Source: Burkholderia pyrrocinia (GTDB lineage Bacteria > Pseudomonadota > Gammaproteobacteria > Burkholderiales > Burkholderiaceae). From it: a stretch of 64,000 nucleotides of DNA. Numbering within the stretch: position 1 is the stretch's first letter; each line of letters opens with the position of its first letter. The stretch is taken from NCBI RefSeq assembly GCF_003330765.1, contig NZ_CP024903.1, positions 1,364,001-1,428,000 on the forward strand. The letters run 5' to 3'. Of this stretch, positions 1-64,000 are shown one piece after another. Both the position numbers and the translations under genes were made by a program. The notes beneath the pieces were generated by a model. That model was given only the letters and a program-made list of their open reading frames with translations, ran no database searches and was not told the DNA's origin.

Positions 1-413
1 TCACGTCGTCGTTCGGCGCGAGCTGCTACATGCACGGCGCGGCCTACGGCGCGCAGAAATCCGGCGTCGACAAGTTCGCGAAGGACATGGCCGTCGACCT
101 GAAGCCGTTCGACGTCGCGGCCGTGTCGATCTGGATGGGACCGCTGCGCACCGAGCGCACGACGCGCGTGTGGGAAGAACATCCGGACCTCTACAAGGAA
201 TTCTCGCTCGTCGCCGAAAGCCCGGAATTCACGGGCCGCGTGATTCACGCGATCCACGGCGATCCGCAGCGCATGGCGCTGTCGGGGCAGGTGCTCGTCG
301 GCGCGGAGGCGGCGCTGCAGTACGGCATCGCCGATCTCGACGGCAAGCAGCCGCCGTCGTACCGCGAGCTGCTCGGCGGGCCCGTGCAGGCGCATCCGGC
401 GATCGTCGCTTAA
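1..413 (+). CDS. Short-chain dehydrogenase/reductase, C-terminal part
   Basis: The gene enters from the left edge, so its start and the N-terminal nucleotide-binding glycine motif lie outside the window. The frame is open from position 3. What remains is the second half of an SDR: the catalytic Tyr-x-x-x-Lys is visible as YGAQK just after the first in-window methionine at position 30, followed by the usual substrate-loop region and C-terminal helix. SDRs are cytoplasmic NAD(P)-dependent oxidoreductases of alcohols and ketones; the substrate is not predictable. The stop codon TAA lies inside the ribosome binding site (taaggagcgc) of the next SDR, so the two are almost certainly cotranscribed. 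Confidence 0.85.
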   Translation, partial: TSSFGASCYMHGAAYGAQKSGVDKFAKDMAVDLKPFDVAAVSIWMGPLRTERTTRVWEEHPDLYKEFSLVAESPEFTGRVIHAIHGDPQRMALSGQVLVGAEAALQYGIADLDGKQPPSYRELLGGPVQAHPAIVA

Positions 414-422
414 GGAGCGCGC

Positions 423-1178
423 ATGGGCATCCTGAAGGACAAGGTCGCGCTCGTGACGGGCGCGGGGCAGGGCGTGGGCCAGGGCGTCGCGCACGCGCTC
501 GCGGCCGAAGGCGCTCGGGTCGCGGTGGTCGGCCGCACGCGCGACAAGCTGCTCGCGACCTGCGACGCGATCCGCGCGCGCGGCGGCGTGGCCGAGCCGT
601 TCGTGTGCGACGTGATGGACGCCGCGCAGATCTCGCATTGCGTCGATGCGGTCGTCGAGCGGTACGGCGGCGTACAGATCCTGATCAACAACGCGCAGGT
701 CGTGCCGCTCGGCCGCCTGCTCGACGTGACCGACGCGGATTTTCTCGCGGGGCTCGAATCGGGGCCGATCGCGACGCTGCGGATGATGCGCGCATGCCAT
801 CCGCATCTGAAGGGCGACGGCGTGATCGTCAATTTCGCGTCGTCGGCCGCGGTGCGCTGGGATGCGTCGGGTTACGGCGCGTACGCGGCGACCAAGGAGG
901 CGATTCGTGCGCTGACGCGCGCGGCCGCGTGCGAATGGGGCTCGGACGGCATCCGCGTGAACGCGGTCGCGCCGCATGCGTTGTCGCCGGGCCTGAAGGG
1001 CTGGGTCGATGCGAATCCGCAGGAAGCCGCCGCATTCTTCCGCACGATTCCGCTCGGCCGCGTGGGCGACTGCGAGCAGGACATCGGGCGCGCGATCGTG
1101 TTTCTCGCGAGCCGCGACGCCGCGTACCTGACGGGCGCGACGCTGCCGCTCGACGGCGGGCAGGCTTACTGGGGCTGA
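423..1178 (+). CDS. SDR family NAD(P)-dependent oxidoreductase
   Basis: A 251-residue classical SDR of normal family length. The N-terminus has the cofactor motif TGAGQGVG near residue 17. The usual NNAG motif is present as NNAQ near residue 90. The catalytic serine lies in the SSAA stretch and the catalytic pair is YAATK. The start ATG sits behind a strong AAGGAGCGCGC site that overlaps the stop of the preceding SDR, giving a tight operon. Substrate is unknown. The Gly-to-Gln change in NNAQ is tolerated in some SDRs but is worth noting. Confidence 0.88.
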   Translation: MGILKDKVALVTGAGQGVGQGVAHALAAEGARVAVVGRTRDKLLATCDAIRARGGVAEPFVCDVMDAAQISHCVDAVVERYGGVQILINNAQVVPLGRLLDVTDADFLAGLESGPIATLRMMRACHPHLKGDGVIVNFASSAAVRWDASGYGAYAATKEAIRALTRAAACEWGSDGIRVNAVAPHALSPGLKGWVDANPQEAAAFFRTIPLGRVGDCEQDIGRAIVFLASRDAAYLTGATLPLDGGQAYWG

Positions 1179-1299
1179 CGGCGGGGCCAACAACGGGGCT
1201 GACGGCGGGCGGCGCGTGCCGCGTGCCAATCATGGGTCCGGCTCGGACGCGCACGCGCGTGCGTGGCAGCCGGCAAACCGGAAACGAAGCGAGGACGAC

Positions 1300-2076
1300 A
1301 TGGGTCGACTGGAAGGAAAGGTAGCGATCGTCACGGGCGGCGCGCGTGGCATGGGCGCGGCGACGTGCAGGCTGTTCGTCGAGGAGGGCGCGCGCGTCGT
1401 GATCGGCGACGTGCTCGACGCGGAGGGCGAAGCGCTCGCACGCGAACTCGGCGATGCGGCGCGTTTCATGCGGCTCGATGTCGCCGACGAAGCGAGCTGG
1501 GTGCGCGTGGCCGAAGCGACGGTCGAGCAGTTCGGCCGCATCGACGTGCTCGTCAACAACGCGGCCGTGCTGATGTTCGGCGGCATCACCGAGCTGTCGA
1601 AACGCGATTTCGAACGCGCGGTGTCGATCAATCTGGTCGGCACGTTCGTCGGTATCCGCACGATCGCGCCGCGCATGATCGCGCAGAAGCGCGGGTCGAT
1701 CGTCAACATCTCGTCGGTGGACGGGCTGCGCGGCGTGAACGCGCTGGCCGCGTACGTGTCGAGCAAGTGGGGCGTGCGAGGGTTGACGAAAGTCGCGGCG
1801 CTCGAACTTGGCCACCAGGGCGTGCGCGTGAATTCGATCCATCCGGGCGGCGTGAACACCGCGATGTCGAATCCGGCCGGCGCACCGCTCGAGGAGATCA
1901 ACAAGCATTACGCGAACGTGCCGCTGCAGCGCGTCGGCTTGCCCGACGAGATCGCGCGCGCGACGCTGTTCCTCGCCAGCGACGAAGCGTCGTACTGCAA
2001 CGGCGCCGAACTGGCCGTCGACGGCGGGATGGCGGCAGGCGCGTATTACCCCGGATTGCCGGGCGCGCCGTTTTGA
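1300..2076 (+). CDS. SDR family oxidoreductase (3-ketoacyl-reductase/hydroxysteroid dehydrogenase type)
   Basis: Start chosen at the ATG at 1300 (MGRLEGKVAIVTGG), behind a GAAGCGAGG site; the longer open frame from 1216 adds residues unlike any SDR N-terminus. The protein has 258 residues, with the cofactor motif TGGARGMG, NNAA, the serine of ISSVDG and catalytic YVSSK, and it ends in the usual DGGMAAG-type tail. It resembles the 3-alpha(20-beta)-hydroxysteroid dehydrogenase/FabG-like group that reduces or oxidises secondary alcohols with NAD(P). It lies about 120 bp after the preceding SDR and probably belongs to the same catabolic group. The natural substrate cannot be read from sequence. 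Confidence 0.88.
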   Translation: MGRLEGKVAIVTGGARGMGAATCRLFVEEGARVVIGDVLDAEGEALARELGDAARFMRLDVADEASWVRVAEATVEQFGRIDVLVNNAAVLMFGGITELSKRDFERAVSINLVGTFVGIRTIAPRMIAQKRGSIVNISSVDGLRGVNALAAYVSSKWGVRGLTKVAALELGHQGVRVNSIHPGGVNTAMSNPAGAPLEEINKHYANVPLQRVGLPDEIARATLFLASDEASYCNGAELAVDGGMAAGAYYPGLPGAPF

Positions 2077-2601
2077 GCAGGGGCATGCATCAAGCATTCG
2101 AGCCCGATGTTTGTGTACGCAACCTAATTCAGGGTTTGCCTGAGTAGCGAAAACGTGAATCCGCGCGGCTCGCGTTCGCGTTGGCGGCACGCGAGAGCGG
2201 CGGGCCGAACTTGCCGTTCGCGCGAAATCCTTGCCGGGCGGCCGTCCCGGCCGTTTCGTCCCGGAAGCGCGTGCAATGGCGCTGTAAAAAAGACCCGCCT
2301 GCAACGGGCGTGCCGGCGCGTCGTCACAGTTGTTTCTTGTTGCAACGCAACGTCCCCCGAATAACGGCGATGGTATGCTGGCCGGCATGGAGTTGTATGG
2401 CAGGTTGCTTGTATGGCGAAACTCGCGTTCGCACCCTCTGACGAGACTTCACCTTCTCTCGCACGCATGGCGGCATCGACGCGCGCTCCGCTCGCGCGTC
2501 TCGTCCTGCGCGCCGCTGCCCCCTGCGCTCCAATCGCATTCCCCATCTGGCGGGCTCACCCCGCATCTCCCATCCCCGCCCAATAATCTGGAGACATCCT
2601 C
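2077..2601. other. Intergenic region and leader of pckG
   Basis: No convincing gene in 525 bp; the short open frames here lack coding character. It must contain the pckG promoter. Just upstream are two direct copies of TTGTATGGC (2393-2401 and 2409-2417, 16 bp apart), a possible regulator site or chance repeat. No clear intrinsic terminator for the upstream SDR was seen. Confidence 0.4.
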
Positions 2602-4467
<1,866 letters not shown>

Positions 4468-4472
4468 CGATC

Positions 4473-4512
4473 CGCATCGACGCATCGACGCATCGACGCA
4501 TCGACGCATCGA
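4473..4512. repeat. Five tandem copies of an 8-bp unit
   Basis: The unit CGCATCGA is repeated five times without change directly after the pckG stop and before its terminator. Simple repeats of this kind vary in copy number between strains. They lie in the 3' untranslated region and are not coding. Confidence 0.9.
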
Positions 4513-4518
4513 CCTTGA

Positions 4519-4560
4519 CGTCCCGCCACCGGCAGCGATCGCCGGTGGCGGGACGTTTTT
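4519..4560 (+). terminator. Intrinsic terminator of pckG
   Basis: A perfect 15-bp stem (CGTCCCGCCACCGGC, 4519-4533, pairing with 4541-4555) with a 7-nt loop is followed by TTTTT at 4556-4560. It is a textbook rho-independent terminator for the plus-strand pckG transcript. Confidence 0.93.
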
Positions 4561-4588
4561 GCATCCGCGCCACGCGTGCGTGGTTCGC

Positions 4589-5497
4589 TTACTGCGCGCG
4601 GCAATGCGCGACGACTTCGTCGACCGCGCGCTGCACGTCGCCGCGCCGGTAGCGCAGCAGCGCGCTATCGGCAGGGTCGGGCTCGTACGACACGACGTTG
4701 CCGCGCCCCGTGTAGATCGCGATGTCGGGCAGGAGCGGATGCTCCTGGTCGAGCGACGGCACGTGCTGCGGATTGCCGGCCGCGCGGAAGAATGCCGCGA
4801 AGTAGTCGGCGAAGCTGAGGTTTTCGTCGCCGACGAGGTACGCCTTGCCGGCTTCGCCGCGCTGCAGCGCACCCCAGATCGCTTCCGACAGCGATTGCGT
4901 CGAGATGAAGTTGCTGCCGCCGGCCGGACCGAACACGGGCAGCCCCGCGAACTGGCCCTGCGCATAGCCCGTGTACGCGGCGAACATCTCGTTGCGCAGC
5001 CCCGGCACCGACCCGACGACGAACGGCGCATTGACGCTGCACACCGCGAACGACGGCGTTGCGAGCGCGCGCACGCGTTCGTCGGCGAGATGGCGCGAGC
5101 GCACGTACGGCACCGTGTCGACGAGCGCCGGCGCGACCTGCGGATAGAAGCTGCCGACCAGCACCGCGCGCTTCACGCCCGCGTCGCGCGCGAGCGCGAA
5201 GAAGCGCGGCACCGCGTCGACGTTCGCGCGTTCCCAGTGCGCGGCTTCGTCGGTGCCGGGCGGCAGGTGGCGGATGTCGTTGCCGGCCGCGAACACGACC
5301 GCGTCGAACGACGCGAGATCGTCGCGCGTGAAGGTGCCGGCCACGTAGTCGCGCAGCAGCACGTCGAACTGCGCGAGCGCGCTGCCGGCCGCGGGCGGCT
5401 TGCGCGCGGCGAGCGTGATGGAGTTGCCCTGCGCGTGCAGGTGCAGCGCGGCGTGGCCGCCGATGAGGCCGGTGCCGCCGACGATCAGGATCTTCAT
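4589..5497 (-). CDS. NAD-dependent epimerase/dehydratase-like (atypical SDR) protein
   Basis: A 302-residue Rossmann-fold protein beginning MKILIVGGTGLIGGH, the extended/atypical SDR glycine motif GGTGLIGG. Later there is an NAPFVVG-type substrate-loop segment. The usual YxxxK is not obvious, which fits the NmrA-like or sugar-epimerase-like atypical SDRs whose substrate is unknown. ATG start behind a GGAGACACC site. It is the last gene of a minus-strand run (SnoaL-like protein, two SDRs, this protein) with gaps of 3, 40 and 78 bp, so probably one operon. Convergent with pckG. Confidence 0.82.
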   Translation of the reverse strand: MKILIVGGTGLIGGHAALHLHAQGNSITLAARKPPAAGSALAQFDVLLRDYVAGTFTRDDLASFDAVVFAAGNDIRHLPPGTDEAAHWERANVDAVPRFFALARDAGVKRAVLVGSFYPQVAPALVDTVPYVRSRHLADERVRALATPSFAVCSVNAPFVVGSVPGLRNEMFAAYTGYAQGQFAGLPVFGPAGGSNFISTQSLSEAIWGALQRGEAGKAYLVGDENLSFADYFAAFFRAAGNPQHVPSLDQEHPLLPDIAIYTGRGNVVSYEPDPADSALLRYRRGDVQRAVDEVVAHCRAQ

Positions 5498-5575
5498 GGT
5501 GTCTCCGTAGCGGCGCAGGCGCGCCGCGTGAAATGAACGGGTGATGCCGCGGATGCGGGCGGCCTTCGCTCAGAC

Positions 5576-6412
5576 TCAGAAATTGAAGCCGTTGCCCGTG
5601 ACGACGGGCAGGTTGGTCCAGAAGCCGTTCGGGTCGCGATACCAGCCGGCCGCCGCGAGCGCGCCGCCGTCGACGTGCAGCGTCGTGCCGGTGACCCACG
5701 CGGCGAGCGGGCTCGCGAGGAACAGCGCGGCGCCTGCGACGTCGCCGGCCGCACCGAAGCGTCCGAGCGGAATCCAGCGCGGGATGTGGTCATGGTGTTC
5801 GGCCGCGACCATCATGCTGACGGGCACCTGCGGCGTCTCGGTCGTTTCGGGCGCGATCTGGTTCACGCGGATGCCGGCCGGCCCGAGTTCGAGTGCGAGG
5901 CTTTTCGTGAAGCCGGTCAGCGCGGCCTTGAACGACGCGTACACGGTGCAGTTCGGAATCGCGCGGAAACCCTCGATCGACGACACGCCGACGATGCTGC
6001 TGCCCGCGCCACGCTTGCGCAGCAACGGCAGCATCGCGCGCGTGACGATGAACACCTGGCGCAGGTTCACGTCGAACAGCCGTGCGATGTCGTCGTCGGT
6101 GTAATCGTCGAACGGCTTCGCGATCTGCAGGAAATCGCCGACGTTGTTGACGAGCACGTCGAGGCCGCCGAAGCGCGCGTCGACCGTCCGCGCGAACGCA
6201 TTGACCTCGTCGCGACGCGTGACGTCCACGGTGCCGACGAGCGCATCGACGCCCGCCGCTTCGAGCGCCTGCCGTACGTCCTGCGCGCGGGCCGCGTCGA
6301 TTTCGGCCACGGCGACGCGCGCGCCGGCCGCGCCGAACGCTTCCGCGCACGCACGGCCGATGCCCGCGCCGCCGCCGGTGACCAGCACGGTCTTGCCGGT
6401 GAATGAAATCAT
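5576..6412 (-). CDS. SDR family oxidoreductase
   Basis: 278-residue classical SDR: cofactor motif TGGGAGIGRA at residues 13-22, an NNVG motif in place of NNAG, catalytic serine in VSSIEG and the pair YASFK. The ATG start lies behind AGGAATTGG. The C-terminus ends in a slightly long WTNLPVVTGNGFNF tail. It lies 40 bp downstream of another SDR in the same operon. Substrate not predictable; the grouping with a SnoaL-like protein and a second SDR suggests successive oxidation or reduction steps in breakdown of one cyclic or terpenoid-like compound (inference). Confidence 0.88.
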   Translation of the reverse strand: MISFTGKTVLVTGGGAGIGRACAEAFGAAGARVAVAEIDAARAQDVRQALEAAGVDALVGTVDVTRRDEVNAFARTVDARFGGLDVLVNNVGDFLQIAKPFDDYTDDDIARLFDVNLRQVFIVTRAMLPLLRKRGAGSSIVGVSSIEGFRAIPNCTVYASFKAALTGFTKSLALELGPAGIRVNQIAPETTETPQVPVSMMVAAEHHDHIPRWIPLGRFGAAGDVAGAALFLASPLAAWVTGTTLHVDGGALAAAGWYRDPNGFWTNLPVVTGNGFNF

Positions 6413-6452
6413 GGTCGGTCCAATTCCTGTGACGTTGAAGGAAGGCGAGCGC

Positions 6453-7310
6453 TCATGCGGCGCCCGGTGCGCGGCCGGCCTTGATCGCGTCGAGCGCGGC
6501 CGTGCCGTAGATCTGCGCGATCGTGTCGTCGACGCGCGGGTTGGTGCGCAGCTCGTGGCCGCCGTCGACCGCGAAGCTCTGGCCGGTCACCCAGCCCGAC
6601 TCGGGCCCCGCGAGATAGCGCACCGCATGCGCGATGGCTTCGGGTTCGCCGAGCGTGCCGAGCGGGATCTGTTCGAGAAAGCCGTCGACCAGCGCGCGGT
6701 TGTCGAACATCGGCGCGGTCGCCTCGGAGCGCGTGAGGCCCGGGCGCACCGCGTTCACGCGGATCTTCGCGCCGGCCAGTTCCTCGGCCGCGCCGCGCAC
6801 CAGCGCTTCGAGCGCGGCCTTCGCGGTGCAGTACGCGGTCAGCCAGCGGAAATTGATTCGCGCGGCGGTCGACGAGATGCAGACGATCGCGCCGCCGCCG
6901 CTGTCGGCCAGCCGCGGTGCCGCATGGCGGATCGCGGCGAACGCGCTGTGCAGGTTCAGGTCGATTTCCGCGCGGAAGGTGTCGGCGTCGTGCATCAGCA
7001 GCGGCCGGAATCCGGCGCCGCCGACCGTCGGCACGACGATGTCGAGGCGGCCGTCGATTGTCCACGCGCAATCGAGCGCGGCCTGCAGGTCGGTTTCGTC
7101 GCACGCGTCGCCTGCGTGGATCGCGACGCGGCTGCCGGGCACCGCGTCGGTCAGTTGCCGCCGGGCGCGTTCGAGCGCGTCGCGGCGGCGGCCCATCAGC
7201 ACGACGGCCGCGCCGTCGGCGACGAGCGCATGCGCGCAGGCTGCGCCGATGCCGCCGGCGCCGCCCGTCACGAGCGCGGTGCGGCCTGCGAGGGGAAGGG
7301 ACGTGCGCAT
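6453..7310 (-). CDS. SDR family oxidoreductase
   Basis: 285-residue SDR with TGGAGGIGAA cofactor motif near residue 15, catalytic serine in ISSTAA and YCTAK. The NNAG motif is replaced by TVGG, a more divergent form seen in some SDR subfamilies. The start lies 3 bp after the stop of the SnoaL-like gene, whose last codons supply its GGAGG ribosome binding site, so the two are translationally coupled. Confidence 0.87.
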   Translation of the reverse strand: MRTSLPLAGRTALVTGGAGGIGAACAHALVADGAAVVLMGRRRDALERARRQLTDAVPGSRVAIHAGDACDETDLQAALDCAWTIDGRLDIVVPTVGGAGFRPLLMHDADTFRAEIDLNLHSAFAAIRHAAPRLADSGGGAIVCISSTAARINFRWLTAYCTAKAALEALVRGAAEELAGAKIRVNAVRPGLTRSEATAPMFDNRALVDGFLEQIPLGTLGEPEAIAHAVRYLAGPESGWVTGQSFAVDGGHELRTNPRVDDTIAQIYGTAALDAIKAGRAPGAA

Positions 7311-7313
7311 CGG

Positions 7314-7730
7314 TCAGCCCTCCAGCGGCAGGTCTTGCGCCCAGTCGACGTGCAGCGTGCGCGCGGCGAAGCGCCACGTGCCGCCGTCGAACACGCAGCG
7401 GTCGCGATAGCGCAGCCCCCAGTCGAGCTTGCGCTTCACGCCGTCGCGCACGTAGACGTGGCACGCGATGCCGTAGGTCTCGACGTCGGCCTCGCCGCCG
7501 TCGAGCGTGACCAGTTGGTTGTGCACGTGATGCTGGGTCGCTTCGTAGCGCTCGATCACGCGCATGCCCGCGACGATCGCATCGCGGTCGTCAAAGCGGA
7601 AGCCGGGGCCGGCAAGGGTGGCATCGATCGTGAAGAGGGCGGTGAGCCGCGGCCAGTCGCGCCGGTCGACAGTTTGCGCGTAGCGGCACGCGAGTTCGTA
7701 CAGCGCGTGGCGGGGATTCGGATCGGTCAT
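7314..7730 (-). CDS. SnoaL/NTF2-like domain protein
   Basis: Start set at the ATG at 7730 (MTDPNPRHALYEL) behind GGGAGCC; the longer frame upstream lacks homology-like content. The 138-residue product has the pattern of the SnoaL/nuclear-transport-factor-2 fold: an N-terminal helix with YAQTVDRRDWPRLTALF, then FDDRDAIVAGM, and alternating strands ending in WRFAARTLHVDW. This group includes ring-hydroxylating dioxygenase beta-like proteins, isomerases and hydratases acting on cyclic substrates. It is the first gene of the four-gene minus operon and probably handles a cyclic intermediate passed to the SDRs; the exact reaction is unknown. Confidence 0.8.
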   Translation of the reverse strand: MTDPNPRHALYELACRYAQTVDRRDWPRLTALFTIDATLAGPGFRFDDRDAIVAGMRVIERYEATQHHVHNQLVTLDGGEADVETYGIACHVYVRDGVKRKLDWGLRYRDRCVFDGGTWRFAARTLHVDWAQDLPLEG

Positions 7731-8181
7731 GCATGGCTCCCGTGGAAGAACGGAAAGAGTCGGCCGCGCCGCGAGAGTGCGGACGCGGCGGCATTGCGAC
7801 GTCGATGCGCAGGTTCGCATCGGACCGATCGAGACTCATCATCCATACGGAGCAGGGCGAGGCTCGGGGAAAACACCGGGGCCGGCCGCCGTGCGCCGCG
7901 CGATGGTGCGACGCAGCGGCCGATGCGCGGCATGCGTCTGACGATTGGCGCGGCCGGTCGCGAAAGGCCCGGGATGTGCCGCGTTTGCGCCACGCGTGCG
8001 AATCCGTTGGTCGCGATGGTGCGATGCGGTATGCCGTGCGGCCTCCGCTCAGCGTTTGCCCCTAGTCGGAATGGACGATGGCTGGCGGCCGGGCGCTGGC
8101 TACCGTGCAGTCATCCGGTGCTGCATGCGATGCGCGCCGGATACGAACCGCATCAGCGGCCAACCGGAGGGGACGACGATC
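7731..8181. other. Divergent intergenic region
   Basis: About 450 bp between the minus-strand SnoaL/SDR operon and the plus-strand small secreted protein. Both promoters must lie here. I see no recognisable operator, RNA gene or protein-coding frame. Confidence 0.4.
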
Positions 8182-8391
8182 ATGAGACTGACGACTCGCA
8201 AGCTGTGCGTATTGGCGATGGGCACGTTCGCTGCCATGGCGATGGCGCGATACGGAGCCGATCAGGTCCCGTCGCCGCCGTATGCGGCCGGCATCCTGCA
8301 ATGCCGCTCGGTCGACCCGAGCGGCCTGCCGACCGGTTGCGTGCCGATCGACCCATCGCACTTCGGTTTCGCCGCGTTGCGCGGCATGTGA
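8182..8391 (+). CDS. Small exported hypothetical protein
   Basis: 69 codons starting at the ATG at 8182 behind an excellent GGAGGGGACGACGATC ribosome binding site. The N-terminus MRLTTRKLCVLAMGTFAAMAM is a typical signal-peptide-like positive plus hydrophobic stretch. The remainder is short, with two cysteines (residues near 41 and 53) that could form a disulfide. No family recognised. The strong start context and signal argue for a real gene; homologs were not checked. Confidence 0.6.
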   Translation: MRLTTRKLCVLAMGTFAAMAMARYGADQVPSPPYAAGILQCRSVDPSGLPTGCVPIDPSHFGFAALRGM

Positions 8392-8682
8392 CGCCGGCGC
8401 GGCCGCGCGTCGCGCAGGCCGAAAGCCGTCGCGGCGCGACAGCGCATGAAGCGCTTTCGCCGAGGCCACGGCGCAATCGTTGCGGGTCGGCCAGATAGCG
8501 CTGTCGATCCGGGTTTCACGTTGTTCGACTTCCACCGCGCACGACACGGCGTGCGGCTTGCCTTCGCACCGCCGTGTGCCCGTATCGGCAACGCGGCGAC
8601 CTTCGCGTCAGGCCGCGTGCCCGGCAGGCCAGCGCCACGACCATCGCTTCCCGCAGATTTCCTTCACGCTGACCCATTCCCC

Positions 8683-10179
8683 ATGTCATCCGATCATTCC
8701 CTGACCCGCCCCCTGAACACCCGCGACGTGCATCGCTGGGACGCCGAACACGACGTCGTGATCGTCGGCTTCGGCGCAGCCGGCGCCTGCGCGGCGATCG
8801 AAGCCGCGCGCGCCGGCGCCGACACGCTGATCGTCGAGCGCGCATCGAGCTACGGCGGCACGAGCGCGCTGTCGGGCGGCGAGATCTACCTCGGCGGCAG
8901 CGGCGGCACGCCCGCGCAGCGGCAGGCCGGCTTTCGCGACGACACCGAGGATCTGTACCGCTACCTGATGCTCGCGGGCGGCCGCGATGCCGACGAGGCG
9001 AAAGTGCGCCTCTACGCGAACGAGAGCCTCGCGCACCACGACTGGCTCGTCGCACAGGGCCTTACGTACAAGAACACGTTCGTCGCCGAGCGGATCGTCG
9101 AACCGGAAACCGACGATTGCCTGATCTGGTCGGGCAGCGAGGAAGCCTGGCCGTTCAGCGAGGCTGCGAAGCCGTGCCCGCGCGGCCACACGCCGCAATG
9201 GCCGGGCTGGGGCGGCGGCCAGATGCTGATGCGCGTGCTGGCCGAACGGGTGGTGGCGCTCGGCGTCGCGACGCGCTACGACACGCGCGCGCTGGCGCTG
9301 ATCGTCGACGATGAGGGCGCCGTGCGCGGCGTCGTGCTGCGCGCGTATGGCGAGACGGTGTTCGTGCGTGCGCATCGTGCGGTGATCCTGTGCGCGGGCG
9401 GTTTTGCGATGAACCGCGACATGGTGCGCCGGCATGCGCCGCAGTTCCTGCGCTCCGACGAACCGATCGGCAGCCCCGGCGACGACGGTTCGGGCATCCT
9501 GCTCGGCCAGAGCGCGGGCGGCGCGGCGATCCACATGGACCAGGGATTCGTCAGCCTGCCGTTCTATGCGCCCGAATCGCTGATCAAGGGGATTTTCGTG
9601 AATGCGCGCGGGCAGCGTTTCATCAACGAGGACGGTTATCACGGCCGCACGGGCCATCATGCGTTCCACCAGGCCGACGACCGGATCTACCTGCTGGTCG
9701 ACCAGGCGACCTACCAGGAGCCGCCCGCGATCGCGCGGATCGGCATCGCGGCGGCTGGCGAAACATGGGAGGAGGTCGAACGCGATCTGCAGATGCCGGC
9801 CGGCACGCTGACGGCGACCGTCGACGTCTACAACCGCCATGCGGCCGAAGGCGCCGATCCGCTGTTCCACAAGGCGAAGAAGTGGCTGCAGCCGCTGATC
9901 GAGCCGCCGTTCGTCGCGCTCGATTGCCGGATCGACTACGCGTTCTATCCGCACTTCACGCTCGGCGGGCTCGACACGCTGCCGACCGGGCAGGTGCTCG
10001 ACGCGGCGCGCGCGCCGGTGCCGGGGCTCTATGCGGCCGGCCGCACGACGTGCGGGCTGCCGCGCTGGGGCGCCGGGTACAGCTCGGGGCTGTCACTGGC
10101 CGACGCGACGTTCTTCGGCCGGCAGGCCGGCCGTCACGCCGCGCACACGGCAAGCGACTCATGGCGCAGCGCCGCGTAA
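8683..10179 (+). CDS. FAD-dependent oxidoreductase (fumarate reductase/ketosteroid dehydrogenase family)
   Basis: Start taken at the ATG at 8683 (MSSDHSLTRPL); the frame runs open from 8446 but the extra residues do not look like this family. The 498-residue product has the FAD-binding motif VVIVGFGAAGA near residue 29 and the YGGTSALSGGEIYLGG block typical of the FAD-binding-2 family. It ends with the GLYAAGRTTCGLPRWGAGY FAD-binding segment. Relatives include flavocytochrome c fumarate reductase, urocanate reductase and 3-ketosteroid dehydrogenases, which move hydride to or from a C-C double bond. No signal peptide or heme motif is present, so it is likely cytoplasmic. No strong Shine-Dalgarno precedes the chosen start. 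Confidence 0.82.
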   Translation: MSSDHSLTRPLNTRDVHRWDAEHDVVIVGFGAAGACAAIEAARAGADTLIVERASSYGGTSALSGGEIYLGGSGGTPAQRQAGFRDDTEDLYRYLMLAGGRDADEAKVRLYANESLAHHDWLVAQGLTYKNTFVAERIVEPETDDCLIWSGSEEAWPFSEAAKPCPRGHTPQWPGWGGGQMLMRVLAERVVALGVATRYDTRALALIVDDEGAVRGVVLRAYGETVFVRAHRAVILCAGGFAMNRDMVRRHAPQFLRSDEPIGSPGDDGSGILLGQSAGGAAIHMDQGFVSLPFYAPESLIKGIFVNARGQRFINEDGYHGRTGHHAFHQADDRIYLLVDQATYQEPPAIARIGIAAAGETWEEVERDLQMPAGTLTATVDVYNRHAAEGADPLFHKAKKWLQPLIEPPFVALDCRIDYAFYPHFTLGGLDTLPTGQVLDAARAPVPGLYAAGRTTCGLPRWGAGYSSGLSLADATFFGRQAGRHAAHTASDSWRSAA

Positions 10180-10195
10180 CGTAGCCGGAAACGAA

Positions 10196-10230
10196 CGACG
10201 CCCCGGGCAATCGCATAACCCGGGGCGTCG
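10196..10230. terminator. Bidirectional terminator hairpin
   Basis: A perfect 12-bp stem (CGACGCCCCGGG at 10196-10207 with its complement at 10219-10230) and an 11-nt loop sit between two convergent genes. A short T-rich TTGCTT follows on the plus strand. It can end both transcripts. Confidence 0.8.
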
Positions 10231-10254
10231 TTGCTTCAAGCGGTCAACAGGCCG

Positions 10255-11925
10255 TCAGCCGAGGTCGAGGTCGAGCGCGTTCGTGAGATCGCCCGGCGGC
10301 GTCTCGCCCCGCGCGGCGAACGCCTTGTTGCGCGCGACCACGCCGTCGAGCGGCGCGAGCCCGTGCACGCGGCTGATGAAGCGCAGGATCGAGTTCGTGT
10401 CATACAGCGTGTGATCGACGAAGCCCTTCTTCGCGAACGGCGAGATCACGAGCGCCGGAATCCGCGAGCCGGGGCCCCAGCGGTCGCCGACCGGCGGCGC
10501 GACGTGATCCCACCAGCCGCCGTTCTCGTCGTGCGTCATCACGATCACGGTGTTCGCCCATTGCGGCCCGCGCCGGATATGGTCGATCACGGTCGCAATA
10601 TGGCGGTCGCCCGATTCGATGTCCGCGTAGCCCGCATGCATGTTCAGGTTGCCCTGCGGCTTGTAGAACGTGACGGCCGGCAGGCGGCCCGCATCGATAT
10701 CGGCGATGAAACGGTTCGTCGACGGATCGTCGCCGAGCCCCGCGTCGCGCAGGTGCCGCTGGCGCGCGTCGGTGTCCGGCGCGTAGTTGCGGAAGTAGTT
10801 GAACGGCTGGTGGTGGTACTGGAAGTCGGGCACGGTGCCCGTGTCGCGATGCGCGAGCGCATACTGCCACGCGCCGCTGTACCACGCCCAGTCGACGTTC
10901 TTTTCCGACAGGCGGTCGCCGATCGTCGCGTAGCCCTGCGGCGGCAGCACGCGATGGTCGTCCGGATCCGCAAAGGCGGCGTTGCCGTGCTCGGGCGGTG
11001 GCACGTAGCTCGGCTGGTACGGCGGCGCCATCGTGTTCACGCCGTAGCCGTCGGGCGTCAGCGGGCCGTCGCCCGCGAACTTCGGCGGGCCGTCGAGCGC
11101 GGACGCCGGCGAATCGGCGGCGAGCGCGAGGCGTGTGCCGGCCGGATCGTCGCCTTCGACCTTCGACAGCAGCTTGGCCGCGTGCGGATGCTGGTGCGGG
11201 TCCGGATACAGCGGCGCCTGCGCCGAAATCAGGAACATGTGGTTGAGCCACGAACCGCCGAAGGCCGCCATGAAGAAGTTGTCGCACAGCGTGTATTGCC
11301 GCGCGAGATTCCACAGCCGCAGCGTGTCGGCCGAATTGCGGTAATGGCCCATCACGAGGCCGCCCGAATCGGCCCACGCGGCGAACTGGTCGTTGCGGCC
11401 GGCGGCGATCTGCATCTGGTTCTGGTAGAAGCGGTGCCACAGGTCGCGCGTGATCACGCCGTTCGGCAGCGGCTTGCCCTGCGCGTCGGCGATCCGGAAC
11501 GGCGCGTTCGGCAGCTTGTCGATGTCGTGCTCGGCGATCGCGTAGCGCTTGCCGCCCACTTCCTGCGCCTGCGGCACGAGCCCGCCCCAGATCTTCGGCA
11601 GCACGGGCAGCGGCGTCTTGCCGTCGCGATCGAGCTGCTGCGCATGCTCGGGCCGCACCTCGCTCAGCGGGTGGCGCACGCCCGGGAAATCGCCGTACAG
11701 GTTCGCGAAGCTGCGGTTTTCCGCGTAGATCACGACGATGTGGCGCACGTTCCGGCGCAACGCTTCATCGACGCGCAGGTCGGCGGCGGAGCGCGGTGCG
11801 TTGTCCGCCGTGGTTTCGCAGCCGCCGAGCGCGACACCCGCACCGAGCGCGGCGAGGCCGCCGAGCACACGGCGGCGGTCGGGATCGGCGGGAAGGTCGT
11901 CGGGGCGATCGGGGGTGTCGTTCAC
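10255..11925 (-). CDS. Tat-exported phosphoesterase (acid phosphatase/phospholipase C family)
   Basis: The start is a GTG at 11925 behind GAGGAGCACAC. The 556-residue product opens with a twin-arginine signal (DRRRVLGGLAAL) that runs into a lipobox-like ALGGC, so it is probably a Tat-exported lipoprotein or periplasmic enzyme. The mature part begins VRHIVVIYAENRSFANLYG, the signature of the PF04185 phosphoesterase family (non-hemolytic phospholipase C, acid phosphatase AcpA). Conserved metal/active-site blocks follow, such as MTHDENGGWWDHVAPP. It hydrolyses phosphomonoesters or phospholipid head groups outside the cytoplasm. A Pho-box-like direct repeat lies about 120 bp upstream, which fits phosphate-starvation control. 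Confidence 0.88.
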   Translation of the reverse strand: MNDTPDRPDDLPADPDRRRVLGGLAALGAGVALGGCETTADNAPRSAADLRVDEALRRNVRHIVVIYAENRSFANLYGDFPGVRHPLSEVRPEHAQQLDRDGKTPLPVLPKIWGGLVPQAQEVGGKRYAIAEHDIDKLPNAPFRIADAQGKPLPNGVITRDLWHRFYQNQMQIAAGRNDQFAAWADSGGLVMGHYRNSADTLRLWNLARQYTLCDNFFMAAFGGSWLNHMFLISAQAPLYPDPHQHPHAAKLLSKVEGDDPAGTRLALAADSPASALDGPPKFAGDGPLTPDGYGVNTMAPPYQPSYVPPPEHGNAAFADPDDHRVLPPQGYATIGDRLSEKNVDWAWYSGAWQYALAHRDTGTVPDFQYHHQPFNYFRNYAPDTDARQRHLRDAGLGDDPSTNRFIADIDAGRLPAVTFYKPQGNLNMHAGYADIESGDRHIATVIDHIRRGPQWANTVIVMTHDENGGWWDHVAPPVGDRWGPGSRIPALVISPFAKKGFVDHTLYDTNSILRFISRVHGLAPLDGVVARNKAFAARGETPPGDLTNALDLDLG

Positions 11926-12046
11926 GTCGTGTGCTCCTCGAATGGGCGGGTTGGCTGTCGTTCGATGCGCGGCGGCGTCGCACAGGCTGCCGCGACGCGT
12001 GACGGAAAGCAACGGCCGGCGTCGCGCACAAGCGGATGCGACGCGA

Positions 12047-12063
12047 CTGTCACAAAAATGTCA
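12047..12063. promoter_or_regulatory. Candidate PhoB box
   Basis: Two direct TGTCA repeats spaced exactly 11 bp (12048-12052 and 12059-12063) with an A-rich spacer, CTGTCACAAAAATGTCAC, closely match the PhoB consensus. The site lies between the divergent phosphoesterase and ftsH-like genes. The repeats read on the plus strand, away from the phosphoesterase, so which promoter it serves is uncertain; the function of the phosphoesterase favours that gene. Confidence 0.5.
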
Positions 12064-12395
12064 CGAACGCGACTATAACGCGGCCCGGGGCGTCGATGAA
12101 AGGCGTTTGTCGGACGATTCGGATCGCGCGGCGGGCGATGCGCGACGCCCGCGCGCGAGCTAGACTGGATTCAGGGGCGGCACGTCGCGGCGTGCCGCCC
12201 GGGCGAGGATCGCCCGGCGGCGCCGGCAGACGGCGTCGTCGCGGCATCATTGAAGCGACGAAACGAGGCGATAAAGCGAGGCGACGATGGCGCGGATGAA
12301 TGCCGCTTGCGCATGGCCGCCGATGCTGCGCGCCGACTGCGCGCGCGTGCCTGCGTGAGCGCGTGCCGCGCAGCGCGTATGGCCGGCCCGATGCC

Positions 12396-14372
12396 ATGGA
12401 CAAGAAATTCGACTACCCGGGATTGCTGATCGCGGCGGGCTTCTTCGTGCTGTTCGCCGCGCAGTTGCTGATGCTGCACCCGTCGTCGGCGTCGATCGCG
12501 TACAGCGATTTCCACCGGCTCGTCGCCGCGCGGCTGGTCGACGATCTCGAGGTCGGCCCCGCGTCGATCTCGGGCACGCTGAAGATGCCGCAGGCCGGCA
12601 CGATGCTGCCGGCGTCCGAAGCCGCGGTCGTGCAGCAGGCCGGCGCACCATGGCGCTTCACGACCAACCGCGTGACCGACGAACACCTGACCGACACGCT
12701 GACCGCCGCCGGCATCCGCTATCACGGCACGCCCGACACGAGCTGGATCGCGTCGCTCGCATCGTGGCTGCTGCCGCTCGTGCTGTTCGTGTTCGTGTGG
12801 AACATGATGCTGCGCAAGCGCGGCGGGCTGCAGGACTTCACCGGGATGGGCAAGAGCCGCGCGCGCGTGTACGTGCAGCAGGAAACCGGCATCACGTTCG
12901 ACGATATCGCGGGCATCGACGAAGCCAAGGCCGAACTGCAGCAGCTCGTCGCGTTCTTGCGCAACCCCGACCGCTATCAGCGGCTCGGCGGCAAGATCCC
13001 GAAGGGCGTGCTCGTGGTCGGCGCGCCGGGCACGGGCAAGACGCTGCTCGCGCGCGCGGTGGCCGGCGAGGCCGCCGTCCCGTTCTTCTCGATCAGCGGC
13101 TCGGCGTTCGTCGAGATGTTCGTCGGCGTGGGGGCGGCGCGCGTGCGCGACCTGTTCGAGCAGGCGCAGCAGAAGGCGCCGTGCATCGTGTTCGTCGACG
13201 AGCTCGATGCGCTCGGCAAGGTGCGCGGCGTCGGCCCGATGTCGGGCAACGACGAACGCGAGCAGACGCTCAACCAGCTGCTCGTCGAGATGGACGGCTT
13301 CCAGGCCGGCTCGGGCGTGATCATCATGGCCGCGACGAACCGGCCCGAGATCCTCGATCCCGCGCTGCTGCGGCCGGGCCGCTTCGATCGCCACATCGCG
13401 ATCGACCGGCCCGACGTGAACGGCCGCCGGCAGATCTTCGGCGTGCACGTGAAGCATGTGAAGCTCGCACCCGACGTCGACCTCGGCGAACTCGCGTCGC
13501 GCACGCCGGGCTTCGTCGGCGCCGATCTCGCGAACGTCGTCAACGAGGCCGCGCTGCATGCGGCCGAACTCGGCAAGCCGGCGATCGGCATGGCCGACTT
13601 CGACGAGGCGATCGACCGCGCATTGACGGGCCTCGAACGCAAGAGCCGCGTGATGAACGAACAGGAGAAGCTGACCATCGCGTATCACGAAGCCGGCCAT
13701 GCGCTCGTCGCCGAAAGCCGCACGCATTGCGATCCGGTGAAGAAGGTGTCGATCATTCCGCGCGGCGTCGCAGCGCTCGGCTATACGCAGCAGGTGCCGA
13801 CCGAGGATCGCTACGTGCTGCGCAGGAGCGAGCTACTCGACCGGATCGACGCGCTGCTCGGCGGGCGGGTTGCGGAGGAGCTCGTGTTCGGCGACGTGTC
13901 GACCGGCGCGCAAAACGATCTCGAACGCGCGACCGCGATGGCGCGCCACATGGTCATGCAGTACGGAATGAGCGAGAAGATCGGGCTCGCGACGTTCGAC
14001 GATGGCGATGCGCGCCAGGGCATGCCTGGCGCATGGCACGCGGGCGATGGCCGCTGCAGCGAACACACCGCGCGGATGATCGACGACGAGGTGCGCACGC
14101 TGCTCGCCGACGCACATGCGCGTGTCGCGGCGACGCTCGGCGAGCGCCGCGATGCGCTCGAACGCATCGCGCGACGGTTGCTGCAATGCGAGGTGCTCGA
14201 ACGCGCTGCGCTGCAGGCGTTGATCGACGGGCGCATCGAACCGTCGTCGGCAACGGCAGCGGCAACTGATGACGAAGCCGGACCGCGTGGCGATGCGACC
14301 GAGCCGGAGCAGGCATCCGCGGTCGAGCGCGATTTCGTCGCGTACGGCCCGCCGCGCGAACCCGAGCGCTGA
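12396..14372 (+). CDS. FtsH-like membrane AAA+ zinc metalloprotease (second copy type)
   Basis: Start at the ATG at 12396 ([11 protein letters not shown]), giving 658 residues. Domains in order: a membrane segment at about 10-28, a periplasmic loop, a second membrane segment at about 120-138, and an AAA+ ATPase with Walker A GAPGTGKT at 209-216, Walker B IVFVDEL at 264-270 and pore loop FVGVG at 242-246. The M41 protease has zinc motif HEAGH at 431-435 and the third-ligand aspartate near 508. It degrades misfolded membrane and some regulatory proteins. The periplasmic loop is atypical, and it begins differently from housekeeping FtsH, so this is probably an accessory paralogue; the main ftsH normally sits beside rrmJ/folP, absent here. 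Confidence 0.9.
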
Positions 14373-14455
14373 ACGCGCCGCAAGCCGGCCGCCGGTGCGT
14401 GTCGATGCGATGACGCGCCGAGATTTCTTTCCCTCTTTCCTGCCACGGAGTCGCC

Positions 14456-14923
14456 ATGAGCGAGGCGCACGTATCGGTCGATGTCGCGCAGCAGGCGCGT
14501 TTCTGCTTCGAAGTCGCATTTGCCGGCACGACGCTGTCGCCGGTGCTCACCGACGAACCACCGCCGCTCGGCGAAGGACGCGGGCCGAATCCCATTCGGC
14601 TGCTTGCCGCGGCAGTCGCGAGCTGTCTCGCGGCGAGCCTGCTGTTCGCGCTGGAAAAGCAGCACGTCGATCCGCAGCCGGTCGCCGCGCATATCGATGT
14701 CGACATGGTGCAGAACGAAGCGGGCAGGGTGCGTGTGGGTGCGATGGCCGTGCGGCTGTCGATCGGCAAGACGTGGGCCGATCTCCCGGCGGCGACGCGC
14801 GTGCTCGATCAGTTCGATGCGTATTGCGTGCTGACCGAGAGCATGCGCGCGGGCATCCCGATCTCGGTCGACGTGTGCGATGTGAACGGCGTGACGCTCG
14901 AATGCGCGGTGACGGATGCGTGA
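14456..14923 (+). CDS. OsmC family protein
   Basis: 155-residue protein beginning MSEAHVSVDVAQQ, with the OsmC-fold pattern: an N-terminal beta sheet, a PLGEGRGPNPIRLLAAAVASCLAAS helix containing the first cysteine (near residue 59), and a second conserved cysteine in FDAYCVLTES near residue 123. OsmC/Ohr proteins use such cysteine pairs to reduce organic hydroperoxides; this one is closer to the general OsmC-like group than to Ohr. ATG start behind CACGGAGTCGCC. It lies 83 bp after the FtsH-like gene and may share its transcript, pointing to a shared stress role (inference). Confidence 0.82.
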   Translation: MSEAHVSVDVAQQARFCFEVAFAGTTLSPVLTDEPPPLGEGRGPNPIRLLAAAVASCLAASLLFALEKQHVDPQPVAAHIDVDMVQNEAGRVRVGAMAVRLSIGKTWADLPAATRVLDQFDAYCVLTESMRAGIPISVDVCDVNGVTLECAVTDA

Positions 14924-14930
14924 GCGCGCG

Positions 14931-16337
14931 TCAGGATTCGGTCGCGGCCGCGACTTCGGCCGCTTCGGCGAGCGCGTCGAGAAAGCGCGTGCGCCACCAG
15001 TGCACGTCGGTCTTGCGCACGACCTCCATCAGCGCGGAGTGACGCTGGCGGCGTTCGTCGAGCGGCATCGTGAGCGCGCGCTGGATGGCCTGCGCGGTGC
15101 CTTGCGTGTCGTACGGATTGACGAGCAGCGCCGACTTCAGCTGCTCGGCCGCGCCCGCGAAACGCGACAGCACGAGCACGCCCGGATCGGCCGCATCCTG
15201 CGCGGCGAGGAATTCCTTCGCGACGAGGTTCATCCCGTCGCGCAGCGGCGTGACGAGCGCGACGCGGCTCGCGCGATAGAGGCCCGGCAAGCGCTTGCGC
15301 GCGACGGTGCGGTGAATGTAGCGCATCGGCATCCACTCGAGTTCGCCGTAGTCGCCGTTGATCGCGCCGCACAGGCTGTCCATCTCGCGCCGCAGGTCGT
15401 CGTATGCGCCGAGATCCTCGCGGCTCGGCGCGGCGATCTGGATCAGCGTCGCGCGGTCGCGGTTCTCCGGATACTGTTCGAGCAACTGGCGGAACGCATG
15501 CACGCGCTGCGGCAGCCCCTTCGTGTAGTCGAGCCGATCGACGCCGACGAGCAACTGGCGGCGCGAATATTCATCGCGCATCCGGTCGAACATGTCGATG
15601 CCGTCGCGATCGCGGGCGAGCGACTCGAACTCGTCGACGTTGATGCCGATCGGAAACGCGCCGGCCGACAGCGTGCGGCCGAACGCACGCAGGCGGCCGT
15701 CCGGCAGCCGCGCGGCGCCGGCTTCCGCTTCGACGTAATGCTCGAAGTGCAGCAGGTCGGATTCGGTCTGGAAGCCGACGAGGTCGTATGCGAACAGCGA
15801 GCGCATCAGCCATTCGTGTTCCGGGATCGCGGCCATGATCAGCGGCGGCGGCATCGGGATGTGCAGGAAGAAGCCGATCGGATTCGTGCAGCCCATCGCG
15901 CGCAACTCGGCGGCGAGCGGAATCAGTTGATAGTCGTGCACCCAGACGACGTCGTCGGGCCGCAGCAGCGTGCTCAGCTTGCGCGCGAACAACTGGTTCA
16001 CGCGCCGGTAACCGTCGGCGAAGCGCCGGTCGAACTGCGCGAGATCGAGCCGGTAGTGAAACACCGGCCACAGCACGTTGTTCGAATAGCCGAGGTAGTA
16101 CGCGTCGTAATCTTGCGGATCGAGGTCGATCGTCGCGAGCTGGATGCCGCCGACGTTCTGGATCTGCACCTCGTCGCCATGCGTGGGCTGATCGTCGTCG
16201 CCGCGCAGCCTGCCGCTCCAGCCGAACCAGACGCCGCCGGTTTCCTGCAGGCTGTCCTTCACGGCGACGGCGAGGCCACCGGCCGCGGCTTTACGGGGAT
16301 CTGCGATGCGATTGGATACGACGACGAGACGGCTCAC
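14931..16337 (-). CDS. otsA: Alpha,alpha-trehalose-phosphate synthase (UDP-forming)
   Basis: Makes trehalose-6-phosphate from UDP-glucose and glucose-6-phosphate in the cytoplasm, an osmoprotectant route. 468 residues, the normal OtsA length. Start is GTG at 16337 behind GGAGAGCTG. It begins MSRLVVVSNRIADPRKAAAGGLA, the GT20 N-terminal block containing the glycine-rich loop that closes over the nucleotide sugar. The acceptor block DVVWVHDYQLIPLA and the RVDRLDYTKGLPQR-type sequence (VGVDRLDYTKGLPQR) carry the conserved arginine/lysine donor ligands. No otsB phosphatase neighbour is present in the window. Convergent with the OsmC-like gene, 7 bp apart. Confidence 0.95.
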   Translation of the reverse strand: MSRLVVVSNRIADPRKAAAGGLAVAVKDSLQETGGVWFGWSGRLRGDDDQPTHGDEVQIQNVGGIQLATIDLDPQDYDAYYLGYSNNVLWPVFHYRLDLAQFDRRFADGYRRVNQLFARKLSTLLRPDDVVWVHDYQLIPLAAELRAMGCTNPIGFFLHIPMPPPLIMAAIPEHEWLMRSLFAYDLVGFQTESDLLHFEHYVEAEAGAARLPDGRLRAFGRTLSAGAFPIGINVDEFESLARDRDGIDMFDRMRDEYSRRQLLVGVDRLDYTKGLPQRVHAFRQLLEQYPENRDRATLIQIAAPSREDLGAYDDLRREMDSLCGAINGDYGELEWMPMRYIHRTVARKRLPGLYRASRVALVTPLRDGMNLVAKEFLAAQDAADPGVLVLSRFAGAAEQLKSALLVNPYDTQGTAQAIQRALTMPLDERRQRHSALMEVVRKTDVHWWRTRFLDALAEAAEVAAATES

Positions 16338-16658
16338 CAGCTCTCCTGACGATTATTGGGGGAAAGGTTCGTGCGGCCAGGGCGCGAAGCAGACGCCGCC
16401 ATCGGCGCGCTGCGCGCGACGCGATGGGGCCGCAATGCGATCGGACGGGAGTCAGGGCACGCGATTCGCCGTCCGAGCGGGGAGTGCTTTTTTTAGCATA
16501 CTCGTCATTGGTTCGTTTTAAAAGTCTGGATCGGCGAGCGACGCGGGCGCGAATGCGGCGCGATGACCATGCCATCGGCGTGGCAGCGCGATGCGCGGGC
16601 GGGATCGAAACTTGCGCGCAGGCGGACAACCGGAGCAGCGTGCGCGGCATCGTCCCCG
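16338..16658. other. Intergenic region upstream of otsA
   Basis: About 320 bp between otsA and the downstream end of the chemoreceptor gene, both on the minus strand. It holds the otsA promoter, with an A/T-rich patch near 16485-16520 (a run of seven T at about 16490). No gene is visible. Confidence 0.4.
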
Positions 16659-18293
16659 TTACGCGGTGGCCGGTTGCCAGTGACGCGTGTCGGCCGAATG
16701 CGCGTGCGCGCCCGGCGACGTCGCGTGTGTGCCGGACGGCATCCGGAACGCGGCGACCGTTTCGGACAGCTCCCGGCCCTGCGCCTCGAGCGACTTCGAC
16801 GCGGCCGCGGCCTGCTCGACGAGCGCCGCGTTCTGCTGCGTTGTCTCGTCCATCTGCGTGATCGTCAGGTTCACCTGGTCGATGCCGCGGCTCTGCTCGG
16901 CCGACGCGGCCGCGATCTCGCCCATGATGTCCGTCACGCGCGCGACGGCCTGCGTGACGTCGGACATTGTCTTGCCGGCTTCGCCCGCCAGCGCCGAGCC
17001 GTCCTGGATCGTCTGCACCGACGCGGAGATCAGTTCCTTGATTTCCTTCGCAGCCGTCGACGAGCGCTGCGCGAGGCTGCGCACCTCGCTCGCGACGACC
17101 GCGAAGCCGCGGCCCTGTTCGCCCGCGCGCGCCGCTTCGACGGCCGCGTTCAGCGCGAGGATGTTGGTCTGGAACGCGATGCCTTCGATGATGCCGGTGA
17201 TGTCGGCGATCTTCGACGAGCTGTGGCCGATCTCCGTCATCGTGTCGACCACGCGGCCGACCACCGAGCTGCCGCGCTGCGCGACATCCGACGCATTCGA
17301 GGCGAGCGTGCTCGCCTGTTGCGCGTTTTCCGCGTTCAGCCGCACCGTCGACGTGAATTCCTCCATCGTCGCCGCGGTTTCCTGCAACGATGCGGCCTGT
17401 TCCTCGGTGCGCTGGCTCAGGTCAAGGTTGCCCGACGCGATCTCGCCGACTGCATGCGCGATGCTGTTCGACGAATCGCGCACGCGGCCGACGATGCCGA
17501 TCAGCCGCTCGTTCATCGTTCGCAGCGCTTCGAGCAGGTCGCGCGTCTCGTCGTTTCCGCTCACCTGGATGCGGCTGCCGAGATCGCCGTTCGCCACCGT
17601 GCGCGCGACGTCCACGGCCGAGCCGATCGGCACCGTGATCTTGCGCGTCAGCCACAGGCCGCCGCAGGCCGCGATCGCGACGGCGATCAGGCAGATGCCG
17701 GCCAGCAGGTTGCGCTCGGTCGCGTAGCGGTCCGCGAATTCCTGCGCGATCGCGCGTTCGCGTTCATGCGTGTAGGTCGCGTACGCGTCGGTCGCACGCA
17801 CCAGTTGCGCGAGCAGCGGGCGGCAATGGTCGTCGATGTCGGCGATCGCCTCGTCCTTCTTGCCGGTCTGCGCGAGCCCGACGATGCGCAGCGCGACCGG
17901 CCCGTAGCTGGTTTCGATGCGCACGATCTCGGCCACCAGTTCGCGCGCGCGATCGGACGTGTCGTTCGCGTTCGCCATCATCTCCTTGAGCTTCGCGAGA
18001 TGGTCCTGGACGTCCTTGTGCGCCTGGTTCACTTCGGCCAGTTCGAGGTCGATGTCGGACGGTTGGGTTACGAGCACGAGATTGCGTGCGGCGATCGCGC
18101 GCCGGTCGACCGCGGTGCGGATTTGCGCGGACAGGTTCGCCCGCGCGTTGATGCCGTTCATGTAGCGGGAAAACTCGGCGTTCGTATCGGACAGCGCCTT
18201 GAGCGCCATTCCCGACACGATCACGACGACGGCGGCGAGCAGGCCGAAGCCGCCAAGGAGTTTTGTCCTGATGCTCATTCTGGCAATTTTCAC
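16659..18293 (-). CDS. Methyl-accepting chemotaxis protein
   Basis: 544-residue chemoreceptor. It has a membrane segment at about residues 12-32, a periplasmic four-helix-bundle sensor domain to about 188 (4HB type), a second membrane segment at about 190-212, a HAMP linker, then the cytoplasmic signalling domain. The highly conserved hairpin tip [20 protein letters not shown] is intact. The C-terminus carries no NWETF-type pentapeptide for CheR/CheB docking, ending in a His-rich tail. The start is GTG at 18293 behind AGAGG; an internal ATG five codons later lacks a good site. A sigma28-type promoter lies 70 bp upstream. Ligand unknown. Confidence 0.93.
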
Positions 18294-18362
18294 GTTGTGC
18301 CTCTGCGCGTGTGGTTGGCAAATGGAATTTATTGTTCGACCAGATACGGGCTGGTGCCGGCA

Positions 18363-18389
18363 TTAACGGGTATACCGGATGATTCTTTA
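18363..18389 (-). promoter_or_regulatory. Sigma28 (FliA)-type promoter for the chemoreceptor
   Basis: On the minus strand TAAAGAAT (18389-18382) and CCCGTTAA (18370-18363) are separated by exactly 11 bp. They match 6 of 8 positions in each half of the flagellar sigma factor consensus TAAAGTTT-N11-GCCGATAA. It lies about 70 bp before the chemoreceptor start. Confidence 0.65.
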
Positions 18390-18708
18390 GCCTTCGAATA
18401 CCCTGATATTAGTTTTTATAGGGCTGTCGGCCTTGTCGGACGGGCGTTTTTTGATCCCGGTCAAAAAATCCAGATCATCTGTGATTCAAACGTTTATACG
18501 CAGAATTTGAAACCGGTTTTATTGGTGAAATAAAAATTGTCTTTTTGTTTGTATTTGTATGATGATTTATTTCTTATTTGTTGGCGAATAACGGAATTTC
18601 CTTGTACGTGCGCCATGCGATTGGCGACAAAGGCGGATAAACGGAAATTGGCGCTGGATGTCGTCGCGCCGGACAGGCCCGCGGCGGGCGCCGCGAGCCA
18701 CGAGAGGG
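18390..18708. other. AT-rich intergenic stretch
   Basis: From about 18395 to 18620 the base composition drops sharply, with T-rich runs, compared with all flanking genes. No open frame with coding character, no RNA gene and no clear insertion-sequence end were recognised. It separates the chemoreceptor from the TonB receptor gene and could be a remnant of acquired DNA or an H-NS-like binding region. Confidence 0.45.
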
Positions 18709-20787
18709 TCAGAACGTCGTGCGCAACCCGGCCATCACGCTGCGACCGCTTTCCGGCGCGAAGCCGCGCACGACCGAGGTCGCGTAGCGGATTTCCTGGT
18801 TCGTCAGGTTGTCGCCGCGCAGGTATGCGAGCCAGTGCGTCGCGCCAAAGCGGAACTTGTACGTCAGCATCACGCCGAGCGACGTGTAGCCGTCCGTCGA
18901 AAAGTCGTTGTCGGGCACGCGGTGCTGCGACCACGCGTGCGTGACCTGCGCGCGCGCGCCGAACGGGCCGTAGCCGTAGTCGGCCGCGAGCGTCGCGCGC
19001 AACGGCGCGATGCGCGGCAGCGGCTGGCCCGTGTCAGCGTTGCGCGCGTGCGTGTAGTCGGCCGTCAGTTCCAGGTCGACTGTATGGCCGCGCCGCGAGA
19101 ACGCGCGCCACTTGCCGTCCAGCTCGACACCGTAGAACTCGGCGCGCACGCCGCGATAGATCGCCTCGTTGAGCGAGCCGTCGGCGCCGGGCGCGACGGG
19201 CTCGCCGTCATCGTTCACGACGCGGCCCGTGTTGTACTCGGTCAGGTAGTTCGAGAAGCGGTTGTAGAACACGCCGACGCTGCCGCGGTTCGGGCCGCTC
19301 GCATAGCGCAGCGACAGGTCGGTCGACACGGCCTTTTCCTTCGATGCGTTCGGGTTGCCGATCAGGAACTGGCCGGTCGCATCGTGCGGGCCGTTCGAAT
19401 ACAGCTCGTAGAAGGTCGGCGCGCGTTCGGTGTATGCGACGTTCGCCGCCACCGACCACACGGGCGTCAGCGAGAACAGCGCGCCGGCCGACAGGCTGCC
19501 CGCGTTGAAATCGCGCGGCTGCGCGCCTGCGAATTTCTCGACGCCGGCCGGATCGGGATTGACCTTCACGTGCTCGAAGCGGCCGCCGAGGCTCAGCTTC
19601 AGCGCCGGGACGACCTGCCATTCCTCGAGCCCGAACAGCGCGACGCTGTTCGTGCGCGTGGACGGCACGAGCATCTCGTCGCCGAGCGCGGAGAACGTGT
19701 TCTGGCCGAACTGCACGCCGATCGCGCCTTCGAACGGGCCGATCTTGCGATGCCGCGCCTCGATGCGCGCCTCGTAGCCGCGGTTGCGGAAGGTGGTCGC
19801 CGTCTCGCCGTTGTCGACTTCCTTGTGGCGGTAGTCGGTGTACGCGAAGTCGAATTTCAGCTTCGTGAACGGCCCGCTCAGGTTGCGCACCTCGGACGCG
19901 AGCGCGAGGCGTTCCTGGTGCATCCGCAGGCGCACGTCGCTCTCGGCGACGGAGCCGTAGTTCGATTCGTAGCCGCTGTACGACAGGCCCGCGAAACCGT
20001 CGGCCCAGGTGTACGACGCGCCCACCGCGCCGCCGTGCACGCGGCCGTCGCTGTTCGGTACGCTGCCGACCGGCTGCGGCGTGTCGGGGCCGTCGATCGC
20101 ACGTTGCGCGCTGCTGCGCGCGTAGCCGGGAATCCGCAGCTTGCTCGTTTCGCGGTCGAACGCGTCGACGTGGAACGCAAAGCGGCCGTTGCCGCCTTCG
20201 ACTTGCGCGGCGCCGGCGCGCACGGAATTCGCGCCGCCGTAGCGCGCGTCGAGCGCACCCGTCACGCCTTCGATCGCTTCGCGCGGAATCCGGTTGTCGA
20301 TCGTGTTGACGACGCCGCCCACCGCGTTGCCGCCGTACAGCAACGCGGCCGGGCCGCGCACGATCTCGACGCGTTCGATCGACAGCGGGTCCTGCGGCAC
20401 CGCATGGTCGTACGACAGCGACGACGCGTCGTAGGCCGCGACGCCGTTCTGCAGCAGCCGGATCCGGTCGCCGTCCATCCCGCGGATGATTGGACGGCCA
20501 ACCATCGGCCCGTAGGTCGTGGTCGACACGCCGGGCAGCCCGTTGAGCGTTTCGCCGAGCGAATCGGCCTGGCGGCGCGTCAGCGCGTCGCCGGAAAGCT
20601 GGACGGTCGGCGCGATCAGTTCGGCGTCGCCGAGCGGGTTCGCGGTCACGAAGATCGGTGCGAGCGGGGTGGCCGAAGGCGTGCCGCTCGCGGCGGGCGC
20701 ATCGGTCTGCGCGTGCGCGACGGCGGCGAACAGCATCAGCGAAAGGGGCGAAAGCGGGCGAAGCGGTAGACGAGGAAGGTCGCGCAT
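18709..20787 (-). CDS. TonB-dependent outer membrane receptor, ZnuD-like
   Basis: Start placed at the ATG at 20787 (MRDLPRLPLRPLSPL), because this gives a clean signal peptide ending AVAHAQ; the frame extends upstream without it. The 692-residue product has a plug domain (the block GMDGDRIRLLQNGVAAYDASS and VEIVRGPAALLYGGNAVGGVV) followed by a 22-strand beta barrel ending in a terminal phenylalanine. The DASSLSYDHAVPQDPLSIE segment resembles zinc receptors of the ZnuD type. A Zur-like palindrome lies about 160 bp upstream. The likely role is TonB-driven import of zinc across the outer membrane; other metals or a cofactor remain possible. Confidence 0.85.
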   Translation of the reverse strand: MRDLPRLPLRPLSPLSLMLFAAVAHAQTDAPAASGTPSATPLAPIFVTANPLGDAELIAPTVQLSGDALTRRQADSLGETLNGLPGVSTTTYGPMVGRPIIRGMDGDRIRLLQNGVAAYDASSLSYDHAVPQDPLSIERVEIVRGPAALLYGGNAVGGVVNTIDNRIPREAIEGVTGALDARYGGANSVRAGAAQVEGGNGRFAFHVDAFDRETSKLRIPGYARSSAQRAIDGPDTPQPVGSVPNSDGRVHGGAVGASYTWADGFAGLSYSGYESNYGSVAESDVRLRMHQERLALASEVRNLSGPFTKLKFDFAYTDYRHKEVDNGETATTFRNRGYEARIEARHRKIGPFEGAIGVQFGQNTFSALGDEMLVPSTRTNSVALFGLEEWQVVPALKLSLGGRFEHVKVNPDPAGVEKFAGAQPRDFNAGSLSAGALFSLTPVWSVAANVAYTERAPTFYELYSNGPHDATGQFLIGNPNASKEKAVSTDLSLRYASGPNRGSVGVFYNRFSNYLTEYNTGRVVNDDGEPVAPGADGSLNEAIYRGVRAEFYGVELDGKWRAFSRRGHTVDLELTADYTHARNADTGQPLPRIAPLRATLAADYGYGPFGARAQVTHAWSQHRVPDNDFSTDGYTSLGVMLTYKFRFGATHWLAYLRGDNLTNQEIRYATSVVRGFAPESGRSVMAGLRTTF

Positions 20788-20948
20788 GGTCGGTGAATCG
20801 GTTGGAATCGGATCGGATAACGAGCGATGCGGGTCACGGCTGGATACGATATATTGTTGCGTTTGCGGCGCGCAGTGACCCGTTGGAACATGGCTCGGCG
20901 AGGCTCGGCCGCCCACAGTGGAACGGCGTCAGGCGGACGAGCACGCGA

Positions 20949-20967
20949 AATGATATGTTATATCATT
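20949..20967. promoter_or_regulatory. Candidate Zur box
   Basis: AATGATAT-GTT-ATATCATT is a perfect 8-bp inverted repeat around a 3-nt centre, in an A/T-rich island within GC-rich DNA. It resembles the Zur operator core. A weaker half-palindrome (ACGATATATTGT) lies near 20846-20857, closer to the receptor start. Confidence 0.6.
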
Positions 20968-21113
20968 GCAAAATCCAAGCCGGATGGCAGGATCTCGTCG
21001 GGTTTCTGTCGGATGGGGGAAAGGGTGGCGGGAGCGGCGGGCGGCGCCTGAAGCCGCGGCAGGCCGCCGCGCGACGGATGACGTCGCGTGGCGGCGTTGC
21101 GGTCAGGTTCGCG

Positions 21114-22556
21114 TCACGGCGCGAAGAACACGTCCGTGCGGTTCGTCAGGTTACCCGCGCTGGTCTGGATGAAGAACGGATGGAACGACGACGACGGGCG
21201 GACGTCGAGGCCCTGGTAGTCGCCGATGAAGAAGCCTTCCGCGTTCGGCGCGAGCTTCATGTCGAACGGCCCGCCGACGCGCCGCTCGTTGCCGAAGGTC
21301 GCGCCGCCGTCGAGCGAGATCTTGCGCCAGAAGCCGGTCGGCAGCGTCGTCGTGTTCCCGGCCAGCAGGTCACGGAAGTCGTAGTGGGTGACCATCACGG
21401 CGCCTGTGTTGTCGACGCGCACCGACGGATTGAAGGCCGGTCGACCCGTTGGCGTGTTGACCTGCAGCGGTGCGCTCCAGCTCGCGCCGCCGTCCTTCGA
21501 CGTCGACAGGGCGATCTCGTCGTACTTGCCGCCGTTGAAGCGGCTGTCCTGCCACACGACGTAAAGCTGGCCCGACGCGGGATCGATCGCGGGCTCCGGA
21601 ATGATGTCGCCGGTGCGCACGGGTTCGCCGGTGTTCGGATCCGTCACGCCGACCGTCTGCAATCCCGCGATCACCTGCGGTTTCGTCCACGTCGCGCCGT
21701 CGTCGGTCGACTTGATGAACGCGACCTTGCCGGCTGCCTTGCTGAACGGCGGCTGGATCAGGTCGAAGAAATCGTAGAGCGTGCCGCTCTTCGGATCGAC
21801 GACGATCTGGTTGCCGATCGTCTGCTGGCGCGAAGGCACGTGGACGATGACCTTCGCGGTGCTCCACGTCTTGCCGCCGTCGACCGTCTTCGAGAACAGC
21901 GTCGGCCCGCGGAACGCCTGCGTGTGCAGGTTCGCGTACGGGTTGCCGTTCGGCAGTTCGAGGCGGTCCCATACGGCGTACGCGGTGCCGGCCTTCACCG
22001 GATTCGCCGTCACCGATTCCTTGTCGTTGAAGAACTGCGTCGTCGGTTCGTTGTTCGCGATCAACAACGCGGGACTGCTCCAGGTCTGCCCGCCATCGTT
22101 CGATATCGATGCCGCAACCGCGTTGCTGTTGTTCGACTGGTTGAACGTGATCGCGACCGAGTACGCGGTGCCGTCCGGCCCGATCGATACCCACGGATCC
22201 GACGCGCGTTCGTACGACAGCCCGCCCGGCGCGCACGCGCTGAACGGCTGCGTCGTTCGCGCCCAGGTGGCGCCGCCGTCGAACGTGTAGCCCGCGACAT
22301 GGCCGTGTGCGCCGCCGTTCGACCAGCGGTCCTGCTGCCACACGCCGATCATGTTCGACGGGTTCGCCGGATTGACCGCGAGCCAGGGTTCGACCTCCGC
22401 ATTCACATAGACGGTGCCGGGTCCGCCGATGGTGCAGGCGGCGTATGGACTGGGGCCGGACACGAGCACGGGATCGGCGTGCGCGGCGGCACAGGCCAGT
22501 GCCATCGCGGCGGGCAGGAAGGTGAAAAGCGGGTGGGACACGATAGTGCGTCGCAT
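21114..22556 (-). CDS. Secreted BNR/Asp-box repeat (sialidase-like) protein
   Basis: 480 residues with a clear signal peptide (cleavage near AAAHA-DP). The mature chain carries at least five Asp-box repeats of the form S-x-D-G-G-x-T-W, for example SNDGGQTWSS, TVDGGKTWST, STDDGATWTK and SKDGGASWSA, spread over the protein as in six-bladed beta-propellers. Sialidases and other glycan-binding or glycan-cleaving propellers have this layout. I do not see the FRIP motif or the full arginine triad, so catalytic sialidase activity is not supported; an extracellular propeller of unknown ligand is the safer call. ATG start behind GAGGAGCAGTCC. Confidence 0.8.
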   Translation of the reverse strand: MRRTIVSHPLFTFLPAAMALACAAAHADPVLVSGPSPYAACTIGGPGTVYVNAEVEPWLAVNPANPSNMIGVWQQDRWSNGGAHGHVAGYTFDGGATWARTTQPFSACAPGGLSYERASDPWVSIGPDGTAYSVAITFNQSNNSNAVAASISNDGGQTWSSPALLIANNEPTTQFFNDKESVTANPVKAGTAYAVWDRLELPNGNPYANLHTQAFRGPTLFSKTVDGGKTWSTAKVIVHVPSRQQTIGNQIVVDPKSGTLYDFFDLIQPPFSKAAGKVAFIKSTDDGATWTKPQVIAGLQTVGVTDPNTGEPVRTGDIIPEPAIDPASGQLYVVWQDSRFNGGKYDEIALSTSKDGGASWSAPLQVNTPTGRPAFNPSVRVDNTGAVMVTHYDFRDLLAGNTTTLPTGFWRKISLDGGATFGNERRVGGPFDMKLAPNAEGFFIGDYQGLDVRPSSSFHPFFIQTSAGNLTNRTDVFFAP

Positions 22557-23019
22557 GGACTGCTCCTCGTTGGCGTGCGGCCGCGATGGTGCGGCGGAAC
22601 GAGGCAGCGCGAGCCGATGCGCGGCGGCACAGGCCGCGCGGGTCGGAGCGCCGCGGAGACGCGCACGATGCGTGCCGCCGGGACGTGTCGTTCAGGATGC
22701 CGCTTCAGCCATCGCAATCCGCGTGCGCTGGATACCGCCAGCACTTCGGTCAAGACTCCTATTCATTTTTATTGCTTGTGACGGATGTGTCGTTGATGCC
22801 GCCCGGCGCGGAAGCCGGTTCGGGCAGGCCAAGAATGCAGAGAAGTGGATTGCAATGTAGATGATTCGAATGCGGCGCGGCAGGCAATTTTTTGTAACAG
22901 AGCGTAGCCGGAAAGCGTTGCCGAGCGAGCGCAAATTCGCGGGAAAAATTTGCCGTGGCGAGCAGCGAAAATCGAAACGGAAAGAGGAATCGCTATCGTT
23001 TTCGCTTGACGCCCGTTGT
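22557..23019. other. Intergenic region upstream of the BNR protein gene
   Basis: About 460 bp between the end of marR and the start of the BNR-repeat gene, both on the minus strand. It contains the latter's promoter in a moderately A/T-rich part (22860-23010). No gene, RNA or palindrome stands out. Confidence 0.4.
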
Positions 23020-23451
23020 TCAGCGTTCCGACGGAAACCGCTCCTGCAATGCGTGCAGCCAGCGTGCGACGACATCGAGTTCTTCGTCGGAAAATCCGTC
23101 GCACAGCTTGCCGTTCAATTCGCGCAGCAGCACGCGTGCACACTTGAGCGCCGCGTGCCCTTCATCGGTCAGGTACAGGCGCGTTGCGCGGCCGTCGTCC
23201 GAATCGGCGTGACGCGTGACCAGGCCCGCCTTCGCCATCCGGTCGGCGAGCCCCGTCATCGCGGACGGCGCAAGCTGCAGCGCGGCGCCGACCTCGCCGA
23301 TCAGCGCGCCATCCTGCTTCGCGAGACAGAACAGCGCGCCGGCCTGCGCGGCGCTCGCGCGCGTCTCGGTCTCTGCCTTGCGGTCGATCCAGCGCTGCAC
23401 GCGCCGCTGGCCGATGTTCAACATGAAAAACAGTCGTCGGTCTTCGCTCAA
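23020..23451 (-). CDS. MarR family transcriptional regulator
   Basis: A winged-helix regulator with the MarR pattern: N-terminal dimerisation helix (RRLFFMLNIGQRRVQRWID), recognition helix region LQLAPSAMTGLADRMAKAGLV, and a wing containing the DSDDGRATRLYLTDEG motif. The preferred start is TTG at 23451, which overlaps the hydrolase stop as TTGA and gives 143 residues; the ATG at 23424 would give 134 and cut into the first helix. It is second in a two-gene operon whose promoter carries two matching palindromes, so it probably represses its own operon and responds to a small aromatic or lipophilic ligand. Confidence 0.85.
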   Translation of the reverse strand: MSEDRRLFFMLNIGQRRVQRWIDRKAETETRASAAQAGALFCLAKQDGALIGEVGAALQLAPSAMTGLADRMAKAGLVTRHADSDDGRATRLYLTDEGHAALKCARVLLRELNGKLCDGFSDEELDVVARWLHALQERFPSER

Positions 23452-24365
23452 GCTGGGTTCCCGGCTGCAATGGAAAGGGAGGGACGGCTCGCGCCGCGTG
23501 GCGTGTCGAGCGCCTGCGCGAGCCAGTTGGCTACATCGGGCCACAGCACGGTGCCGGCCCGGCCACGGAAGAAGCCCATGTGCCCGACCGGGCCGCTGCC
23601 CGCCGCATGCGGATCGATCTGGCGGCGTTCTACCGCCGCGCGGGTCAGGTAGCTTACCAGCAGGTCGATCGCGGCCGGGTTCGCCCACGGATCGTCGTCG
23701 AAGCCGAGTGCGAGGATCGGCAGTTGCTGTTTCGAGAAGCGCTCGGCCGCACCGAGCGTTGGATCGTCGAAGAAATAGCGCGGCAGCGTCGTCCAGCGGC
23801 TCCATTCGCGGAACACGCCGGCCGGCAAATCCTCGCCGAGCCCGAGCCGCTTGCCGGGCACGTAGCCGAGCAGCGCGGACATCAGCGGGCCCAGCACGCG
23901 CAGGATCAGCCGCACCTTCAGGCGCTCGGCCGGCTGCGCGATCAGCCGTGTGCTGCCCGCGTGCGCGGCGACGAGCACGGCCGCGCGCAGATGCGTCGTG
24001 CCGGCGGACAGCCCGATCGCGTGCCCGCCGACGCTATGGCCGACCGCCAGCAGCGGCAGCCCGTCGTACGCCTGCCGTGCCCACGTGGTCGCGGCGCCCA
24101 CGTCGAGCTCGATCCAGTCGCGCATGCGAGCCTGCAGCGTGCCCAGGCGCGGAGGCCGCGATGCGCCGATGCCGCGATAGTTGTAGGTCAGCGCCGCGAA
24201 GCCGCGTTCGGTCAGGAAGCGCGCGAAGCCCGCATATAGCCGCTCAGGCACGGCCGTCGCCGGATGGATCAGCACCAGTGCGCGCGGCGCCGCATCCGGC
24301 GACCACAGCGTGCCGCGCAGCGGATAGCCGTCGATGGCGGAGAACTCGATGGGTTGGGCAGTCAT
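23448..24365 (-). CDS. Alpha/beta hydrolase
   Basis: 305-residue serine hydrolase-like protein. After MTAQPIEFSAIDGYPLRGTL comes the LVLIHPATAVPER oxyanion region and the nucleophile elbow GHSVGG near residue 109, then DDPWANP and a late GHMGFF histidine block, giving a plausible Ser-Asp-His triad. No signal peptide, so cytoplasmic. Esterases of this type commonly pair with MarR regulators. First gene of the operon; the MarR gene overlaps its end by 4 bp. The ATG lies 24 bp from the nearer operator-like palindrome, so repression by the cotranscribed MarR is likely. Substrate unknown. Confidence 0.85.
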   Translation of the reverse strand: MTAQPIEFSAIDGYPLRGTLWSPDAAPRALVLIHPATAVPERLYAGFARFLTERGFAALTYNYRGIGASRPPRLGTLQARMRDWIELDVGAATTWARQAYDGLPLLAVGHSVGGHAIGLSAGTTHLRAAVLVAAHAGSTRLIAQPAERLKVRLILRVLGPLMSALLGYVPGKRLGLGEDLPAGVFREWSRWTTLPRYFFDDPTLGAAERFSKQQLPILALGFDDDPWANPAAIDLLVSYLTRAAVERRQIDPHAAGSGPVGHMGFFRGRAGTVLWPDVANWLAQALDTPRGASRPSLSIAAGNPA

Positions 24366-24387
24366 GGTCGTCGTCGTTCCAGGAATT

Positions 24388-24405
24388 TATTTCGTATGCG
24401 AAATA
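24388..24405. promoter_or_regulatory. Operator-like palindrome 1 of the hydrolase-marR operon
   Basis: TATTTC-GTATGC-GAAATA, a perfect 6-bp inverted repeat with a 6-nt spacer; the inner bases extend the symmetry to ATTTCG/CGAAAT. It lies 23 bp before the hydrolase start, in an A/T-rich promoter patch, and is a candidate MarR binding site. Confidence 0.75.
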
Positions 24406-24417
24406 TAGTGCGCAGCT

Positions 24418-24435
24418 TATTTCGTGTGCGAAATA
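24418..24435. promoter_or_regulatory. Operator-like palindrome 2 of the hydrolase-marR operon
   Basis: TATTTC-GTGTGC-GAAATA, the same motif as palindrome 1 with one spacer difference. The centres are exactly 30 bp apart, close to three helical turns, so both dimers would bind the same DNA face. The same half sites recur at 38390-38407 before the molybdenum dehydrogenase operon. Confidence 0.75.
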
Positions 24436-24628
24436 TGTGTCGAGGAATCATTCGAAGGCTACCTTTTGGGCCACGCTCACCTCGATCATGTCTCGCCATA
24501 CTTGGACGTGTCCGAACGCGATCAGCGCGAGGCTGTCGCCGCGATTGATCTCGGCGAGTGACGTGTGCCATCCAGCGTGTAGTCGCTCGTGTGTCACGCG
24601 CCTGCTCGTGCCCTTGCAATTCCATTTG

Positions 24629-24646
24629 CCTTACCTTAAAGTAAGG
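24629..24646. promoter_or_regulatory. Operator-like palindrome of the AbrB/PIN toxin-antitoxin operon
   Basis: CCTTACCTTAAAGTAAGG is an 18-bp palindrome with a single mismatched pair, 18 bp upstream of the antitoxin start and just before its GGAGGTG ribosome binding site. Autoregulation by the AbrB-type antitoxin is expected for such operons. Confidence 0.65.
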
Positions 24647-24664
24647 AATGTCGGAGGTGTCACC

Positions 24665-24910
24665 ATGACAGCAGCAACTATCACTTCAAAGGGCCAGGTC
24701 ACGATCCCTGTGGACGTGCGCAATCGGCTTGGCTTGCAGTCCGGCGACCGGATCGAATTCAGCTTCAACGAGGCGACGGGCCGGTATGAGGTCTATCCGG
24801 CCACGCGGTCGCTTGCGTCCCTCAAGGGCATCGTCAAGAAGCCGGCGAAACCGGTGTCGATCGAGGACATGAACCGGGCGATCGCCGAGCAGGGGGCATC
24901 CGCGCGATGA
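24665..24910 (+). CDS. AbrB/SpoVT-fold antitoxin
   Basis: 81-residue protein with the swapped-hairpin AbrB DNA-binding domain at the N-terminus (ITSKGQVTIPVDVRNRLGLQSGDRI is the family hallmark). A linker and a short C-terminal helix (IEDMNRAIAEQG) follow that would wrap the toxin. It binds its own promoter and neutralises the PIN-domain partner encoded 4 bp overlapping downstream. ATG behind GGAGGTGTCACC. Base composition is lower in GC than flanking housekeeping genes, as expected for a mobile toxin-antitoxin unit. Confidence 0.92.
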   Translation: MTAATITSKGQVTIPVDVRNRLGLQSGDRIEFSFNEATGRYEVYPATRSLASLKGIVKKPAKPVSIEDMNRAIAEQGASAR

Positions 24911-25305
24911 TCGGACTGGATACGAACGTGCTGGTCCGTTATTTCGCGCAGGACGACGCCGGGCAGTCGACGAAGGCGACGGCGCTGATGGATTCCCTGT
25001 CGGCCGAACGACCGGGGTACGTTTCGCAGGTCGCGCTGGTCGAAGTTGTGTGGGTACTCGGGCGATGCTATGGCGTCGAGCGCGAGCAGATGAAGGACAT
25101 CATCGACTCGATGATCGGCACCAAGGAACTGGTCGTTGAAGGTGCTGACACGGTGCGAAAGGCGCTTCGCGTGTACGCGGCATCTTCAAAGGCGGATTTT
25201 TCAGACTGCCTGATCGAGCGTTCCGGCCATGTAGCCGAGTGCGAGTACACAGCTACTTTCGACGTCGCGGCCGCCAAGGTCGCAGGGATGCAGTTGATCA
25301 AGTAA
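24907..25305 (+). CDS. PIN domain ribonuclease toxin (VapC-type)
   Basis: 132-residue PIN-fold nuclease. The acidic metal-binding residues are visible: Asp5 in MIGLDTNVLVRY, Glu46 in ALVEVVWVL, Asp97 and Asp100 in KADFSD, and Asp119 in ATFD. The family cleaves tRNA or rRNA in a Mg-dependent manner to halt translation. It starts within the antitoxin stop (ATGA overlap), so translation is coupled. All catalytic residues are intact, so it should be functional. Confidence 0.92.
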   Translation: MIGLDTNVLVRYFAQDDAGQSTKATALMDSLSAERPGYVSQVALVEVVWVLGRCYGVEREQMKDIIDSMIGTKELVVEGADTVRKALRVYAASSKADFSDCLIERSGHVAECEYTATFDVAAAKVAGMQLIK

Positions 25306-25350
25306 TCACCGTGCAAGCCGATAAACTGGAAAAGCGAAAGCCTGCTTGAC

Positions 25351-25367
25351 TATCCCCATTGGGGATA
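25351..25367. promoter_or_regulatory. Palindromic operator-like site before fic
   Basis: TATCCCCA-T-TGGGGATA is a perfect 17-bp palindrome, 37 bp before the Fic start. A TTGACT at 25346-25351 could serve as a -35 element, placing the palindrome in the spacer, a typical repressor position. No gene for the cognate DNA-binding protein is recognisable next to fic. Confidence 0.6.
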
Positions 25368-25404
25368 TGTACTGACGAATAGTGAACCTTGCCTTGAGAC
25401 GCAA

Positions 25405-26247
25405 ATGCCGAACCAAACTGCAGCGCTGCTGAACACGATCGACGCCAACAAGGCGACGCTCGACGCGGCGCGTCCGCTGCCGCCGAACTCGGTAGCTTCG
25501 CTGCGCGAGAAGCTGATGCTGGAATGGACGTATCACTCGAACGCGATCGAGGGGAACACACTGACGCTGCGCGAAACCAAGGTGGTACTCGAAGGCATCA
25601 CGGTTGGCGGGAAGTCCCTTCGCGAGCATTTCGAAGCAACGAACCACCGCGACGCGATTCTCTACGTCGAGGGCGTCGTGTCGAAGGGGGAAGCTCTGTC
25701 GGAATGGCAGATCCGCAATATTCACAGTCTCGTGTTGAAAGGCATCGACGCTGAAGAAGCGGGCCGGTATCGCCGCGAAAACGTGGTGATCGCGGGCGTG
25801 AGCACGACGCCGCCGGACTTCATGCATCTGCCTGCCGAAATGGCCGCGCTAATCGACTGGTATGAGACTGCCGGAGACATGCATCCGGTCGAGCGGGCGG
25901 CGGAACTGCACACGCGATTCGTGAAGATCCATCCGTTCGTTGATGGCAACGGGCGGACGGGACGGCTGCTGCTCAACTTCGAGTTGATGAAGGCGGGCTA
26001 TCCTCCGGCGATCATCCGCAAAGAGGATCGGCTTGCCTACTACGACTCGCTCGACAAAGCGCTGCGTCAGCGGCGATTACGGCGGCATCACGTGCCCGGT
26101 CGCCGAATCAGTGCAGCGCTCGCTCGATACGTATCTCGACGTGCTCGGGCTGCGTCATTGACCCACGCCGGATATGGCTCCGCCGTCGCCGGGTTTTCGG
26201 ACGTGATTGGGAAAAGACATGTTCACAAGAGCCAAAGCGGAACTTAA
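25405..26247 (+). CDS. Fic family AMPylase-type protein, C-terminus frameshifted
   Basis: The frame as read gives 280 residues. The catalytic motif HPFVDGNGRTGR is intact at 176-187. The N-terminal inhibitory motif SxxxEG is present as SNAIEG at 45-50, marking a class II Fic that carries its own antitoxin helix. After about residue 219 the frame becomes Arg-rich and implausible. The +1 frame instead reads GDYGGIT...VAESVQRSLDTYLDVLG, the expected Fic C-terminus, ending at TGA 26159-26161; one extra base near 26060-26063 restores a 251-residue protein. Fic enzymes transfer AMP or related groups to target proteins. The shift could be a real mutation or a sequencing error. Confidence 0.85.
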   Translation: MPNQTAALLNTIDANKATLDAARPLPPNSVASLREKLMLEWTYHSNAIEGNTLTLRETKVVLEGITVGGKSLREHFEATNHRDAILYVEGVVSKGEALSEWQIRNIHSLVLKGIDAEEAGRYRRENVVIAGVSTTPPDFMHLPAEMAALIDWYETAGDMHPVERAAELHTRFVKIHPFVDGNGRTGRLLLNFELMKAGYPPAIIRKEDRLAYYDSLDKALRQRRLRRHHVPGRRISAALARYVSRRARAASLTHAGYGSAVAGFSDVIGKRHVHKSQSGT

Positions 26248-26398
26248 AGAACTCGTAACGCTCGTGGCGGAGATCGAGCGCTACGACGCGACGCTGGCCG
26301 CAAAGCGCGACATCATTCCGGCCGAGGAGTCACGACAAGAGCGGCGTCGCAAGGAGATGCGAAATCTCGAACTGCTCGACAAGTACGAACTGGTCTAG
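26219..26398 (+). CDS. Small helical hypothetical protein
   Basis: A 59-codon frame from the ATG at 26219 (MFTRAKAELKELV); a TTG at 26207 would add four residues. The sequence is rich in Glu, Lys, Arg and Leu and looks like one long amphipathic or coiled-coil helix. No family recognised. It follows the Fic gene by about 60 bp in the same direction and is followed by a terminator-like hairpin, so it may be the last gene of the Fic transcript. A role as partner of Fic is speculation. Confidence 0.45.
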   Translation: MFTRAKAELKELVTLVAEIERYDATLAAKRDIIPAEESRQERRRKEMRNLELLDKYELV

Positions 26399-26420
26399 GA
26401 AAAGCATGGGAAATCCACAA

Positions 26421-26470
26421 AAAGCTAGCCAAACGACCCACCGGATTCAAGCCGGTCGGTGAGCTTTTTC
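26421..26470 (+). terminator. Terminator-like hairpin closing the toxin/Fic patch
   Basis: AAAAGCT (26421-26427) pairs with AGCTTTT (26463-26469), and an inner ACCGG/CCGGT stem (26441-26457) is flanked by GC-rich pairs. A T-rich end follows. It is consistent with an intrinsic terminator readable in both directions between the Fic region and the convergent sulfur-type operon. The next 280 bp to 26750 hold no gene. Confidence 0.55.
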
Positions 26471-26750
26471 CAGTGAATTTTTCCCTGGATCTCGAAAAGG
26501 CCGAGACCTTTCGTCTGGCAAAGTTCGAGAATGCAGACGCGGCTTTTTTCAGTCGGCGAGTGGTTCTTTTCGAAGGGGAATCCGACGATGCCTATTGCAG
26601 AGCTGGACCGGCAACGCTTGGCGGTGCCGGCGTGGGCAAGAGGCCGGCTGTCGGGCGGCGGGGCGGCCGGGCACGTCCGTGACAGCGCCGCGCTGCCCAT
26701 GACGGCTCTCGCCGGAGCGCGACCTGGACGGCGAGGTACGTCGCCGCCCG

Positions 26751-27686
26751 TCAGAACGACGGCAACCCCGGTGGATTGGTCTCCGCCCGCGCGATCGCCT
26801 CGCTCTGCAATCCCCATCGCTCGAGTGCCTGCCCGTAGCGGCCGCTGCCGATCAGCGTATTGGTCGCGAGCGTCAGCGCGGGCGCGAGCCCGCTGCCGCG
26901 ACGCGTCGCGATCGCGACATCGGCATGAGCCGGCCAGCCTGCATTGACGACGCCGACAAGACGGATCTTGCCGCTGCGCGCGGCCTCGTACGCGAGCGAC
27001 GCGTTCGGGTTCAGCTCCGCATCGGCGCGGCCCGACAGCAGCGCGACGCGCGCGGTCGCGTCGTCGTCGAAATAGAGCAAGTCGGTCGGCTTCAGCCCCA
27101 GCGCGACATTGCGCCGGCTCCATTCGAGCAGGATGCGCTCCTGGCTCGTTCCGGCGCCGGTGATGATGCGCAGTCCCGCGATGTCCTTCGGCTCGGCGAT
27201 CTTCGCGATCGGGCTGCCGGTGCGCACATAGAAGCCGTGCAGTCCGAGCCGGTAGGTCGTGAAATCGTATTTCTCCTTGCGCTGCTCGGTCACGCCGACG
27301 TTCGAGATCACCGCGTCGTACTTGCCGGACGTCAGCCCGAGCGGCCAGTCGGCCCATGCGATCGGCACCAGCGCGAGCGTGCGGCCCAGCGCGTCGGCGA
27401 CGAGCTGTGCGTAGTCGGGATCGGCGCCGACCACGGTGCGCGCGTCGGTCGCGTAGGTCGACACGGGCGGCGCGTGCGGTGAAATCGCGACCGTGAACGC
27501 GCCGTCGCGCACCCAGCGGTAGCCGGTCGCCGCGCGGATCGCCGCGTCGTCGCGCGCCGCGCGAATGCGGCCGGCCTGGCGCGGGTCGAGATCCGCAGTC
27601 GCCGCGGCGGCATCCGCGATGCGCCACGGCAGGCTGCCGGATGCCGCGACCAGCGCGGCGGTCATGAAGCGACGTCGATCGGTCAT
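26751..27686 (-). CDS. ABC transporter substrate-binding protein (polar amino acid type)
   Basis: 311 residues. The N-terminus [17 protein letters not shown] is a signal of twin-arginine-like character ending near ADAAAA. The family-3 solute-binding fold is shown by [34 protein letters not shown], matching cystine/polar amino acid binders. It is a clear paralogue of the protein at 32032-32973 (same WADWPLxLxSGKxDAVISNVxVTExRK block). Last gene of the six-gene minus-strand operon, 34 bp after the fused permease-ATPase. The two binding proteins presumably feed one transporter, as TcyJ and TcyK do in the Bacillus ytm operon (known parallel). Confidence 0.88.
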
Positions 27687-27720
27687 CGGGTCGCACCTCG
27701 GTTATCGGAGCGGGCGCGCA

Positions 27721-29511
27721 TCACAGCACCCGCGACAGAAATGCGCGCGTGCGCGGATGCGACGGCGCGTCGAGCACGACGGCCGGCGGCCCGGCCTCGA
27801 CGATGCGCCCGCGCTCCATGAACAGCACGTTGTCCGCGACTTCGCGTGCGAAGCCGATCTCGTGCGTGACGATCACGAGCGTCGTGCCCGAGCGCGCGAG
27901 TTCCTTGATCACGTCGAGCACCTCGTTGACGAGCTCGGGATCGAGCGCCGACGTCGGCTCGTCGAACAGCAGCACCTTCGGACGCAGCGCGAGCGCCCGC
28001 GCAATCGCGACGCGCTGCTGCTGGCCGCCTGACAGCTGGCGCGGGTATGCATCGGCTTTATCCGCGAGGCCGACGCGCGCGAGCAGCGTGCGGGCGGTGC
28101 GCTCGGCGGCGTCGCGCGTCACGCCGCCGACGGCGACCGGCGCCTCGATCAGGTTCTCGAGCACCGTCAGGTGCGGGAACAGGTTGAAGTTCTGGAACAC
28201 CATCCCGACGGCCGTGCGCCGCTTCAGCACGTCGCGCTCCTTCAGCTCGTAGAGCACGTCGCCGTCGCGGCGATAGCCGATCAGTTCGCCGTCGATGTCG
28301 ATGAAGCCGTCGTCGACGCGTTCGAGATGGTTGATCGTGCGCAGCAGCGTCGACTTGCCCGAGCCCGACGGCCCGACGATCGCGGTCACGCTGCCGCGCG
28401 GCGCGACGAACGACACGTTGTCGAGTACGCGCTGCGTGCCGAACTGTTTCGACACGCCATGTACGGCGACTTCGCCGCCCACACGCGGCGTAGCGGCGGC
28501 AACGCTATCGATATCGCCTTCGGCCTGCGCGATCGACGCCGCGTTGCGGGCCGTCGCACGCCGCCACAGCGCGCCGATGCGCGCGAGCGCGAAAGTAAGC
28601 GCGGATGGCGGCGGATTGCGCAGCGCGCCGCGTGCATAGTGCCGCTCGACCTGCACCTGGATCGCCGACAGCACGGTCAGGATGATCAGGTACCAGACGG
28701 TGGCGACCATCAGCAGCGGAATCACTTCGAGATTGCGGCGATAAATCACCTGCACCGTGTAGAACAGCTCCGGCATCGCGAGCACGTACACCATCGACGT
28801 GCCTTTCGCGAGCGAGATCAGGTCGTTGAACGCGGTCGGCAGGATCGCGCGCATCGCCTGCGGCAGCACGATCCGCGCGGTCTGGCGGCCGCGCGGCAGC
28901 CCGAGCGCAGCGGCCGCTTCGAGCTGCCCCTGGTCGACCGCGAGAATGCCGCCGCGGATCACCTCCGCGGAAAACGCCGCGTGGTTCAGCGAGAGGCCGA
29001 GCACGGCCGCGAGGAACGGGCTGATCAGGTCGGTCGTCGGCGCTTCGAACCACACGATGTCGGTGAACGGCACGCCGAGCCGCACGTGCTCGTACAGGTA
29101 GCCGAGGTTGTTCAGGATCAGCAGCAGCACGATCAGCGGAATCGAGCGAAACAGCCACACGAAGGTCCACGCGCTCGCGGCGAGCAGGCGCGAACGCGAC
29201 AGCCGGGCCAGCGCGACGAACGCGCCGAGCACGAAGCCGAACACCGCGCCGAGCAACGTCAGCACCAGCGTGCGCGCGAGCCCCGACAGCACCGGCGGCG
29301 ACAGGAACCATTCGGCGAACACCGGCCAGCCCCATTGCGGGTTGCCGAGGATCGAATGCAGCGCGATCGCGATCAGCACGACCGCAAGCACGGTGCCGGC
29401 CGTGCGCGACCGGTGGCGCGCGGGCACGATCCGGAAACGCGTGCCGGGCGCGCGCGCGCCGGGGGAAGAGAGCGGCGGCAGCGCGCCGCCGAGATGGGTC
29501 GTGTCGCTCAT
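27721..29511 (-). CDS. Fused ABC permease and ATPase (cystine/polar amino acid family)
   Basis: 596 residues from the ATG at 29511 ([11 protein letters not shown]) behind CGAGGACTTCC; the frame is open much further upstream but that is antiparallel shadow. The first half (about 45-300) is a HisM-type inner-membrane permease with several hydrophobic segments and the EAA-like block [22 protein letters not shown]. The second half (about 345-596) is a complete ATPase: Walker [10 protein letters not shown]-loop, signature LSGGQQQR, Walker B VLLFDEP, and H-loop VTHE. The fusion fixes a 1:1 ratio. It energises import of the ligand delivered by the two neighbouring binding proteins. Confidence 0.92.
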
Positions 29512-29567
29512 GTCGTTGGAAGTCCTCGAATCGGTCGGGGGCGCCGCGCACGGGCGGCGCGGTGGCG

Positions 29568-30920
29568 TCAGGCGTGCGCTTCGGCCGCCGGTTCCTGCGC
29601 GGCGCCGGGCGCCGCGTGGCGGCTCGCCTTGCGCGGCAGGCCGAGGTGGTCGCGCAGCGTGGCGCCGGGCAGGTCGCGGCTGTAGCGGCCGCGCGCCTCG
29701 AGCGCCGGAATCACGAGTTCGACGAAATCGTCGACACCCTGCGCCTGCACCGGAAAGCCGAGGATGAAGCCGTCGCCGGCGCCCGCGTCGTGCCAGCGGA
29801 TCAACTCGTCGGCGACATGCTCGGCCGTGCCGATGAAGTTCGGGCGCGGCGTCGCGACCGCGAGCGCCGTCTCGCGCAGCGACAGGCCTTTCTGCTTCGC
29901 GTCGGCCTTGATCCGGTCGGTGGTCGAGCGGAAGCTGTTGCGGCCGAGGTCGCCGAGTTCCGGGAACGGCGCGTCGAGCGCGTACTGCGTGAAATCGTGG
30001 TGATCGAAATAGCGGCCGAGATACGCGAGCGCCTCGTCGATTGTCAGCAGGTCGCGGATCACCTGGTATTTGTCTTCCGCCTCGGCGGCCGTGCGGCCGA
30101 CGATCGGACCGACACCGGGGAAGATCTTCACGTCGCCGGCTTGCCGCCCGTGCTCGATCGCGCTCTGCTTCACGCGCCGCGTGAATGCGGCCGTCTCGTC
30201 GAGCGACGGCGAATGCGTGAACACCGCGTCCGCGTACTTGCCCGCGAGCCCGATGCCGGTGTCGGACGAGCCGGCCTGGAAGATCACCGGCTGCCCCTGC
30301 GGCGAGCGCTGGATGTTGAGCGGGCCCGCGACCTGGAAGAAACGGCCGTGGTGATCGAGCGTGTGGAGCTTGTCGCGATCGAAGAAGCGGCCGGTCGCGC
30401 GGTCGCGCACGAACGCGTCGTCGTCCCAGCTGTCCCACAGGCCCTGCACGACGTCGAGGTATTCGTCGGCGATCTCGTAGCGCAGTTCGTGATCGGGATG
30501 CGCCTTGCCGAAATTCTTCGCGGTGCCTTCGAGCGGCGTCGTCACGACGTTCCAGCCTGCGCGCCCGCCGCTGATCGTGTCGAGCGACGCGAGCTGGCGC
30601 GCGACCGTGAACGGCTCGCTGTACGACGTCGAGATCGTGCCCGCGAGCCCGATCTTCTTCGTCGCGGCCGCGAGCGCCGACAGCACGGTCAGCGGCTCGA
30701 AGCGGTTCAGGAAGTGCGGGATCGACTTCTCGTTGATGTAGAGGCCGTCCGCGACGAACGCGAACGCGATGCCGGCGGCTTCCGCCTTGCGCGCGATGCC
30801 GATCGCGAAGTCGAGGTTGATGCTCGCGTCCGGCGGGTTGCTCGGGTGCCGCCAGGCGTTCATATGGCTGCCTGCGCCTTGCAGCATCAGGCCGAAGGGA
30901 ATCGATCGTCGGGTCGTCAT
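29568..30920 (-). CDS. FMN-dependent monooxygenase, NtaA/SnaA/DszA family
   Basis: 450 residues from the ATG at 30920 ([13 protein letters not shown]). The TIM-barrel flavin monooxygenase pattern of the NtaA/SnaA/SoxA(DszA) family is clear: the N-terminal [12 protein letters not shown] block, [19 protein letters not shown] and [11 protein letters not shown]. These two-component enzymes use reduced FMN and O2 to attack C-S or C-N bonds. Bacillus YtnJ/CmoJ, of the same family, takes part in cleaving N-acetyl S-alkylcysteines. Here it sits in one operon with an LLM protein like YtmO, an N-acetyltransferase and a cystine-type transporter. No flavin reductase is encoded next to it. Confidence 0.9.
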
Positions 30921-30927
30921 GGTAGCG

Positions 30928-31977
30928 TCACGCGTTCTGGTCAGGGGAAAGGGAGCGGTCGGCCGCGAGGGCCGCATGCAATGGCGTCGCCGACAGCGCG
31001 CCGCCGAGCCATTCGGCCGATGCGAGCCGCGCCGCGTAGTCGGTCACCGGCGAATCGATCACGAATGCGTCGACGTCGAGCCGCCGGCTCAGCGCATCGA
31101 GCGCGCGGTGCACGCGCTCGGGCGTATCGGCCAGCACCGTCGGGCGCAGCTCGTCGATCCGGTAGTCGGACGCGCCGCTTTGCCGCGCGAATTCGGCAGC
31201 CGCGTGCGCGCTGGCGAGGTTGAAACTCTGGCCGCCCGCGAACTGCAGCTTGAAGATCTTCAGCGGCCCGATCAGTTGCTCGGCCTCGTCGCGCGTCGGC
31301 GCGGCCACCGCGTACAGCGCGACGAGCGGGCGTGTGCCGCCCGCGCTGCGGTACGCGTCCAGCGAGCGTTCGAGATTCGCGTCGTCGCCGTTGAAATGCC
31401 CCGCGTAGCAGAAGCGCCAGCCGTTGCGCGCGGCAAGCGCGCCGCTGTCCGGCGAGCCGCCGAGCAGGATGCGTTCGGGCGGTTGCGGCGGCACCGGCAT
31501 CGCGACCGCGCCGGCGAGCGGATGATCTTCGGCGACGCCCCAGCCGAGAAACGCGTCGAGCTCCGCGAGCTGGCCCGCGAAGTCGGGCTTGCGCGCCTTG
31601 TCGTGGAACCACTGCAGCGCGCGCGTGGTCAGCGGCAATCCGCCAGGCGCCTTGCCGATGCCGAGATCGACGCGGCCCGGCGCGAGCGCGGCCAGCAGCT
31701 TGAACGACTCGGCGACCTTGAACGGGCTGTAGTGCTGCAGCATCACGCCGCCCGAGCCGACGCGGATGCGCGACGTGTGCGCGAGCAGGTGCGCGACGAC
31801 GATCTCCGGCGCCGAGCTCGCGAAGCCCGGCGTGCCGTGATGCTCGGCGACCCAGAAGCGTTCGTAGCCGAGTTGTTCGGCGCGCTGCGCGAGTGTCGTG
31901 GTGAAGCGCAGCGCGTCGGCGGCGTTCGCGCCGTCCGCGATCGGACTCTTGTCCAGCAACGAAAGCGAATAAGACAT
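30928..31977 (-). CDS. LLM class flavin-dependent oxidoreductase (YtmO/CmoO-like)
   Basis: 349-residue luciferase-like protein beginning [13 protein letters not shown], with [21 protein letters not shown] and [20 protein letters not shown], the blocks typical of the group to which Bacillus YtmO belongs. TIM-barrel fold using FMN or F420; given the host, FMN. It lies 7 bp upstream of the NtaA/DszA-type monooxygenase, so the two are translated together and may act on the same compound. Start behind CAGGAACGCCGC. Confidence 0.87.
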
Positions 31978-32031
31978 GGTGAGCGGCGTTCCTGCGGGTG
32001 GCGTGGAGGGTGGGTGGGCAGGCCGCGGCGC

Positions 32032-32973
32032 TCAGCTCTTCGGCAGCCCCGGCGGATTCGTGCGTGACTGGTCGATCGCTTCGGATGCGAGGTTCCAGCG
32101 ATCGAGCACCTGCTGGTAGCGGCCGTTCCTGATCAGCCCGTTCAGCGCGACGGTCAGCGGATCGGCGAGCCCGCTGCCCCGGCGCGTCGCGATCGCGATG
32201 TCGGCCGTGCGCGGCCAGCCGCCGCTGATCGCGCCGACGAGCCGCGTCTTGCCTTGCTGCGCGCTCTGGTACGCGAGCACCGAGTTCACGCTGAACACGA
32301 CATCGGCGCGGCCCGACTGCACGGCAACGATGCGCATCGCCTGGTCGTCGTAGTACTGGATCTGCACGGGCTTCAGCCCGTGCGCGACGTTCTCGCGGTC
32401 CCACGCGAGCAGGATCTTTTCCTGGTTGGTGCCGGCGTCGGTCACGATGCGCAGCCCCGCGACATCCTTCGGCTCGCGGATCGCCTGGATCTTGCTGTCG
32501 TTGCGCACGTAGAAGCCGACCTGGTCCTTGCGGTAGCTCGAGAAATCGAACTTCTGCTTGCGCTCTTCGGTGACGGTGACGTTCGAGATCACCGCGTCGA
32601 CTTTCCCCGATTCGAGCGCGAGCGGCCAGTCGGCCCACGCGAGCGCGACGATCTTCAGCTTGCGGCCGAGACTGTCGGACACGAGCTGGCCGACATCGGC
32701 GTCGAAGCCGATCACCGTGCGCGCGTCGGTCGCATACGAGCTGATCGGCGGCAGGCTCGGCGCGATGCCGATCGTCAGCGTGCCGGGTTCGGCGAATTTG
32801 AACGACGCGGGCACCGCGTGCTCGACCGCCGCATCGGCCGCGCCGCGCGGGCGGCCGCGCTGTTCGGGGCTCAGGTCGAAGGTCGCGGCGGCCGCGGCGA
32901 AAGCGGTCAGGCCGACCAGCGCGGCGGCCAGCGTGCGCACGGCACGGGAAGAAAGCGGTACGGCTCGTTGCAT
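32032..32973 (-). CDS. ABC transporter substrate-binding protein (polar amino acid type)
   Basis: 313 residues from the ATG at 32973 behind AGGACGTTTTC. Clear Sec signal peptide (MQRAVPLSSRAVRTLAAALVG to about AAAAA). The family-3 binding-protein fold is evident: [45 protein letters not shown], and DVAGLRIVTDAGTNQEKILL. Homologous throughout to the protein at 26751-27686, so it arose by duplication. It probably delivers an S-substituted cysteine or related amino acid to the fused permease-ATPase; the ligand is inferred from context. Confidence 0.88.
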   Translation of the reverse strand: MQRAVPLSSRAVRTLAAALVGLTAFAAAAATFDLSPEQRGRPRGAADAAVEHAVPASFKFAEPGTLTIGIAPSLPPISSYATDARTVIGFDADVGQLVSDSLGRKLKIVALAWADWPLALESGKVDAVISNVTVTEERKQKFDFSSYRKDQVGFYVRNDSKIQAIREPKDVAGLRIVTDAGTNQEKILLAWDRENVAHGLKPVQIQYYDDQAMRIVAVQSGRADVVFSVNSVLAYQSAQQGKTRLVGAISGGWPRTADIAIATRRGSGLADPLTVALNGLIRNGRYQQVLDRWNLASEAIDQSRTNPPGLPKS

Positions 32974-33026
32974 GAAAACGTCCTGTCGAGGAAAGCGGAA
33001 ACGGGAGGAGCGGGACAGCCGTGCGC

Positions 33027-33593
33027 TCAGCGCGGCAACACCGGTTCGGGCACGGGCGCCCACAGGTCGGCAAGCGTCGACGTGCGCGACGGATCGGCGA
33101 GATCCTTGCCGAACCGCAGGTGGAAATACGCTTCGGGGTCGATCGACGAATCGAACAGCCGCGTGTAGCCGGTGCGGTCGTACAGCGCCCACGCTTCGGG
33201 CTGGCGAAAACCGGTGGTCAGGTAGATGCGGCGATAGCCCTGTTGCGCGGCGCGCAGCTCGAGCGCCTCGACGATGCGCCGCGCGAGCCCCTGGCGGCGC
33301 AGGTCGGCATGGGTCCAGATGCGTTTGAGTTCGGCCGTCTGCGCGTCGTAGCGCTTGAACGCGCCGCCGCCGATCGTTTCGCCGTCGCGCAGCAGCAGCA
33401 CGAACGCGCCTTCGGGCGGCGCGAACTGCTCGGCCGGGTAGCGTGCGAGTTCGTCGCGCGCCGACGCGCGGCTGTCGGGGCGATACGCATCGTAGCGCGT
33501 CGCGTATTCGTCGATCAGCGCGTCGATCAGCGGCAGTGCGCGGACGTCGAGCGGTGTCGTATCGATGAGGCGGTCGTTCGTGGCCATGGGCAT
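33027..33593 (-). CDS. GNAT family N-acetyltransferase
   Basis: 188 residues; start at 33593 or at the ATG two codons later. The acetyl-CoA binding motif is seen as LKRIWTHADLRRQGLARRIVEALE (the R-R-Q-G-x-A pyrophosphate loop) at about residues 88-111, followed by YRRIYLTTGFRQPEAWALYDRTGY. First gene of the six-gene operon. In Bacillus the ytm and yxe operons an acetyltransferase (SnaA/SnaB) N-acetylates S-alkyl- or S-succinyl-cysteine before oxidative C-S cleavage; this gene is the natural counterpart (inference from synteny). Confidence 0.86.
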   Translation of the reverse strand: MPMATNDRLIDTTPLDVRALPLIDALIDEYATRYDAYRPDSRASARDELARYPAEQFAPPEGAFVLLLRDGETIGGGAFKRYDAQTAELKRIWTHADLRRQGLARRIVEALELRAAQQGYRRIYLTTGFRQPEAWALYDRTGYTRLFDSSIDPEAYFHLRFGKDLADPSRTSTLADLWAPVPEPVLPR

Positions 33594-33900
33594 CGCGTAG
33601 GGCGCGCGATGCGGACGTGCTGTCGGGCGCGGGCACGCGGCCCGTCGGCGCTATTCCGTTATCGCGGCGCGGTTGTCGTGATGACGGCGGCCGGCGCGCA
33701 TCCTGCGACGCGCGCGGCGGGCCGCCGCCGTTTCAACTACGTTAGCGGGGCGGCGCGCGAAGGCGAACGAAGCAATTTCGATAAGGATTTCGTGAAGAAC
33801 GTCAGAAGGCTTGCAGGGGGAGTGGGGTGGGGTGTCCGGGTTGGGGGCGCACGTGTCGACGCTCGGGCTTCAAGCATGCGCGATGTCGAACGGCGCGTAC
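33594..33900. other. Intergenic region upstream of the acetyltransferase operon
   Basis: 307 bp between the convergent-side end of mqsA and the start of the acetyltransferase. It should contain the promoter of the six-gene operon. I see no clear regulator site; a G-rich tract lies at about 33817-33850. Confidence 0.35.
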
Positions 33901-34302
33901 CTACGCTGCCCGCACTTCGGCCAGCAGATACGGATGACGGTCGAGTATCTTGAGCAGCTTCACCAGGGCCAGCGGCGGGTTCGTCTTGCCGGTCTCGTAG
34001 CGAGAGAACGCATTGATGCCGCCGCCGAAGAGTTCGGCCGCCTCGCGTTGATCCAGCATCAGCTTCTTGCGGACCTTCAGAATGAACTTCGGATCGACAA
34101 GACTCGCGTTCACCTGTTTGTTGAATTCGCTTGCCGCCTCGCCGAGCCGGGTCGCTTCGTCGAGATCCAGCACGGACTCTCCGCAGGCCGGACAGAAATC
34201 GCCCGTGATGCCGCGGATGACCGTCGATCGACCCTTGTAGGTATAGGGGATGTCGCGCGTGTCGCGGACCAGCTTGGCAGCACCGCATGCAGGGCACTTC
34301 AT
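33901..34302 (-). CDS. mqsA: Antitoxin MqsA
   Basis: 133 residues from the ATG at 34302, close to the 131 of E. coli MqsA. The N-terminal zinc domain has Cys3, Cys6, Cys37 and Cys40 (CPAC and CPAC pairs) and binds the toxin; the C-terminal HTH-XRE domain (LDQREAAELFGGGINAFSRYE) binds the operator. The gene follows mqsR by 2 bp, in the toxin-first order characteristic of this system. It neutralises MqsR and represses the operon. Confidence 0.94.
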   Translation of the reverse strand: MKCPACGAAKLVRDTRDIPYTYKGRSTVIRGITGDFCPACGESVLDLDEATRLGEAASEFNKQVNASLVDPKFILKVRKKLMLDQREAAELFGGGINAFSRYETGKTNPPLALVKLLKILDRHPYLLAEVRAA

Positions 34303-34304
34303 GT

Positions 34305-34601
34305 TCAACGCTCCTTGAAAGACACGATCAGCACATCGTCGATCACCGTCAGCTTCAGGTACACGTCGCCATGCACGGTACGAGTCTGATAGACGTCCTG
34401 CCAGATCGTGTGGTCGGCGTAGGTCGTCATGCTCTTGTGGAAATCGACGGCACTCAGCGACATCACGACCCCGATCGCCTCCCTTTCCGTGAAACCCAGT
34501 TGCCGCGCGCCCAGTACGGCACTCGCGGTCAGGCGGACGTTGCCGGTCTCGACGAGTGCCTTGACCCGGGACAGCTTGCAATGAGGCGTTCCTTTTTCCA
34601 T
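34305..34601 (-). CDS. mqsR: mRNA interferase toxin MqsR
   Basis: 98 residues from the ATG at 34601 (MEKGTPHCKLSRVKAL), exactly the E. coli MqsR length. RelE-like fold; the LGFTEREAIGVVMSLSAVDFHKSMTTY and DVYLKLTVIDDVLIVSFKE blocks match the family. It cleaves mRNA, mainly at GCU in E. coli. Upstream start codons exist in frame but the promoter -10 element ends only 5 bp before this ATG, so the transcript would be almost leaderless. With mqsA it interrupts the space between the sulfur-type operon and the deacylase. Confidence 0.92.
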   Translation of the reverse strand: MEKGTPHCKLSRVKALVETGNVRLTASAVLGARQLGFTEREAIGVVMSLSAVDFHKSMTTYADHTIWQDVYQTRTVHGDVYLKLTVIDDVLIVSFKER

Positions 34602-34606
34602 CTGCG

Positions 34607-34634
34607 ATATTAACCAAAAGGGTTTATTTGTCAA
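34607..34634 (-). promoter_or_regulatory. mqsRA promoter with MqsA-type operator in the spacer
   Basis: On the minus strand a perfect -35 TTGACA (34634-34629) and a -10 TAATAT (34612-34607) are 16 bp apart. The 13-bp site AACCAAAAGGGTT (34612-34624, plus strand) resembles the AACCT-Nx-AGGTT palindrome bound by MqsA and lies between them. The mqsR ATG begins 5 bp after the -10 box. Confidence 0.8.
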
Positions 34635-34703
34635 GTTGGTTAATGGCGCACGCATGCCGTCCGCCACGACAGGCAGACAGCATGAGGAAGCGAGAAATCC
34701 GGA

Positions 34704-35744
34704 TTAGGCCTTCAGGCCGATGCTCGGCGCCGCGGTCGGCTCCGCGAGCTGGAACAGGCAATCGCCGCGCCGCACCTGCGCGGGCACGCGCTTGCACACC
34801 ACTTCGCCGTCGCCGTTGAACCGGTGCAGCACCGGTTCGCGCAACGGCGTATCGGGGAAATGCACCCACGCGGCCGGCTGCCCGGCCTTCACCTGGTCGC
34901 CGAGTTCGACGAGCGGCTCATACAACCCGCGCTCGTATGCGTAGACGAAATGGCGGTCGCCGTCGACGCGCATGAAGCGCGTGACGGTCGGTGGCGCGTC
35001 GGGCACGAGCGCGCCGCGCAGCAGGCCGATATAGCCGAGGTAGTACAGCAGCCCGTGACGGCCGAGCCGGATCAGCGACGGATCGGCCATGCCCGCGCCG
35101 CCGAGTTCGGTCACGATCGAGATCGCGCCTTGCCGGCGCGCGGCCGACGCGGAGTGCACGGGATTCGGCGCATGCAGCAGCGCATTCTGCAACCCGAATG
35201 CGACCAGCAGCCCGTTGAGTTTCGCGGCTTCGTCGGCGTCGAGCGGATCGATCGCGAGCATGTTGCCGCCGTGGTAAAGCAGCGAACTGCCGCCCGAATG
35301 CAGGTCGACCAGGTACTGCGCGCGCGACAGCAGCGCATGCTCGATGTAGTGGGCGATCATCTGCGTCGGCGTGCCCGCCGGATCGCCGGGGAAACTGCGA
35401 TTCAGGTTGCCCTCGTCGAGCGGCGACACGCGCAGCCCTGCATCCGCCGCCGGGAAATTCGCCATCGGCAGCAGGATCAACTGCCCGCTGACCATCTCAG
35501 GCTCGATCTCGCGCATCAACTGCGACACGATGATCTGGCCTTCGTATTCATCGCCGTGGTTGCCGGCCATCACGAGCGCGACCGGGCCGTCGCCGTTGCG
35601 GATCGACGCGATCGGAATCGGCAGCCAGCCGTACGCCGAGCGGTGCACGGAATGCGGCAGCCGCAGGTAGCCCGCGTGCTTGCCTTGCGCGTCGAGATCG
35701 ATTTCGCAGTGGATGGGATTTCGGTGTGACGAGGAGGCGGTCAT
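34704..35744 (-). CDS. Succinylglutamate desuccinylase/aspartoacylase family zinc deacylase
   Basis: 346 residues. The zinc carboxypeptidase-like core shows the first ligand pair in VMAGNHGDEYEGQ (His, Glu near residues 60-63) and the third histidine in YLVDLHSGGSS near 149. A C-terminal beta domain with a lipoyl-like ELGDQVKAGQPAAWVHFPD block follows, as in N-acyl amino acid deacylases such as DoeB. It removes an acyl group from an N-acylated amino acid. If it serves the neighbouring acetyltransferase operon it would deacetylate the product of C-S cleavage, but mqsRA lies between, so the link is inference. Confidence 0.85.
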   Translation of the reverse strand: MTASSSHRNPIHCEIDLDAQGKHAGYLRLPHSVHRSAYGWLPIPIASIRNGDGPVALVMAGNHGDEYEGQIIVSQLMREIEPEMVSGQLILLPMANFPAADAGLRVSPLDEGNLNRSFPGDPAGTPTQMIAHYIEHALLSRAQYLVDLHSGGSSLLYHGGNMLAIDPLDADEAAKLNGLLVAFGLQNALLHAPNPVHSASAARRQGAISIVTELGGAGMADPSLIRLGRHGLLYYLGYIGLLRGALVPDAPPTVTRFMRVDGDRHFVYAYERGLYEPLVELGDQVKAGQPAAWVHFPDTPLREPVLHRFNGDGEVVCKRVPAQVRRGDCLFQLAEPTAAPSIGLKA

Positions 35745-35997
35745 GGCGGCATCGTGCGATGAACGGAATTCGCCATCTTATCGGGAAACAGCGGCCGCGC
35801 GCCGCGCCGGGGGCGCGCGATGCCGAACTCCGTCAACCGGCGTGCGCGTGGATGCGCATGGGCGAGCGGTTGTTCCGATACGCGAGGCCGCGCGATGTTG
35901 CATCGGTGAACGCATGCCGGCGCGCCGGCCGGCCGCATTCGTGCGTCATGTTTCGCGCCGATCCCTTGCCGCGACAGGGTCGGCGCTCGCGGCCGGC

Positions 35998-36273
35998 TTA
36001 CCGGCCCGATGTTTCAGCTTCGAGACGTCCTTCTTCCCACAGTGCCCAGAAACGGCTGCCGGCGCGATACGGATTCGCGCGCCGCGTGCCGTGATCGGCG
36101 ACACCCTGGCGATACGCGCCGTACAGCGTCAGCGGCGGATTGTCGACGCACGCGGCTTCGCGGGCGGCCGGCATGCGGCGCTCGGAAACGAGCCGCCGGA
36201 TCAGCGACTCGCCGTCGATCACGTCCAGTTCGTCGATGATTTCGCTGCGGCTGAGGACTTCGACGGTATTCAT
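35998..36273 (-). CDS. Small hypothetical protein
   Basis: 91 residues from the ATG at 36273 behind an AGGGAGGCCCAAC site. No family recognised. The sequence is soluble and mixed (SEIIDELDVIDGESLIRRLVSERRMPAAREA), ending in FWALWEEGRLEAETSGR. An upstream repeat pair (TCCCTGACA twice) suggests its own regulated promoter. The good start context and coding-like composition support a real gene. Confidence 0.6.
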   Translation of the reverse strand: MNTVEVLSRSEIIDELDVIDGESLIRRLVSERRMPAAREAACVDNPPLTLYGAYRQGVADHGTRRANPYRAGSRFWALWEEGRLEAETSGR

Positions 36274-36281
36274 GTTGGGCC

Positions 36282-36310
36282 TCCCTGACAACCTGTTTCC
36301 CTGACAGGGA
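36282..36310. repeat. Repeat pair upstream of the small gene
   Basis: Direct repeats of TCCCTGACA (36282-36290 and 36298-36306), 16 bp apart; the second extends into the inverted repeat TCCCT-GAC-AGGGA (36298-36310). It lies just 9 bp before the start codon at 36273 and could be an operator over the ribosome binding site. Confidence 0.45.
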
Positions 36311-36533
36311 GCAATAAGAGTGCCAGCGATGAAAAGCCCTGCGCGGCACCGATCGTGCGGGCTTCTGCGCCCAACGTGATGCGTGGCGAACGGCGATGTT
36401 ACGGAACACGTCACGTGACATGCGAGCGCGCGGCGCCACGTGCGAACACGCAAAGCGTTTCGGAATTGAATCGTCGGGAGGAGGCGGCCGGTAGGGGAAA
36501 GACGGATGCGCGGCCGGCGCGCGACGCGTCGGG

Positions 36534-38084
36534 TCAGCTCGCGGTGGCCGGCGCCATCCGGCGGCTGCCGCTCGAATAGAAGCAGTAGATCCCCTTGCCG
36601 GCCGACTTCGCGTCGTACAGCGCGCTGTCGGCCTGCCGGATCAGTTCGTCGGGGGAACCGTGCCCGTCGTCGAGCGCGATGCCGATGCTGATCCCGAAGC
36701 TGACGGTCGCGCCGAGCGACAGCGTGTACGGCGCCGAGATCTGCCGGATGATCCGCGCGGCGAGGATCGAACACGCGTGCATCGTGGTGTCGTCGATCGC
36801 GACGACGAACTCGTCGCCGCCGATGCGCGCGGCAAGCGCGCCGGGCGGCAGCGTCTTGCCGAGCTGCTCGGCGACCTGCGTGAGCACTTCGTCGCCGGCC
36901 TGGTGGCCGAACCGGTCGTTGATCGCCTTGAAGCCGTCGAGGTCGAGATACATGACGGCGAGCGCGGGGCCCGGCAGGCGCGACCGGCGCGCGAGCATCC
37001 GCCTGAGCTCGGCATGCAACTCGTGGCGGTTCGGCAAACCGGTCAGCGCGTCGTGCCGCGCGAGGTGCCGGATGTGCTGCTCGGTCTGGCGGCGCGCGGT
37101 GACGTCCTCGACGATGATCACCGCGTTGCCGTCCGGCACGCGGTGGCGCGTCAGTTCGAGCTGGCGTCCGTCGGCGAGCGTGATGTCGAGCGGCCCGGGT
37201 TCGTCGCGGTTCAGCCAGATATCGCACTGCACGGCGAGACCGGCGCCGCCGGGATCGGTCTCGGCGTTCGCGCCGAGCGCCGCGATGACGGCGGGCAGCG
37301 GCGTATCGAGCATGATCTCGCGCGGCGAGCCGAACAGCTGCGCGGTGCGCCGGTTCGCGACGATCACGCGGCTCTCGCCGTCGATCATGCACAGGCCGTG
37401 CGGCATATAGGTGAGTGCGGCGTCGAAGCGTGCGACGAGTTCGGCGTTGCGCTGGCGCGCGGCGATCAGCGCGACGAGCACGCGGTAGTGGCGCTGGACG
37501 ACCGTGCGCATGGCCGCGAGATAGATCGCGAGCGGCGGCAGCAGCAGCCACGCGCCCGGGCGGTGGGCCAGCAGCGCGCCGACGCCGATCGGCAGCACGC
37601 CGAGTGCGACCTGCGTCATCGCGAGCCGCGGCAGCGCCGAATTGCGCGACGCGATCCCGCCGAACACGCCGCCCGCGACCATCACCGACAGCGTACCGAG
37701 CTCGACATCCGCGGCTTGCACGCAGCCCATCACGCCGAGGCCGAGCACGAAGCATGCGACGAGCGACACGGGCGCATAGCGCATTGCCCAGTATTCGGCG
37801 TGGTCGTCGCCGGCGTCGCGTCGCACCGCGTAGGCACGCGCGACCAAGAGCCGCGCGGCGAGCAGGCCGATGTCGACGATGAGCCACACGAGGCACCAGA
37901 GCTGCTGCAGCCGGATCAGCGCGACGGCCGCGACGAAGCCGCTCGCGAGCCCGGATAGCGCCATCGGGCGGACGTCTTCGAACAGGGTAACGAGCATCGA
38001 CGGGCGCAGCGCGGCCGTCACGCGGTGGTTGCCGGAGGGAGGAGTGGCGAGAACGGAGTGCAGGAGAGATGCCCTGACTGCCAT
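36534..38084 (-). CDS. Membrane GGDEF diguanylate cyclase with PAS domain
   Basis: 516 residues from the ATG at 38084 (MAVRASLLHSV). Order: an N-terminal region with about six hydrophobic segments (40-215), a PAS-like sensor (about 225-335, MIDGESRVIVANRRTAQLFG), then a GGDEF domain to the end. The catalytic GGDEF signature is intact (RIGGDEFVV), as is the N-terminal ALTGLPNRHEL block. The RxxD product-inhibition site five residues before GGDEF is absent. It should make cyclic di-GMP from two GTP without classical product inhibition. Input signal unknown. Confidence 0.9.
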   Translation of the reverse strand: MAVRASLLHSVLATPPSGNHRVTAALRPSMLVTLFEDVRPMALSGLASGFVAAVALIRLQQLWCLVWLIVDIGLLAARLLVARAYAVRRDAGDDHAEYWAMRYAPVSLVACFVLGLGVMGCVQAADVELGTLSVMVAGGVFGGIASRNSALPRLAMTQVALGVLPIGVGALLAHRPGAWLLLPPLAIYLAAMRTVVQRHYRVLVALIAARQRNAELVARFDAALTYMPHGLCMIDGESRVIVANRRTAQLFGSPREIMLDTPLPAVIAALGANAETDPGGAGLAVQCDIWLNRDEPGPLDITLADGRQLELTRHRVPDGNAVIIVEDVTARRQTEQHIRHLARHDALTGLPNRHELHAELRRMLARRSRLPGPALAVMYLDLDGFKAINDRFGHQAGDEVLTQVAEQLGKTLPPGALAARIGGDEFVVAIDDTTMHACSILAARIIRQISAPYTLSLGATVSFGISIGIALDDGHGSPDELIRQADSALYDAKSAGKGIYCFYSSGSRRMAPATAS

Positions 38085-38503
38085 GGTTTTTGACCTCGAC
38101 ACGATGTCGCGATGGCTGGCGGCGCTCGCACGGCACATGGCGGAAGCACCGGCACGCCGGATGCGCACGACATTACCATGAAATACGGGTGGTGCGGGGC
38201 GCCCGCACGCATGCACGGGCAGGCCGGCAGCACCGGGCGCAGCGCCGGCCGGTAGTCGTAAACCACGCCCGTGAAAGTCTTGCGCATTCGATGGTGCGAA
38301 GGCAGCATCGTTGCGAACGGAACGATATCCGGCACGCTGCGACCGGCCGCCGCAGCCCGGCTGAATCCCGTTATAAGGAATTCAATAAGTATTTCATGCG
38401 AGAAATACTATAGGCGATATATCTAAAACAATGCCAGAATGCGCGCCGCTCCGAACGTCGCGACACCCGATCGCCGTCCGAGCCGCATCAGGAGGTTCCC
38501 CCA
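38085..38503. other. Intergenic region upstream of the molybdenum dehydrogenase operon
   Basis: About 420 bp between divergent genes, with an A/T-rich part from 38370 to 38435 holding the TATTTC-N6-GAAATA palindrome and a plausible promoter (TATAAGG and ATACTATAGG stretches). No gene seen. Confidence 0.45.
38388..38409. promoter_or_regulatory. Operator-like palindrome of the molybdenum dehydrogenase operon
   Basis: AGTATTTC-ATGCGA-GAAATACT is a perfect 8-bp inverted repeat with a 6-nt spacer, about 95 bp before the first gene. Its core TATTTC-N6-GAAATA is the same as both palindromes before the hydrolase-marR operon. Confidence 0.7.
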
Positions 38504-41383
38504 ATGAAAAACCACGGCCTGTCACGGCGGGGTTTTCTGAAAGCCAGCGTGCTGGCGGGCGTCGCAGTGTATGTCGCGCCCCTGGGCAGCCGCGCGTTCG
38601 CGGCGCTCTTCGAAGAAAAACTCCTCACCCCCGTCAAATGGGATAGCGTCACCGGCATCCCCCAATTCCGCATCGATGGCATCGCGAAGGTCACGGGCGC
38701 GAAAGTGTTCGCCCGCGACGTCCGCGCGGCCGACATGCCGCACTGGCCGCAGCAGCAGTCGCACGCGCTGATCCTGCGCGTCACGCAGGCCGACCGCACC
38801 TACGAAGGCTTCGACCTGTCGCTGCTCGGCGACGACCTGAAACCGGACCGCGTGGTCACGGCCGACGATCTCGTGCGCGACGGCGTCGCGTTCCCGACGT
38901 TCTACGGCGACGACATGCTGTTGCCGGCCGGCAAGACGCCCGCGTATCTCGGCCATGCGGTCGCGATCCTCATCTACCACGACTTCGCGCGCTTCCGCTT
39001 CGCGAAGAACGCGCTCAAGTTCCGCGACGACGTGATCCGCTACGGTGCGGTCACGGGCCCGCTCGAGCGCGATCCGTGGGGGACCTTCCGCTACGTGCGC
39101 GTGGGCGGCAAGACGGCCTACGACGACGACGTCTATTCGAGCCTGAAGGACGCGCCGATCTTCCCGAGCATGATGCGCAAGCACCTGCCGGTGTGGCCGG
39201 ACGGCAAGGAGCACGGCAAGCTCGACGAGCAGGGCATGTTCCTGGCGGGGCAGATCGCCAGCGAGCTCGACCATCCGACGGCCGACTGGCTCGTGTTCGA
39301 CCGCGAGTACAACACGCAGTCGGTCGATACTTCCGCGCTCGAGCCCGACAACGCGAACTGCTGGTACGACGCCGCGACGCAGTCGCTGCACCTCGTCGTG
39401 CCGACCCAGTCGCCGCTCGAAGTGGCCGAGAACGCGGCCGCGATGGTCGCGAAATGCCGCTTCCCGGTGAAGAAGCTGTTCGTGCATCCGTGCTACACGG
39501 TCGGCTACGGTTCCAAGGATCACTTCAACGTGCCGTTCTACGGGCTCGTCTGCGCGCTGTACGCGGACGGCCGCCCGGTGCGTTTCGCGAACGACCGCTA
39601 CGAGCAGTTCCAGACGTCGCTGAAGCGTCACGCGTTCAAGATGCATTACCGGATCGCGGTCGACCGCAACACGGGCCTGCTGCAGTCGTTCAAGGGCGAT
39701 TTCGAGGCGAACGGCGGCGGGCGCTCGAACTTCTCGCCGTCGGTGGCGATGGTCGGCGCGACGGCCGCGCAGTCGATCTACTACTTCCCGAAGAGCGACC
39801 TTGCCGCGGTCGCGATCGCGTCGCGCGCGATCGACGCCGGTTCCGCGCGCGGCTACGGCACGCTGCAGAGCATGGCCGCGACCGAGATGGCGGTCGACGA
39901 GATCGCCGCGCAGTTGAACATCGACCCGATCGATTTCCGGCTGCGCAACGCGCTGCGTTCGGGGATGAAGAACACGCAGGGCGCGATTCCCGCCGGCGCG
40001 CTGCGCGTCGACGAAGTGCTGGAACGCGCGAAGCAGCATCCGCTGTGGACGCGCCGTGTCGCGCGCAAGGCCGAATTCGAGGCGGCGAACCCGGGCAAGC
40101 GCTATGGCGTCGGTTTCGCATGCGTGCAGAAGGATTTCGGCACGGGCGCGGAAGCGTCGTTCGCGAAGGTCGAGTTCGACGAGCACGGCAAGGTGTCGTT
40201 GCAGCACACGGCGGCCGAGATCGGCACCGGGATGTCGACGTCGCAGGCCGTCGCGGTCGCGAAATGGCTCGGCCGTCCGGCGACCGAAGTGCGCGTTGCA
40301 GTAACCGAGTGGCCGGACCTGCCGGTCGAGACGAGCGGCGATCCGTACCTGATGTCGCAGGCCGACCAGGATCGCTTGAGCGCGAACCCGCGCTGGTCGC
40401 CGAACTATGCGTCGCCGTCGAGCGCGACGAATTCGGCGTATTACTTCACGCACAGCACGCGCGAAGCCGCGCGCGCCGTGTTCCGCTACGGGCTGTGGCC
40501 GGCCGCGATGTCGATCTGGACGCGCGGCCTCGGCGGCGGCCAGGCCGCGCCGTACACGATCCGCATCGAGGACGCGCGCTGGGTCGACGGCAAGCTGACC
40601 GCCGACGGCCTCGAGCCGCTGACGTTCGAACAGCTCGCGAAGCAGGCGCATGCACTCGGCCTGCCGACCGGCGCCGTCGTGCACGTGTTCAACCGCTGGC
40701 AATGGACCGACGCCGAGTTCGACGTGGGCGGCACGGTCGAACGCATGCCGATCGACGGGCTGTCGTTGCGCGTCGGCGCGCCGAAGACGGGCGACGACAA
40801 CGGCCCGGTGCCGGGCACCGCCGCGCCGGCCGGCGCGACCGCGATGCGCGGCACGCTGCCGCCGACCGCGAACGGCTACCGCGTGCTGGACCGCAAGCGC
40901 GTGTTCATCCCGCCGACGAGCCGCAACAACGCGGCCGTCACGTACTACACGGCGGTCGGCACGCTCGTCGAGCTGGCCGTGCACGAAGCGACCGGCAAGG
41001 TCGAACTGATCACGCACCACTCGATCATGGAGTGCGGCAACCAGATCTCGCCGCAGCTCGTGTCGGGCCAGCTTCAGGGCGGCCTCGCGATGGGCATCGG
41101 CCATGCGTTGCATGAATACCTGCCGCTCTACGAGGACGGCCCCGGCAACGGCACGTGGAACTTCAACCGCTACCAGCTGCCGCGCGCATCCGACGTCGCC
41201 GTGTGGTCGCAGACGGGCGACGTGCTGCCGCCGCTGTCCGAGACCGATCCGCCGAAGGGTGTCGCCGAAGTGGTGATGATTCCCGTCGTCGGCGCGATCG
41301 TGAACGGCATCGCGCACGCGATCGGCCATCGTTTCACCGACCTGCCGGTGACCCCGCAAAAGATTCAGGAGGTGCTCGCATGA
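38504..41383 (+). CDS. Molybdopterin-binding aldehyde/xanthine-dehydrogenase-family subunit, Tat-exported
   Basis: 959 residues, ATG behind a strong CAGGAGGTTCCCCC. The N-terminus holds a twin-arginine signal (SRRGFLKASVLAGVAVYVA), so the enzyme acts in the periplasm. The body is the xanthine dehydrogenase large-subunit fold in the isoquinoline 1-oxidoreductase/periplasmic aldehyde dehydrogenase branch, with the AEIGTGMSTSQAVAVAKWLG and HHSIMECGNQISPQLVSGQLQGGLAMGIGHAL blocks near the molybdenum site. It oxidises an aldehyde or N-heterocycle, passing electrons to the FeS subunit and the cytochrome encoded next. Substrate undetermined. No dedicated XdhC-like chaperone is in the window. Confidence 0.92.
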   Translation: MKNHGLSRRGFLKASVLAGVAVYVAPLGSRAFAALFEEKLLTPVKWDSVTGIPQFRIDGIAKVTGAKVFARDVRAADMPHWPQQQSHALILRVTQADRTYEGFDLSLLGDDLKPDRVVTADDLVRDGVAFPTFYGDDMLLPAGKTPAYLGHAVAILIYHDFARFRFAKNALKFRDDVIRYGAVTGPLERDPWGTFRYVRVGGKTAYDDDVYSSLKDAPIFPSMMRKHLPVWPDGKEHGKLDEQGMFLAGQIASELDHPTADWLVFDREYNTQSVDTSALEPDNANCWYDAATQSLHLVVPTQSPLEVAENAAAMVAKCRFPVKKLFVHPCYTVGYGSKDHFNVPFYGLVCALYADGRPVRFANDRYEQFQTSLKRHAFKMHYRIAVDRNTGLLQSFKGDFEANGGGRSNFSPSVAMVGATAAQSIYYFPKSDLAAVAIASRAIDAGSARGYGTLQSMAATEMAVDEIAAQLNIDPIDFRLRNALRSGMKNTQGAIPAGALRVDEVLERAKQHPLWTRRVARKAEFEAANPGKRYGVGFACVQKDFGTGAEASFAKVEFDEHGKVSLQHTAAEIGTGMSTSQAVAVAKWLGRPATEVRVAVTEWPDLPVETSGDPYLMSQADQDRLSANPRWSPNYASPSSATNSAYYFTHSTREAARAVFRYGLWPAAMSIWTRGLGGGQAAPYTIRIEDARWVDGKLTADGLEPLTFEQLAKQAHALGLPTGAVVHVFNRWQWTDAEFDVGGTVERMPIDGLSLRVGAPKTGDDNGPVPGTAAPAGATAMRGTLPPTANGYRVLDRKRVFIPPTSRNNAAVTYYTAVGTLVELAVHEATGKVELITHHSIMECGNQISPQLVSGQLQGGLAMGIGHALHEYLPLYEDGPGNGTWNFNRYQLPRASDVAVWSQTGDVLPPLSETDPPKGVAEVVMIPVVGAIVNGIAHAIGHRFTDLPVTPQKIQEVLA

Positions 41384-42066
41384 CGACCGCCCAAACCGCC
41401 GCGTCGGCCGCGAGCGCCAGCGCGGCCGCAACCGGCGCTTCCGCGCCGACCGTGGCTTCCGCCGCCCCGGCCTCGACCCCGGCTGCTGCGCCGGCCGCCG
41501 TCGAGCGTCCGCTCGTCCGGTTCCAGCAGAAACCGCTGTCGGTCAATATCAACGGCAAGTCCGTCGGACCGATGCAGGTGCTCGAAGGGCTGATGATGAT
41601 CGAGTTCCTGCACGAGTACGCCGGCCTCACCGGTTCGCGGCTCGGCTGCGGGCAGGGCATCTGCCACGCCTGCGTCGTGATCGTCGACAAGCCGGACGGC
41701 ACGAGCGAGGAAATGCGCACCTGCATTACCGGCGCGCACTTCTTCCACGGCCGTTCGATCCGCACGATCGAAGGCCACGCGAAGCGCAACGACGCGGGCG
41801 AAGTGGTCGAGCTGTCGCCGATCCAGCAGAAGTTCCTCGAGCACTTCAGCTTCCAGTGCGGCTACTGCACGCCGGGTTTCGTCAATGCGGCGACCGTGCT
41901 GATCGAGCGGCTGAAGCGCCAGCCGGTCGCGAAGGCCGACGTCGAACGCACGATCACCGAGGCGCTCGACGCGCACATCTGCCGCTGCACGGGCTACGTC
42001 CGCTACTACGAAGCCGTGAAGGACGTGGTGCTGACGACGCCGGGACTCGTGAAGGACGCCGCATGA
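41380..42066 (+). CDS. [2Fe-2S] subunit of the molybdenum dehydrogenase
   Basis: 228 residues, starting in the stop of the large subunit (ATGA). Two iron-sulfur clusters: the plant-type CGQGICHACVV with its fourth cysteine in RTCIT, then the CGYCTPG/CRCTGY four-cysteine set. The first roughly 40 residues are an Ala-Ser-Thr-Pro-rich low-complexity extension not usual in this subunit. There is no own Tat signal, so it probably travels folded with the Tat-bearing large subunit. It relays electrons from molybdenum to cytochrome c. Confidence 0.93.
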   Translation: MTTAQTAASAASASAAATGASAPTVASAAPASTPAAAPAAVERPLVRFQQKPLSVNINGKSVGPMQVLEGLMMIEFLHEYAGLTGSRLGCGQGICHACVVIVDKPDGTSEEMRTCITGAHFFHGRSIRTIEGHAKRNDAGEVVELSPIQQKFLEHFSFQCGYCTPGFVNAATVLIERLKRQPVAKADVERTITEALDAHICRCTGYVRYYEAVKDVVLTTPGLVKDAA

Positions 42067-43322
42067 AACGCACATTCGCCCATCGTGTCGCGCGGGCCGC
42101 GGGCTTCCCCGCGCTCGCGGCCGCCTGCGCGCTGCTGCTCGCCGCCTGCGGCGGCCATGACGCGCCGGCCTCGACCGCGGCTTCCGGCGCGCCCGGGGCC
42201 GACCCGGTCGCGCGCGGCCGCTACCTCGTCAAGGCTGCCGACTGCGCGGCGTGCCACAGCGCGAAGGACGGCGCGCCGTTCGCCGGCGGCGCGAAGCTCG
42301 ATTCGCCGTACGGCACGTTCTACGGCTCGAACATCACGCCCGACAAGGATCACGGGATTGGCAACTGGAGCGCGGACGACTTCTACGCCGCGCTGCACGA
42401 CGGCAAGGCGCCGGCCAAGCGCCTGTATCCGTCGATGCCGTACACGTCGTACCGGCAGCTCACGCGTGCCGACACCGACGCGATGTACGCGTACCTGATG
42501 ACGGTCAAGCCCGTCGCGCAGGAAAACCGCGCGCACGAGCTGAAGTTCCCGTACAACCTGCGCTTCGGGATGTTCTTCTGGGACATGGTGTTCCTGAAGG
42601 ACAGCCTGCCCGACGCGTCGACCGGCCAGTCCGCCGACTGGCAGCGCGGCCGCTATCTCGCGAACGCGCTCGGCCACTGCGCGGAATGCCACACGCCGCG
42701 CACGTTTACAGGCCAGCTCGACAGCGCGAAGCCGCTCGCGGGCGCCGCGCTCGGCCGCGTGGCCGCGCCGGACATCACGCCGGCGGGCCTTGCCGCGCGC
42801 GGCTGGACGGGCACCGACCTGCAGACGTTCTTCGGCGTCGGCATCGCGCCGCAAGGCTCGGCGTTCGGCGAGATGTATCCGGTCGTGCACCTGAGCACGC
42901 AGACCATGACGAAGGACGACCTGCGCGCGTTGTCCGTGTACCTGGTCGGCGACACGCCGCCCGTGCCGCAGCCCGTGAAGCCGGTGTCGGCCGACGCCGC
43001 GCAGCTCGCGGCCGGCCGCTCGGTGTATCTCGCGGTCTGCGCGGGCTGTCACGGCTTCAATGGCGAAGGCAAGCCGCACGTGGCGGTGCCGATGAACGGC
43101 AATTCGACGGTGCGCCAGGGCGACCCGCGCAACCTGCTGGTCGCGATGCTCGACGGCATCGAAGAGCAGAAGTTTGCCGGCTTCGAGAACCTGCAGCCGA
43201 TGCCGGGCTTCGCGCACACGCTGAGCGACGATGAGCTCGCGCAGCTCGCGAACTACCTGCGCGCGACGTGGGGCGGCCAGCCCGCAAGCGTCACGCCGGC
43301 CGACGTGAAGGCCATGCGTTAA
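42063..43322 (+). CDS. Three-heme cytochrome c lipoprotein, electron acceptor of the dehydrogenase
   Basis: 419 residues, overlapping the FeS subunit by ATGA. The N-terminus is a lipoprotein signal (LLLAACGG lipobox). Three heme-attachment motifs are present: CAACH at 61-65, CAECH in the middle domain and CAGCH in the last, matching the membrane cytochrome subunit of periplasmic alcohol/aldehyde dehydrogenases. It carries electrons from the FeS subunit to ubiquinone or a terminal oxidase. Last gene of the operon. Confidence 0.93.
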   Translation: MKRTFAHRVARAAGFPALAAACALLLAACGGHDAPASTAASGAPGADPVARGRYLVKAADCAACHSAKDGAPFAGGAKLDSPYGTFYGSNITPDKDHGIGNWSADDFYAALHDGKAPAKRLYPSMPYTSYRQLTRADTDAMYAYLMTVKPVAQENRAHELKFPYNLRFGMFFWDMVFLKDSLPDASTGQSADWQRGRYLANALGHCAECHTPRTFTGQLDSAKPLAGAALGRVAAPDITPAGLAARGWTGTDLQTFFGVGIAPQGSAFGEMYPVVHLSTQTMTKDDLRALSVYLVGDTPPVPQPVKPVSADAAQLAAGRSVYLAVCAGCHGFNGEGKPHVAVPMNGNSTVRQGDPRNLLVAMLDGIEEQKFAGFENLQPMPGFAHTLSDDELAQLANYLRATWGGQPASVTPADVKAMR

Positions 43323-43406
43323 GCCGTGCCGCAGGGCGGCGCGTCGCGCGCGATGCGGCCGGTTTCCGGCGCTCGCGCACGATGCGTCGCCCGACCCCGT
43401 GGCGGC

Positions 43407-43589
43407 TCAGTAGCCGCCGCCACCTCCGCCACCTCCGCCGCCACCGCCACCTCCGCTGCCTCCCGAGCCGCCGCCGTACCGGCTCATGCCCGGTCCTTGC
43501 GAAGTGCCGCTGCCCGACGACGTACATCCCGCCGACAGCACAAGCACCAGCGCCGCGATCAGCGCCGCGGCCAACGTTGCCGATTTCAT
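43407..43589 (-). CDS. Small lipoprotein with polyglycine tail
   Basis: 60 residues from the ATG at 43589 behind AAGGAGATTGAA. It has a lipoprotein signal ending LSAGC (cysteine 22), a short Ser-Gly linker, and a C-terminal run of more than a dozen glycines ending in tyrosine. No enzymatic domain is possible; it is probably an envelope-associated structural peptide. The glycine codon tract (GGC/GGT repeats in DNA) is prone to length change. Strong start context supports a real gene. Confidence 0.7.
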   Translation of the reverse strand: MKSATLAAALIAALVLVLSAGCTSSGSGTSQGPGMSRYGGGSGGSGGGGGGGGGGGGGGY

Positions 43590-43788
43590 TTCAATCTCCT
43601 TGCAGCGCGCAGGCCGCAGGAAAGGTCGGTTCGCGTGTGAACCGCGCGTCTGCGCGATGACGAAACGTTTCGGGCGAGCCGGTTATTCCATGCTTTTTGC
43701 GTATCGTCGCGCGCGATGGTGCCGGATCGGATGCGCAGCGGGGCGGCTTGGTACACTTCGGCACGCCGCCATTCCGATTACAAAAAAC

Positions 43789-44292
43789 ATGAGTGCTACC
43801 CTCGAGCGCCCGCCGGGCAAATCGTCGCGTCCGTCCGCCCCTGTCGTGCTCGGCTGCGTGTCGTTCGCCATCGGCGGCCCGCTGGTCGCGGCGCTCGTCT
43901 GGCCGGGCGTGATGCTGATCGCATGGTCGTTGATCGACGGCCCGTCATGGGATGTCCTGAAAGTCAGCGCCGGCATGGTGCCGCTGATCTTCTTCGCGTC
44001 GTTCGTGTTCGGCTATTTCCTGCCCGCGACGGTGGCGGGCGGCATCATGGGGGCGATCGGCACGCGCATCCGGCGGCGCTGGTTCGTGCTGCTGGGGATG
44101 GTCGTGGGTGGCGGTGCGATGACCGGTTACGTGCTGCTCTGCGCGTATCTGATGAATGCCGACAAAGTCGGCGACATCAACGCGATCGCCACGCTCGATG
44201 CGATCGTGACGTCGGCCGTGATGTCGCACTGGCTGCATCGGCGGCTCGAACGCCGGCATGGAGTGCGACGCGGTGCGCCATCGGGCGCCTGA
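43789..44292 (+). CDS. Hypothetical inner-membrane protein
   Basis: 167 residues from the ATG at 43789. About four hydrophobic segments are visible (roughly 19-46, 62-86, 97-120, 133-146), with Arg-rich loops, so it is an integral membrane protein of unknown family. The Shine-Dalgarno is weak (ATTACAAAAAAC before ATG). It stands alone, converging with the Pal-like gene. No function assigned. Confidence 0.65.
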   Translation: MSATLERPPGKSSRPSAPVVLGCVSFAIGGPLVAALVWPGVMLIAWSLIDGPSWDVLKVSAGMVPLIFFASFVFGYFLPATVAGGIMGAIGTRIRRRWFVLLGMVVGGGAMTGYVLLCAYLMNADKVGDINAIATLDAIVTSAVMSHWLHRRLERRHGVRRGAPSGA

Positions 44293-44404
44293 CCGATGAC
44301 GCGCATGAACCCGGCGAGCCGAACCGCACCGCACGGCCGCGATTGCGGCCAGCGGCCTGCCATGCTTTTCTTTGCGCGGATGCCGCCGTCGCGGCGGCAT
44401 CCGG

Positions 44405-44896
44405 TCAACGATAGACGAGATCGGCGCGGCGGTTCTGCGCCCACGAATCCTCGTCGTGGCCCAGTGCGACCGGCTTTTCCTTGCCGAGGCTGACCGCCTC
44501 GAGTTGCGTGGCCTGTACGCCGAGCGTTTCGAGCGCGCCCAACACGGCTTGCGAACGGCGTTGGCCCAGCGCGAGGTTGTATTCGGACGTCCCGCGTTCG
44601 TCGGTGTTGCCCTGGATCAGCACGCGCCGCGCCGGATGGCTGCGCAGGTAGTCGGCGTGCGCCTGCAGCAGCGACTGGAATTCGGGCTTCACGGTGTACT
44701 GGTCGAAATCGAAGTAGATGCTGCGCTTCGCGAGCGGGCTGTTCGGATTGTTGAGATCGTCGGCCGTCACCGTTGCGACGGCTTCGCTCGAGGGCGTCGG
44801 CGCCATGCCGGCGTTCTCGGGTGTTTTCGCCGCGTGGTGGCAACCGGCCAGCAGTGCGAGGGTTGCCAGGACCGCAAATCGGCTCGTTTTGGTCAT
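44405..44896 (-). CDS. OmpA/Pal family peptidoglycan-associated lipoprotein
   Basis: 163 residues from the ATG at 44896 behind GAGACGAACG. Lipoprotein signal with lipobox LLAGC (Cys19). The C-terminal OmpA domain has the peptidoglycan-binding blocks IYFDFDQYTVKPEF and GNTDERGTSEYNLALGQRRSQAV, nearly the textbook Pal signature. It anchors the outer membrane to peptidoglycan. No tolQRAB or ybgF neighbours are present, so it may be an extra Pal-like copy rather than the Tol-system gene. Confidence 0.88.
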   Translation of the reverse strand: MTKTSRFAVLATLALLAGCHHAAKTPENAGMAPTPSSEAVATVTADDLNNPNSPLAKRSIYFDFDQYTVKPEFQSLLQAHADYLRSHPARRVLIQGNTDERGTSEYNLALGQRRSQAVLGALETLGVQATQLEAVSLGKEKPVALGHDEDSWAQNRRADLVYR

Positions 44897-45305
44897 CGTT
44901 CGTCTCCAGCGGTTGACTGCGTTGAAAGCGTGGTGCGTGCCATCTGCACGTACGTATCCGGTCGCAACGGCGCGAAAGTACCGGCTCCATCGGCGTGATG
45001 CATGTTCGTAAGCCGGTGGTGCGCCATATGAAAGATTGTTGCGATTGGAACGCCGAATCACGGCGTCGCTGCAAATAGATTAGGAAAAATGTCACAGCGT
45101 GACCAGTTTCTCCGCATTTTTTGCGCCGACGCGACAGTCCGGGACGCATTCTTGCTCGGGCTGGCGGCGCGCGATGCACGATGTCACAGCGAACAGGCCG
45201 CGCACGGGCGCGGCCTGTTCAGCGTGGGTTGCGACGATCAAGCGACGCTTGGAATGCGTATCGTACTCAGTCGGCGGAGCGGTAAAGCAGTGAAACGCTG
45301 CGTCG
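44897..45305. other. Intergenic region between Pal-like and porin genes
   Basis: About 410 bp. It holds the promoter of the Pal-like gene and the 13-bp hairpin at 45191-45220 behind the porin. No gene is visible. Confidence 0.4.
45191..45220. terminator. Hairpin downstream of the porin gene
   Basis: A perfect 13-bp GC-rich stem (GAACAGGCCGCGC, 45191-45203, pairing with 45208-45220) and a 4-nt loop, about 85 bp beyond the porin stop. No T-run follows on the minus strand, so it may work as a rho-dependent or mRNA-stabilising structure. Confidence 0.5.
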
Positions 45306-46517
45306 TCAGAACTTGTGCCGCAGCCCCAGGGCGACGACGACCTGGTTGTTGTTCGCCGAAGGCGTGAGCGTCCAGACTGTCGCGTTGAATGCGGGATTGC
45401 CGTTGCCACCGCTTACGCTCTGGTAGACGCCTTCGAGATACGCGTCCGTGCGCTTCGACAGCGCGTAGTCGGCCTGTGCGACGAACTGGTTCCATTTCGG
45501 GCGCGTCTGGCCCGTGCTCGTGTCGAAGCGGCCCATCGTGTACGTGTACGCGGCCGCGAGGCTCAAGGCGCGTGTGACGAAGAAGCGCCCGTCGACCGTG
45601 AAGTTGTCGAACACCAGCGATTCGCCCTTCAGCGGTGCGATGTTGCCGCCCTGGAGCACGCCCGTCACTCCGTCGGTGGTCGAGTGCGACCAGGCGGCGC
45701 CGACCGAATGCGGCCCGAACGCATAACGGCCGGCCGTGGCCCAGATCTGCTGGTTGCCGCCCGTGATCGTCGCCGAGCCGTCGACCGTGTTCAGCGCGCC
45801 GTCAGGATTCGGCGAATTGCGGTCGCGGCTGATCTTCAGGTAGCCGGCGCCGAGCTTCAGCGGCCCGTTCGCATACGACAGCCCCGCGCTCCACGCCGCG
45901 TTGTTGGCGAACTGGCCGGCCGCGTTCGAGAAACCGAACATCGCGCCGAACGTCAGCCCGCGGTACGTCGGGCTCGTGTATTTCACCGCGTTGTTGATGC
46001 GGAGGTTGCGGTTCGAATCGTCGTTGTCGTACGGATGGACCGCGAGGTTGCCGCCCCAGCCGGGGCCGGCCGCGCCGAGCGGCGTCACGAAATCGAGGAT
46101 CAGGTCGTACTGGCGGCCGAACGTGAGCGTGCCGGTCGTCTTCGAACTCACGCCGATCCATGCCTGGCGGCCAAACAGGTCGACGCCTTTCTGCGACAGC
46201 TTGCCGGTGGTGCCCGAGAAACCGTTCTCGAGCGTGAAGACCGCGGCCATCCCGCCACCGAGGTCCTCGCGGCCGCGCAGCCCCCAGCGCGCCGCGTTCA
46301 GTGCGCCGCTCGTCATCGCGACACTGCCGCTGCCCGGTGAACCGGCGCCGTGCGTGCGCTGGTTGGTCGCGTAGGTGATCGACGTGTCGATCAGGCCGTA
46401 CAGCGTCACGCTGCTCTGCGCGTGCGCGATGCCTGGGGCGAAGCCGGTCAGGCATGTGGCAATGACGGCCCCCGCGACTCGAGCGCTGGCGTGCTTGTTA
46501 AACTGGTAGGAATGCAT
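45306..46517 (-). CDS. Gram-negative porin (Burkholderia OmpC type)
   Basis: 403 residues. The signal peptide ends APGIAHAQ, followed by SSVTLYGLIDTSITYATNQ, the hallmark N-terminus of betaproteobacterial trimeric porins. The L3-loop region and a C-terminal beta-strand ending GLRHKF (terminal Phe for BAM recognition) are present. It forms a 16-strand barrel allowing passive diffusion of small hydrophilic molecules. The start ATG has only a weak ribosome binding site (AAAAATTCCT), but no better start precedes the signal peptide. Confidence 0.93.
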   Translation of the reverse strand: MHSYQFNKHASARVAGAVIATCLTGFAPGIAHAQSSVTLYGLIDTSITYATNQRTHGAGSPGSGSVAMTSGALNAARWGLRGREDLGGGMAAVFTLENGFSGTTGKLSQKGVDLFGRQAWIGVSSKTTGTLTFGRQYDLILDFVTPLGAAGPGWGGNLAVHPYDNDDSNRNLRINNAVKYTSPTYRGLTFGAMFGFSNAAGQFANNAAWSAGLSYANGPLKLGAGYLKISRDRNSPNPDGALNTVDGSATITGGNQQIWATAGRYAFGPHSVGAAWSHSTTDGVTGVLQGGNIAPLKGESLVFDNFTVDGRFFVTRALSLAAAYTYTMGRFDTSTGQTRPKWNQFVAQADYALSKRTDAYLEGVYQSVSGGNGNPAFNATVWTLTPSANNNQVVVALGLRHKF

Positions 46518-47017
46518 AGGAATTTTTATCGTTTTCCCGGCCCGGTGGCCGGCGGGTCGCGCCGGCGCGCTGGCCGACGGATCGAGCGGCCATTATTGGA
46601 GATCGTGCGGCGGTCGATTAAGGCGTTGCACAGGAAAGGTTCTCTGCGGAATCGAGCAGAATCGCGGCGCGTCGGGAGCGGGGAGCGAGTGATGCAGGAG
46701 GGCGTGCGTCCCGGCGTCGGCGAAGCGTTTCGGTTTCAGTGTGACGCCGCTGCATTTCATCGGGTTCGACCGTTTCGATCCGTACGGGCGCCGTGGCTTT
46801 CGCCTTGGCAATGAGTATGGATCGACGGCACGGCCGGAGGCAACGGGAAAATTTACCGCGTGAGCGGCGCCGGGCGTCTGCACACGCATTTTCCGAACGC
46901 GACCTGTGGCTACCGGCTGCGAATTCAACCGGTCATTCGACATCGCTGCCCCGATCGATGACAATCCGCTGTCACAGCGCCCACGAGCGCGAAGCTGCCC
47001 GAGCGAGAGAGCCCTCA
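46518..47017. other. Divergent intergenic region upstream of the porin
   Basis: 500 bp between the porin and acetyltransferase starts. It contains both promoters; the longer frames here lack coding character. No palindrome or RNA gene was recognised. Confidence 0.4.
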
Positions 47018-47548
47018 ATGACTGGAATATCCATCAGGTCCGCCGATATGGACGATGCGCAGACGATCGCCGATTTTCACGTAAAGGTCTGGAGGCATAC
47101 CTATCGGGATCTCGCACCGGCGGAAGCGCATGCCGTCCTCGACGAACACTATCGCGGCAAAAAATGGCAGGAAAAGCTGTCGTCGAACGATGACAGCCAG
47201 CTTGTACTCATTGCCGAGATCGACAACAGGATCGTCGGAATCGGGGCGGCTGGCGCGCCGTCGGAATCGATATTCGACGGCCGTGGCGAGATCAAATTCC
47301 TGTATGTCGATCCCGAATTCAAGCGTCGCGGCATCGGCCGCAAGCTGCTTGCACAACTCGCGACGCATTTGCGAACGTTGCGGTATCAGGGCGCCGCGTT
47401 GAGTGTCGTCAAGGGAAACGAGTCTGCGATCGCATTTTATGAGGCGCTGCACGGTCGGGTTGCAGGCGAGTACATCGATCCGGGGCCGATCTGGCGGTCG
47501 CAAAACATCGTCATGGTGTGGGACGAACTTGCGAGTCTCGTTTCCTGA
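47018..47548 (+). CDS. GNAT family N-acetyltransferase
   Basis: 176 residues from the ATG at 47018 (MTGISIRSADMDDA) behind GAGAGAGCC. Acetyl-CoA motif IKFLYVDPEFKRRGIGRKLLAQL (R-R-G-I-G-R) at about residues 90-112, then the C-terminal SVVKGNESAIAFYEALHG block. It resembles the phosphinothricin/ribosomal-alanine acetyltransferase-like group. Substrate unknown. Convergent with the LysR gene, 18 bp apart; no obvious link to the catabolic locus beyond. Confidence 0.85.
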   Translation: MTGISIRSADMDDAQTIADFHVKVWRHTYRDLAPAEAHAVLDEHYRGKKWQEKLSSNDDSQLVLIAEIDNRIVGIGAAGAPSESIFDGRGEIKFLYVDPEFKRRGIGRKLLAQLATHLRTLRYQGAALSVVKGNESAIAFYEALHGRVAGEYIDPGPIWRSQNIVMVWDELASLVS

Positions 47549-47566
47549 GAAAACGCCGCTGCCACA

Positions 47567-48475
47567 TCACGCAAGGCATGCGCGCAGCCACGACGTGAAT
47601 GCGGTCACGAGTGGCGTTTCGGTCAGCTCATGACGCGTGACGAGATAGTACGCATGACGTGAAGGTACCGTTGCGCTGAACGGCCGCACGAGCGTGCCGT
47701 CGATCAGGTCGTCGCGCACGGACAGGCTGTCGCCGAGCGCAACGCCTTGCCCGTGCACCGCGGCTTCGACGCCGATGTGCGCGTTGCCGATTTCGAGGAT
47801 GCGGATGCCCGGCAACTTGTCGGCATTCGCTTCCGCCAGCCAGCGCATCCACGAGCCCGCATGCTCGCAGAACAGCGTGCGTCCCGCGAGATCCTGCACC
47901 TTGCGGATCGCATCGGGCCCGTTCATCAACGCCGGGCTCACGACCGGGAACAGCGCCGGATGCTCGAGCAACTCGACGTGCCGGTTGCGCCAGTTGCCTT
48001 CCCCGTAGCGAATGCAGACGTCGACGTCCGGCGAATAGATCTCGCGATCGTCGTTCGACGGAATCACTTTCAGGTGAATACCCGGATAGCGCTCGAGAAA
48101 ATCGCCGATATGCCGGGCGAGCCAGCGCGACGTCAGCGACAGCGGCGTCGACACGACGAGATCGCCGACGGCGACCGGCGAATCGAGCCTGACGGTGGCG
48201 TTCGCGATCATGTCGAACGCGGTGCCGACCGGTTCCAGCAGGGCCTCGCCTTCGGGCGTGAGCTTCACGCGGGCCTTTGATCGGACGAAAAGCGCGATAC
48301 CGAGCGTGCTTTCGAGAATGCGGATCTGGTGGCTGACTGCGCTCGCGGTCACGTGCAGTTCGTCAGCGGCGGCAGACACGCTGCCGCGCCGGGCGGCGGC
48401 TTCGAATGCGCGTAGCGGGTTCAGCGGTGGCAGGCGGTTGCGCATCGGAGGCGACGGTGCTGAGAAAAATTTCAT
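47567..48475 (-). CDS. LysR family regulator (GcvA-like) of the lyase/ABC locus
   Basis: 302 residues; a second ATG at 48445 (MRNRLPPLNPLRAF) is the more usual LysR start, giving 292. N-terminal HTH: FEAAARRGSVSAAADELHVTASAVSHQIRILE; the C-terminal domain binds the inducer. The PLNPLRAFEAAAR opening and HVTASAVSHQI are typical of the GcvA/AmpR branch. It is divergent from the argininosuccinate-lyase-family gene, with a 9-bp inverted repeat between them, so it very probably controls that operon in response to its substrate. Confidence 0.9.
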   Translation of the reverse strand: MKFFSAPSPPMRNRLPPLNPLRAFEAAARRGSVSAAADELHVTASAVSHQIRILESTLGIALFVRSKARVKLTPEGEALLEPVGTAFDMIANATVRLDSPVAVGDLVVSTPLSLTSRWLARHIGDFLERYPGIHLKVIPSNDDREIYSPDVDVCIRYGEGNWRNRHVELLEHPALFPVVSPALMNGPDAIRKVQDLAGRTLFCEHAGSWMRWLAEANADKLPGIRILEIGNAHIGVEAAVHGQGVALGDSLSVRDDLIDGTLVRPFSATVPSRHAYYLVTRHELTETPLVTAFTSWLRACLA

Positions 48476-48483
48476 TTAAGCGG

Positions 48484-48517
48484 ATTCAATTTCTCGCTAC
48501 AACAAAAAAAATTGAAT
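48484..48517. promoter_or_regulatory. Candidate LysR operator
   Basis: ATTCAATTT (48484-48492) and AAATTGAAT (48509-48517) form a perfect 9-bp inverted repeat with a 16-nt spacer in the 84-bp gap between divergent lysR and the lyase gene. Its A/T richness contrasts with flanking DNA. Confidence 0.7.
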
Positions 48518-48559
48518 GCCTACAGTGGGGGCAATCCAACCGAGTCGAGGTCGACCGCA

Positions 48560-49993
48560 ATGAGCCTTACCGAACCGATCGAACGCCTGTGGGGCGGCCG
48601 CTTCCAGTCGAAACCGTCCGACGCGCTCCTGAACCTGTCCCGCTCCGATCCGAGTTTCTTCCGCCTCGTGCCGTACGATCTGGCCGGTTCCCGCGCGCAT
48701 GCACGCGAATTGAATCGTGCCGGCATCGTGAACGACGACGAACTCGCGCAACTGCTGGCCGCGATGGACGGCATCGCGCGCGACTACGCGGCCGGCGCGA
48801 TCGCGCCGTCGCTCGCCGACGAGGACGTGCACACCTTCCTCGAGCGCGTGCTCACGCAGCGGCTGCCGGCGCTCGGCGGCAAGCTGCGCGCCGGGCGCTC
48901 GCGCAACGATCAGGCGGCGAACGACCTGCGCCTGTACCTGCGCGACAAGGCGCGCCAGCTCGTGCGCGCCGTGCTCGACCTGCAGGACGCGCTGGTCGGC
49001 CAGGCGAGCCGGCACGTGGACACGGTGACCGCCGGATTCACCCACCTGCAGCCCGCGCAGCCGATCGTGTTCGGCCATCAGTTGCTCGCGCACGCGCAGT
49101 CGCTGTATCGCGACGCCGACCGTCTGGTCGACTGGGACCGCCGCACCGCGCGCTCGCCGCTCGGCGCGGCCGCGCTCGCCGGTTCGGCGATCTGCGTGCG
49201 GCCCGAGCTGTCCGCGCAGGAGCTCGGTTACGACGCGCCGTGCGAGAACTCGATCGACGCCGTGGCCGCACGCGATCACGTTGCCGAATTCACGTTCGTC
49301 ACGAGCATGCTGGCCGTGAACCTGTCCCGCCTGTCGGAAGAAGTAATCCTGTGGACGTCGCGGCAATTCCGCTGGGTGGAACTCGACGACGGCTATGCGA
49401 CGGGCAGCTCGATCATGCCGCAGAAGAAGAATCCGGACATCGCGGAACTCACGCGCGGCAAGGCCGGGCGCCTGATCGGCAACCTGACGGGCCTGCTCGC
49501 GACGCTGAAGTCGCTGCCGCTCGCATACAACCGCGATCTCGCGGAAGATAAGATCGCCGCGTTCGATGCGATCGACACGCTCGAACTCGTGCTGCCCGCG
49601 ATGGCGGGGATGATCCGCACGATGCGCGTGAATGTCGACGAGATGCGTCGCCAGGCGCCGCTCGGCTTCACGCTCGCGACCGAGGTCGCGGACTGGCTCG
49701 CGCTGACGGGCGTGCCGTTCAGCGAAGCGCACGAGATCACCGGCGCGCTCGTGCGCGCGTGCGAGCGGGACGGTATCGAGCTGGCCGACGCGAGCGCGGA
49801 ACAGCTGCAGGCCGTCGACACGCGCCTCGCGCCGGCGGTGCGCGCGCATCTGACGCTCGACGCGGCCGTCGCCGCCCGCGGCGGTGCGGGCGGCACGTCG
49901 CCCGCGCGCGTGCGCGAGCAGATCGGCCGCCTGAGCGACGCGATCGAACGCCAGGCTGCGTGGGCGGCCGACTACCGGGGGCCGTCATGCTGA
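48560..49993 (+). CDS. Argininosuccinate lyase family C-N lyase
   Basis: 477 residues from the ATG at 48560 ([15 protein letters not shown]) behind GAGGTCGACC. All family hallmarks are intact: the [16 protein letters not shown] block, THLQPAQP with the catalytic histidine region, the mobile-loop signature [15 protein letters not shown], and [13 protein letters not shown]. The family splits argininosuccinate or related N-succinyl compounds to fumarate and an amine; EDDS lyase is a member. Being in a LysR-controlled operon with ABC transporter genes and no arginine-synthesis neighbours, this copy is probably catabolic rather than the biosynthetic ArgH (inference). It overlaps the permease gene by 7 bp. 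Confidence 0.9.
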
Positions 49994-50880
49994 GCGCATC
50001 CGATTCGCACCGTCTCGACGGCGCACCCGGGCCGGCCAGCGCCGCGGCAGACGATACCGCCGGCCTCGTGCGCGTGCGCCGGCGCTACTGGGGCCGCTAT
50101 GTCGCGTCGATCGCGATCATTGCCGCGATCGCCTATGTGGCCGCCGCGTTCGCACGCGGACAGATCGAATGGCGCGTCGTCGGCCAGTTCCTGACCGCGC
50201 ACTCGATCCTGACCGGGCTCGGCAACACGATCGTGATGACCGTCCTCGCGATGACGCTCGGTGTCGTGCTCGGCGTCGTCACCGCGGTGATGCGGCTGTC
50301 GTCGAACCCGGTGCTCGGCGCGATGGCACAGGGCTACATCTGGCTGTTCCGCGGTACGCCGGTGATCCTGCAGCTGCTGCTGTGGTTCAACCTCGCGCTG
50401 GTGTTTCCGACGCTCGGCATCCCGGGTATCGCCGAATTCCGGACCGTCGACGTGATGACGCCGTTCCTCGCGGCGGTGCTCGGACTCGGCATCAACCAGG
50501 GCGCGTATACGTCGGAAGTCGTGCGCGCGGGGCTGCTGTCGGTCGACACCGGCCAGTACGAGGCCGCGAAATCGATCGGCATGGCGCGCCTGCAGGCGCT
50601 GCGCCGGATCATCCTGCCGCAGGCGATGCGCGTGATCGTGCCGCCGATCGGCAACGAACTGATCGGCATGGTCAAGCTGACGTCGCTCGCGAGCGTCGTT
50701 CAGTACGCGGAGATGCTGCACAACGCGCAGAACATCTACTACGCGAACGCCCGCGTGATCGAGTTGCTGATCGTCGCCGGCATCTGGTATCTCGCGATCG
50801 TCACCGTGCTGTCGCTCGCGCAGGCGCGCGTCGAACGGCGCTTCGCGCGCGGCGCAGGCCGGGCGGCGGGCCGCAAATGA
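49987..50880 (+). CDS. ABC transporter permease, polar amino acid type
   Basis: 297 residues from the ATG at 49987, which lies inside the end of the lyase gene. After a roughly 35-residue cytoplasmic N-terminus come about five membrane segments and the EAA-like motif [22 protein letters not shown] that contacts the ATPase. Single HisM/GltJ-type permease, so it probably works as a homodimer with the ATPase encoded next (4-bp ATGA overlap) and the binding protein at 53088. Confidence 0.92.
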
Positions 50881-51680
50881 ACGACACGACCCTCAACCTT
50901 CGGGAGAACGTCATGACGAACGCGGTCGTTCGCGCGGTCGACGTGCGCAAGTCGTACGGCGATTTCCAGGCGCTGCATGGCATCACGCTCGACGTCACGC
51001 AGGGCGAAGTGCTGTGCATCATCGGGCCGTCGGGCTCGGGCAAGAGCACGTTCCTGCGCTGCATCAACCAGCTCGAGACGATCAGCGCCGGCGCGCTGTG
51101 GGTCAACGGCGAACTGGCCGGCTACCGGCGCGCCGGCAACCGGCTCCACGAACTGTCGGAGCGCCAGGTCGCGCGCCAGCGACTGGCGACGAGCATGGTG
51201 TTCCAGCGCTTCAACCTGTTTCCGCACAAGACCGCGCTCGAGAACGTGATCGAAGGCCCCGTGCAGGTGCTCAAGCGCCGCCGCGTGCAAGCGGAGGAGG
51301 ACGCGCGCGCGCTGCTCGCGCGCGTCGGGCTCGCGCACAAGTGCGACGCGTTTCCGGTCGAGCTGTCGGGCGGCCAGCAGCAGCGCGTCGCGATCGCGCG
51401 GGCGCTCGCGATGCAGCCGCAACTGATCCTGTTCGACGAGCCGACATCGGCGCTTGACCCGGAACTCGTCGGTGAAGTGCTGGCCGTGATGCGCGATCTC
51501 GCGAAGAGCGGGATGACGATGATCGTCGTCACGCATGAACTCGGGTTCGCGCGCGAGGTGGCCGACCGCGTCGTGTTCATGGACGGCGGCCGGATCGTCG
51601 AGAGCGGGCCGCCCGACCAGGTGCTGTCCGCGCCGACGCACGCGCGCACGCGCGACTTCATCTCCGCCGTGATTGCTTGA
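50877..51680 (+). CDS. ABC transporter ATPase, polar amino acid type
   Basis: 267 residues from the ATG at 50877, overlapping the permease stop. Walker [10 protein letters not shown]-loop [12 protein letters not shown], signature LSGGQQQR, Walker B LILFDEP with DPELVGEV, and switch histidine in VTHELGFA are all intact. A second ATG 12 codons downstream ([13 protein letters not shown]) is possible but the overlap favours the first. It powers import of the compound handled by the lyase. Its transcript originally ran on to the binding protein at 53088; a TnpB element now lies between. Confidence 0.93.
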
Positions 51681-51777
51681 ACGGGCCGGGCGCCCCGACC
51701 CGCAGCGCCCGATCGATCGAGCCGTCAACGAGACCGGCGCAGCACCCCATTACTCCACCACGACAAGGCGACATCCC

Positions 51778-51900
51778 TTGACTGCTCCTCTCCCTAAAGG
51801 AAGAAGATTCCCACTTCGCAGAATGCAACCCGACATCATCTCAAAGAGACATGGGACTTACACTTTCTCCATGGGCTGACACCGCCAGCCCGGCGGCCAA
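51778..51900 (-). ncRNA. Candidate omega-RNA (reRNA) of the TnpB element
   Basis: In TnpB elements the guide RNA is made from the 3' end of tnpB and the following right-end sequence, with the guide taken from DNA just outside. The segment after the tnpB stop has the conserved GGGAATCTTCTTCC...TTTAGGGAGAGG type end that forms the final scaffold hairpin. The guide would be the flanking bases below 51778, reading GGGATGTCGCCTTGTCG on the minus strand. Boundaries are inferred from family knowledge. Confidence 0.4.
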
Positions 51901-52974
51901 CACATTGCACGCAGCGTTGATATCGCGGTCGTGGATCGCCCCGCATTCAGGGCAGTCCCATGCACGGACATTCAACGGCATCCTGGCGACGGTATGCCCG
52001 CAGTCACTGCATCGTTTGCTGGAGGGATACCAGCGGTCGATGCCGATCAGCTTGCGCCCATACCACTGCGCTTTGTACTCAAGTTGTCGAATGAACTCCG
52101 ACCAGCTTGCGTCGCCGATCGACTTCGCGAGCTTTCGATTCTTCTGCATGTGGCTGACGGACAGGCTTTCGATGGCGATCACTTGGTTTTCGTTGATCAA
52201 CCGGGTCGACAGTTTGTGCAGGAAGTCCCTGCGGGCATCTGCCGTCCTGGCATGCATGCGTGCGACCTTGAGCCTGGCCTTCCGACGATTGGCCGAGCCC
52301 TTTTGCTTCTTCGCCAGCCGCCGTTGCAACTTGGCGAGCTTCGCCTCGTTCTTGCGGAACGTATTCGGCGCGGCAATCTTCTCGCCAGTCGAAAGAATGG
52401 CGAAATGTGTCAACCCGAGATCGATGCCGATCTTTCCGTCGGCGACCGGGCGTGCGTTCACGACGTCGTCGCACAGCATCGATACGTGGTATCGGCCGGC
52501 TGGGTCTTTCGACACCGTGACGGTTGTCACCTTCGCAAATTTCGGGATCGTGCGCGCCCAGCGGATCGCCAGCGGCTCAGCCATCTTTGCCAGCTTGAGG
52601 GTCACGCCGTCCCACTTGAAAGCGCTCGCGGTGTATTCGGCCGACTGCGGGCCATCCTTGCGCCTGAAGTTCGGGTACTTCGCCCGCTTCGCAAAGAAGT
52701 TGGCGAACGCACTTTGCAAATGGCATAGCGCCTGCTGCACCCGCACCGAACTGACTTCGTTCAGCCACGCGTACCCGTCAGTCTTCTTGAGCGCCGTCAA
52801 CGCCGCGGAGGTCTCGTGATACCCCATGCGTTCCTGCCGCTGATGCCACGCCTCCGTGCGTTGGCGCAGCATTTGGTTATATACAAAGCGCGCACATCCA
52901 AACGTCCAGGCAAGCATCACAGCCTGCTCGGGCGTCGGGTAGAACCGGAATCGGTAGGCACGTTTGACATCCAT
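51841..52974 (-). CDS. tnpB: TnpB RNA-guided nuclease (OrfB family transposon protein)
   Basis: 377 residues from the ATG at 52974 (MDVKRAYRFRFYPTPEQ); an ATG three codons upstream is possible. The RuvC triad is intact: Asp185 in IGIDLGLTHFA, Glu269 in AIESLSVSHM and Asp351 in HDRDINAA. The zinc knuckle has Cys322, Cys325, Cys341 and Cys344. The N-terminal RNA-binding helix-turn-helix is complete. It is predicted to cut DNA matching its guide beside a short target motif and thereby keep the element at its site. No frameshift or stop is seen, so it should be active. Confidence 0.93.
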   Translation of the reverse strand: MDVKRAYRFRFYPTPEQAVMLAWTFGCARFVYNQMLRQRTEAWHQRQERMGYHETSAALTALKKTDGYAWLNEVSSVRVQQALCHLQSAFANFFAKRAKYPNFRRKDGPQSAEYTASAFKWDGVTLKLAKMAEPLAIRWARTIPKFAKVTTVTVSKDPAGRYHVSMLCDDVVNARPVADGKIGIDLGLTHFAILSTGEKIAAPNTFRKNEAKLAKLQRRLAKKQKGSANRRKARLKVARMHARTADARRDFLHKLSTRLINENQVIAIESLSVSHMQKNRKLAKSIGDASWSEFIRQLEYKAQWYGRKLIGIDRWYPSSKRCSDCGHTVARMPLNVRAWDCPECGAIHDRDINAACNVLAAGLAVSAHGESVSPMSL

Positions 52975-53039
52975 GCCTCGCACCCTACCATCGGCACGTA
53001 CGTGGCCGTCAACAGGAGCACGGAAGCAACGTCAAAACC

Positions 53040-53083
53040 GTCTCCTTTCCTCTCCGGCCTGAAGGCCGGGGTTTCTCGGAGAC
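53040..53083 (+). promoter_or_regulatory. Two-tier hairpin over the binding-protein ribosome binding site
   Basis: Inner stem CCGGCCT (53054-53060) with AGGCCGG (53063-53069); outer stem GTCTCC (53040-53045) with GGAGAC (53078-53083). GGAGAC is also the Shine-Dalgarno of the gene starting at 53088. The folded RNA would hide it. The inner palindrome probably belongs to the transposon end. Confidence 0.6.
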
Positions 53084-53087
53084 ACTG

Positions 53088-53921
53088 ATGAAAGCATCCG
53101 TCCTGACCCGCACGCTGGCCGCTGTCGCATTCGGCGCACTCGCGCTTCATGCATCGTTTGCCGTCGCACAATCCGCGAGCGCGAAACGCACGCTGAACGT
53201 CGCGATCGTGCCGAACTATCCGCCGTTCGAATACAAGGACCCGGCGACCGACAAGCTCGCGGGCTTCGACGTCGATCTCGGCGAGGCGCTCGCCGCGAAG
53301 ATGGGCGCGAAACTGAACTGGGTCGAAACGAGCTTCGACCAGATGATGAGTGCGGTCGCGACGCAACGCGTCGACATGATCCTGTCCGGCATGACCGACC
53401 TGCCGACGCGCCGCGATGCGGTGACGTTCGTCGACTACATCGAGACAGGCCCGCAGTTCTACACGCTGAAGGCGCGCGCCGGCGAGTTCGCGCAGATGGG
53501 CGCGCTGTGCGGCAAGCGCGTCGGGTCGAGCCGACGCACGTCGTTCCCGGACAACACGACCGCGTGGAGCGCGGAGAATTGCGTGAAGGCCGGCAAGCCG
53601 GCGATCGTCGTGGTCGGCACCGACGGCTCGTCGGACGCGCGGATGCAGTTGCGCCAGAACCGTATCGACGCGGCGGTGCAGGGCGGCGAGACGCTGCCGT
53701 ACCAGAACACCCTCGAGCAGAACGCGTATGCGCCGGTCGGCAAGCCGTTCCTGTCGCAATACACGGGGATCGGCGTCGCGAAGAGCAACACCGCGCTGAG
53801 CAGCGCGCTGACGACGGCGCTCAACCAGATGATCGCCGACGGCTCGTATCACAAGATTCTCGCGAAATGGGGGCTGCAGGAGCACGCGGTGGCGAAGGCG
53901 ATGGTCAACGGCACGCACTGA
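53088..53921 (+). CDS. ABC transporter substrate-binding protein (polar amino acid type)
   Basis: 277 residues; Sec signal peptide to about FAVAQ-SA. The family-3 binding fold is shown by LNVAIVPNYPPFEYKD, LAGFDVDLGEALAAKMGAKLNWVETSFDQMMSAV and RVDMILSGMTDLPTRR. Periplasmic ligand capture for the permease and ATPase at 49987-51680. It starts just after the TnpB element with GGAGACACTG before ATG. It is followed after 7 bp by the first NodB-fold gene, so the downstream genes share its transcript. Confidence 0.9.
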   Translation: MKASVLTRTLAAVAFGALALHASFAVAQSASAKRTLNVAIVPNYPPFEYKDPATDKLAGFDVDLGEALAAKMGAKLNWVETSFDQMMSAVATQRVDMILSGMTDLPTRRDAVTFVDYIETGPQFYTLKARAGEFAQMGALCGKRVGSSRRTSFPDNTTAWSAENCVKAGKPAIVVVGTDGSSDARMQLRQNRIDAAVQGGETLPYQNTLEQNAYAPVGKPFLSQYTGIGVAKSNTALSSALTTALNQMIADGSYHKILAKWGLQEHAVAKAMVNGTH

Positions 53922-53928
53922 GCGCGCG

Positions 53929-54801
53929 ATGGCGGATCTCGCTCCCCGCTGGCCGGACGCGAAGCGCGCGTGCGTCGCGCTCGCGTTCGATCTCGACGGC
54001 CCGACCGGCGACGCGATGCTGAACGGGTCGATCTGGCGCAACCCCGCGTATTTCACGCTCGGCAGCTACGGGCCGTGGCGCGCGCTCGGCCGGTTGCTCG
54101 ACATGCTCGCAGCGTTCGACCTGCCGGCGACGTTCTTCGTGCCCGCATGGGTCGCGCAGACCTGGCCCGCGCAATGCGCGGCGATTGTCGAGCGCGGCCA
54201 CGAGATCGGCTATCACGGCTACCGGCACGAAGCGTTCTGGACGCTCGAGCCCGACCGGCAGCGCGAGATCATGGCGCAGTCGGCCGATGTCTTCGCGCGC
54301 ATGCTCGGCGTGCGGCCGGTCGGGTTCCGCACGCCGTCCGGCGACTGGAGCGAGGCGACGGTGGCCGTGCTGCGCGAAGCGGGCGTGCGCTATTCGAGCT
54401 CGATGCGCGGCGACGACCGGCCCTACCTGCTGCGCGGCGAGGACGGCGAGCCGCCGCTTGTCGAGATTCCCGGCCGCTGGGAGACCGACGACTACGCGTC
54501 GCTCGCGTATCACCGCAACCCCGACTACCCGGCCGGGCTCGACCGGATTGCCGGTTACGACGCGACGCTCGACAACTGGACGCGCGAATTCGACGGCGTA
54601 TACCGCGAAGGGTTGTGCCTGACGACGCTGCTGCATCCGAAGGTCTGCGGCAAGCCGGGGCGCATCGCGCTGCTCGAGGCGTGGCTCGGTCACATGTGCG
54701 CGCAGGATGGCGTATGGTTCGCCCGCTGCCGCGAAGTGGCCGACTGGTGGCTCGCGCAGGCCATGCGAGACGCGGAATCAACGCAACGGAGCAGCATGTG
54801 A
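53929..54801 (+). CDS. Polysaccharide deacetylase (NodB-fold) family hydrolase, metal site intact
   Basis: 290 residues. NodB motifs are present: motif 1 as ALAFDLDGP with Asp21 and Asp23, motif 2 as HGYRH with metal ligands His96 and His100, and motif 3 as GFRTPSGDWS. The late LLHPKVCG histidine also fits. No signal peptide, so it is cytoplasmic and unlikely to act on cell-wall polysaccharide. Cytoplasmic members of this family hydrolyse cyclic amides or N-acyl groups (for example allantoinase PuuE). It overlaps a paralogue lacking the histidines by 4 bp; the two may form a complex. Confidence 0.87.
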   Translation: MADLAPRWPDAKRACVALAFDLDGPTGDAMLNGSIWRNPAYFTLGSYGPWRALGRLLDMLAAFDLPATFFVPAWVAQTWPAQCAAIVERGHEIGYHGYRHEAFWTLEPDRQREIMAQSADVFARMLGVRPVGFRTPSGDWSEATVAVLREAGVRYSSSMRGDDRPYLLRGEDGEPPLVEIPGRWETDDYASLAYHRNPDYPAGLDRIAGYDATLDNWTREFDGVYREGLCLTTLLHPKVCGKPGRIALLEAWLGHMCAQDGVWFARCREVADWWLAQAMRDAESTQRSSM

Positions 54802-55706
54802 AGACAACTCCTTCATGGCCAGGCGGTGCGCGATACGCGGTCGCGATCACGGTCGACTTCAACGACATTCATGGCATCCAGACGCGCGAGCCGCGCATCG
54901 TCGGCCGCGAGAAGTCGCTATCGGTGTGGCGTTACGGCGCGACGCGCGGCGTCGATCGGCTGCTTGCGGCATTCGACGCATTCGGCGTGCCGACGAGCTG
55001 GTTCGTGCCCGGCGTCGTCGCCGAAACACATGGGGCCGCGGTGCGCACGATTGCGGCGGCCGGCCACGAGTTGGGCGTGAGCGGCTATCGCTGCGAGGAC
55101 TTCGATGCGTTGCCGCTCGCCGCGCAGGTCGACGCGTGCCGCGCCGGGCGCGCGGCGCTCGCGGATGCGATCGGCCGCGACGTGGAAGGCTTTCGCTCGT
55201 TCACCGGCAACTGGGCCGACGGTTTCGCGGATTGTCTCGTCGCGGAAGGCTTCACGTGGTCGTCATCGTGGCGCGGTGATGATCTGCCGTACGTGCATCC
55301 GCGCGGTGACGTCGGTGCGAACGGCGCGCGGCTCGTCGAACTGCCGCTGCACGATGAACTCGACGACGAACCGTACTTCGCGTTCAACCTGTCGCCGCCC
55401 GTGCCGGCCGGCCAGCCGCGCATCGCGGCGTACCGCGACGTGCTCGACAACTGGCGGCGCGACGTCGACGGGTTTCGACGCTTCGGGCTGTGCTGCGTGC
55501 TGCGCCTGCATCCCGAGATCATCGGCACGGCAGGGCGGATCGATCTGCTGCGCGCGTTGCTCGCGCACCTGCGCGGCACGGGCGACGCGTGGTTCGCGAC
55601 GGGGCGCGACATCGCGCACTGGTGGCGTGCGCAGGCACCCGTCAATGCCCCGGGCCATCCGGTCGACGTGTTCGCGCGCTGCGTGGCGGAGGAGTCGGCG
55701 CGATGA
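54798..55706 (+). CDS. NodB-fold paralogue that has lost its metal ligands
   Basis: 302 residues from a GTG at 54798 overlapping the previous stop (GTGA). It aligns along its length with the preceding protein. But motif 2 is GHELGVSGYRCE instead of GHEIGYHGYRHE, so both metal-binding histidines are Ser95 and Cys99; in motif 1 the second Asp is Asn22 (ITVDFND). The fold-shaping residues and late LRLHPEIIG block remain. It is therefore likely a non-catalytic partner or an enzyme with a changed mechanism. It overlaps the MmgE/PrpD gene by ATGA. Confidence 0.85.
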   Translation: MKTTPSWPGGARYAVAITVDFNDIHGIQTREPRIVGREKSLSVWRYGATRGVDRLLAAFDAFGVPTSWFVPGVVAETHGAAVRTIAAAGHELGVSGYRCEDFDALPLAAQVDACRAGRAALADAIGRDVEGFRSFTGNWADGFADCLVAEGFTWSSSWRGDDLPYVHPRGDVGANGARLVELPLHDELDDEPYFAFNLSPPVPAGQPRIAAYRDVLDNWRRDVDGFRRFGLCCVLRLHPEIIGTAGRIDLLRALLAHLRGTGDAWFATGRDIAHWWRAQAPVNAPGHPVDVFARCVAEESAR

Positions 55707-57136
55707 CGATGGATACGGAAGCGCGCGCAACGCGGCTCGCGGCGTTCGTCGCGCGGACGCCCGCCGACGCATTGCCGGACGACGTCGTTGCGAAGGCCAA
55801 GCGTCATGTGCTCGACACGTTCGGTGCCGCGCTGGCGGGCGTGTCGGCCGTCGAGACGCGCAGTGCCCGTGCGCTGACGGGCGCCGTCTCGCATGGCGGC
55901 GCATCGCTATGGGGCACGCGACGGACCGCCGGTGCGCGCGATGCGGCGTTCGTCAACGGAATCGCCGCGCACGCGCTCGAGCTCGACGATTCCGGCGGCT
56001 GCGATCATTCGGGCGCGGTCGTGCTGCCGGCCGTGCTCGCCGCGCTGTCGTGCGCGGGCCATCCCGTGACGGGCCGCGAATGCGTGGCGGCGATCGGGCT
56101 CGGCTACGACGTCGGCCGGCGCGTGCTCGAGGCGGCAGGCGGCTACTCGGTTCACAACGGTGCGGGCTGGCATTCGACGCTCAGTTGCGGCGTGTTCGGT
56201 GCGGCGGCCGCGAGCGCACGCGTGCTCGGGCTCGACGCCACGCGCACGCGCGACGCGCTGGGCCATGCGGCGAGTTTCGCGGGCGGCCTGTGGGGCTTCA
56301 TCCACGACGGATCGCAGACCAAGCGGTTGCACGCCGGGCGCGCGGCGGAAGGCGGCGTGCTCGCGGCGCTGCTTGCGCGAGAAGGCGTGAGCGGCCCCGC
56401 CCGCGTGTTCGACGACGTGTGGGGCGGCTTTTTCAACACATTCGCCGCGCAATCGCATGCGTCCGACGCATTGACCGACGGCCTCGGCGCGCATTGGAAG
56501 CTGATGCGCTGCTCGATCAAGCCGCACGCATCGTGCCGCAGCGCACATGCGGCCGTCGATGCGGCGCTGCAGCTCGCGGACGGTCGCACTTTCGAGGCCG
56601 GCGAGATCGAGCGGGTGGTCGTGCGCGCGAGCGCGTTCGTTGCCCGGATGTGCGGCGGTCGGGACCTGTCGACGCTGTCGTCCGCGCAGATGAGCCTGCC
56701 GTACGCGGTTGCGGCGGCGCTCGCGTTCGGCGACACGGGGATCGGCGTTTATCGCGCGGAGCGGCGCACCGATCCGCGCGTGACCGCGCTGCTCGCGCGC
56801 ATCGCGGTCGACGTCGATCCGGCGCTCGGCGATCTCGACGAGCCGACGGTGATCCTGCATCGCGCGGATGGCGGGCGGGAATCGCGTCACGTGCCGATCG
56901 CGCTCGGCGATCCGCGCAATCCGCTGTCGGACGCGGCGCTGTTGGCGAAATATCGTGCGCTGGCGGGCATGGCGCTCGATAGTGCGCATGTCGATGCGCT
57001 GAGCGACGTGTGCCTGTCGCTGGACCGACAAGCGGACGCGCGCGTGCTGAACGAACGGCTCGCAGGTGATGCCGAAAGTCGCTCGATAGAGGTCGAAGGG
57101 CAGGCGCCCGCGCGATCGAATTCCAAATTTGTCTAG
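55703..57136 (+). CDS. MmgE/PrpD family protein
   Basis: 477 residues from the ATG at 55703, coupled to the previous gene by a 4-bp overlap. Typical family features: an all-helical N-terminal domain with VLDTFGAALAGVSAVET and FVNGIAAHALELDDSG, then GWHSTLSCGVFGAAAASARVLGLD and the IKPHASCRSAHAAVDA block. The family includes 2-methylcitrate dehydratase, cis-aconitate decarboxylase and iminodisuccinate epimerase. Next to an argininosuccinate-lyase-family enzyme, the epimerase-type role on an N-carboxyalkyl amino acid is the most attractive hypothesis, but dehydratase or decarboxylase activity is possible. Confidence 0.87.
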   Translation: MTMDTEARATRLAAFVARTPADALPDDVVAKAKRHVLDTFGAALAGVSAVETRSARALTGAVSHGGASLWGTRRTAGARDAAFVNGIAAHALELDDSGGCDHSGAVVLPAVLAALSCAGHPVTGRECVAAIGLGYDVGRRVLEAAGGYSVHNGAGWHSTLSCGVFGAAAASARVLGLDATRTRDALGHAASFAGGLWGFIHDGSQTKRLHAGRAAEGGVLAALLAREGVSGPARVFDDVWGGFFNTFAAQSHASDALTDGLGAHWKLMRCSIKPHASCRSAHAAVDAALQLADGRTFEAGEIERVVVRASAFVARMCGGRDLSTLSSAQMSLPYAVAAALAFGDTGIGVYRAERRTDPRVTALLARIAVDVDPALGDLDEPTVILHRADGGRESRHVPIALGDPRNPLSDAALLAKYRALAGMALDSAHVDALSDVCLSLDRQADARVLNERLAGDAESRSIEVEGQAPARSNSKFV

Positions 57137-57140
57137 TCAT
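57129..57140. promoter_or_regulatory. Possible GntR site 1
   Basis: TTGTCTAGTCAT at the end of the MmgE/PrpD gene shares AATTTGTCTA (57127 onward, with flanking bases) with site 2 in opposite orientation. A weak candidate on its own. Confidence 0.35.
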
Positions 57141-57288
57141 CCTTGCGATCGAGTCACACAGATTGCACCAAATTCGTGCCTGAATTCCCCGCAACGATGC
57201 GCGCCGGAAGCCCGTTATTAGGGGATTTCCCGCGTTTACCCGGTTTTTTTTGATCAACGCTTGTCGCTCCATTTTTCTTCTTGCATGC

Positions 57289-57300
57289 TTGTATAGACAA
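57289..57300. promoter_or_regulatory. Possible GntR/HutC operator (site 2)
   Basis: TTGTATAGACAA is a near-palindrome of the HutC type (TTGT-N4-ACAA) about 60 bp before the second transporter operon. The GntR/HutC regulator at the end of that operon is the natural candidate to bind it. T-rich DNA with a run of eight T lies just upstream (57244-57251). Confidence 0.55.
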
Positions 57301-57360
57301 ATTCCTGAGGCCGCTTGCATGACCGAAGGGATGACGAACTTCAACGCAAGGAGAAATCTC

Positions 57361-58221
57361 GTGAACGGCAAGCGCATGAATTGGGCTATCAGGACGATCG
57401 GCGTCATCGCGGCGGCTGCGGCAACGCTCGCCGCGCCGGTGCAGGCGAAGGAATGGAAGACGGTGACGGTGGCGCTCGAAGGCGGTTACGCGCCGTGGAA
57501 CCTCACGCTGCCGGGCGGCAAGCTCGGCGGCTTCGAACCGGAACTGCTCGCGAATGTATGCGACCGGATCAAGGTGCAGTGCAACATGGTCGCGCAGGAC
57601 TGGGACGGGATGATTCCTGGCCTGCAGGCCGGCAAGTTCGATGTCCTGATGGATGCGATCTCGATCACGCCGGAGCGCGAGAAGATCCTGCTGTTCTCGC
57701 GCCCGTATGCGGCCACGCCCGCGACGTTCGCCGTTACCGATACGAAGATCCTGCCCAAGGCCGGGTCCGGTGCGCCGATGGTCAAGTTGACCGGCGACGC
57801 GAACGCCGACAAGCCGACCGTCGACACGCTGCGCAAGCAGTTGAAGGGCAAGACGATCGGCATCCAGTCGGGCACCGTCTATACGAAATTCATCAACGAC
57901 AGCTTCAAGGACATCGCGTCGATCCGCGTGTACAAGACGTCGCCGGAACGCGATCTCGACCTCGTCGCCGGGCGCATCGACGCTTCGTTCGACGACGTCA
58001 CGTACTACGCGGCGAACACGGCGAAGAAGGAAACCGCGTCGATCGTGCTCGCGGGCCCGAAGCTCGGCGGCCCGATCTGGGGGCCGGGCGAAGGCCTCGC
58101 GTTCCGCAAGCAGGATGCCGACCTGAAGACGAAGTTCGATGCGGCGATCGGCGCCGCGCTCGCGGACGGTACCGTGAAGAAGCTCGCCGACAAGTGGTTC
58201 AAGACCGACGTCACGCCGTAA
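57361..58221 (+). CDS. ABC transporter substrate-binding protein (opine/basic amino acid type)
   Basis: 286 residues from a GTG at 57361 with an excellent AAGGAGAAATCTC site; the frame is open further upstream but that start is unsupported. Signal peptide ends near APVQAKE. The binding-protein fold is clear: VALEGGYAPWNLTLPGGKLGGFEPELLANVCDR, WDGMIPGLQAGKFDVLMDAISITPEREKIL. It looks like the NocT/OccT/ArgT group that binds opines and basic amino acids. It feeds the HisQ/HisM-type permease pair encoded next. A 107-bp gap with GC-rich pairing potential may raise its expression over the permeases. Confidence 0.9.
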   Translation: MNGKRMNWAIRTIGVIAAAAATLAAPVQAKEWKTVTVALEGGYAPWNLTLPGGKLGGFEPELLANVCDRIKVQCNMVAQDWDGMIPGLQAGKFDVLMDAISITPEREKILLFSRPYAATPATFAVTDTKILPKAGSGAPMVKLTGDANADKPTVDTLRKQLKGKTIGIQSGTVYTKFINDSFKDIASIRVYKTSPERDLDLVAGRIDASFDDVTYYAANTAKKETASIVLAGPKLGGPIWGPGEGLAFRKQDADLKTKFDAAIGAALADGTVKKLADKWFKTDVTP

Positions 58222-58328
58222 GCGCGCGTTCGACCGCCGCCGCGTAATCGGCGCGGCGACGCGGCGACGCAACGACGCGCGGCGGCGCGCATCCTGCCGA
58301 TCCACTCAACGCTTGCCGGGAGGCATGC

Positions 58329-59051
58329 ATGGCGATCCTTGAAATGCTGGGCTTCGGAACCGAAGGCTGGGGCGGCGTGCTGCTGCTCGCCGCGCTGATG
58401 ACGGTCGCGCTGACGCTCGCCGCGCTCGCGGTCGGCGCCGTGCTCGGCGCAATCATCGCGGGCGCGAAACTGTCGCGCCACCGCAGCGCCCGCCTGCTAG
58501 GCGACCTCTACACGACGGTGTTTCGCGGCGTGCCCGAACTGCTCGTCATCTACCTGTTCTATTTCGGCGGCTCGACGCTCGTCACGACCATCGGCCAGTG
58601 GTTCGGCGCGGAAGGCTTCATCGGCGTGCCGCCGTTCGTGATCGGCGCGCTGGCGGTCGGGATGATCTCAGGCGCGTATCAGGCGGAGGTCTACCGCGCG
58701 GCCGTGCTGGCTGTATCGAAGGGCGAGCTTGAAGCGGCGCGCTCGATCGGCATGCCGCGCAGCATGGTGCTGCGCCGCATCCTGATTCCGCAGGTCCTGC
58801 GCTTCGCGCTGCCCGGCATCGGCAACGTATGGCAACTGAGCCTCAAGGACTCGGCGCTGATCTCGGTCACCGGGCTCGCCGAACTGCTGCGCACGAGCCA
58901 GATCGCCGCGAACTCGACGCACCAGTACTTCGTGTTCTTCGTCGCGGGCGGCGCGCTGTATCTGCTGATGACGGGCATATCGAACCGCGTGTTCAACCGG
59001 GCGGAAGCGATCGTCGGCCGCTCGTTCCGCCGCAATTTCGCGCGCAACTGA
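58329..59051 (+). CDS. ABC transporter permease, HisQ/OccQ type
   Basis: 240 residues, ATG behind GGGAGGCATGC. About five membrane segments with the EAA-like motif EAARSIGMPRSMVLRRILIPQV near residue 137. The length and order (binding protein, Q-type, M-type, ATPase) match histidine, octopine and nopaline transporters, where two different permeases form the channel. Inner membrane. Confidence 0.92.
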   Translation: MAILEMLGFGTEGWGGVLLLAALMTVALTLAALAVGAVLGAIIAGAKLSRHRSARLLGDLYTTVFRGVPELLVIYLFYFGGSTLVTTIGQWFGAEGFIGVPPFVIGALAVGMISGAYQAEVYRAAVLAVSKGELEAARSIGMPRSMVLRRILIPQVLRFALPGIGNVWQLSLKDSALISVTGLAELLRTSQIAANSTHQYFVFFVAGGALYLLMTGISNRVFNRAEAIVGRSFRRNFARN

Positions 59052-59063
59052 CGGAGAGCACGC

Positions 59064-59810
59064 ATGTCCATCGATTTCGCCTTCCTCATCGACACGCTGC
59101 GCCAGCTGCTCGCGGCCGTGCCGACCACGCTCGGCCTGTTCTTCGCGTCGCTCGTGCTCGGCGGCCTGCTGTCGCTCGTGATCGTCACGATGCGGGTGTC
59201 GCCGCACTGGCTGCCGAACCGCTTCGCACGTGCATACATCCTCGTGTTTCGCGGCTCGCCGCTGCTGATCCAGATGTTCCTCGTGTACTACGGGCTCGGC
59301 CAGTTCGGCGTGATCCGCGAGAGCTTCATCTGGCCGCTTCTGCGTGAACCGTACGTGTGCGCGGTGTTGTCGCTCGCGCTGTGCACGGCCGGCTATACGG
59401 CCGAGATCCTGCGCGGCGGGCTGATGGCCGTTCCGGTCGGGCAGATCGAGGCCGGCTATTCGATCGGCCTGTCGGGCTTCGCGCTGCTTCGGCGCGTGAT
59501 CGGCCCGATCGCGTTGCGCCAGTGCCTGCCCGCGTATTCGACCGAAGCCGTGCTGCTCGTCAAGTCGACCGCGCTGGCCAGCCTCGTCACGGTGTGGGAA
59601 GTGACGGGCGTCGCACAGCAGATCATCCAGCAGACTTACCGGACGACCGAGGTGTTCGTGTGCGCGGCCCTGATCTACCTGGGCCTGAACTTCATCGTCG
59701 TGCGCGTGCTCGGCGCGCTCGAATGGCGGCTGTCGGGCCACCTGCGCGCGCCGAAGCCGACCGGCGCGCCCGGCGCGGCGGCGCGCAATGCCCGGCGCGT
59801 CGCGTCCTGA
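59064..59810 (+). CDS. ABC transporter permease, HisM/OccM type
   Basis: 248 residues, starting 12 bp after the first permease behind ACGGAGAGCACGC. Membrane segments as expected and an EAA-like block IEAGYSIGLSGFALLRRVIGPIA. Pairs with the HisQ-type permease to make a heterodimeric channel. It ends with an Ala/Arg-rich cytoplasmic tail. Confidence 0.92.
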   Translation: MSIDFAFLIDTLRQLLAAVPTTLGLFFASLVLGGLLSLVIVTMRVSPHWLPNRFARAYILVFRGSPLLIQMFLVYYGLGQFGVIRESFIWPLLREPYVCAVLSLALCTAGYTAEILRGGLMAVPVGQIEAGYSIGLSGFALLRRVIGPIALRQCLPAYSTEAVLLVKSTALASLVTVWEVTGVAQQIIQQTYRTTEVFVCAALIYLGLNFIVVRVLGALEWRLSGHLRAPKPTGAPGAAARNARRVAS

Positions 59811-59837
59811 GCGCATCCATCCTTCCAGGAGAATCCG

Positions 59838-60629
59838 ATGAACACCGCTGCTCCCGTTGCCCTGTCGGTCAGGAACATCCACAAGTCGTTCGGCGATCAC
59901 CATGTGCTGAAGGGCATTTCGCTCGATGCGCACGAGGGCGACGTCATCTCGATCCTCGGCGCGAGCGGCTCGGGCAAGAGCACCTTTCTGCGCTGCCTGA
60001 ACCTGCTCGAGACGCCTGACGACGGCTCCGTCGCGCTCGCCGGCGAGGAACTGAAGATGAAGCGCGCGCGCGACGGCAAGCTGCATCCGGGCGACCAGCG
60101 GCAGGTCGACCGGATCCGCTCGCAACTCGGGATGGTGTTCCAGAACTTCAACTTGTGGTCGCACATGACGGTGCTCGACAACCTCGTCGAAGGCCCGCTG
60201 CGCGTTCAGAAGCGCAGCCGCGCGGAAGCGGTCGAGGAAGCCGAGGCGCTGCTCGCGCGCGTCGGCCTCGCGGACAAGCGCGGTTACTATCCGGCACACC
60301 TGTCGGGCGGCCAGCAGCAGCGCGTCGCGATCGCCCGCGCGCTCGCGATGCATCCGAAGGTCATGCTGTTCGACGAACCGACCTCGGCGCTCGATCCGGA
60401 ACTGGTCGGCGAGGTGCTGCGCGTGATGCGCTCGCTCGCGGAAGAAGGGCGCACGATGCTGGTCGTCACGCACGAGATGGGTTTCGCGCGGCACGTGTCG
60501 AATCGCGTGATGTTCCTGCATCAGGGCGAGGTCGATGCGGACGGCACGCCCGGCGATCTGTTCGCCGGCCAGTGCTCCGAGCGTTTCCGGCAGTTCGTGT
60601 CGAGTCATCACGACCGCACCGCGAACTGA
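59838..60629 (+). CDS. ABC transporter ATPase, HisP/OccP type
   Basis: 263 residues behind CCAGGAGAATCCG. Walker [10 protein letters not shown]-loop [14 protein letters not shown] (the NLWSHMT form is typical of HisP), signature LSGGQQQR, Walker B VMLFDEP, switch VTHEMGFA. Completes the four-component opine/basic-amino-acid-type importer. The downstream ammonia-lyase-family gene begins 7 bp later, so the transporter and that enzyme are tightly coupled. Confidence 0.94.
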
Positions 60630-60636
60630 GGCCGCC

Positions 60637-62130
60637 ATGACCGTATTCCGTTCGGCACAGCCGCTCGGCTGGCGGCAAATCGCGGCGGTGGCGGCCGGCG
60701 AGCCGCTCGCGCTGTCCGACGATGCGCGCATGCGCGTCGTCGCGGCGCGCGAGCTCGTCGATGAAATCGTCGCACGCGGCATCCGCGCCTATGGCGTCAA
60801 TACGGGCGTCGGCGCGCTGTGCGACGTGATCGTGTCGCCGGAGCAGCAGAGCACGCTGTCGCGCAACATCCTGATGAGCCACGCGGTCGGCGTGGGCGCA
60901 CCGCTCGGCGCGGCGGAAACGCGCGCGATCGTCGCGGCGGCGATCAACAACTACGCGCACGGGCATTCGGGCGTGCGCGCCGACGTCGTCGAGCAGTTGG
61001 TCGCGCTGCTCGAGCACGATTGCCTGCCGGAGGTGCCGGCGCACGGCTCGGTCGGTTATTTGACCCACATGGCGCACGTCGCGCTCGTCTGCATCGGTCA
61101 TGGCCATGCGCGCCATCGCGGCGAGCGTATTCGCGGCGACGACGCGCTGCGTCGCATCGGCCGTGAGCCGCTGGTGCTCGGCGCGAAAGAAGGGCTGAGC
61201 CTCGTCAACGGCACGCCGTGTGTCACCGGGCTGGCCGCACTCGCGCTGGCCCGCGCGGAACGGCTGCTCGACTGGGCCGACTGGGTCGCGGCAATGAGTT
61301 TCGAGAATCTCGGCGGGCAGCTCGCCGCATTCGACCCGGCATCGCTCGCGTTGCGGATTTCGCCCGGCATCGGGCACGTCGGCGCGCGTCTGCGTGCGCT
61401 GCTCGCCGACAGCGGAATGCTCGACGCGGCGAGCGGCCGGCATACGCAGGATCCGCTCAGTCTGCGCACGGTACCGCACGTGCACGGCGCGGCGCGCGAT
61501 GTGTTCGACGTGACGGCGGAGGTGGTCGATCGCGAACTGGCGTCGGTCACCGACAATCCGATCGTGGCCGGCACGCGCGACGCACCGGTCGTCCATTCGC
61601 AGGCGCATGCGGTCGGCGCGGGCATCGCGCTTGCAATGGACAGCCTCGCGACGGCGATGGCCCAGGTCGCGGCGATCGCCGAGCGGCGTCTCGACCGGCT
61701 CGTCAATCCGCTCGTGAGCAGGCTGCCGGCGTTTCTCGCGGCGCCGGGCGGCACCTGTTCGGGCTTCATGATCGCGCAGTACACGGCTGTCGCGCTCGTC
61801 GCGCAGAACCAGCGGCTCGCGGGGCCGGCGAGCCTCGACGGCGGCATCACGTCGGGCTTGCAGGAAGATCATCTGTGCCATGCGACGCCGGCGGCGCTGA
61901 AGGCGCTCGACATCATCGAGAATGCGACGCGCGTGCTGGCGATCGAACTGCTGGCCGCCGCGCAGGCGTACGATCTGCAGGCGGGCGATGCGTCGCGGGC
62001 CGCGCCCACCGATGCGCTGTGGCGATATGTGCGCGAACGCGTGCCGGCCTACCAGGACGACAGGCCGCTGGCGGACGACATCGCGATCGCCACCGGCATT
62101 GTCGCGGGCGTGCCGCCGCCCGTGAAGTGA
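60637..62130 (+). CDS. Aromatic/histidine ammonia-lyase family protein lacking the MIO-forming segment
   Basis: 497 residues, ATG at 60637. HAL-family residues are retained: Tyr52 in AYGVNTGVG, the NGTPCVTG block, QDPLSLRTVPHVHGA, VTDNPIV and LQEDHLCH. Where HAL has GSVGASGDLAPLAHM, this protein reads GSVG-Y-LTHM (residues 137-145): seven residues including the Ala-Ser-Gly that cyclises to the MIO electrophile are replaced by one tyrosine. It cannot make MIO, so a normal ammonia-lyase reaction is unlikely; a MIO-independent lyase, isomerase or binding role is possible. It directly follows the importer genes and precedes a GntR/HutC regulator. Confidence 0.88.
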   Translation: MTVFRSAQPLGWRQIAAVAAGEPLALSDDARMRVVAARELVDEIVARGIRAYGVNTGVGALCDVIVSPEQQSTLSRNILMSHAVGVGAPLGAAETRAIVAAAINNYAHGHSGVRADVVEQLVALLEHDCLPEVPAHGSVGYLTHMAHVALVCIGHGHARHRGERIRGDDALRRIGREPLVLGAKEGLSLVNGTPCVTGLAALALARAERLLDWADWVAAMSFENLGGQLAAFDPASLALRISPGIGHVGARLRALLADSGMLDAASGRHTQDPLSLRTVPHVHGAARDVFDVTAEVVDRELASVTDNPIVAGTRDAPVVHSQAHAVGAGIALAMDSLATAMAQVAAIAERRLDRLVNPLVSRLPAFLAAPGGTCSGFMIAQYTAVALVAQNQRLAGPASLDGGITSGLQEDHLCHATPAALKALDIIENATRVLAIELLAAAQAYDLQAGDASRAAPTDALWRYVRERVPAYQDDRPLADDIAIATGIVAGVPPPVK

Positions 62131-62200
62131 CGACGGAAGACCGGCCGTCGAGCGACGCGACGGCCAGCGGGCGATCCATCATTCATTCGGTCGAGGGCGC

Positions 62201-62956
62201 ATGAACGAAACGGAACAACAACTTGCCGGCCGGCCGGCGAGTGCACCGGGCGACGGTGTGCCGGCGCGCGCGTTGCCGGCCTACCAGCAGATCAAGCGCT
62301 ACGTCGTCGAGCGGATCGCGAACGGCGACTGGAAGCCCGGCGGCGCGATTCCGACCGAAGCAGAACTGGTCAAGGAGTTCGGCGTCGCGCGGATGACGGT
62401 GTCGCGCGCGCTGCGCGAGCTGACCGCCGAGCGCGTACTGACCCGCATCCAGGGCGCCGGTACGTTCGTCGAACGGCGGCATTACGAATCGACGGTGCTG
62501 GAAATCCGCAACATCGCGGACGAGATTGCGGAGCGCGGCCATCGGCACAGCGCGCGCGTGTTGCTGATCGAAAGCAGCGACGATCAGGAGGCGATCGAGG
62601 CGCTCGGGCTCCGTTCCGGGCCCGTGTTCCATTCGCGCATCGTGCATTACGAGGAAGGGGAACCGATCCAGTTTGAGGATCGGTACGTCAATCCGGCGTT
62701 GTTTCCCGCGTATCTGGAACAGGATTTCACGGTCGAGACGCCGAATCATTACATGGTGAGGCTTGCGCCGATCCAGCGCGCCGAGTTCCGGATCTATGCG
62801 CAGAAGCCCGACGCGCAGGTGCGCCGGCACCTCGTGATGGAAATCGGCGAGCCGTGCCTGTTGCTCAGGCGCCGCACGTGGGTCGGTGAGGATGTCGCGA
62901 CGTCGGTGCGGTTGTGGCATCCGGCGTCGCGGTTTCATTTGGCGGGGAAGGTGTAG
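62201..62956 (+). CDS. GntR family regulator, HutC subfamily
   Basis: 251 residues. N-terminal winged helix: YQQIKRYVVERIANGDWKPGGAIPTEAELVKEFGVARMTVSRALREL, the GntR hallmark. C-terminal UTRA ligand-binding domain (FHSRIVHYEEGEPIQFEDRYVNPALFPAYLEQDF). HutC relatives repress histidine or other amine catabolism and are released by urocanate-like ligands. It lies 70 bp after the HAL-like gene and probably controls the operon from 57361, where a TTGT-N4-ACAA site is found. Confidence 0.92.
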   Translation: MNETEQQLAGRPASAPGDGVPARALPAYQQIKRYVVERIANGDWKPGGAIPTEAELVKEFGVARMTVSRALRELTAERVLTRIQGAGTFVERRHYESTVLEIRNIADEIAERGHRHSARVLLIESSDDQEAIEALGLRSGPVFHSRIVHYEEGEPIQFEDRYVNPALFPAYLEQDFTVETPNHYMVRLAPIQRAEFRIYAQKPDAQVRRHLVMEIGEPCLLLRRRTWVGEDVATSVRLWHPASRFHLAGKV

Positions 62957-63076
62957 GCATTTGTGTTGCCGATGTGACGTCCGGTCGGACCCGAACGCCG
63001 TCATCGAGTACAGGCGATCGACGCGTGTATCCTGCCGCTCGTCCGATCGGGCCCGGCCAGCCGTCGCCGACCCGGC

Positions 63077-63496
63077 CTAGATTCGCTCCAGCGTCCGGTG
63101 ATCGGCTTCGCCGCCGAAATACTTTTCAAGCGCTTCCACGAACACTGCGTTGTCCGACGTCGCATGCGCGAACAACGTGACCGACGACCGGAATTTCAGG
63201 TCATCCGGATAACCGAAAATCGTCTTGATCGAGCGGCCCTCGACGTTGTTGACGAGCCGCGTGCATTCACGCAGCCGCTCGCCGAGCAGCGGATGCTGAA
63301 GATACGCGACGGCTTCGGCCAGCGTCGAGATCGCGTACCGTTGTGCCATCGCGCTGTCTCCCAGCCCTTCGATTTGCGGGAACACGAACCACATCCAGTG
63401 ACTTCGCTTGAGCCCGTTCCTCAACTCGACACATACCTGCGCATACACCGCATCCTGTGCGTCGACAAAGCGTTGAAGATCATAGGGATCGTCCAT
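63077..63496 (-). CDS. DUF1810 family protein
   Basis: 139 residues from the ATG at 63496 (MDDPYDLQRFVDAQ) behind GGAGGGCGAC. It matches the DUF1810 pattern: LQRFVDAQDAVYAQVCVELRNGLKRSHWMWFVFPQIEGLG, then the IFGYPDDLKFRSSVTLFA block near the C-terminus. Function not established. It stands alone, convergent with the GntR gene. Confidence 0.88.
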   Translation of the reverse strand: MDDPYDLQRFVDAQDAVYAQVCVELRNGLKRSHWMWFVFPQIEGLGDSAMAQRYAISTLAEAVAYLQHPLLGERLRECTRLVNNVEGRSIKTIFGYPDDLKFRSSVTLFAHATSDNAVFVEALEKYFGGEADHRTLERI

Positions 63497-63761
63497 GTCG
63501 CCCTCCGTCTGTTCGTCCGTCCGTCCGTCACGGCGCGGCAAGCCGCCTGAACGATCATTGTGAGCGCTGCCCGGACGGCGCGCAAACGCGCCCCAAAGCC
63601 GTTTGCTCGCGCCGCGTGACCGCGCGCACGCCGTTGTGTGGCCACGTGCCGGCAACGGGCGTAGCATTGGGATAGCGTCCGGCCGCGATCCTGACGGATC
63701 GACGATGCATGCCGGTCCGGCCGCAGCCGGCCACACGTCGTGGCCCGGCAAAGGAGCCTCG

Positions 63762-64000
63762 ATGCGCTCGCAAGCGATGTCCGTCTCGCGCCTGAGACGC
63801 TATGCGATCACGGCTGCGGTCGTCATCGTCTGCCTGATCGTCATCGGGCGCATCACCGGTATCCTGGTCGACTGGCTCTGGTTCTCGTCGATCGGTTATG
63901 TCGGCGTTTTCTGGACGATCCTGTCCGCGAGGGTGCTGCTGTTCGTCGCCGTGTTCGCGGTGTCGGCGGCCGCCATCGGCGCATCGGGGTTGCTCGCGCA
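63762..64000 (+). CDS. UPF0182 family membrane protein, N-terminal part
   Basis: ATG at 63762 behind AAAGGAGCCTCG; the gene runs off the right edge. The visible 79 residues contain a membrane segment (about 14-36) followed by LVDWLWFSSIGYVGVFWTIL and a second hydrophobic stretch, which is the start of the large UPF0182 (COG1615) integral membrane proteins of roughly 900 residues. Function unknown. Confidence 0.8.
   Translation, partial: MRSQAMSVSRLRRYAITAAVVIVCLIVIGRITGILVDWLWFSSIGYVGVFWTILSARVLLFVAVFAVSAAAIGASGLLA

Follow-up and report, generated by a model that had tools for sequence, protein, structure and literature searches.

The HAL* locus of Burkholderia pyrrocinia

The window analysed here is a 64,000-nucleotide stretch of the Burkholderia pyrrocinia genome (contig NZ_CP024903.1, positions 1,364,001 to 1,428,000), and it carries a gene for a MIO-less histidase paralogue of family PF00221, named HAL* in what follows. 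HAL* follows genes for a binding protein, two permeases and an ATPase, and precedes HutC; the features are:

57289..57300, no strand: palindrome TTGTATAGACAA, resembling the HutC operator and located upstream of the transporter-HAL* operon; the right half-site is GACA, with one mismatch
57376..58221, + strand: SBP_bac_3 substrate-binding protein of the polar amino acid ABC type; most of loci L001-L080 have one upstream of HAL*
58329..59051, + strand: ABC permease, HisQ/ArtQ-like
59064..59810, + strand: ABC permease, ArtM/HisM-like
59838..60629, + strand: ABC ATPase, nearest model HisP (below its cut-off)
60637..62130, + strand: HAL*, 497 aa, ATG to stop; PF00221 at 497 bits over residues 12-467
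61045..61059, + strand: GSVGY (residues 137-141), the HutH counterpart being GSVG-ASGD; Tyr141 occupies the MIO precursor site
62201..62956, + strand: HutC-type GntR/UTRA repressor, TIGR02018 at 284 bits (cut-off 220)

The start codon of HAL* lies 7 bases downstream of the end of the ABC ATPase gene. No hut enzyme gene was seen beside HAL* in the window; HutC is present, and the ABC importer is unlike hutXWV.

HAL* lacks the MIO precursor

The translation confirms GSVGYLTHM, and alignment bears out the original prediction of a HAL-family protein without the Ala-Ser-Gly triad: HutH GSVG-ASGD-LAPLAHM corresponds to HAL* GSVG-Y-LTHMAHV, a single Tyr standing in place of ASGD. The predicted extent of the loss, exactly the MIO loop with 18 bases or six residues, came from matching the wrong His-Met; the net deletion relative to HutH is three residues (9 bases). 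The triad is missing from the window protein and from 100% (rounded) of 103 distinct HAL* members. When these 103 are compared with 33 HutH proteins, the differences fixed on both sides are Ala142 to Tyr with loss of Ser143, Gly144 and Asp145, together with Pro148 to His, Tyr280 to Leu and Val386 to Tyr. In addition, Phe329 is replaced by Ala in HAL*, with Pro in 5 of 17 aligned rows.

HAL* retains the HutH residues Tyr53, His83, Asn195, Gln277, Arg283, Met382 and Glu414 (P. putida numbering, i.e. the printed alignment reference minus 3), and Tyr53, Asn195, Arg283 and Glu414 are intact in all 17 HAL* rows. The view that the remaining active site is well kept thus holds for the motifs YGVNTG (position 52), QDPLSLR (271) and QEDH (409), but not for residues 280, 329 and 386.

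At least 513 relatives came up when one genome per species was scanned, and GS[VA]GYL[ST]H stands at the MIO site in all 80 loci of the best 80 that were used (L001-L080). Since all 80 carry the same change, it is neither a sequencing error, which we considered and ruled out, nor chance. General decay had also been discounted from the sequence of the window, rightly so given this conservation and a dN/dS of 0.09-0.23 between the window HAL* and six relatives. The MIO-less state of HAL* is real, with its extent corrected as above. Among these best 80 relatives the hosts are Burkholderia, Paraburkholderia, Caballeronia, Trinickia, Rhizobium, Sinorhizobium, Labrys and others. Searching 398 genomes of the phylum with a DNA pattern for the motif returned 35 places in 34 genomes; of 30 examined, 22 hold HAL* and 8 do not, the peptide belonging to another protein in four of the latter (L115-L118).

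The window HAL* scores below the TIGR01225 hutH cut-off (453.5 versus 539.15 bits). The MIO-less protein L133:8320-9825, a Pseudomonas-like relative, lies barely above it (540.4 bits), so that the NCBIfam model would call it histidine ammonia-lyase, which is also the public annotation of the three plasmid-borne HAL* copies examined. Both a curated model and public database entries can therefore attach this label to MIO-less proteins.

Gene neighbourhood and genomic context

We counted neighbours in 97 distinct loci, i.e. 103 loci minus duplicate copies. Hut enzyme genes lie within 9 kb of HAL* in 28 loci, a HutC-type regulator is found without any in 62, and 7 have neither. By gene, HutC is present in 81 loci (tblastn matches, two of them below 40% identity), HutU, HutI and HutF in 22 each and HutG in 20. 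The adjacent importer is a polar-amino-acid ABC system in 80 loci, an OpuAC-type HutXWV (glycine-betaine type) in 9 and a BCCT in 2, with none seen in 6. The original prediction had asked whether homologues with the motif form a clade with the same neighbours; besides the motif shared by all 80 collected homologues, a single clade is recovered in the tree below, and HutC (81/97) and an importer recur, whereas the importer type varies and hut enzyme genes accompany only 28. As evidence on the substrate of HAL*, the neighbours are mixed.

A palindrome like the HutC operator, TTGTN4ACAA, precedes the transporter gene in 51 of 73 loci (seven of the 80 have no such transporter gene on the + strand); among random stretches taken from these 80 loci, 33 of 1600 contain it. 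The HutC operator consensus is given as TGTA-N2-TACA in the excerpted text of PMC12977541.

Several loci embed HAL* in a hut cluster. The order is HAL*, then hutU, hutD, hutI, hutF and hutG in L053 (Caballeronia); hutD, hutU, NCS1, hutXWV, HAL*, hutH, hutI and hutG in L133; and hutU, BCCT, HAL*, hutI and hutG in L138 and L139. The BCCT adjoining HAL* departs from the BetP signature (WTMYDWSIWIAY versus WTIFYWAWWISW) and scores below the NCBIfam betaine cut-off. Among 16 genomes of family f15, HutX (an OpuAC protein, at least 66% identity) is present in 9 of 9 with HAL* and 0 of 7 without, as raw counts uncorrected for kinship; in G466, one of the nine, it lies ~270 kb away from HAL*.

Most carriers also possess a true histidase. 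In the window genome, the second PF00221 protein, on another contig, is a HutH with GSVGASGDLAPLAHM, and a normal HutH with GSVGASGDLAPL[AS]H is found in 23 of 24 further carrier genomes tested. The exception is G421 (the L138 locus), scored 100% complete, which has hutU-BCCT-HAL*-hutI-hutG plus hutF; despite this hut pathway, its whole genome holds no protein above the TIGR01225 hutH cut-off.

Named genes in well-studied bacteria occupy comparable places. The hut genes of Pseudomonas fluorescens SBW25 were reportedly the subject of a study by Zhang and Rainey in 2007. HutH1 of this strain has the same operon place as HAL* in L133, the match being one of gene order. On the pSymB replicon of Sinorhizobium meliloti, the order is hutC-hutF-ABC (glycine betaine type)-HAL*, with the motif GSVGYLTH and the annotation histidine ammonia-lyase; we take HutH2 of this species to be the counterpart of HAL*. 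An S. meliloti hutH2 mutant is said (Boncompagni, 2000) to grow ~30% less when histidine is the nitrogen source. PA5093 is presumably a histidase-like gene. It is labelled hutG in the available part of PMC12772324. In the excerpts of PMC8871633, hutH1 is placed between hutXWV and hutH in the hut operon, as HAL* is in L133, L134 and L144, and HutH1 is named a histidase, with MIO loss or a betaine-lyase role unmentioned in these excerpts.

Comparison with ergothionase and other lyases

Ergothionase (T. denticola, 6s7j, and the Burkholderiaceae type near thiourocanate hydratase) resembles HAL* in its histidase fold, the absence of Ala-Ser-Gly and Leu280, as well as in Tyr53, Arg283 and Glu414. 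The T. denticola enzyme was reportedly studied by Maurer in 2019. Ergothionase differs from HAL* in its motif, SSIGEGDI, which involves a one-residue loss (ASGD to E-[AG]D) versus three in HAL*, and in Ser195, Gly382, Lys386 and Ile413, where all 17 HAL* rows have Asn195, Met382 and Tyr386. HutH (P. putida, 1b8f) in turn has ASGD, Tyr280 and Phe329 where HAL* has Tyr, Leu and Ala or Pro.

We built an unrooted tree of 49 rows: 47 chosen from 198, the window HAL* and T. denticola ergothionase. The HAL* proteins form one clade (support 100/100). The AU test rejects a clade that unites them with ergothionase (p-AU 4.6e-7), which, with the residues at 195, 382 and 386, led us to reject HAL* as a member of the ergothionase group. 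Because of this rejection, the MIO was probably lost independently in HAL* and in ergothionase; note that in an unrooted tree we infer the direction, loss versus gain of MIO. The three ergothionase rows do not themselves group as one clade, and a single clade of all 32 MIO-less rows is weakly rejected (p-AU 0.036). The link between HAL* and the other GSVGY types has a support of 80/75, which does not establish a common origin. At residue 280, all 17 MIO-bearing rows have Tyr, and 29 of the 32 MIO-less ones have Leu (Glu in two, Tyr in L084).

Of 150 Burkholderiaceae genomes, 3 have a thiourocanate hydratase above the NF058530 cut-off. In each, a PF00221 gene of a class other than HAL* lies ~1.5 kb away, with GSIGEADITILSH in both of the two that were read. 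The best match in the window genome reaches 689 bits, against a cut-off of 930.

The original prediction had also leaned towards a mechanism like that of argininosuccinate lyase. GSSxM[PI]x[KQ], presumably the signature of the argininosuccinate lyase/fumarase superfamily, is absent from HAL*, and the fold is far from the fumarases; we rejected such chemistry on both counts. Taken as a whole, the original interpretation, a new reaction type in the ammonia-lyase fold, is partly supported.

HAL* as a candidate hercynine trimethylamine-lyase

The reading we favour, with a somewhat better than even chance of being right, is that HAL* is a trimethylamine-lyase converting hercynine (histidine betaine, N,N,N-trimethylhistidine) to trans-urocanate and trimethylamine. 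The imidazole and carboxylate contacts of HutH are kept while the electrophile on the amine side is gone, which points to an imidazole amino acid with an amine that needs no activation; the link to hut makes urocanate a likely product, and hence hercynine the candidate substrate. In the proposed reaction, Tyr52 (HutH Tyr53) would take the beta proton, Arg277 and Asn191 would hold the carboxylate, and Glu410, His82 and Met378 would bind the unmodified imidazole in the HutH fashion, the imidazole-binding roles of their equivalents being known from the histidase literature. Where HutH has the MIO, HAL* has Tyr141, and this residue and Tyr382 would form a putative aromatic pocket for the trimethylammonium, which would depart as a neutral amine; since a quaternary nitrogen lacks the lone pair needed for addition to MIO, the latter would be both impossible and unneeded. 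The urocanate formed would then feed the hut pathway and release HutC.

By analogy, the ergothionase example shows that elimination of trimethylammonium without MIO should be feasible in this fold: this structurally known MIO-less lyase acts on a trimethylammonium substrate (PMC13405746, in the part available), and it too has Leu280. The pattern of residues, with those for imidazole and carboxylate kept and those around the reacting amine replaced, also suggests this activity. Further support comes from the hut enzyme genes (28/97), HutC alone (62/97) and the operator-like palindrome (51/73), from quaternary-amine transporter types in 11 of 97 loci (OpuAC 9, BCCT 2), from the co-occurrence of HutX and HAL* in f15, and from the G421 hut locus without a histidase. 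The place given to hutH1 in the excerpts of PMC8871633, matching that of HAL* in L133, L134 and L144, points the same way.

Several observations weigh against hercynine. The polar-amino-acid ABC importer of 80 of the 97 loci, the window type included, could carry histidine; a hut enzyme gene was not seen in the 62 loci with HutC alone, nor any hut gene in 7; the BCCT departs from the BetP signature and falls below the betaine cut-off; and HutX of G466 is distant from HAL*. The reported growth defect of the S. meliloti hutH2 mutant would suggest a role in histidine use. Finally, HutXWV takes part in histidine uptake according to the excerpts of PMC8871633.

Alternative substrates or functions have to be weighed against the same data. 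A trimethylamine-lyase that acts on ergothioneine, or on one of its oxidised forms (e.g. ergothioneine sulfonate), would account for the fold, the absent MIO and the Leu280 common to ergothionase and HAL*, and a bacterial ergothioneine sulfonate pathway, given as from Agrobacterium radiobacter in the available part of PMC13405746, might be set beside the presence of HAL* in rhizobia. We consider it unlikely: all 17 HAL* rows have Asn, Met and Tyr in place of Ser195, Gly382 and Lys386, the joint clade is rejected, the genomes with thiourocanate hydratase pair it with another PF00221 class, and the window genome has no hydratase above the cut-off. That HAL* releases trimethylamine or another amine from a different N-substituted histidine or aromatic betaine appears rather improbable. 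The hut link suggests no more than a product or inducer close to urocanate, and several betaine substrates are hinted at by the weakly supported ASGD to Y sisters and by further MIO-less classes, some of them encoded near OpuAC-type genes; against this, HAL* retains the imidazole-binding set of HutH, hut enzyme genes (28/97) and HutC (81/97) lie nearby, and activation would still be required for a poor leaving group, e.g. a secondary amine.

The absence of the essential electrophile could instead mark an inactive or regulatory paralogue, e.g. a subunit altering HutH. We give this little credence in view of the low dN/dS in six pairs and the conserved catalytic Tyr, Arg and Glu, and because HutH is encoded on another contig in the window genome and one genome has HAL* without HutH. 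Least probable of all, and very improbable in our estimate, is a histidine ammonia-lyase that works without MIO or by argininosuccinate-lyase-like chemistry. The hut context, the annotation of the three plasmid-borne copies and G421, with no other histidase, would fit it, but 23 of 24 carriers tested have a normal HutH, and neither signature nor fold resembles the argininosuccinate lyase/fumarase type. Moreover, replacing the ASG serine in phenylalanine ammonia-lyase caused practically total loss of activity (excerpts of PMC3903478).

Hercynine accompanies ergothioneine from soil fungi and actinobacteria. We know of no bacterial enzyme that degrades it, and a literature search found none among the matches listed. 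With a likelihood we place a little short of even, HAL* may open a new bacterial hercynine route and explain the spare hutH1 and hutH2 genes of Pseudomonas and rhizobia, the MIO state of PF00221 having changed at least twice on the tree (ASGD to Y and ASGD to xxD), with both changes leading to lyases that act on aromatic betaines, their quaternary amine being unable to use MIO. The hercynine reading offers a testable job for a gene described as a histidase and dispensable for growth on histidine and, if true, would make hercynine an additional microbial source of trimethylamine. The family also offers a natural experiment on the conditions under which an enzyme can do without a self-made electrophile.

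Other MIO-less classes and the adjacent block

Further MIO-less PF00221 classes were seen. GS[IL]GAADLA proteins (L138:3510-5045, L189:13683-15182, L191, L193 and L194) have Lys at the ergothionase position; that of L138 adjoins an OpuAC-type binding protein (Pfam) and an ornithine-cyclodeaminase-like protein, that of L189 an OpuAC-type binding protein by eye. They are possibly lyases for another aromatic betaine. L084:5164-6726 (GSVGYLAP) and L189:4274-5824 (GSVGYLIT) show the same ASGD to Y change as HAL* and form a weakly supported sister group; one of the pair adjoins a lookalike of the HAL*-type binding protein, and the other ABC genes that are betaine-type by eye. The remaining classes are GSIGCADIG (L192, L197), GSMGCADIG (L201), GSIGAGDL (L195) and GT[LV]GEGDL (L190, L198). 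L088:5215-6924 encodes an ergothionase-like protein (GSMGEADITILSH) with an N-terminus that is signal-peptide-like by eye, downstream of hutI, hutF and hutC lookalikes.

Upstream of the HAL* operon in the window, positions 47567-57136 hold a LysR gene, an ArgH-like lyase, an ABC importer, a binding protein, two PuuE/NodB-like hydrolases and MmgE/PrpD, a set suggestive of a cluster for the catabolism of N-substituted amino acids. We rejected this block as part of the HAL* system for lack of conservation: in 8-kb flanks, the greater part of it is present in a single one of 80 loci, L003, where it lies downstream of HutC. A TnpB/IS605-type ORF, named from its sequence, is located at 51841-52983 (- strand) between the ATPase and binding-protein genes of the block.
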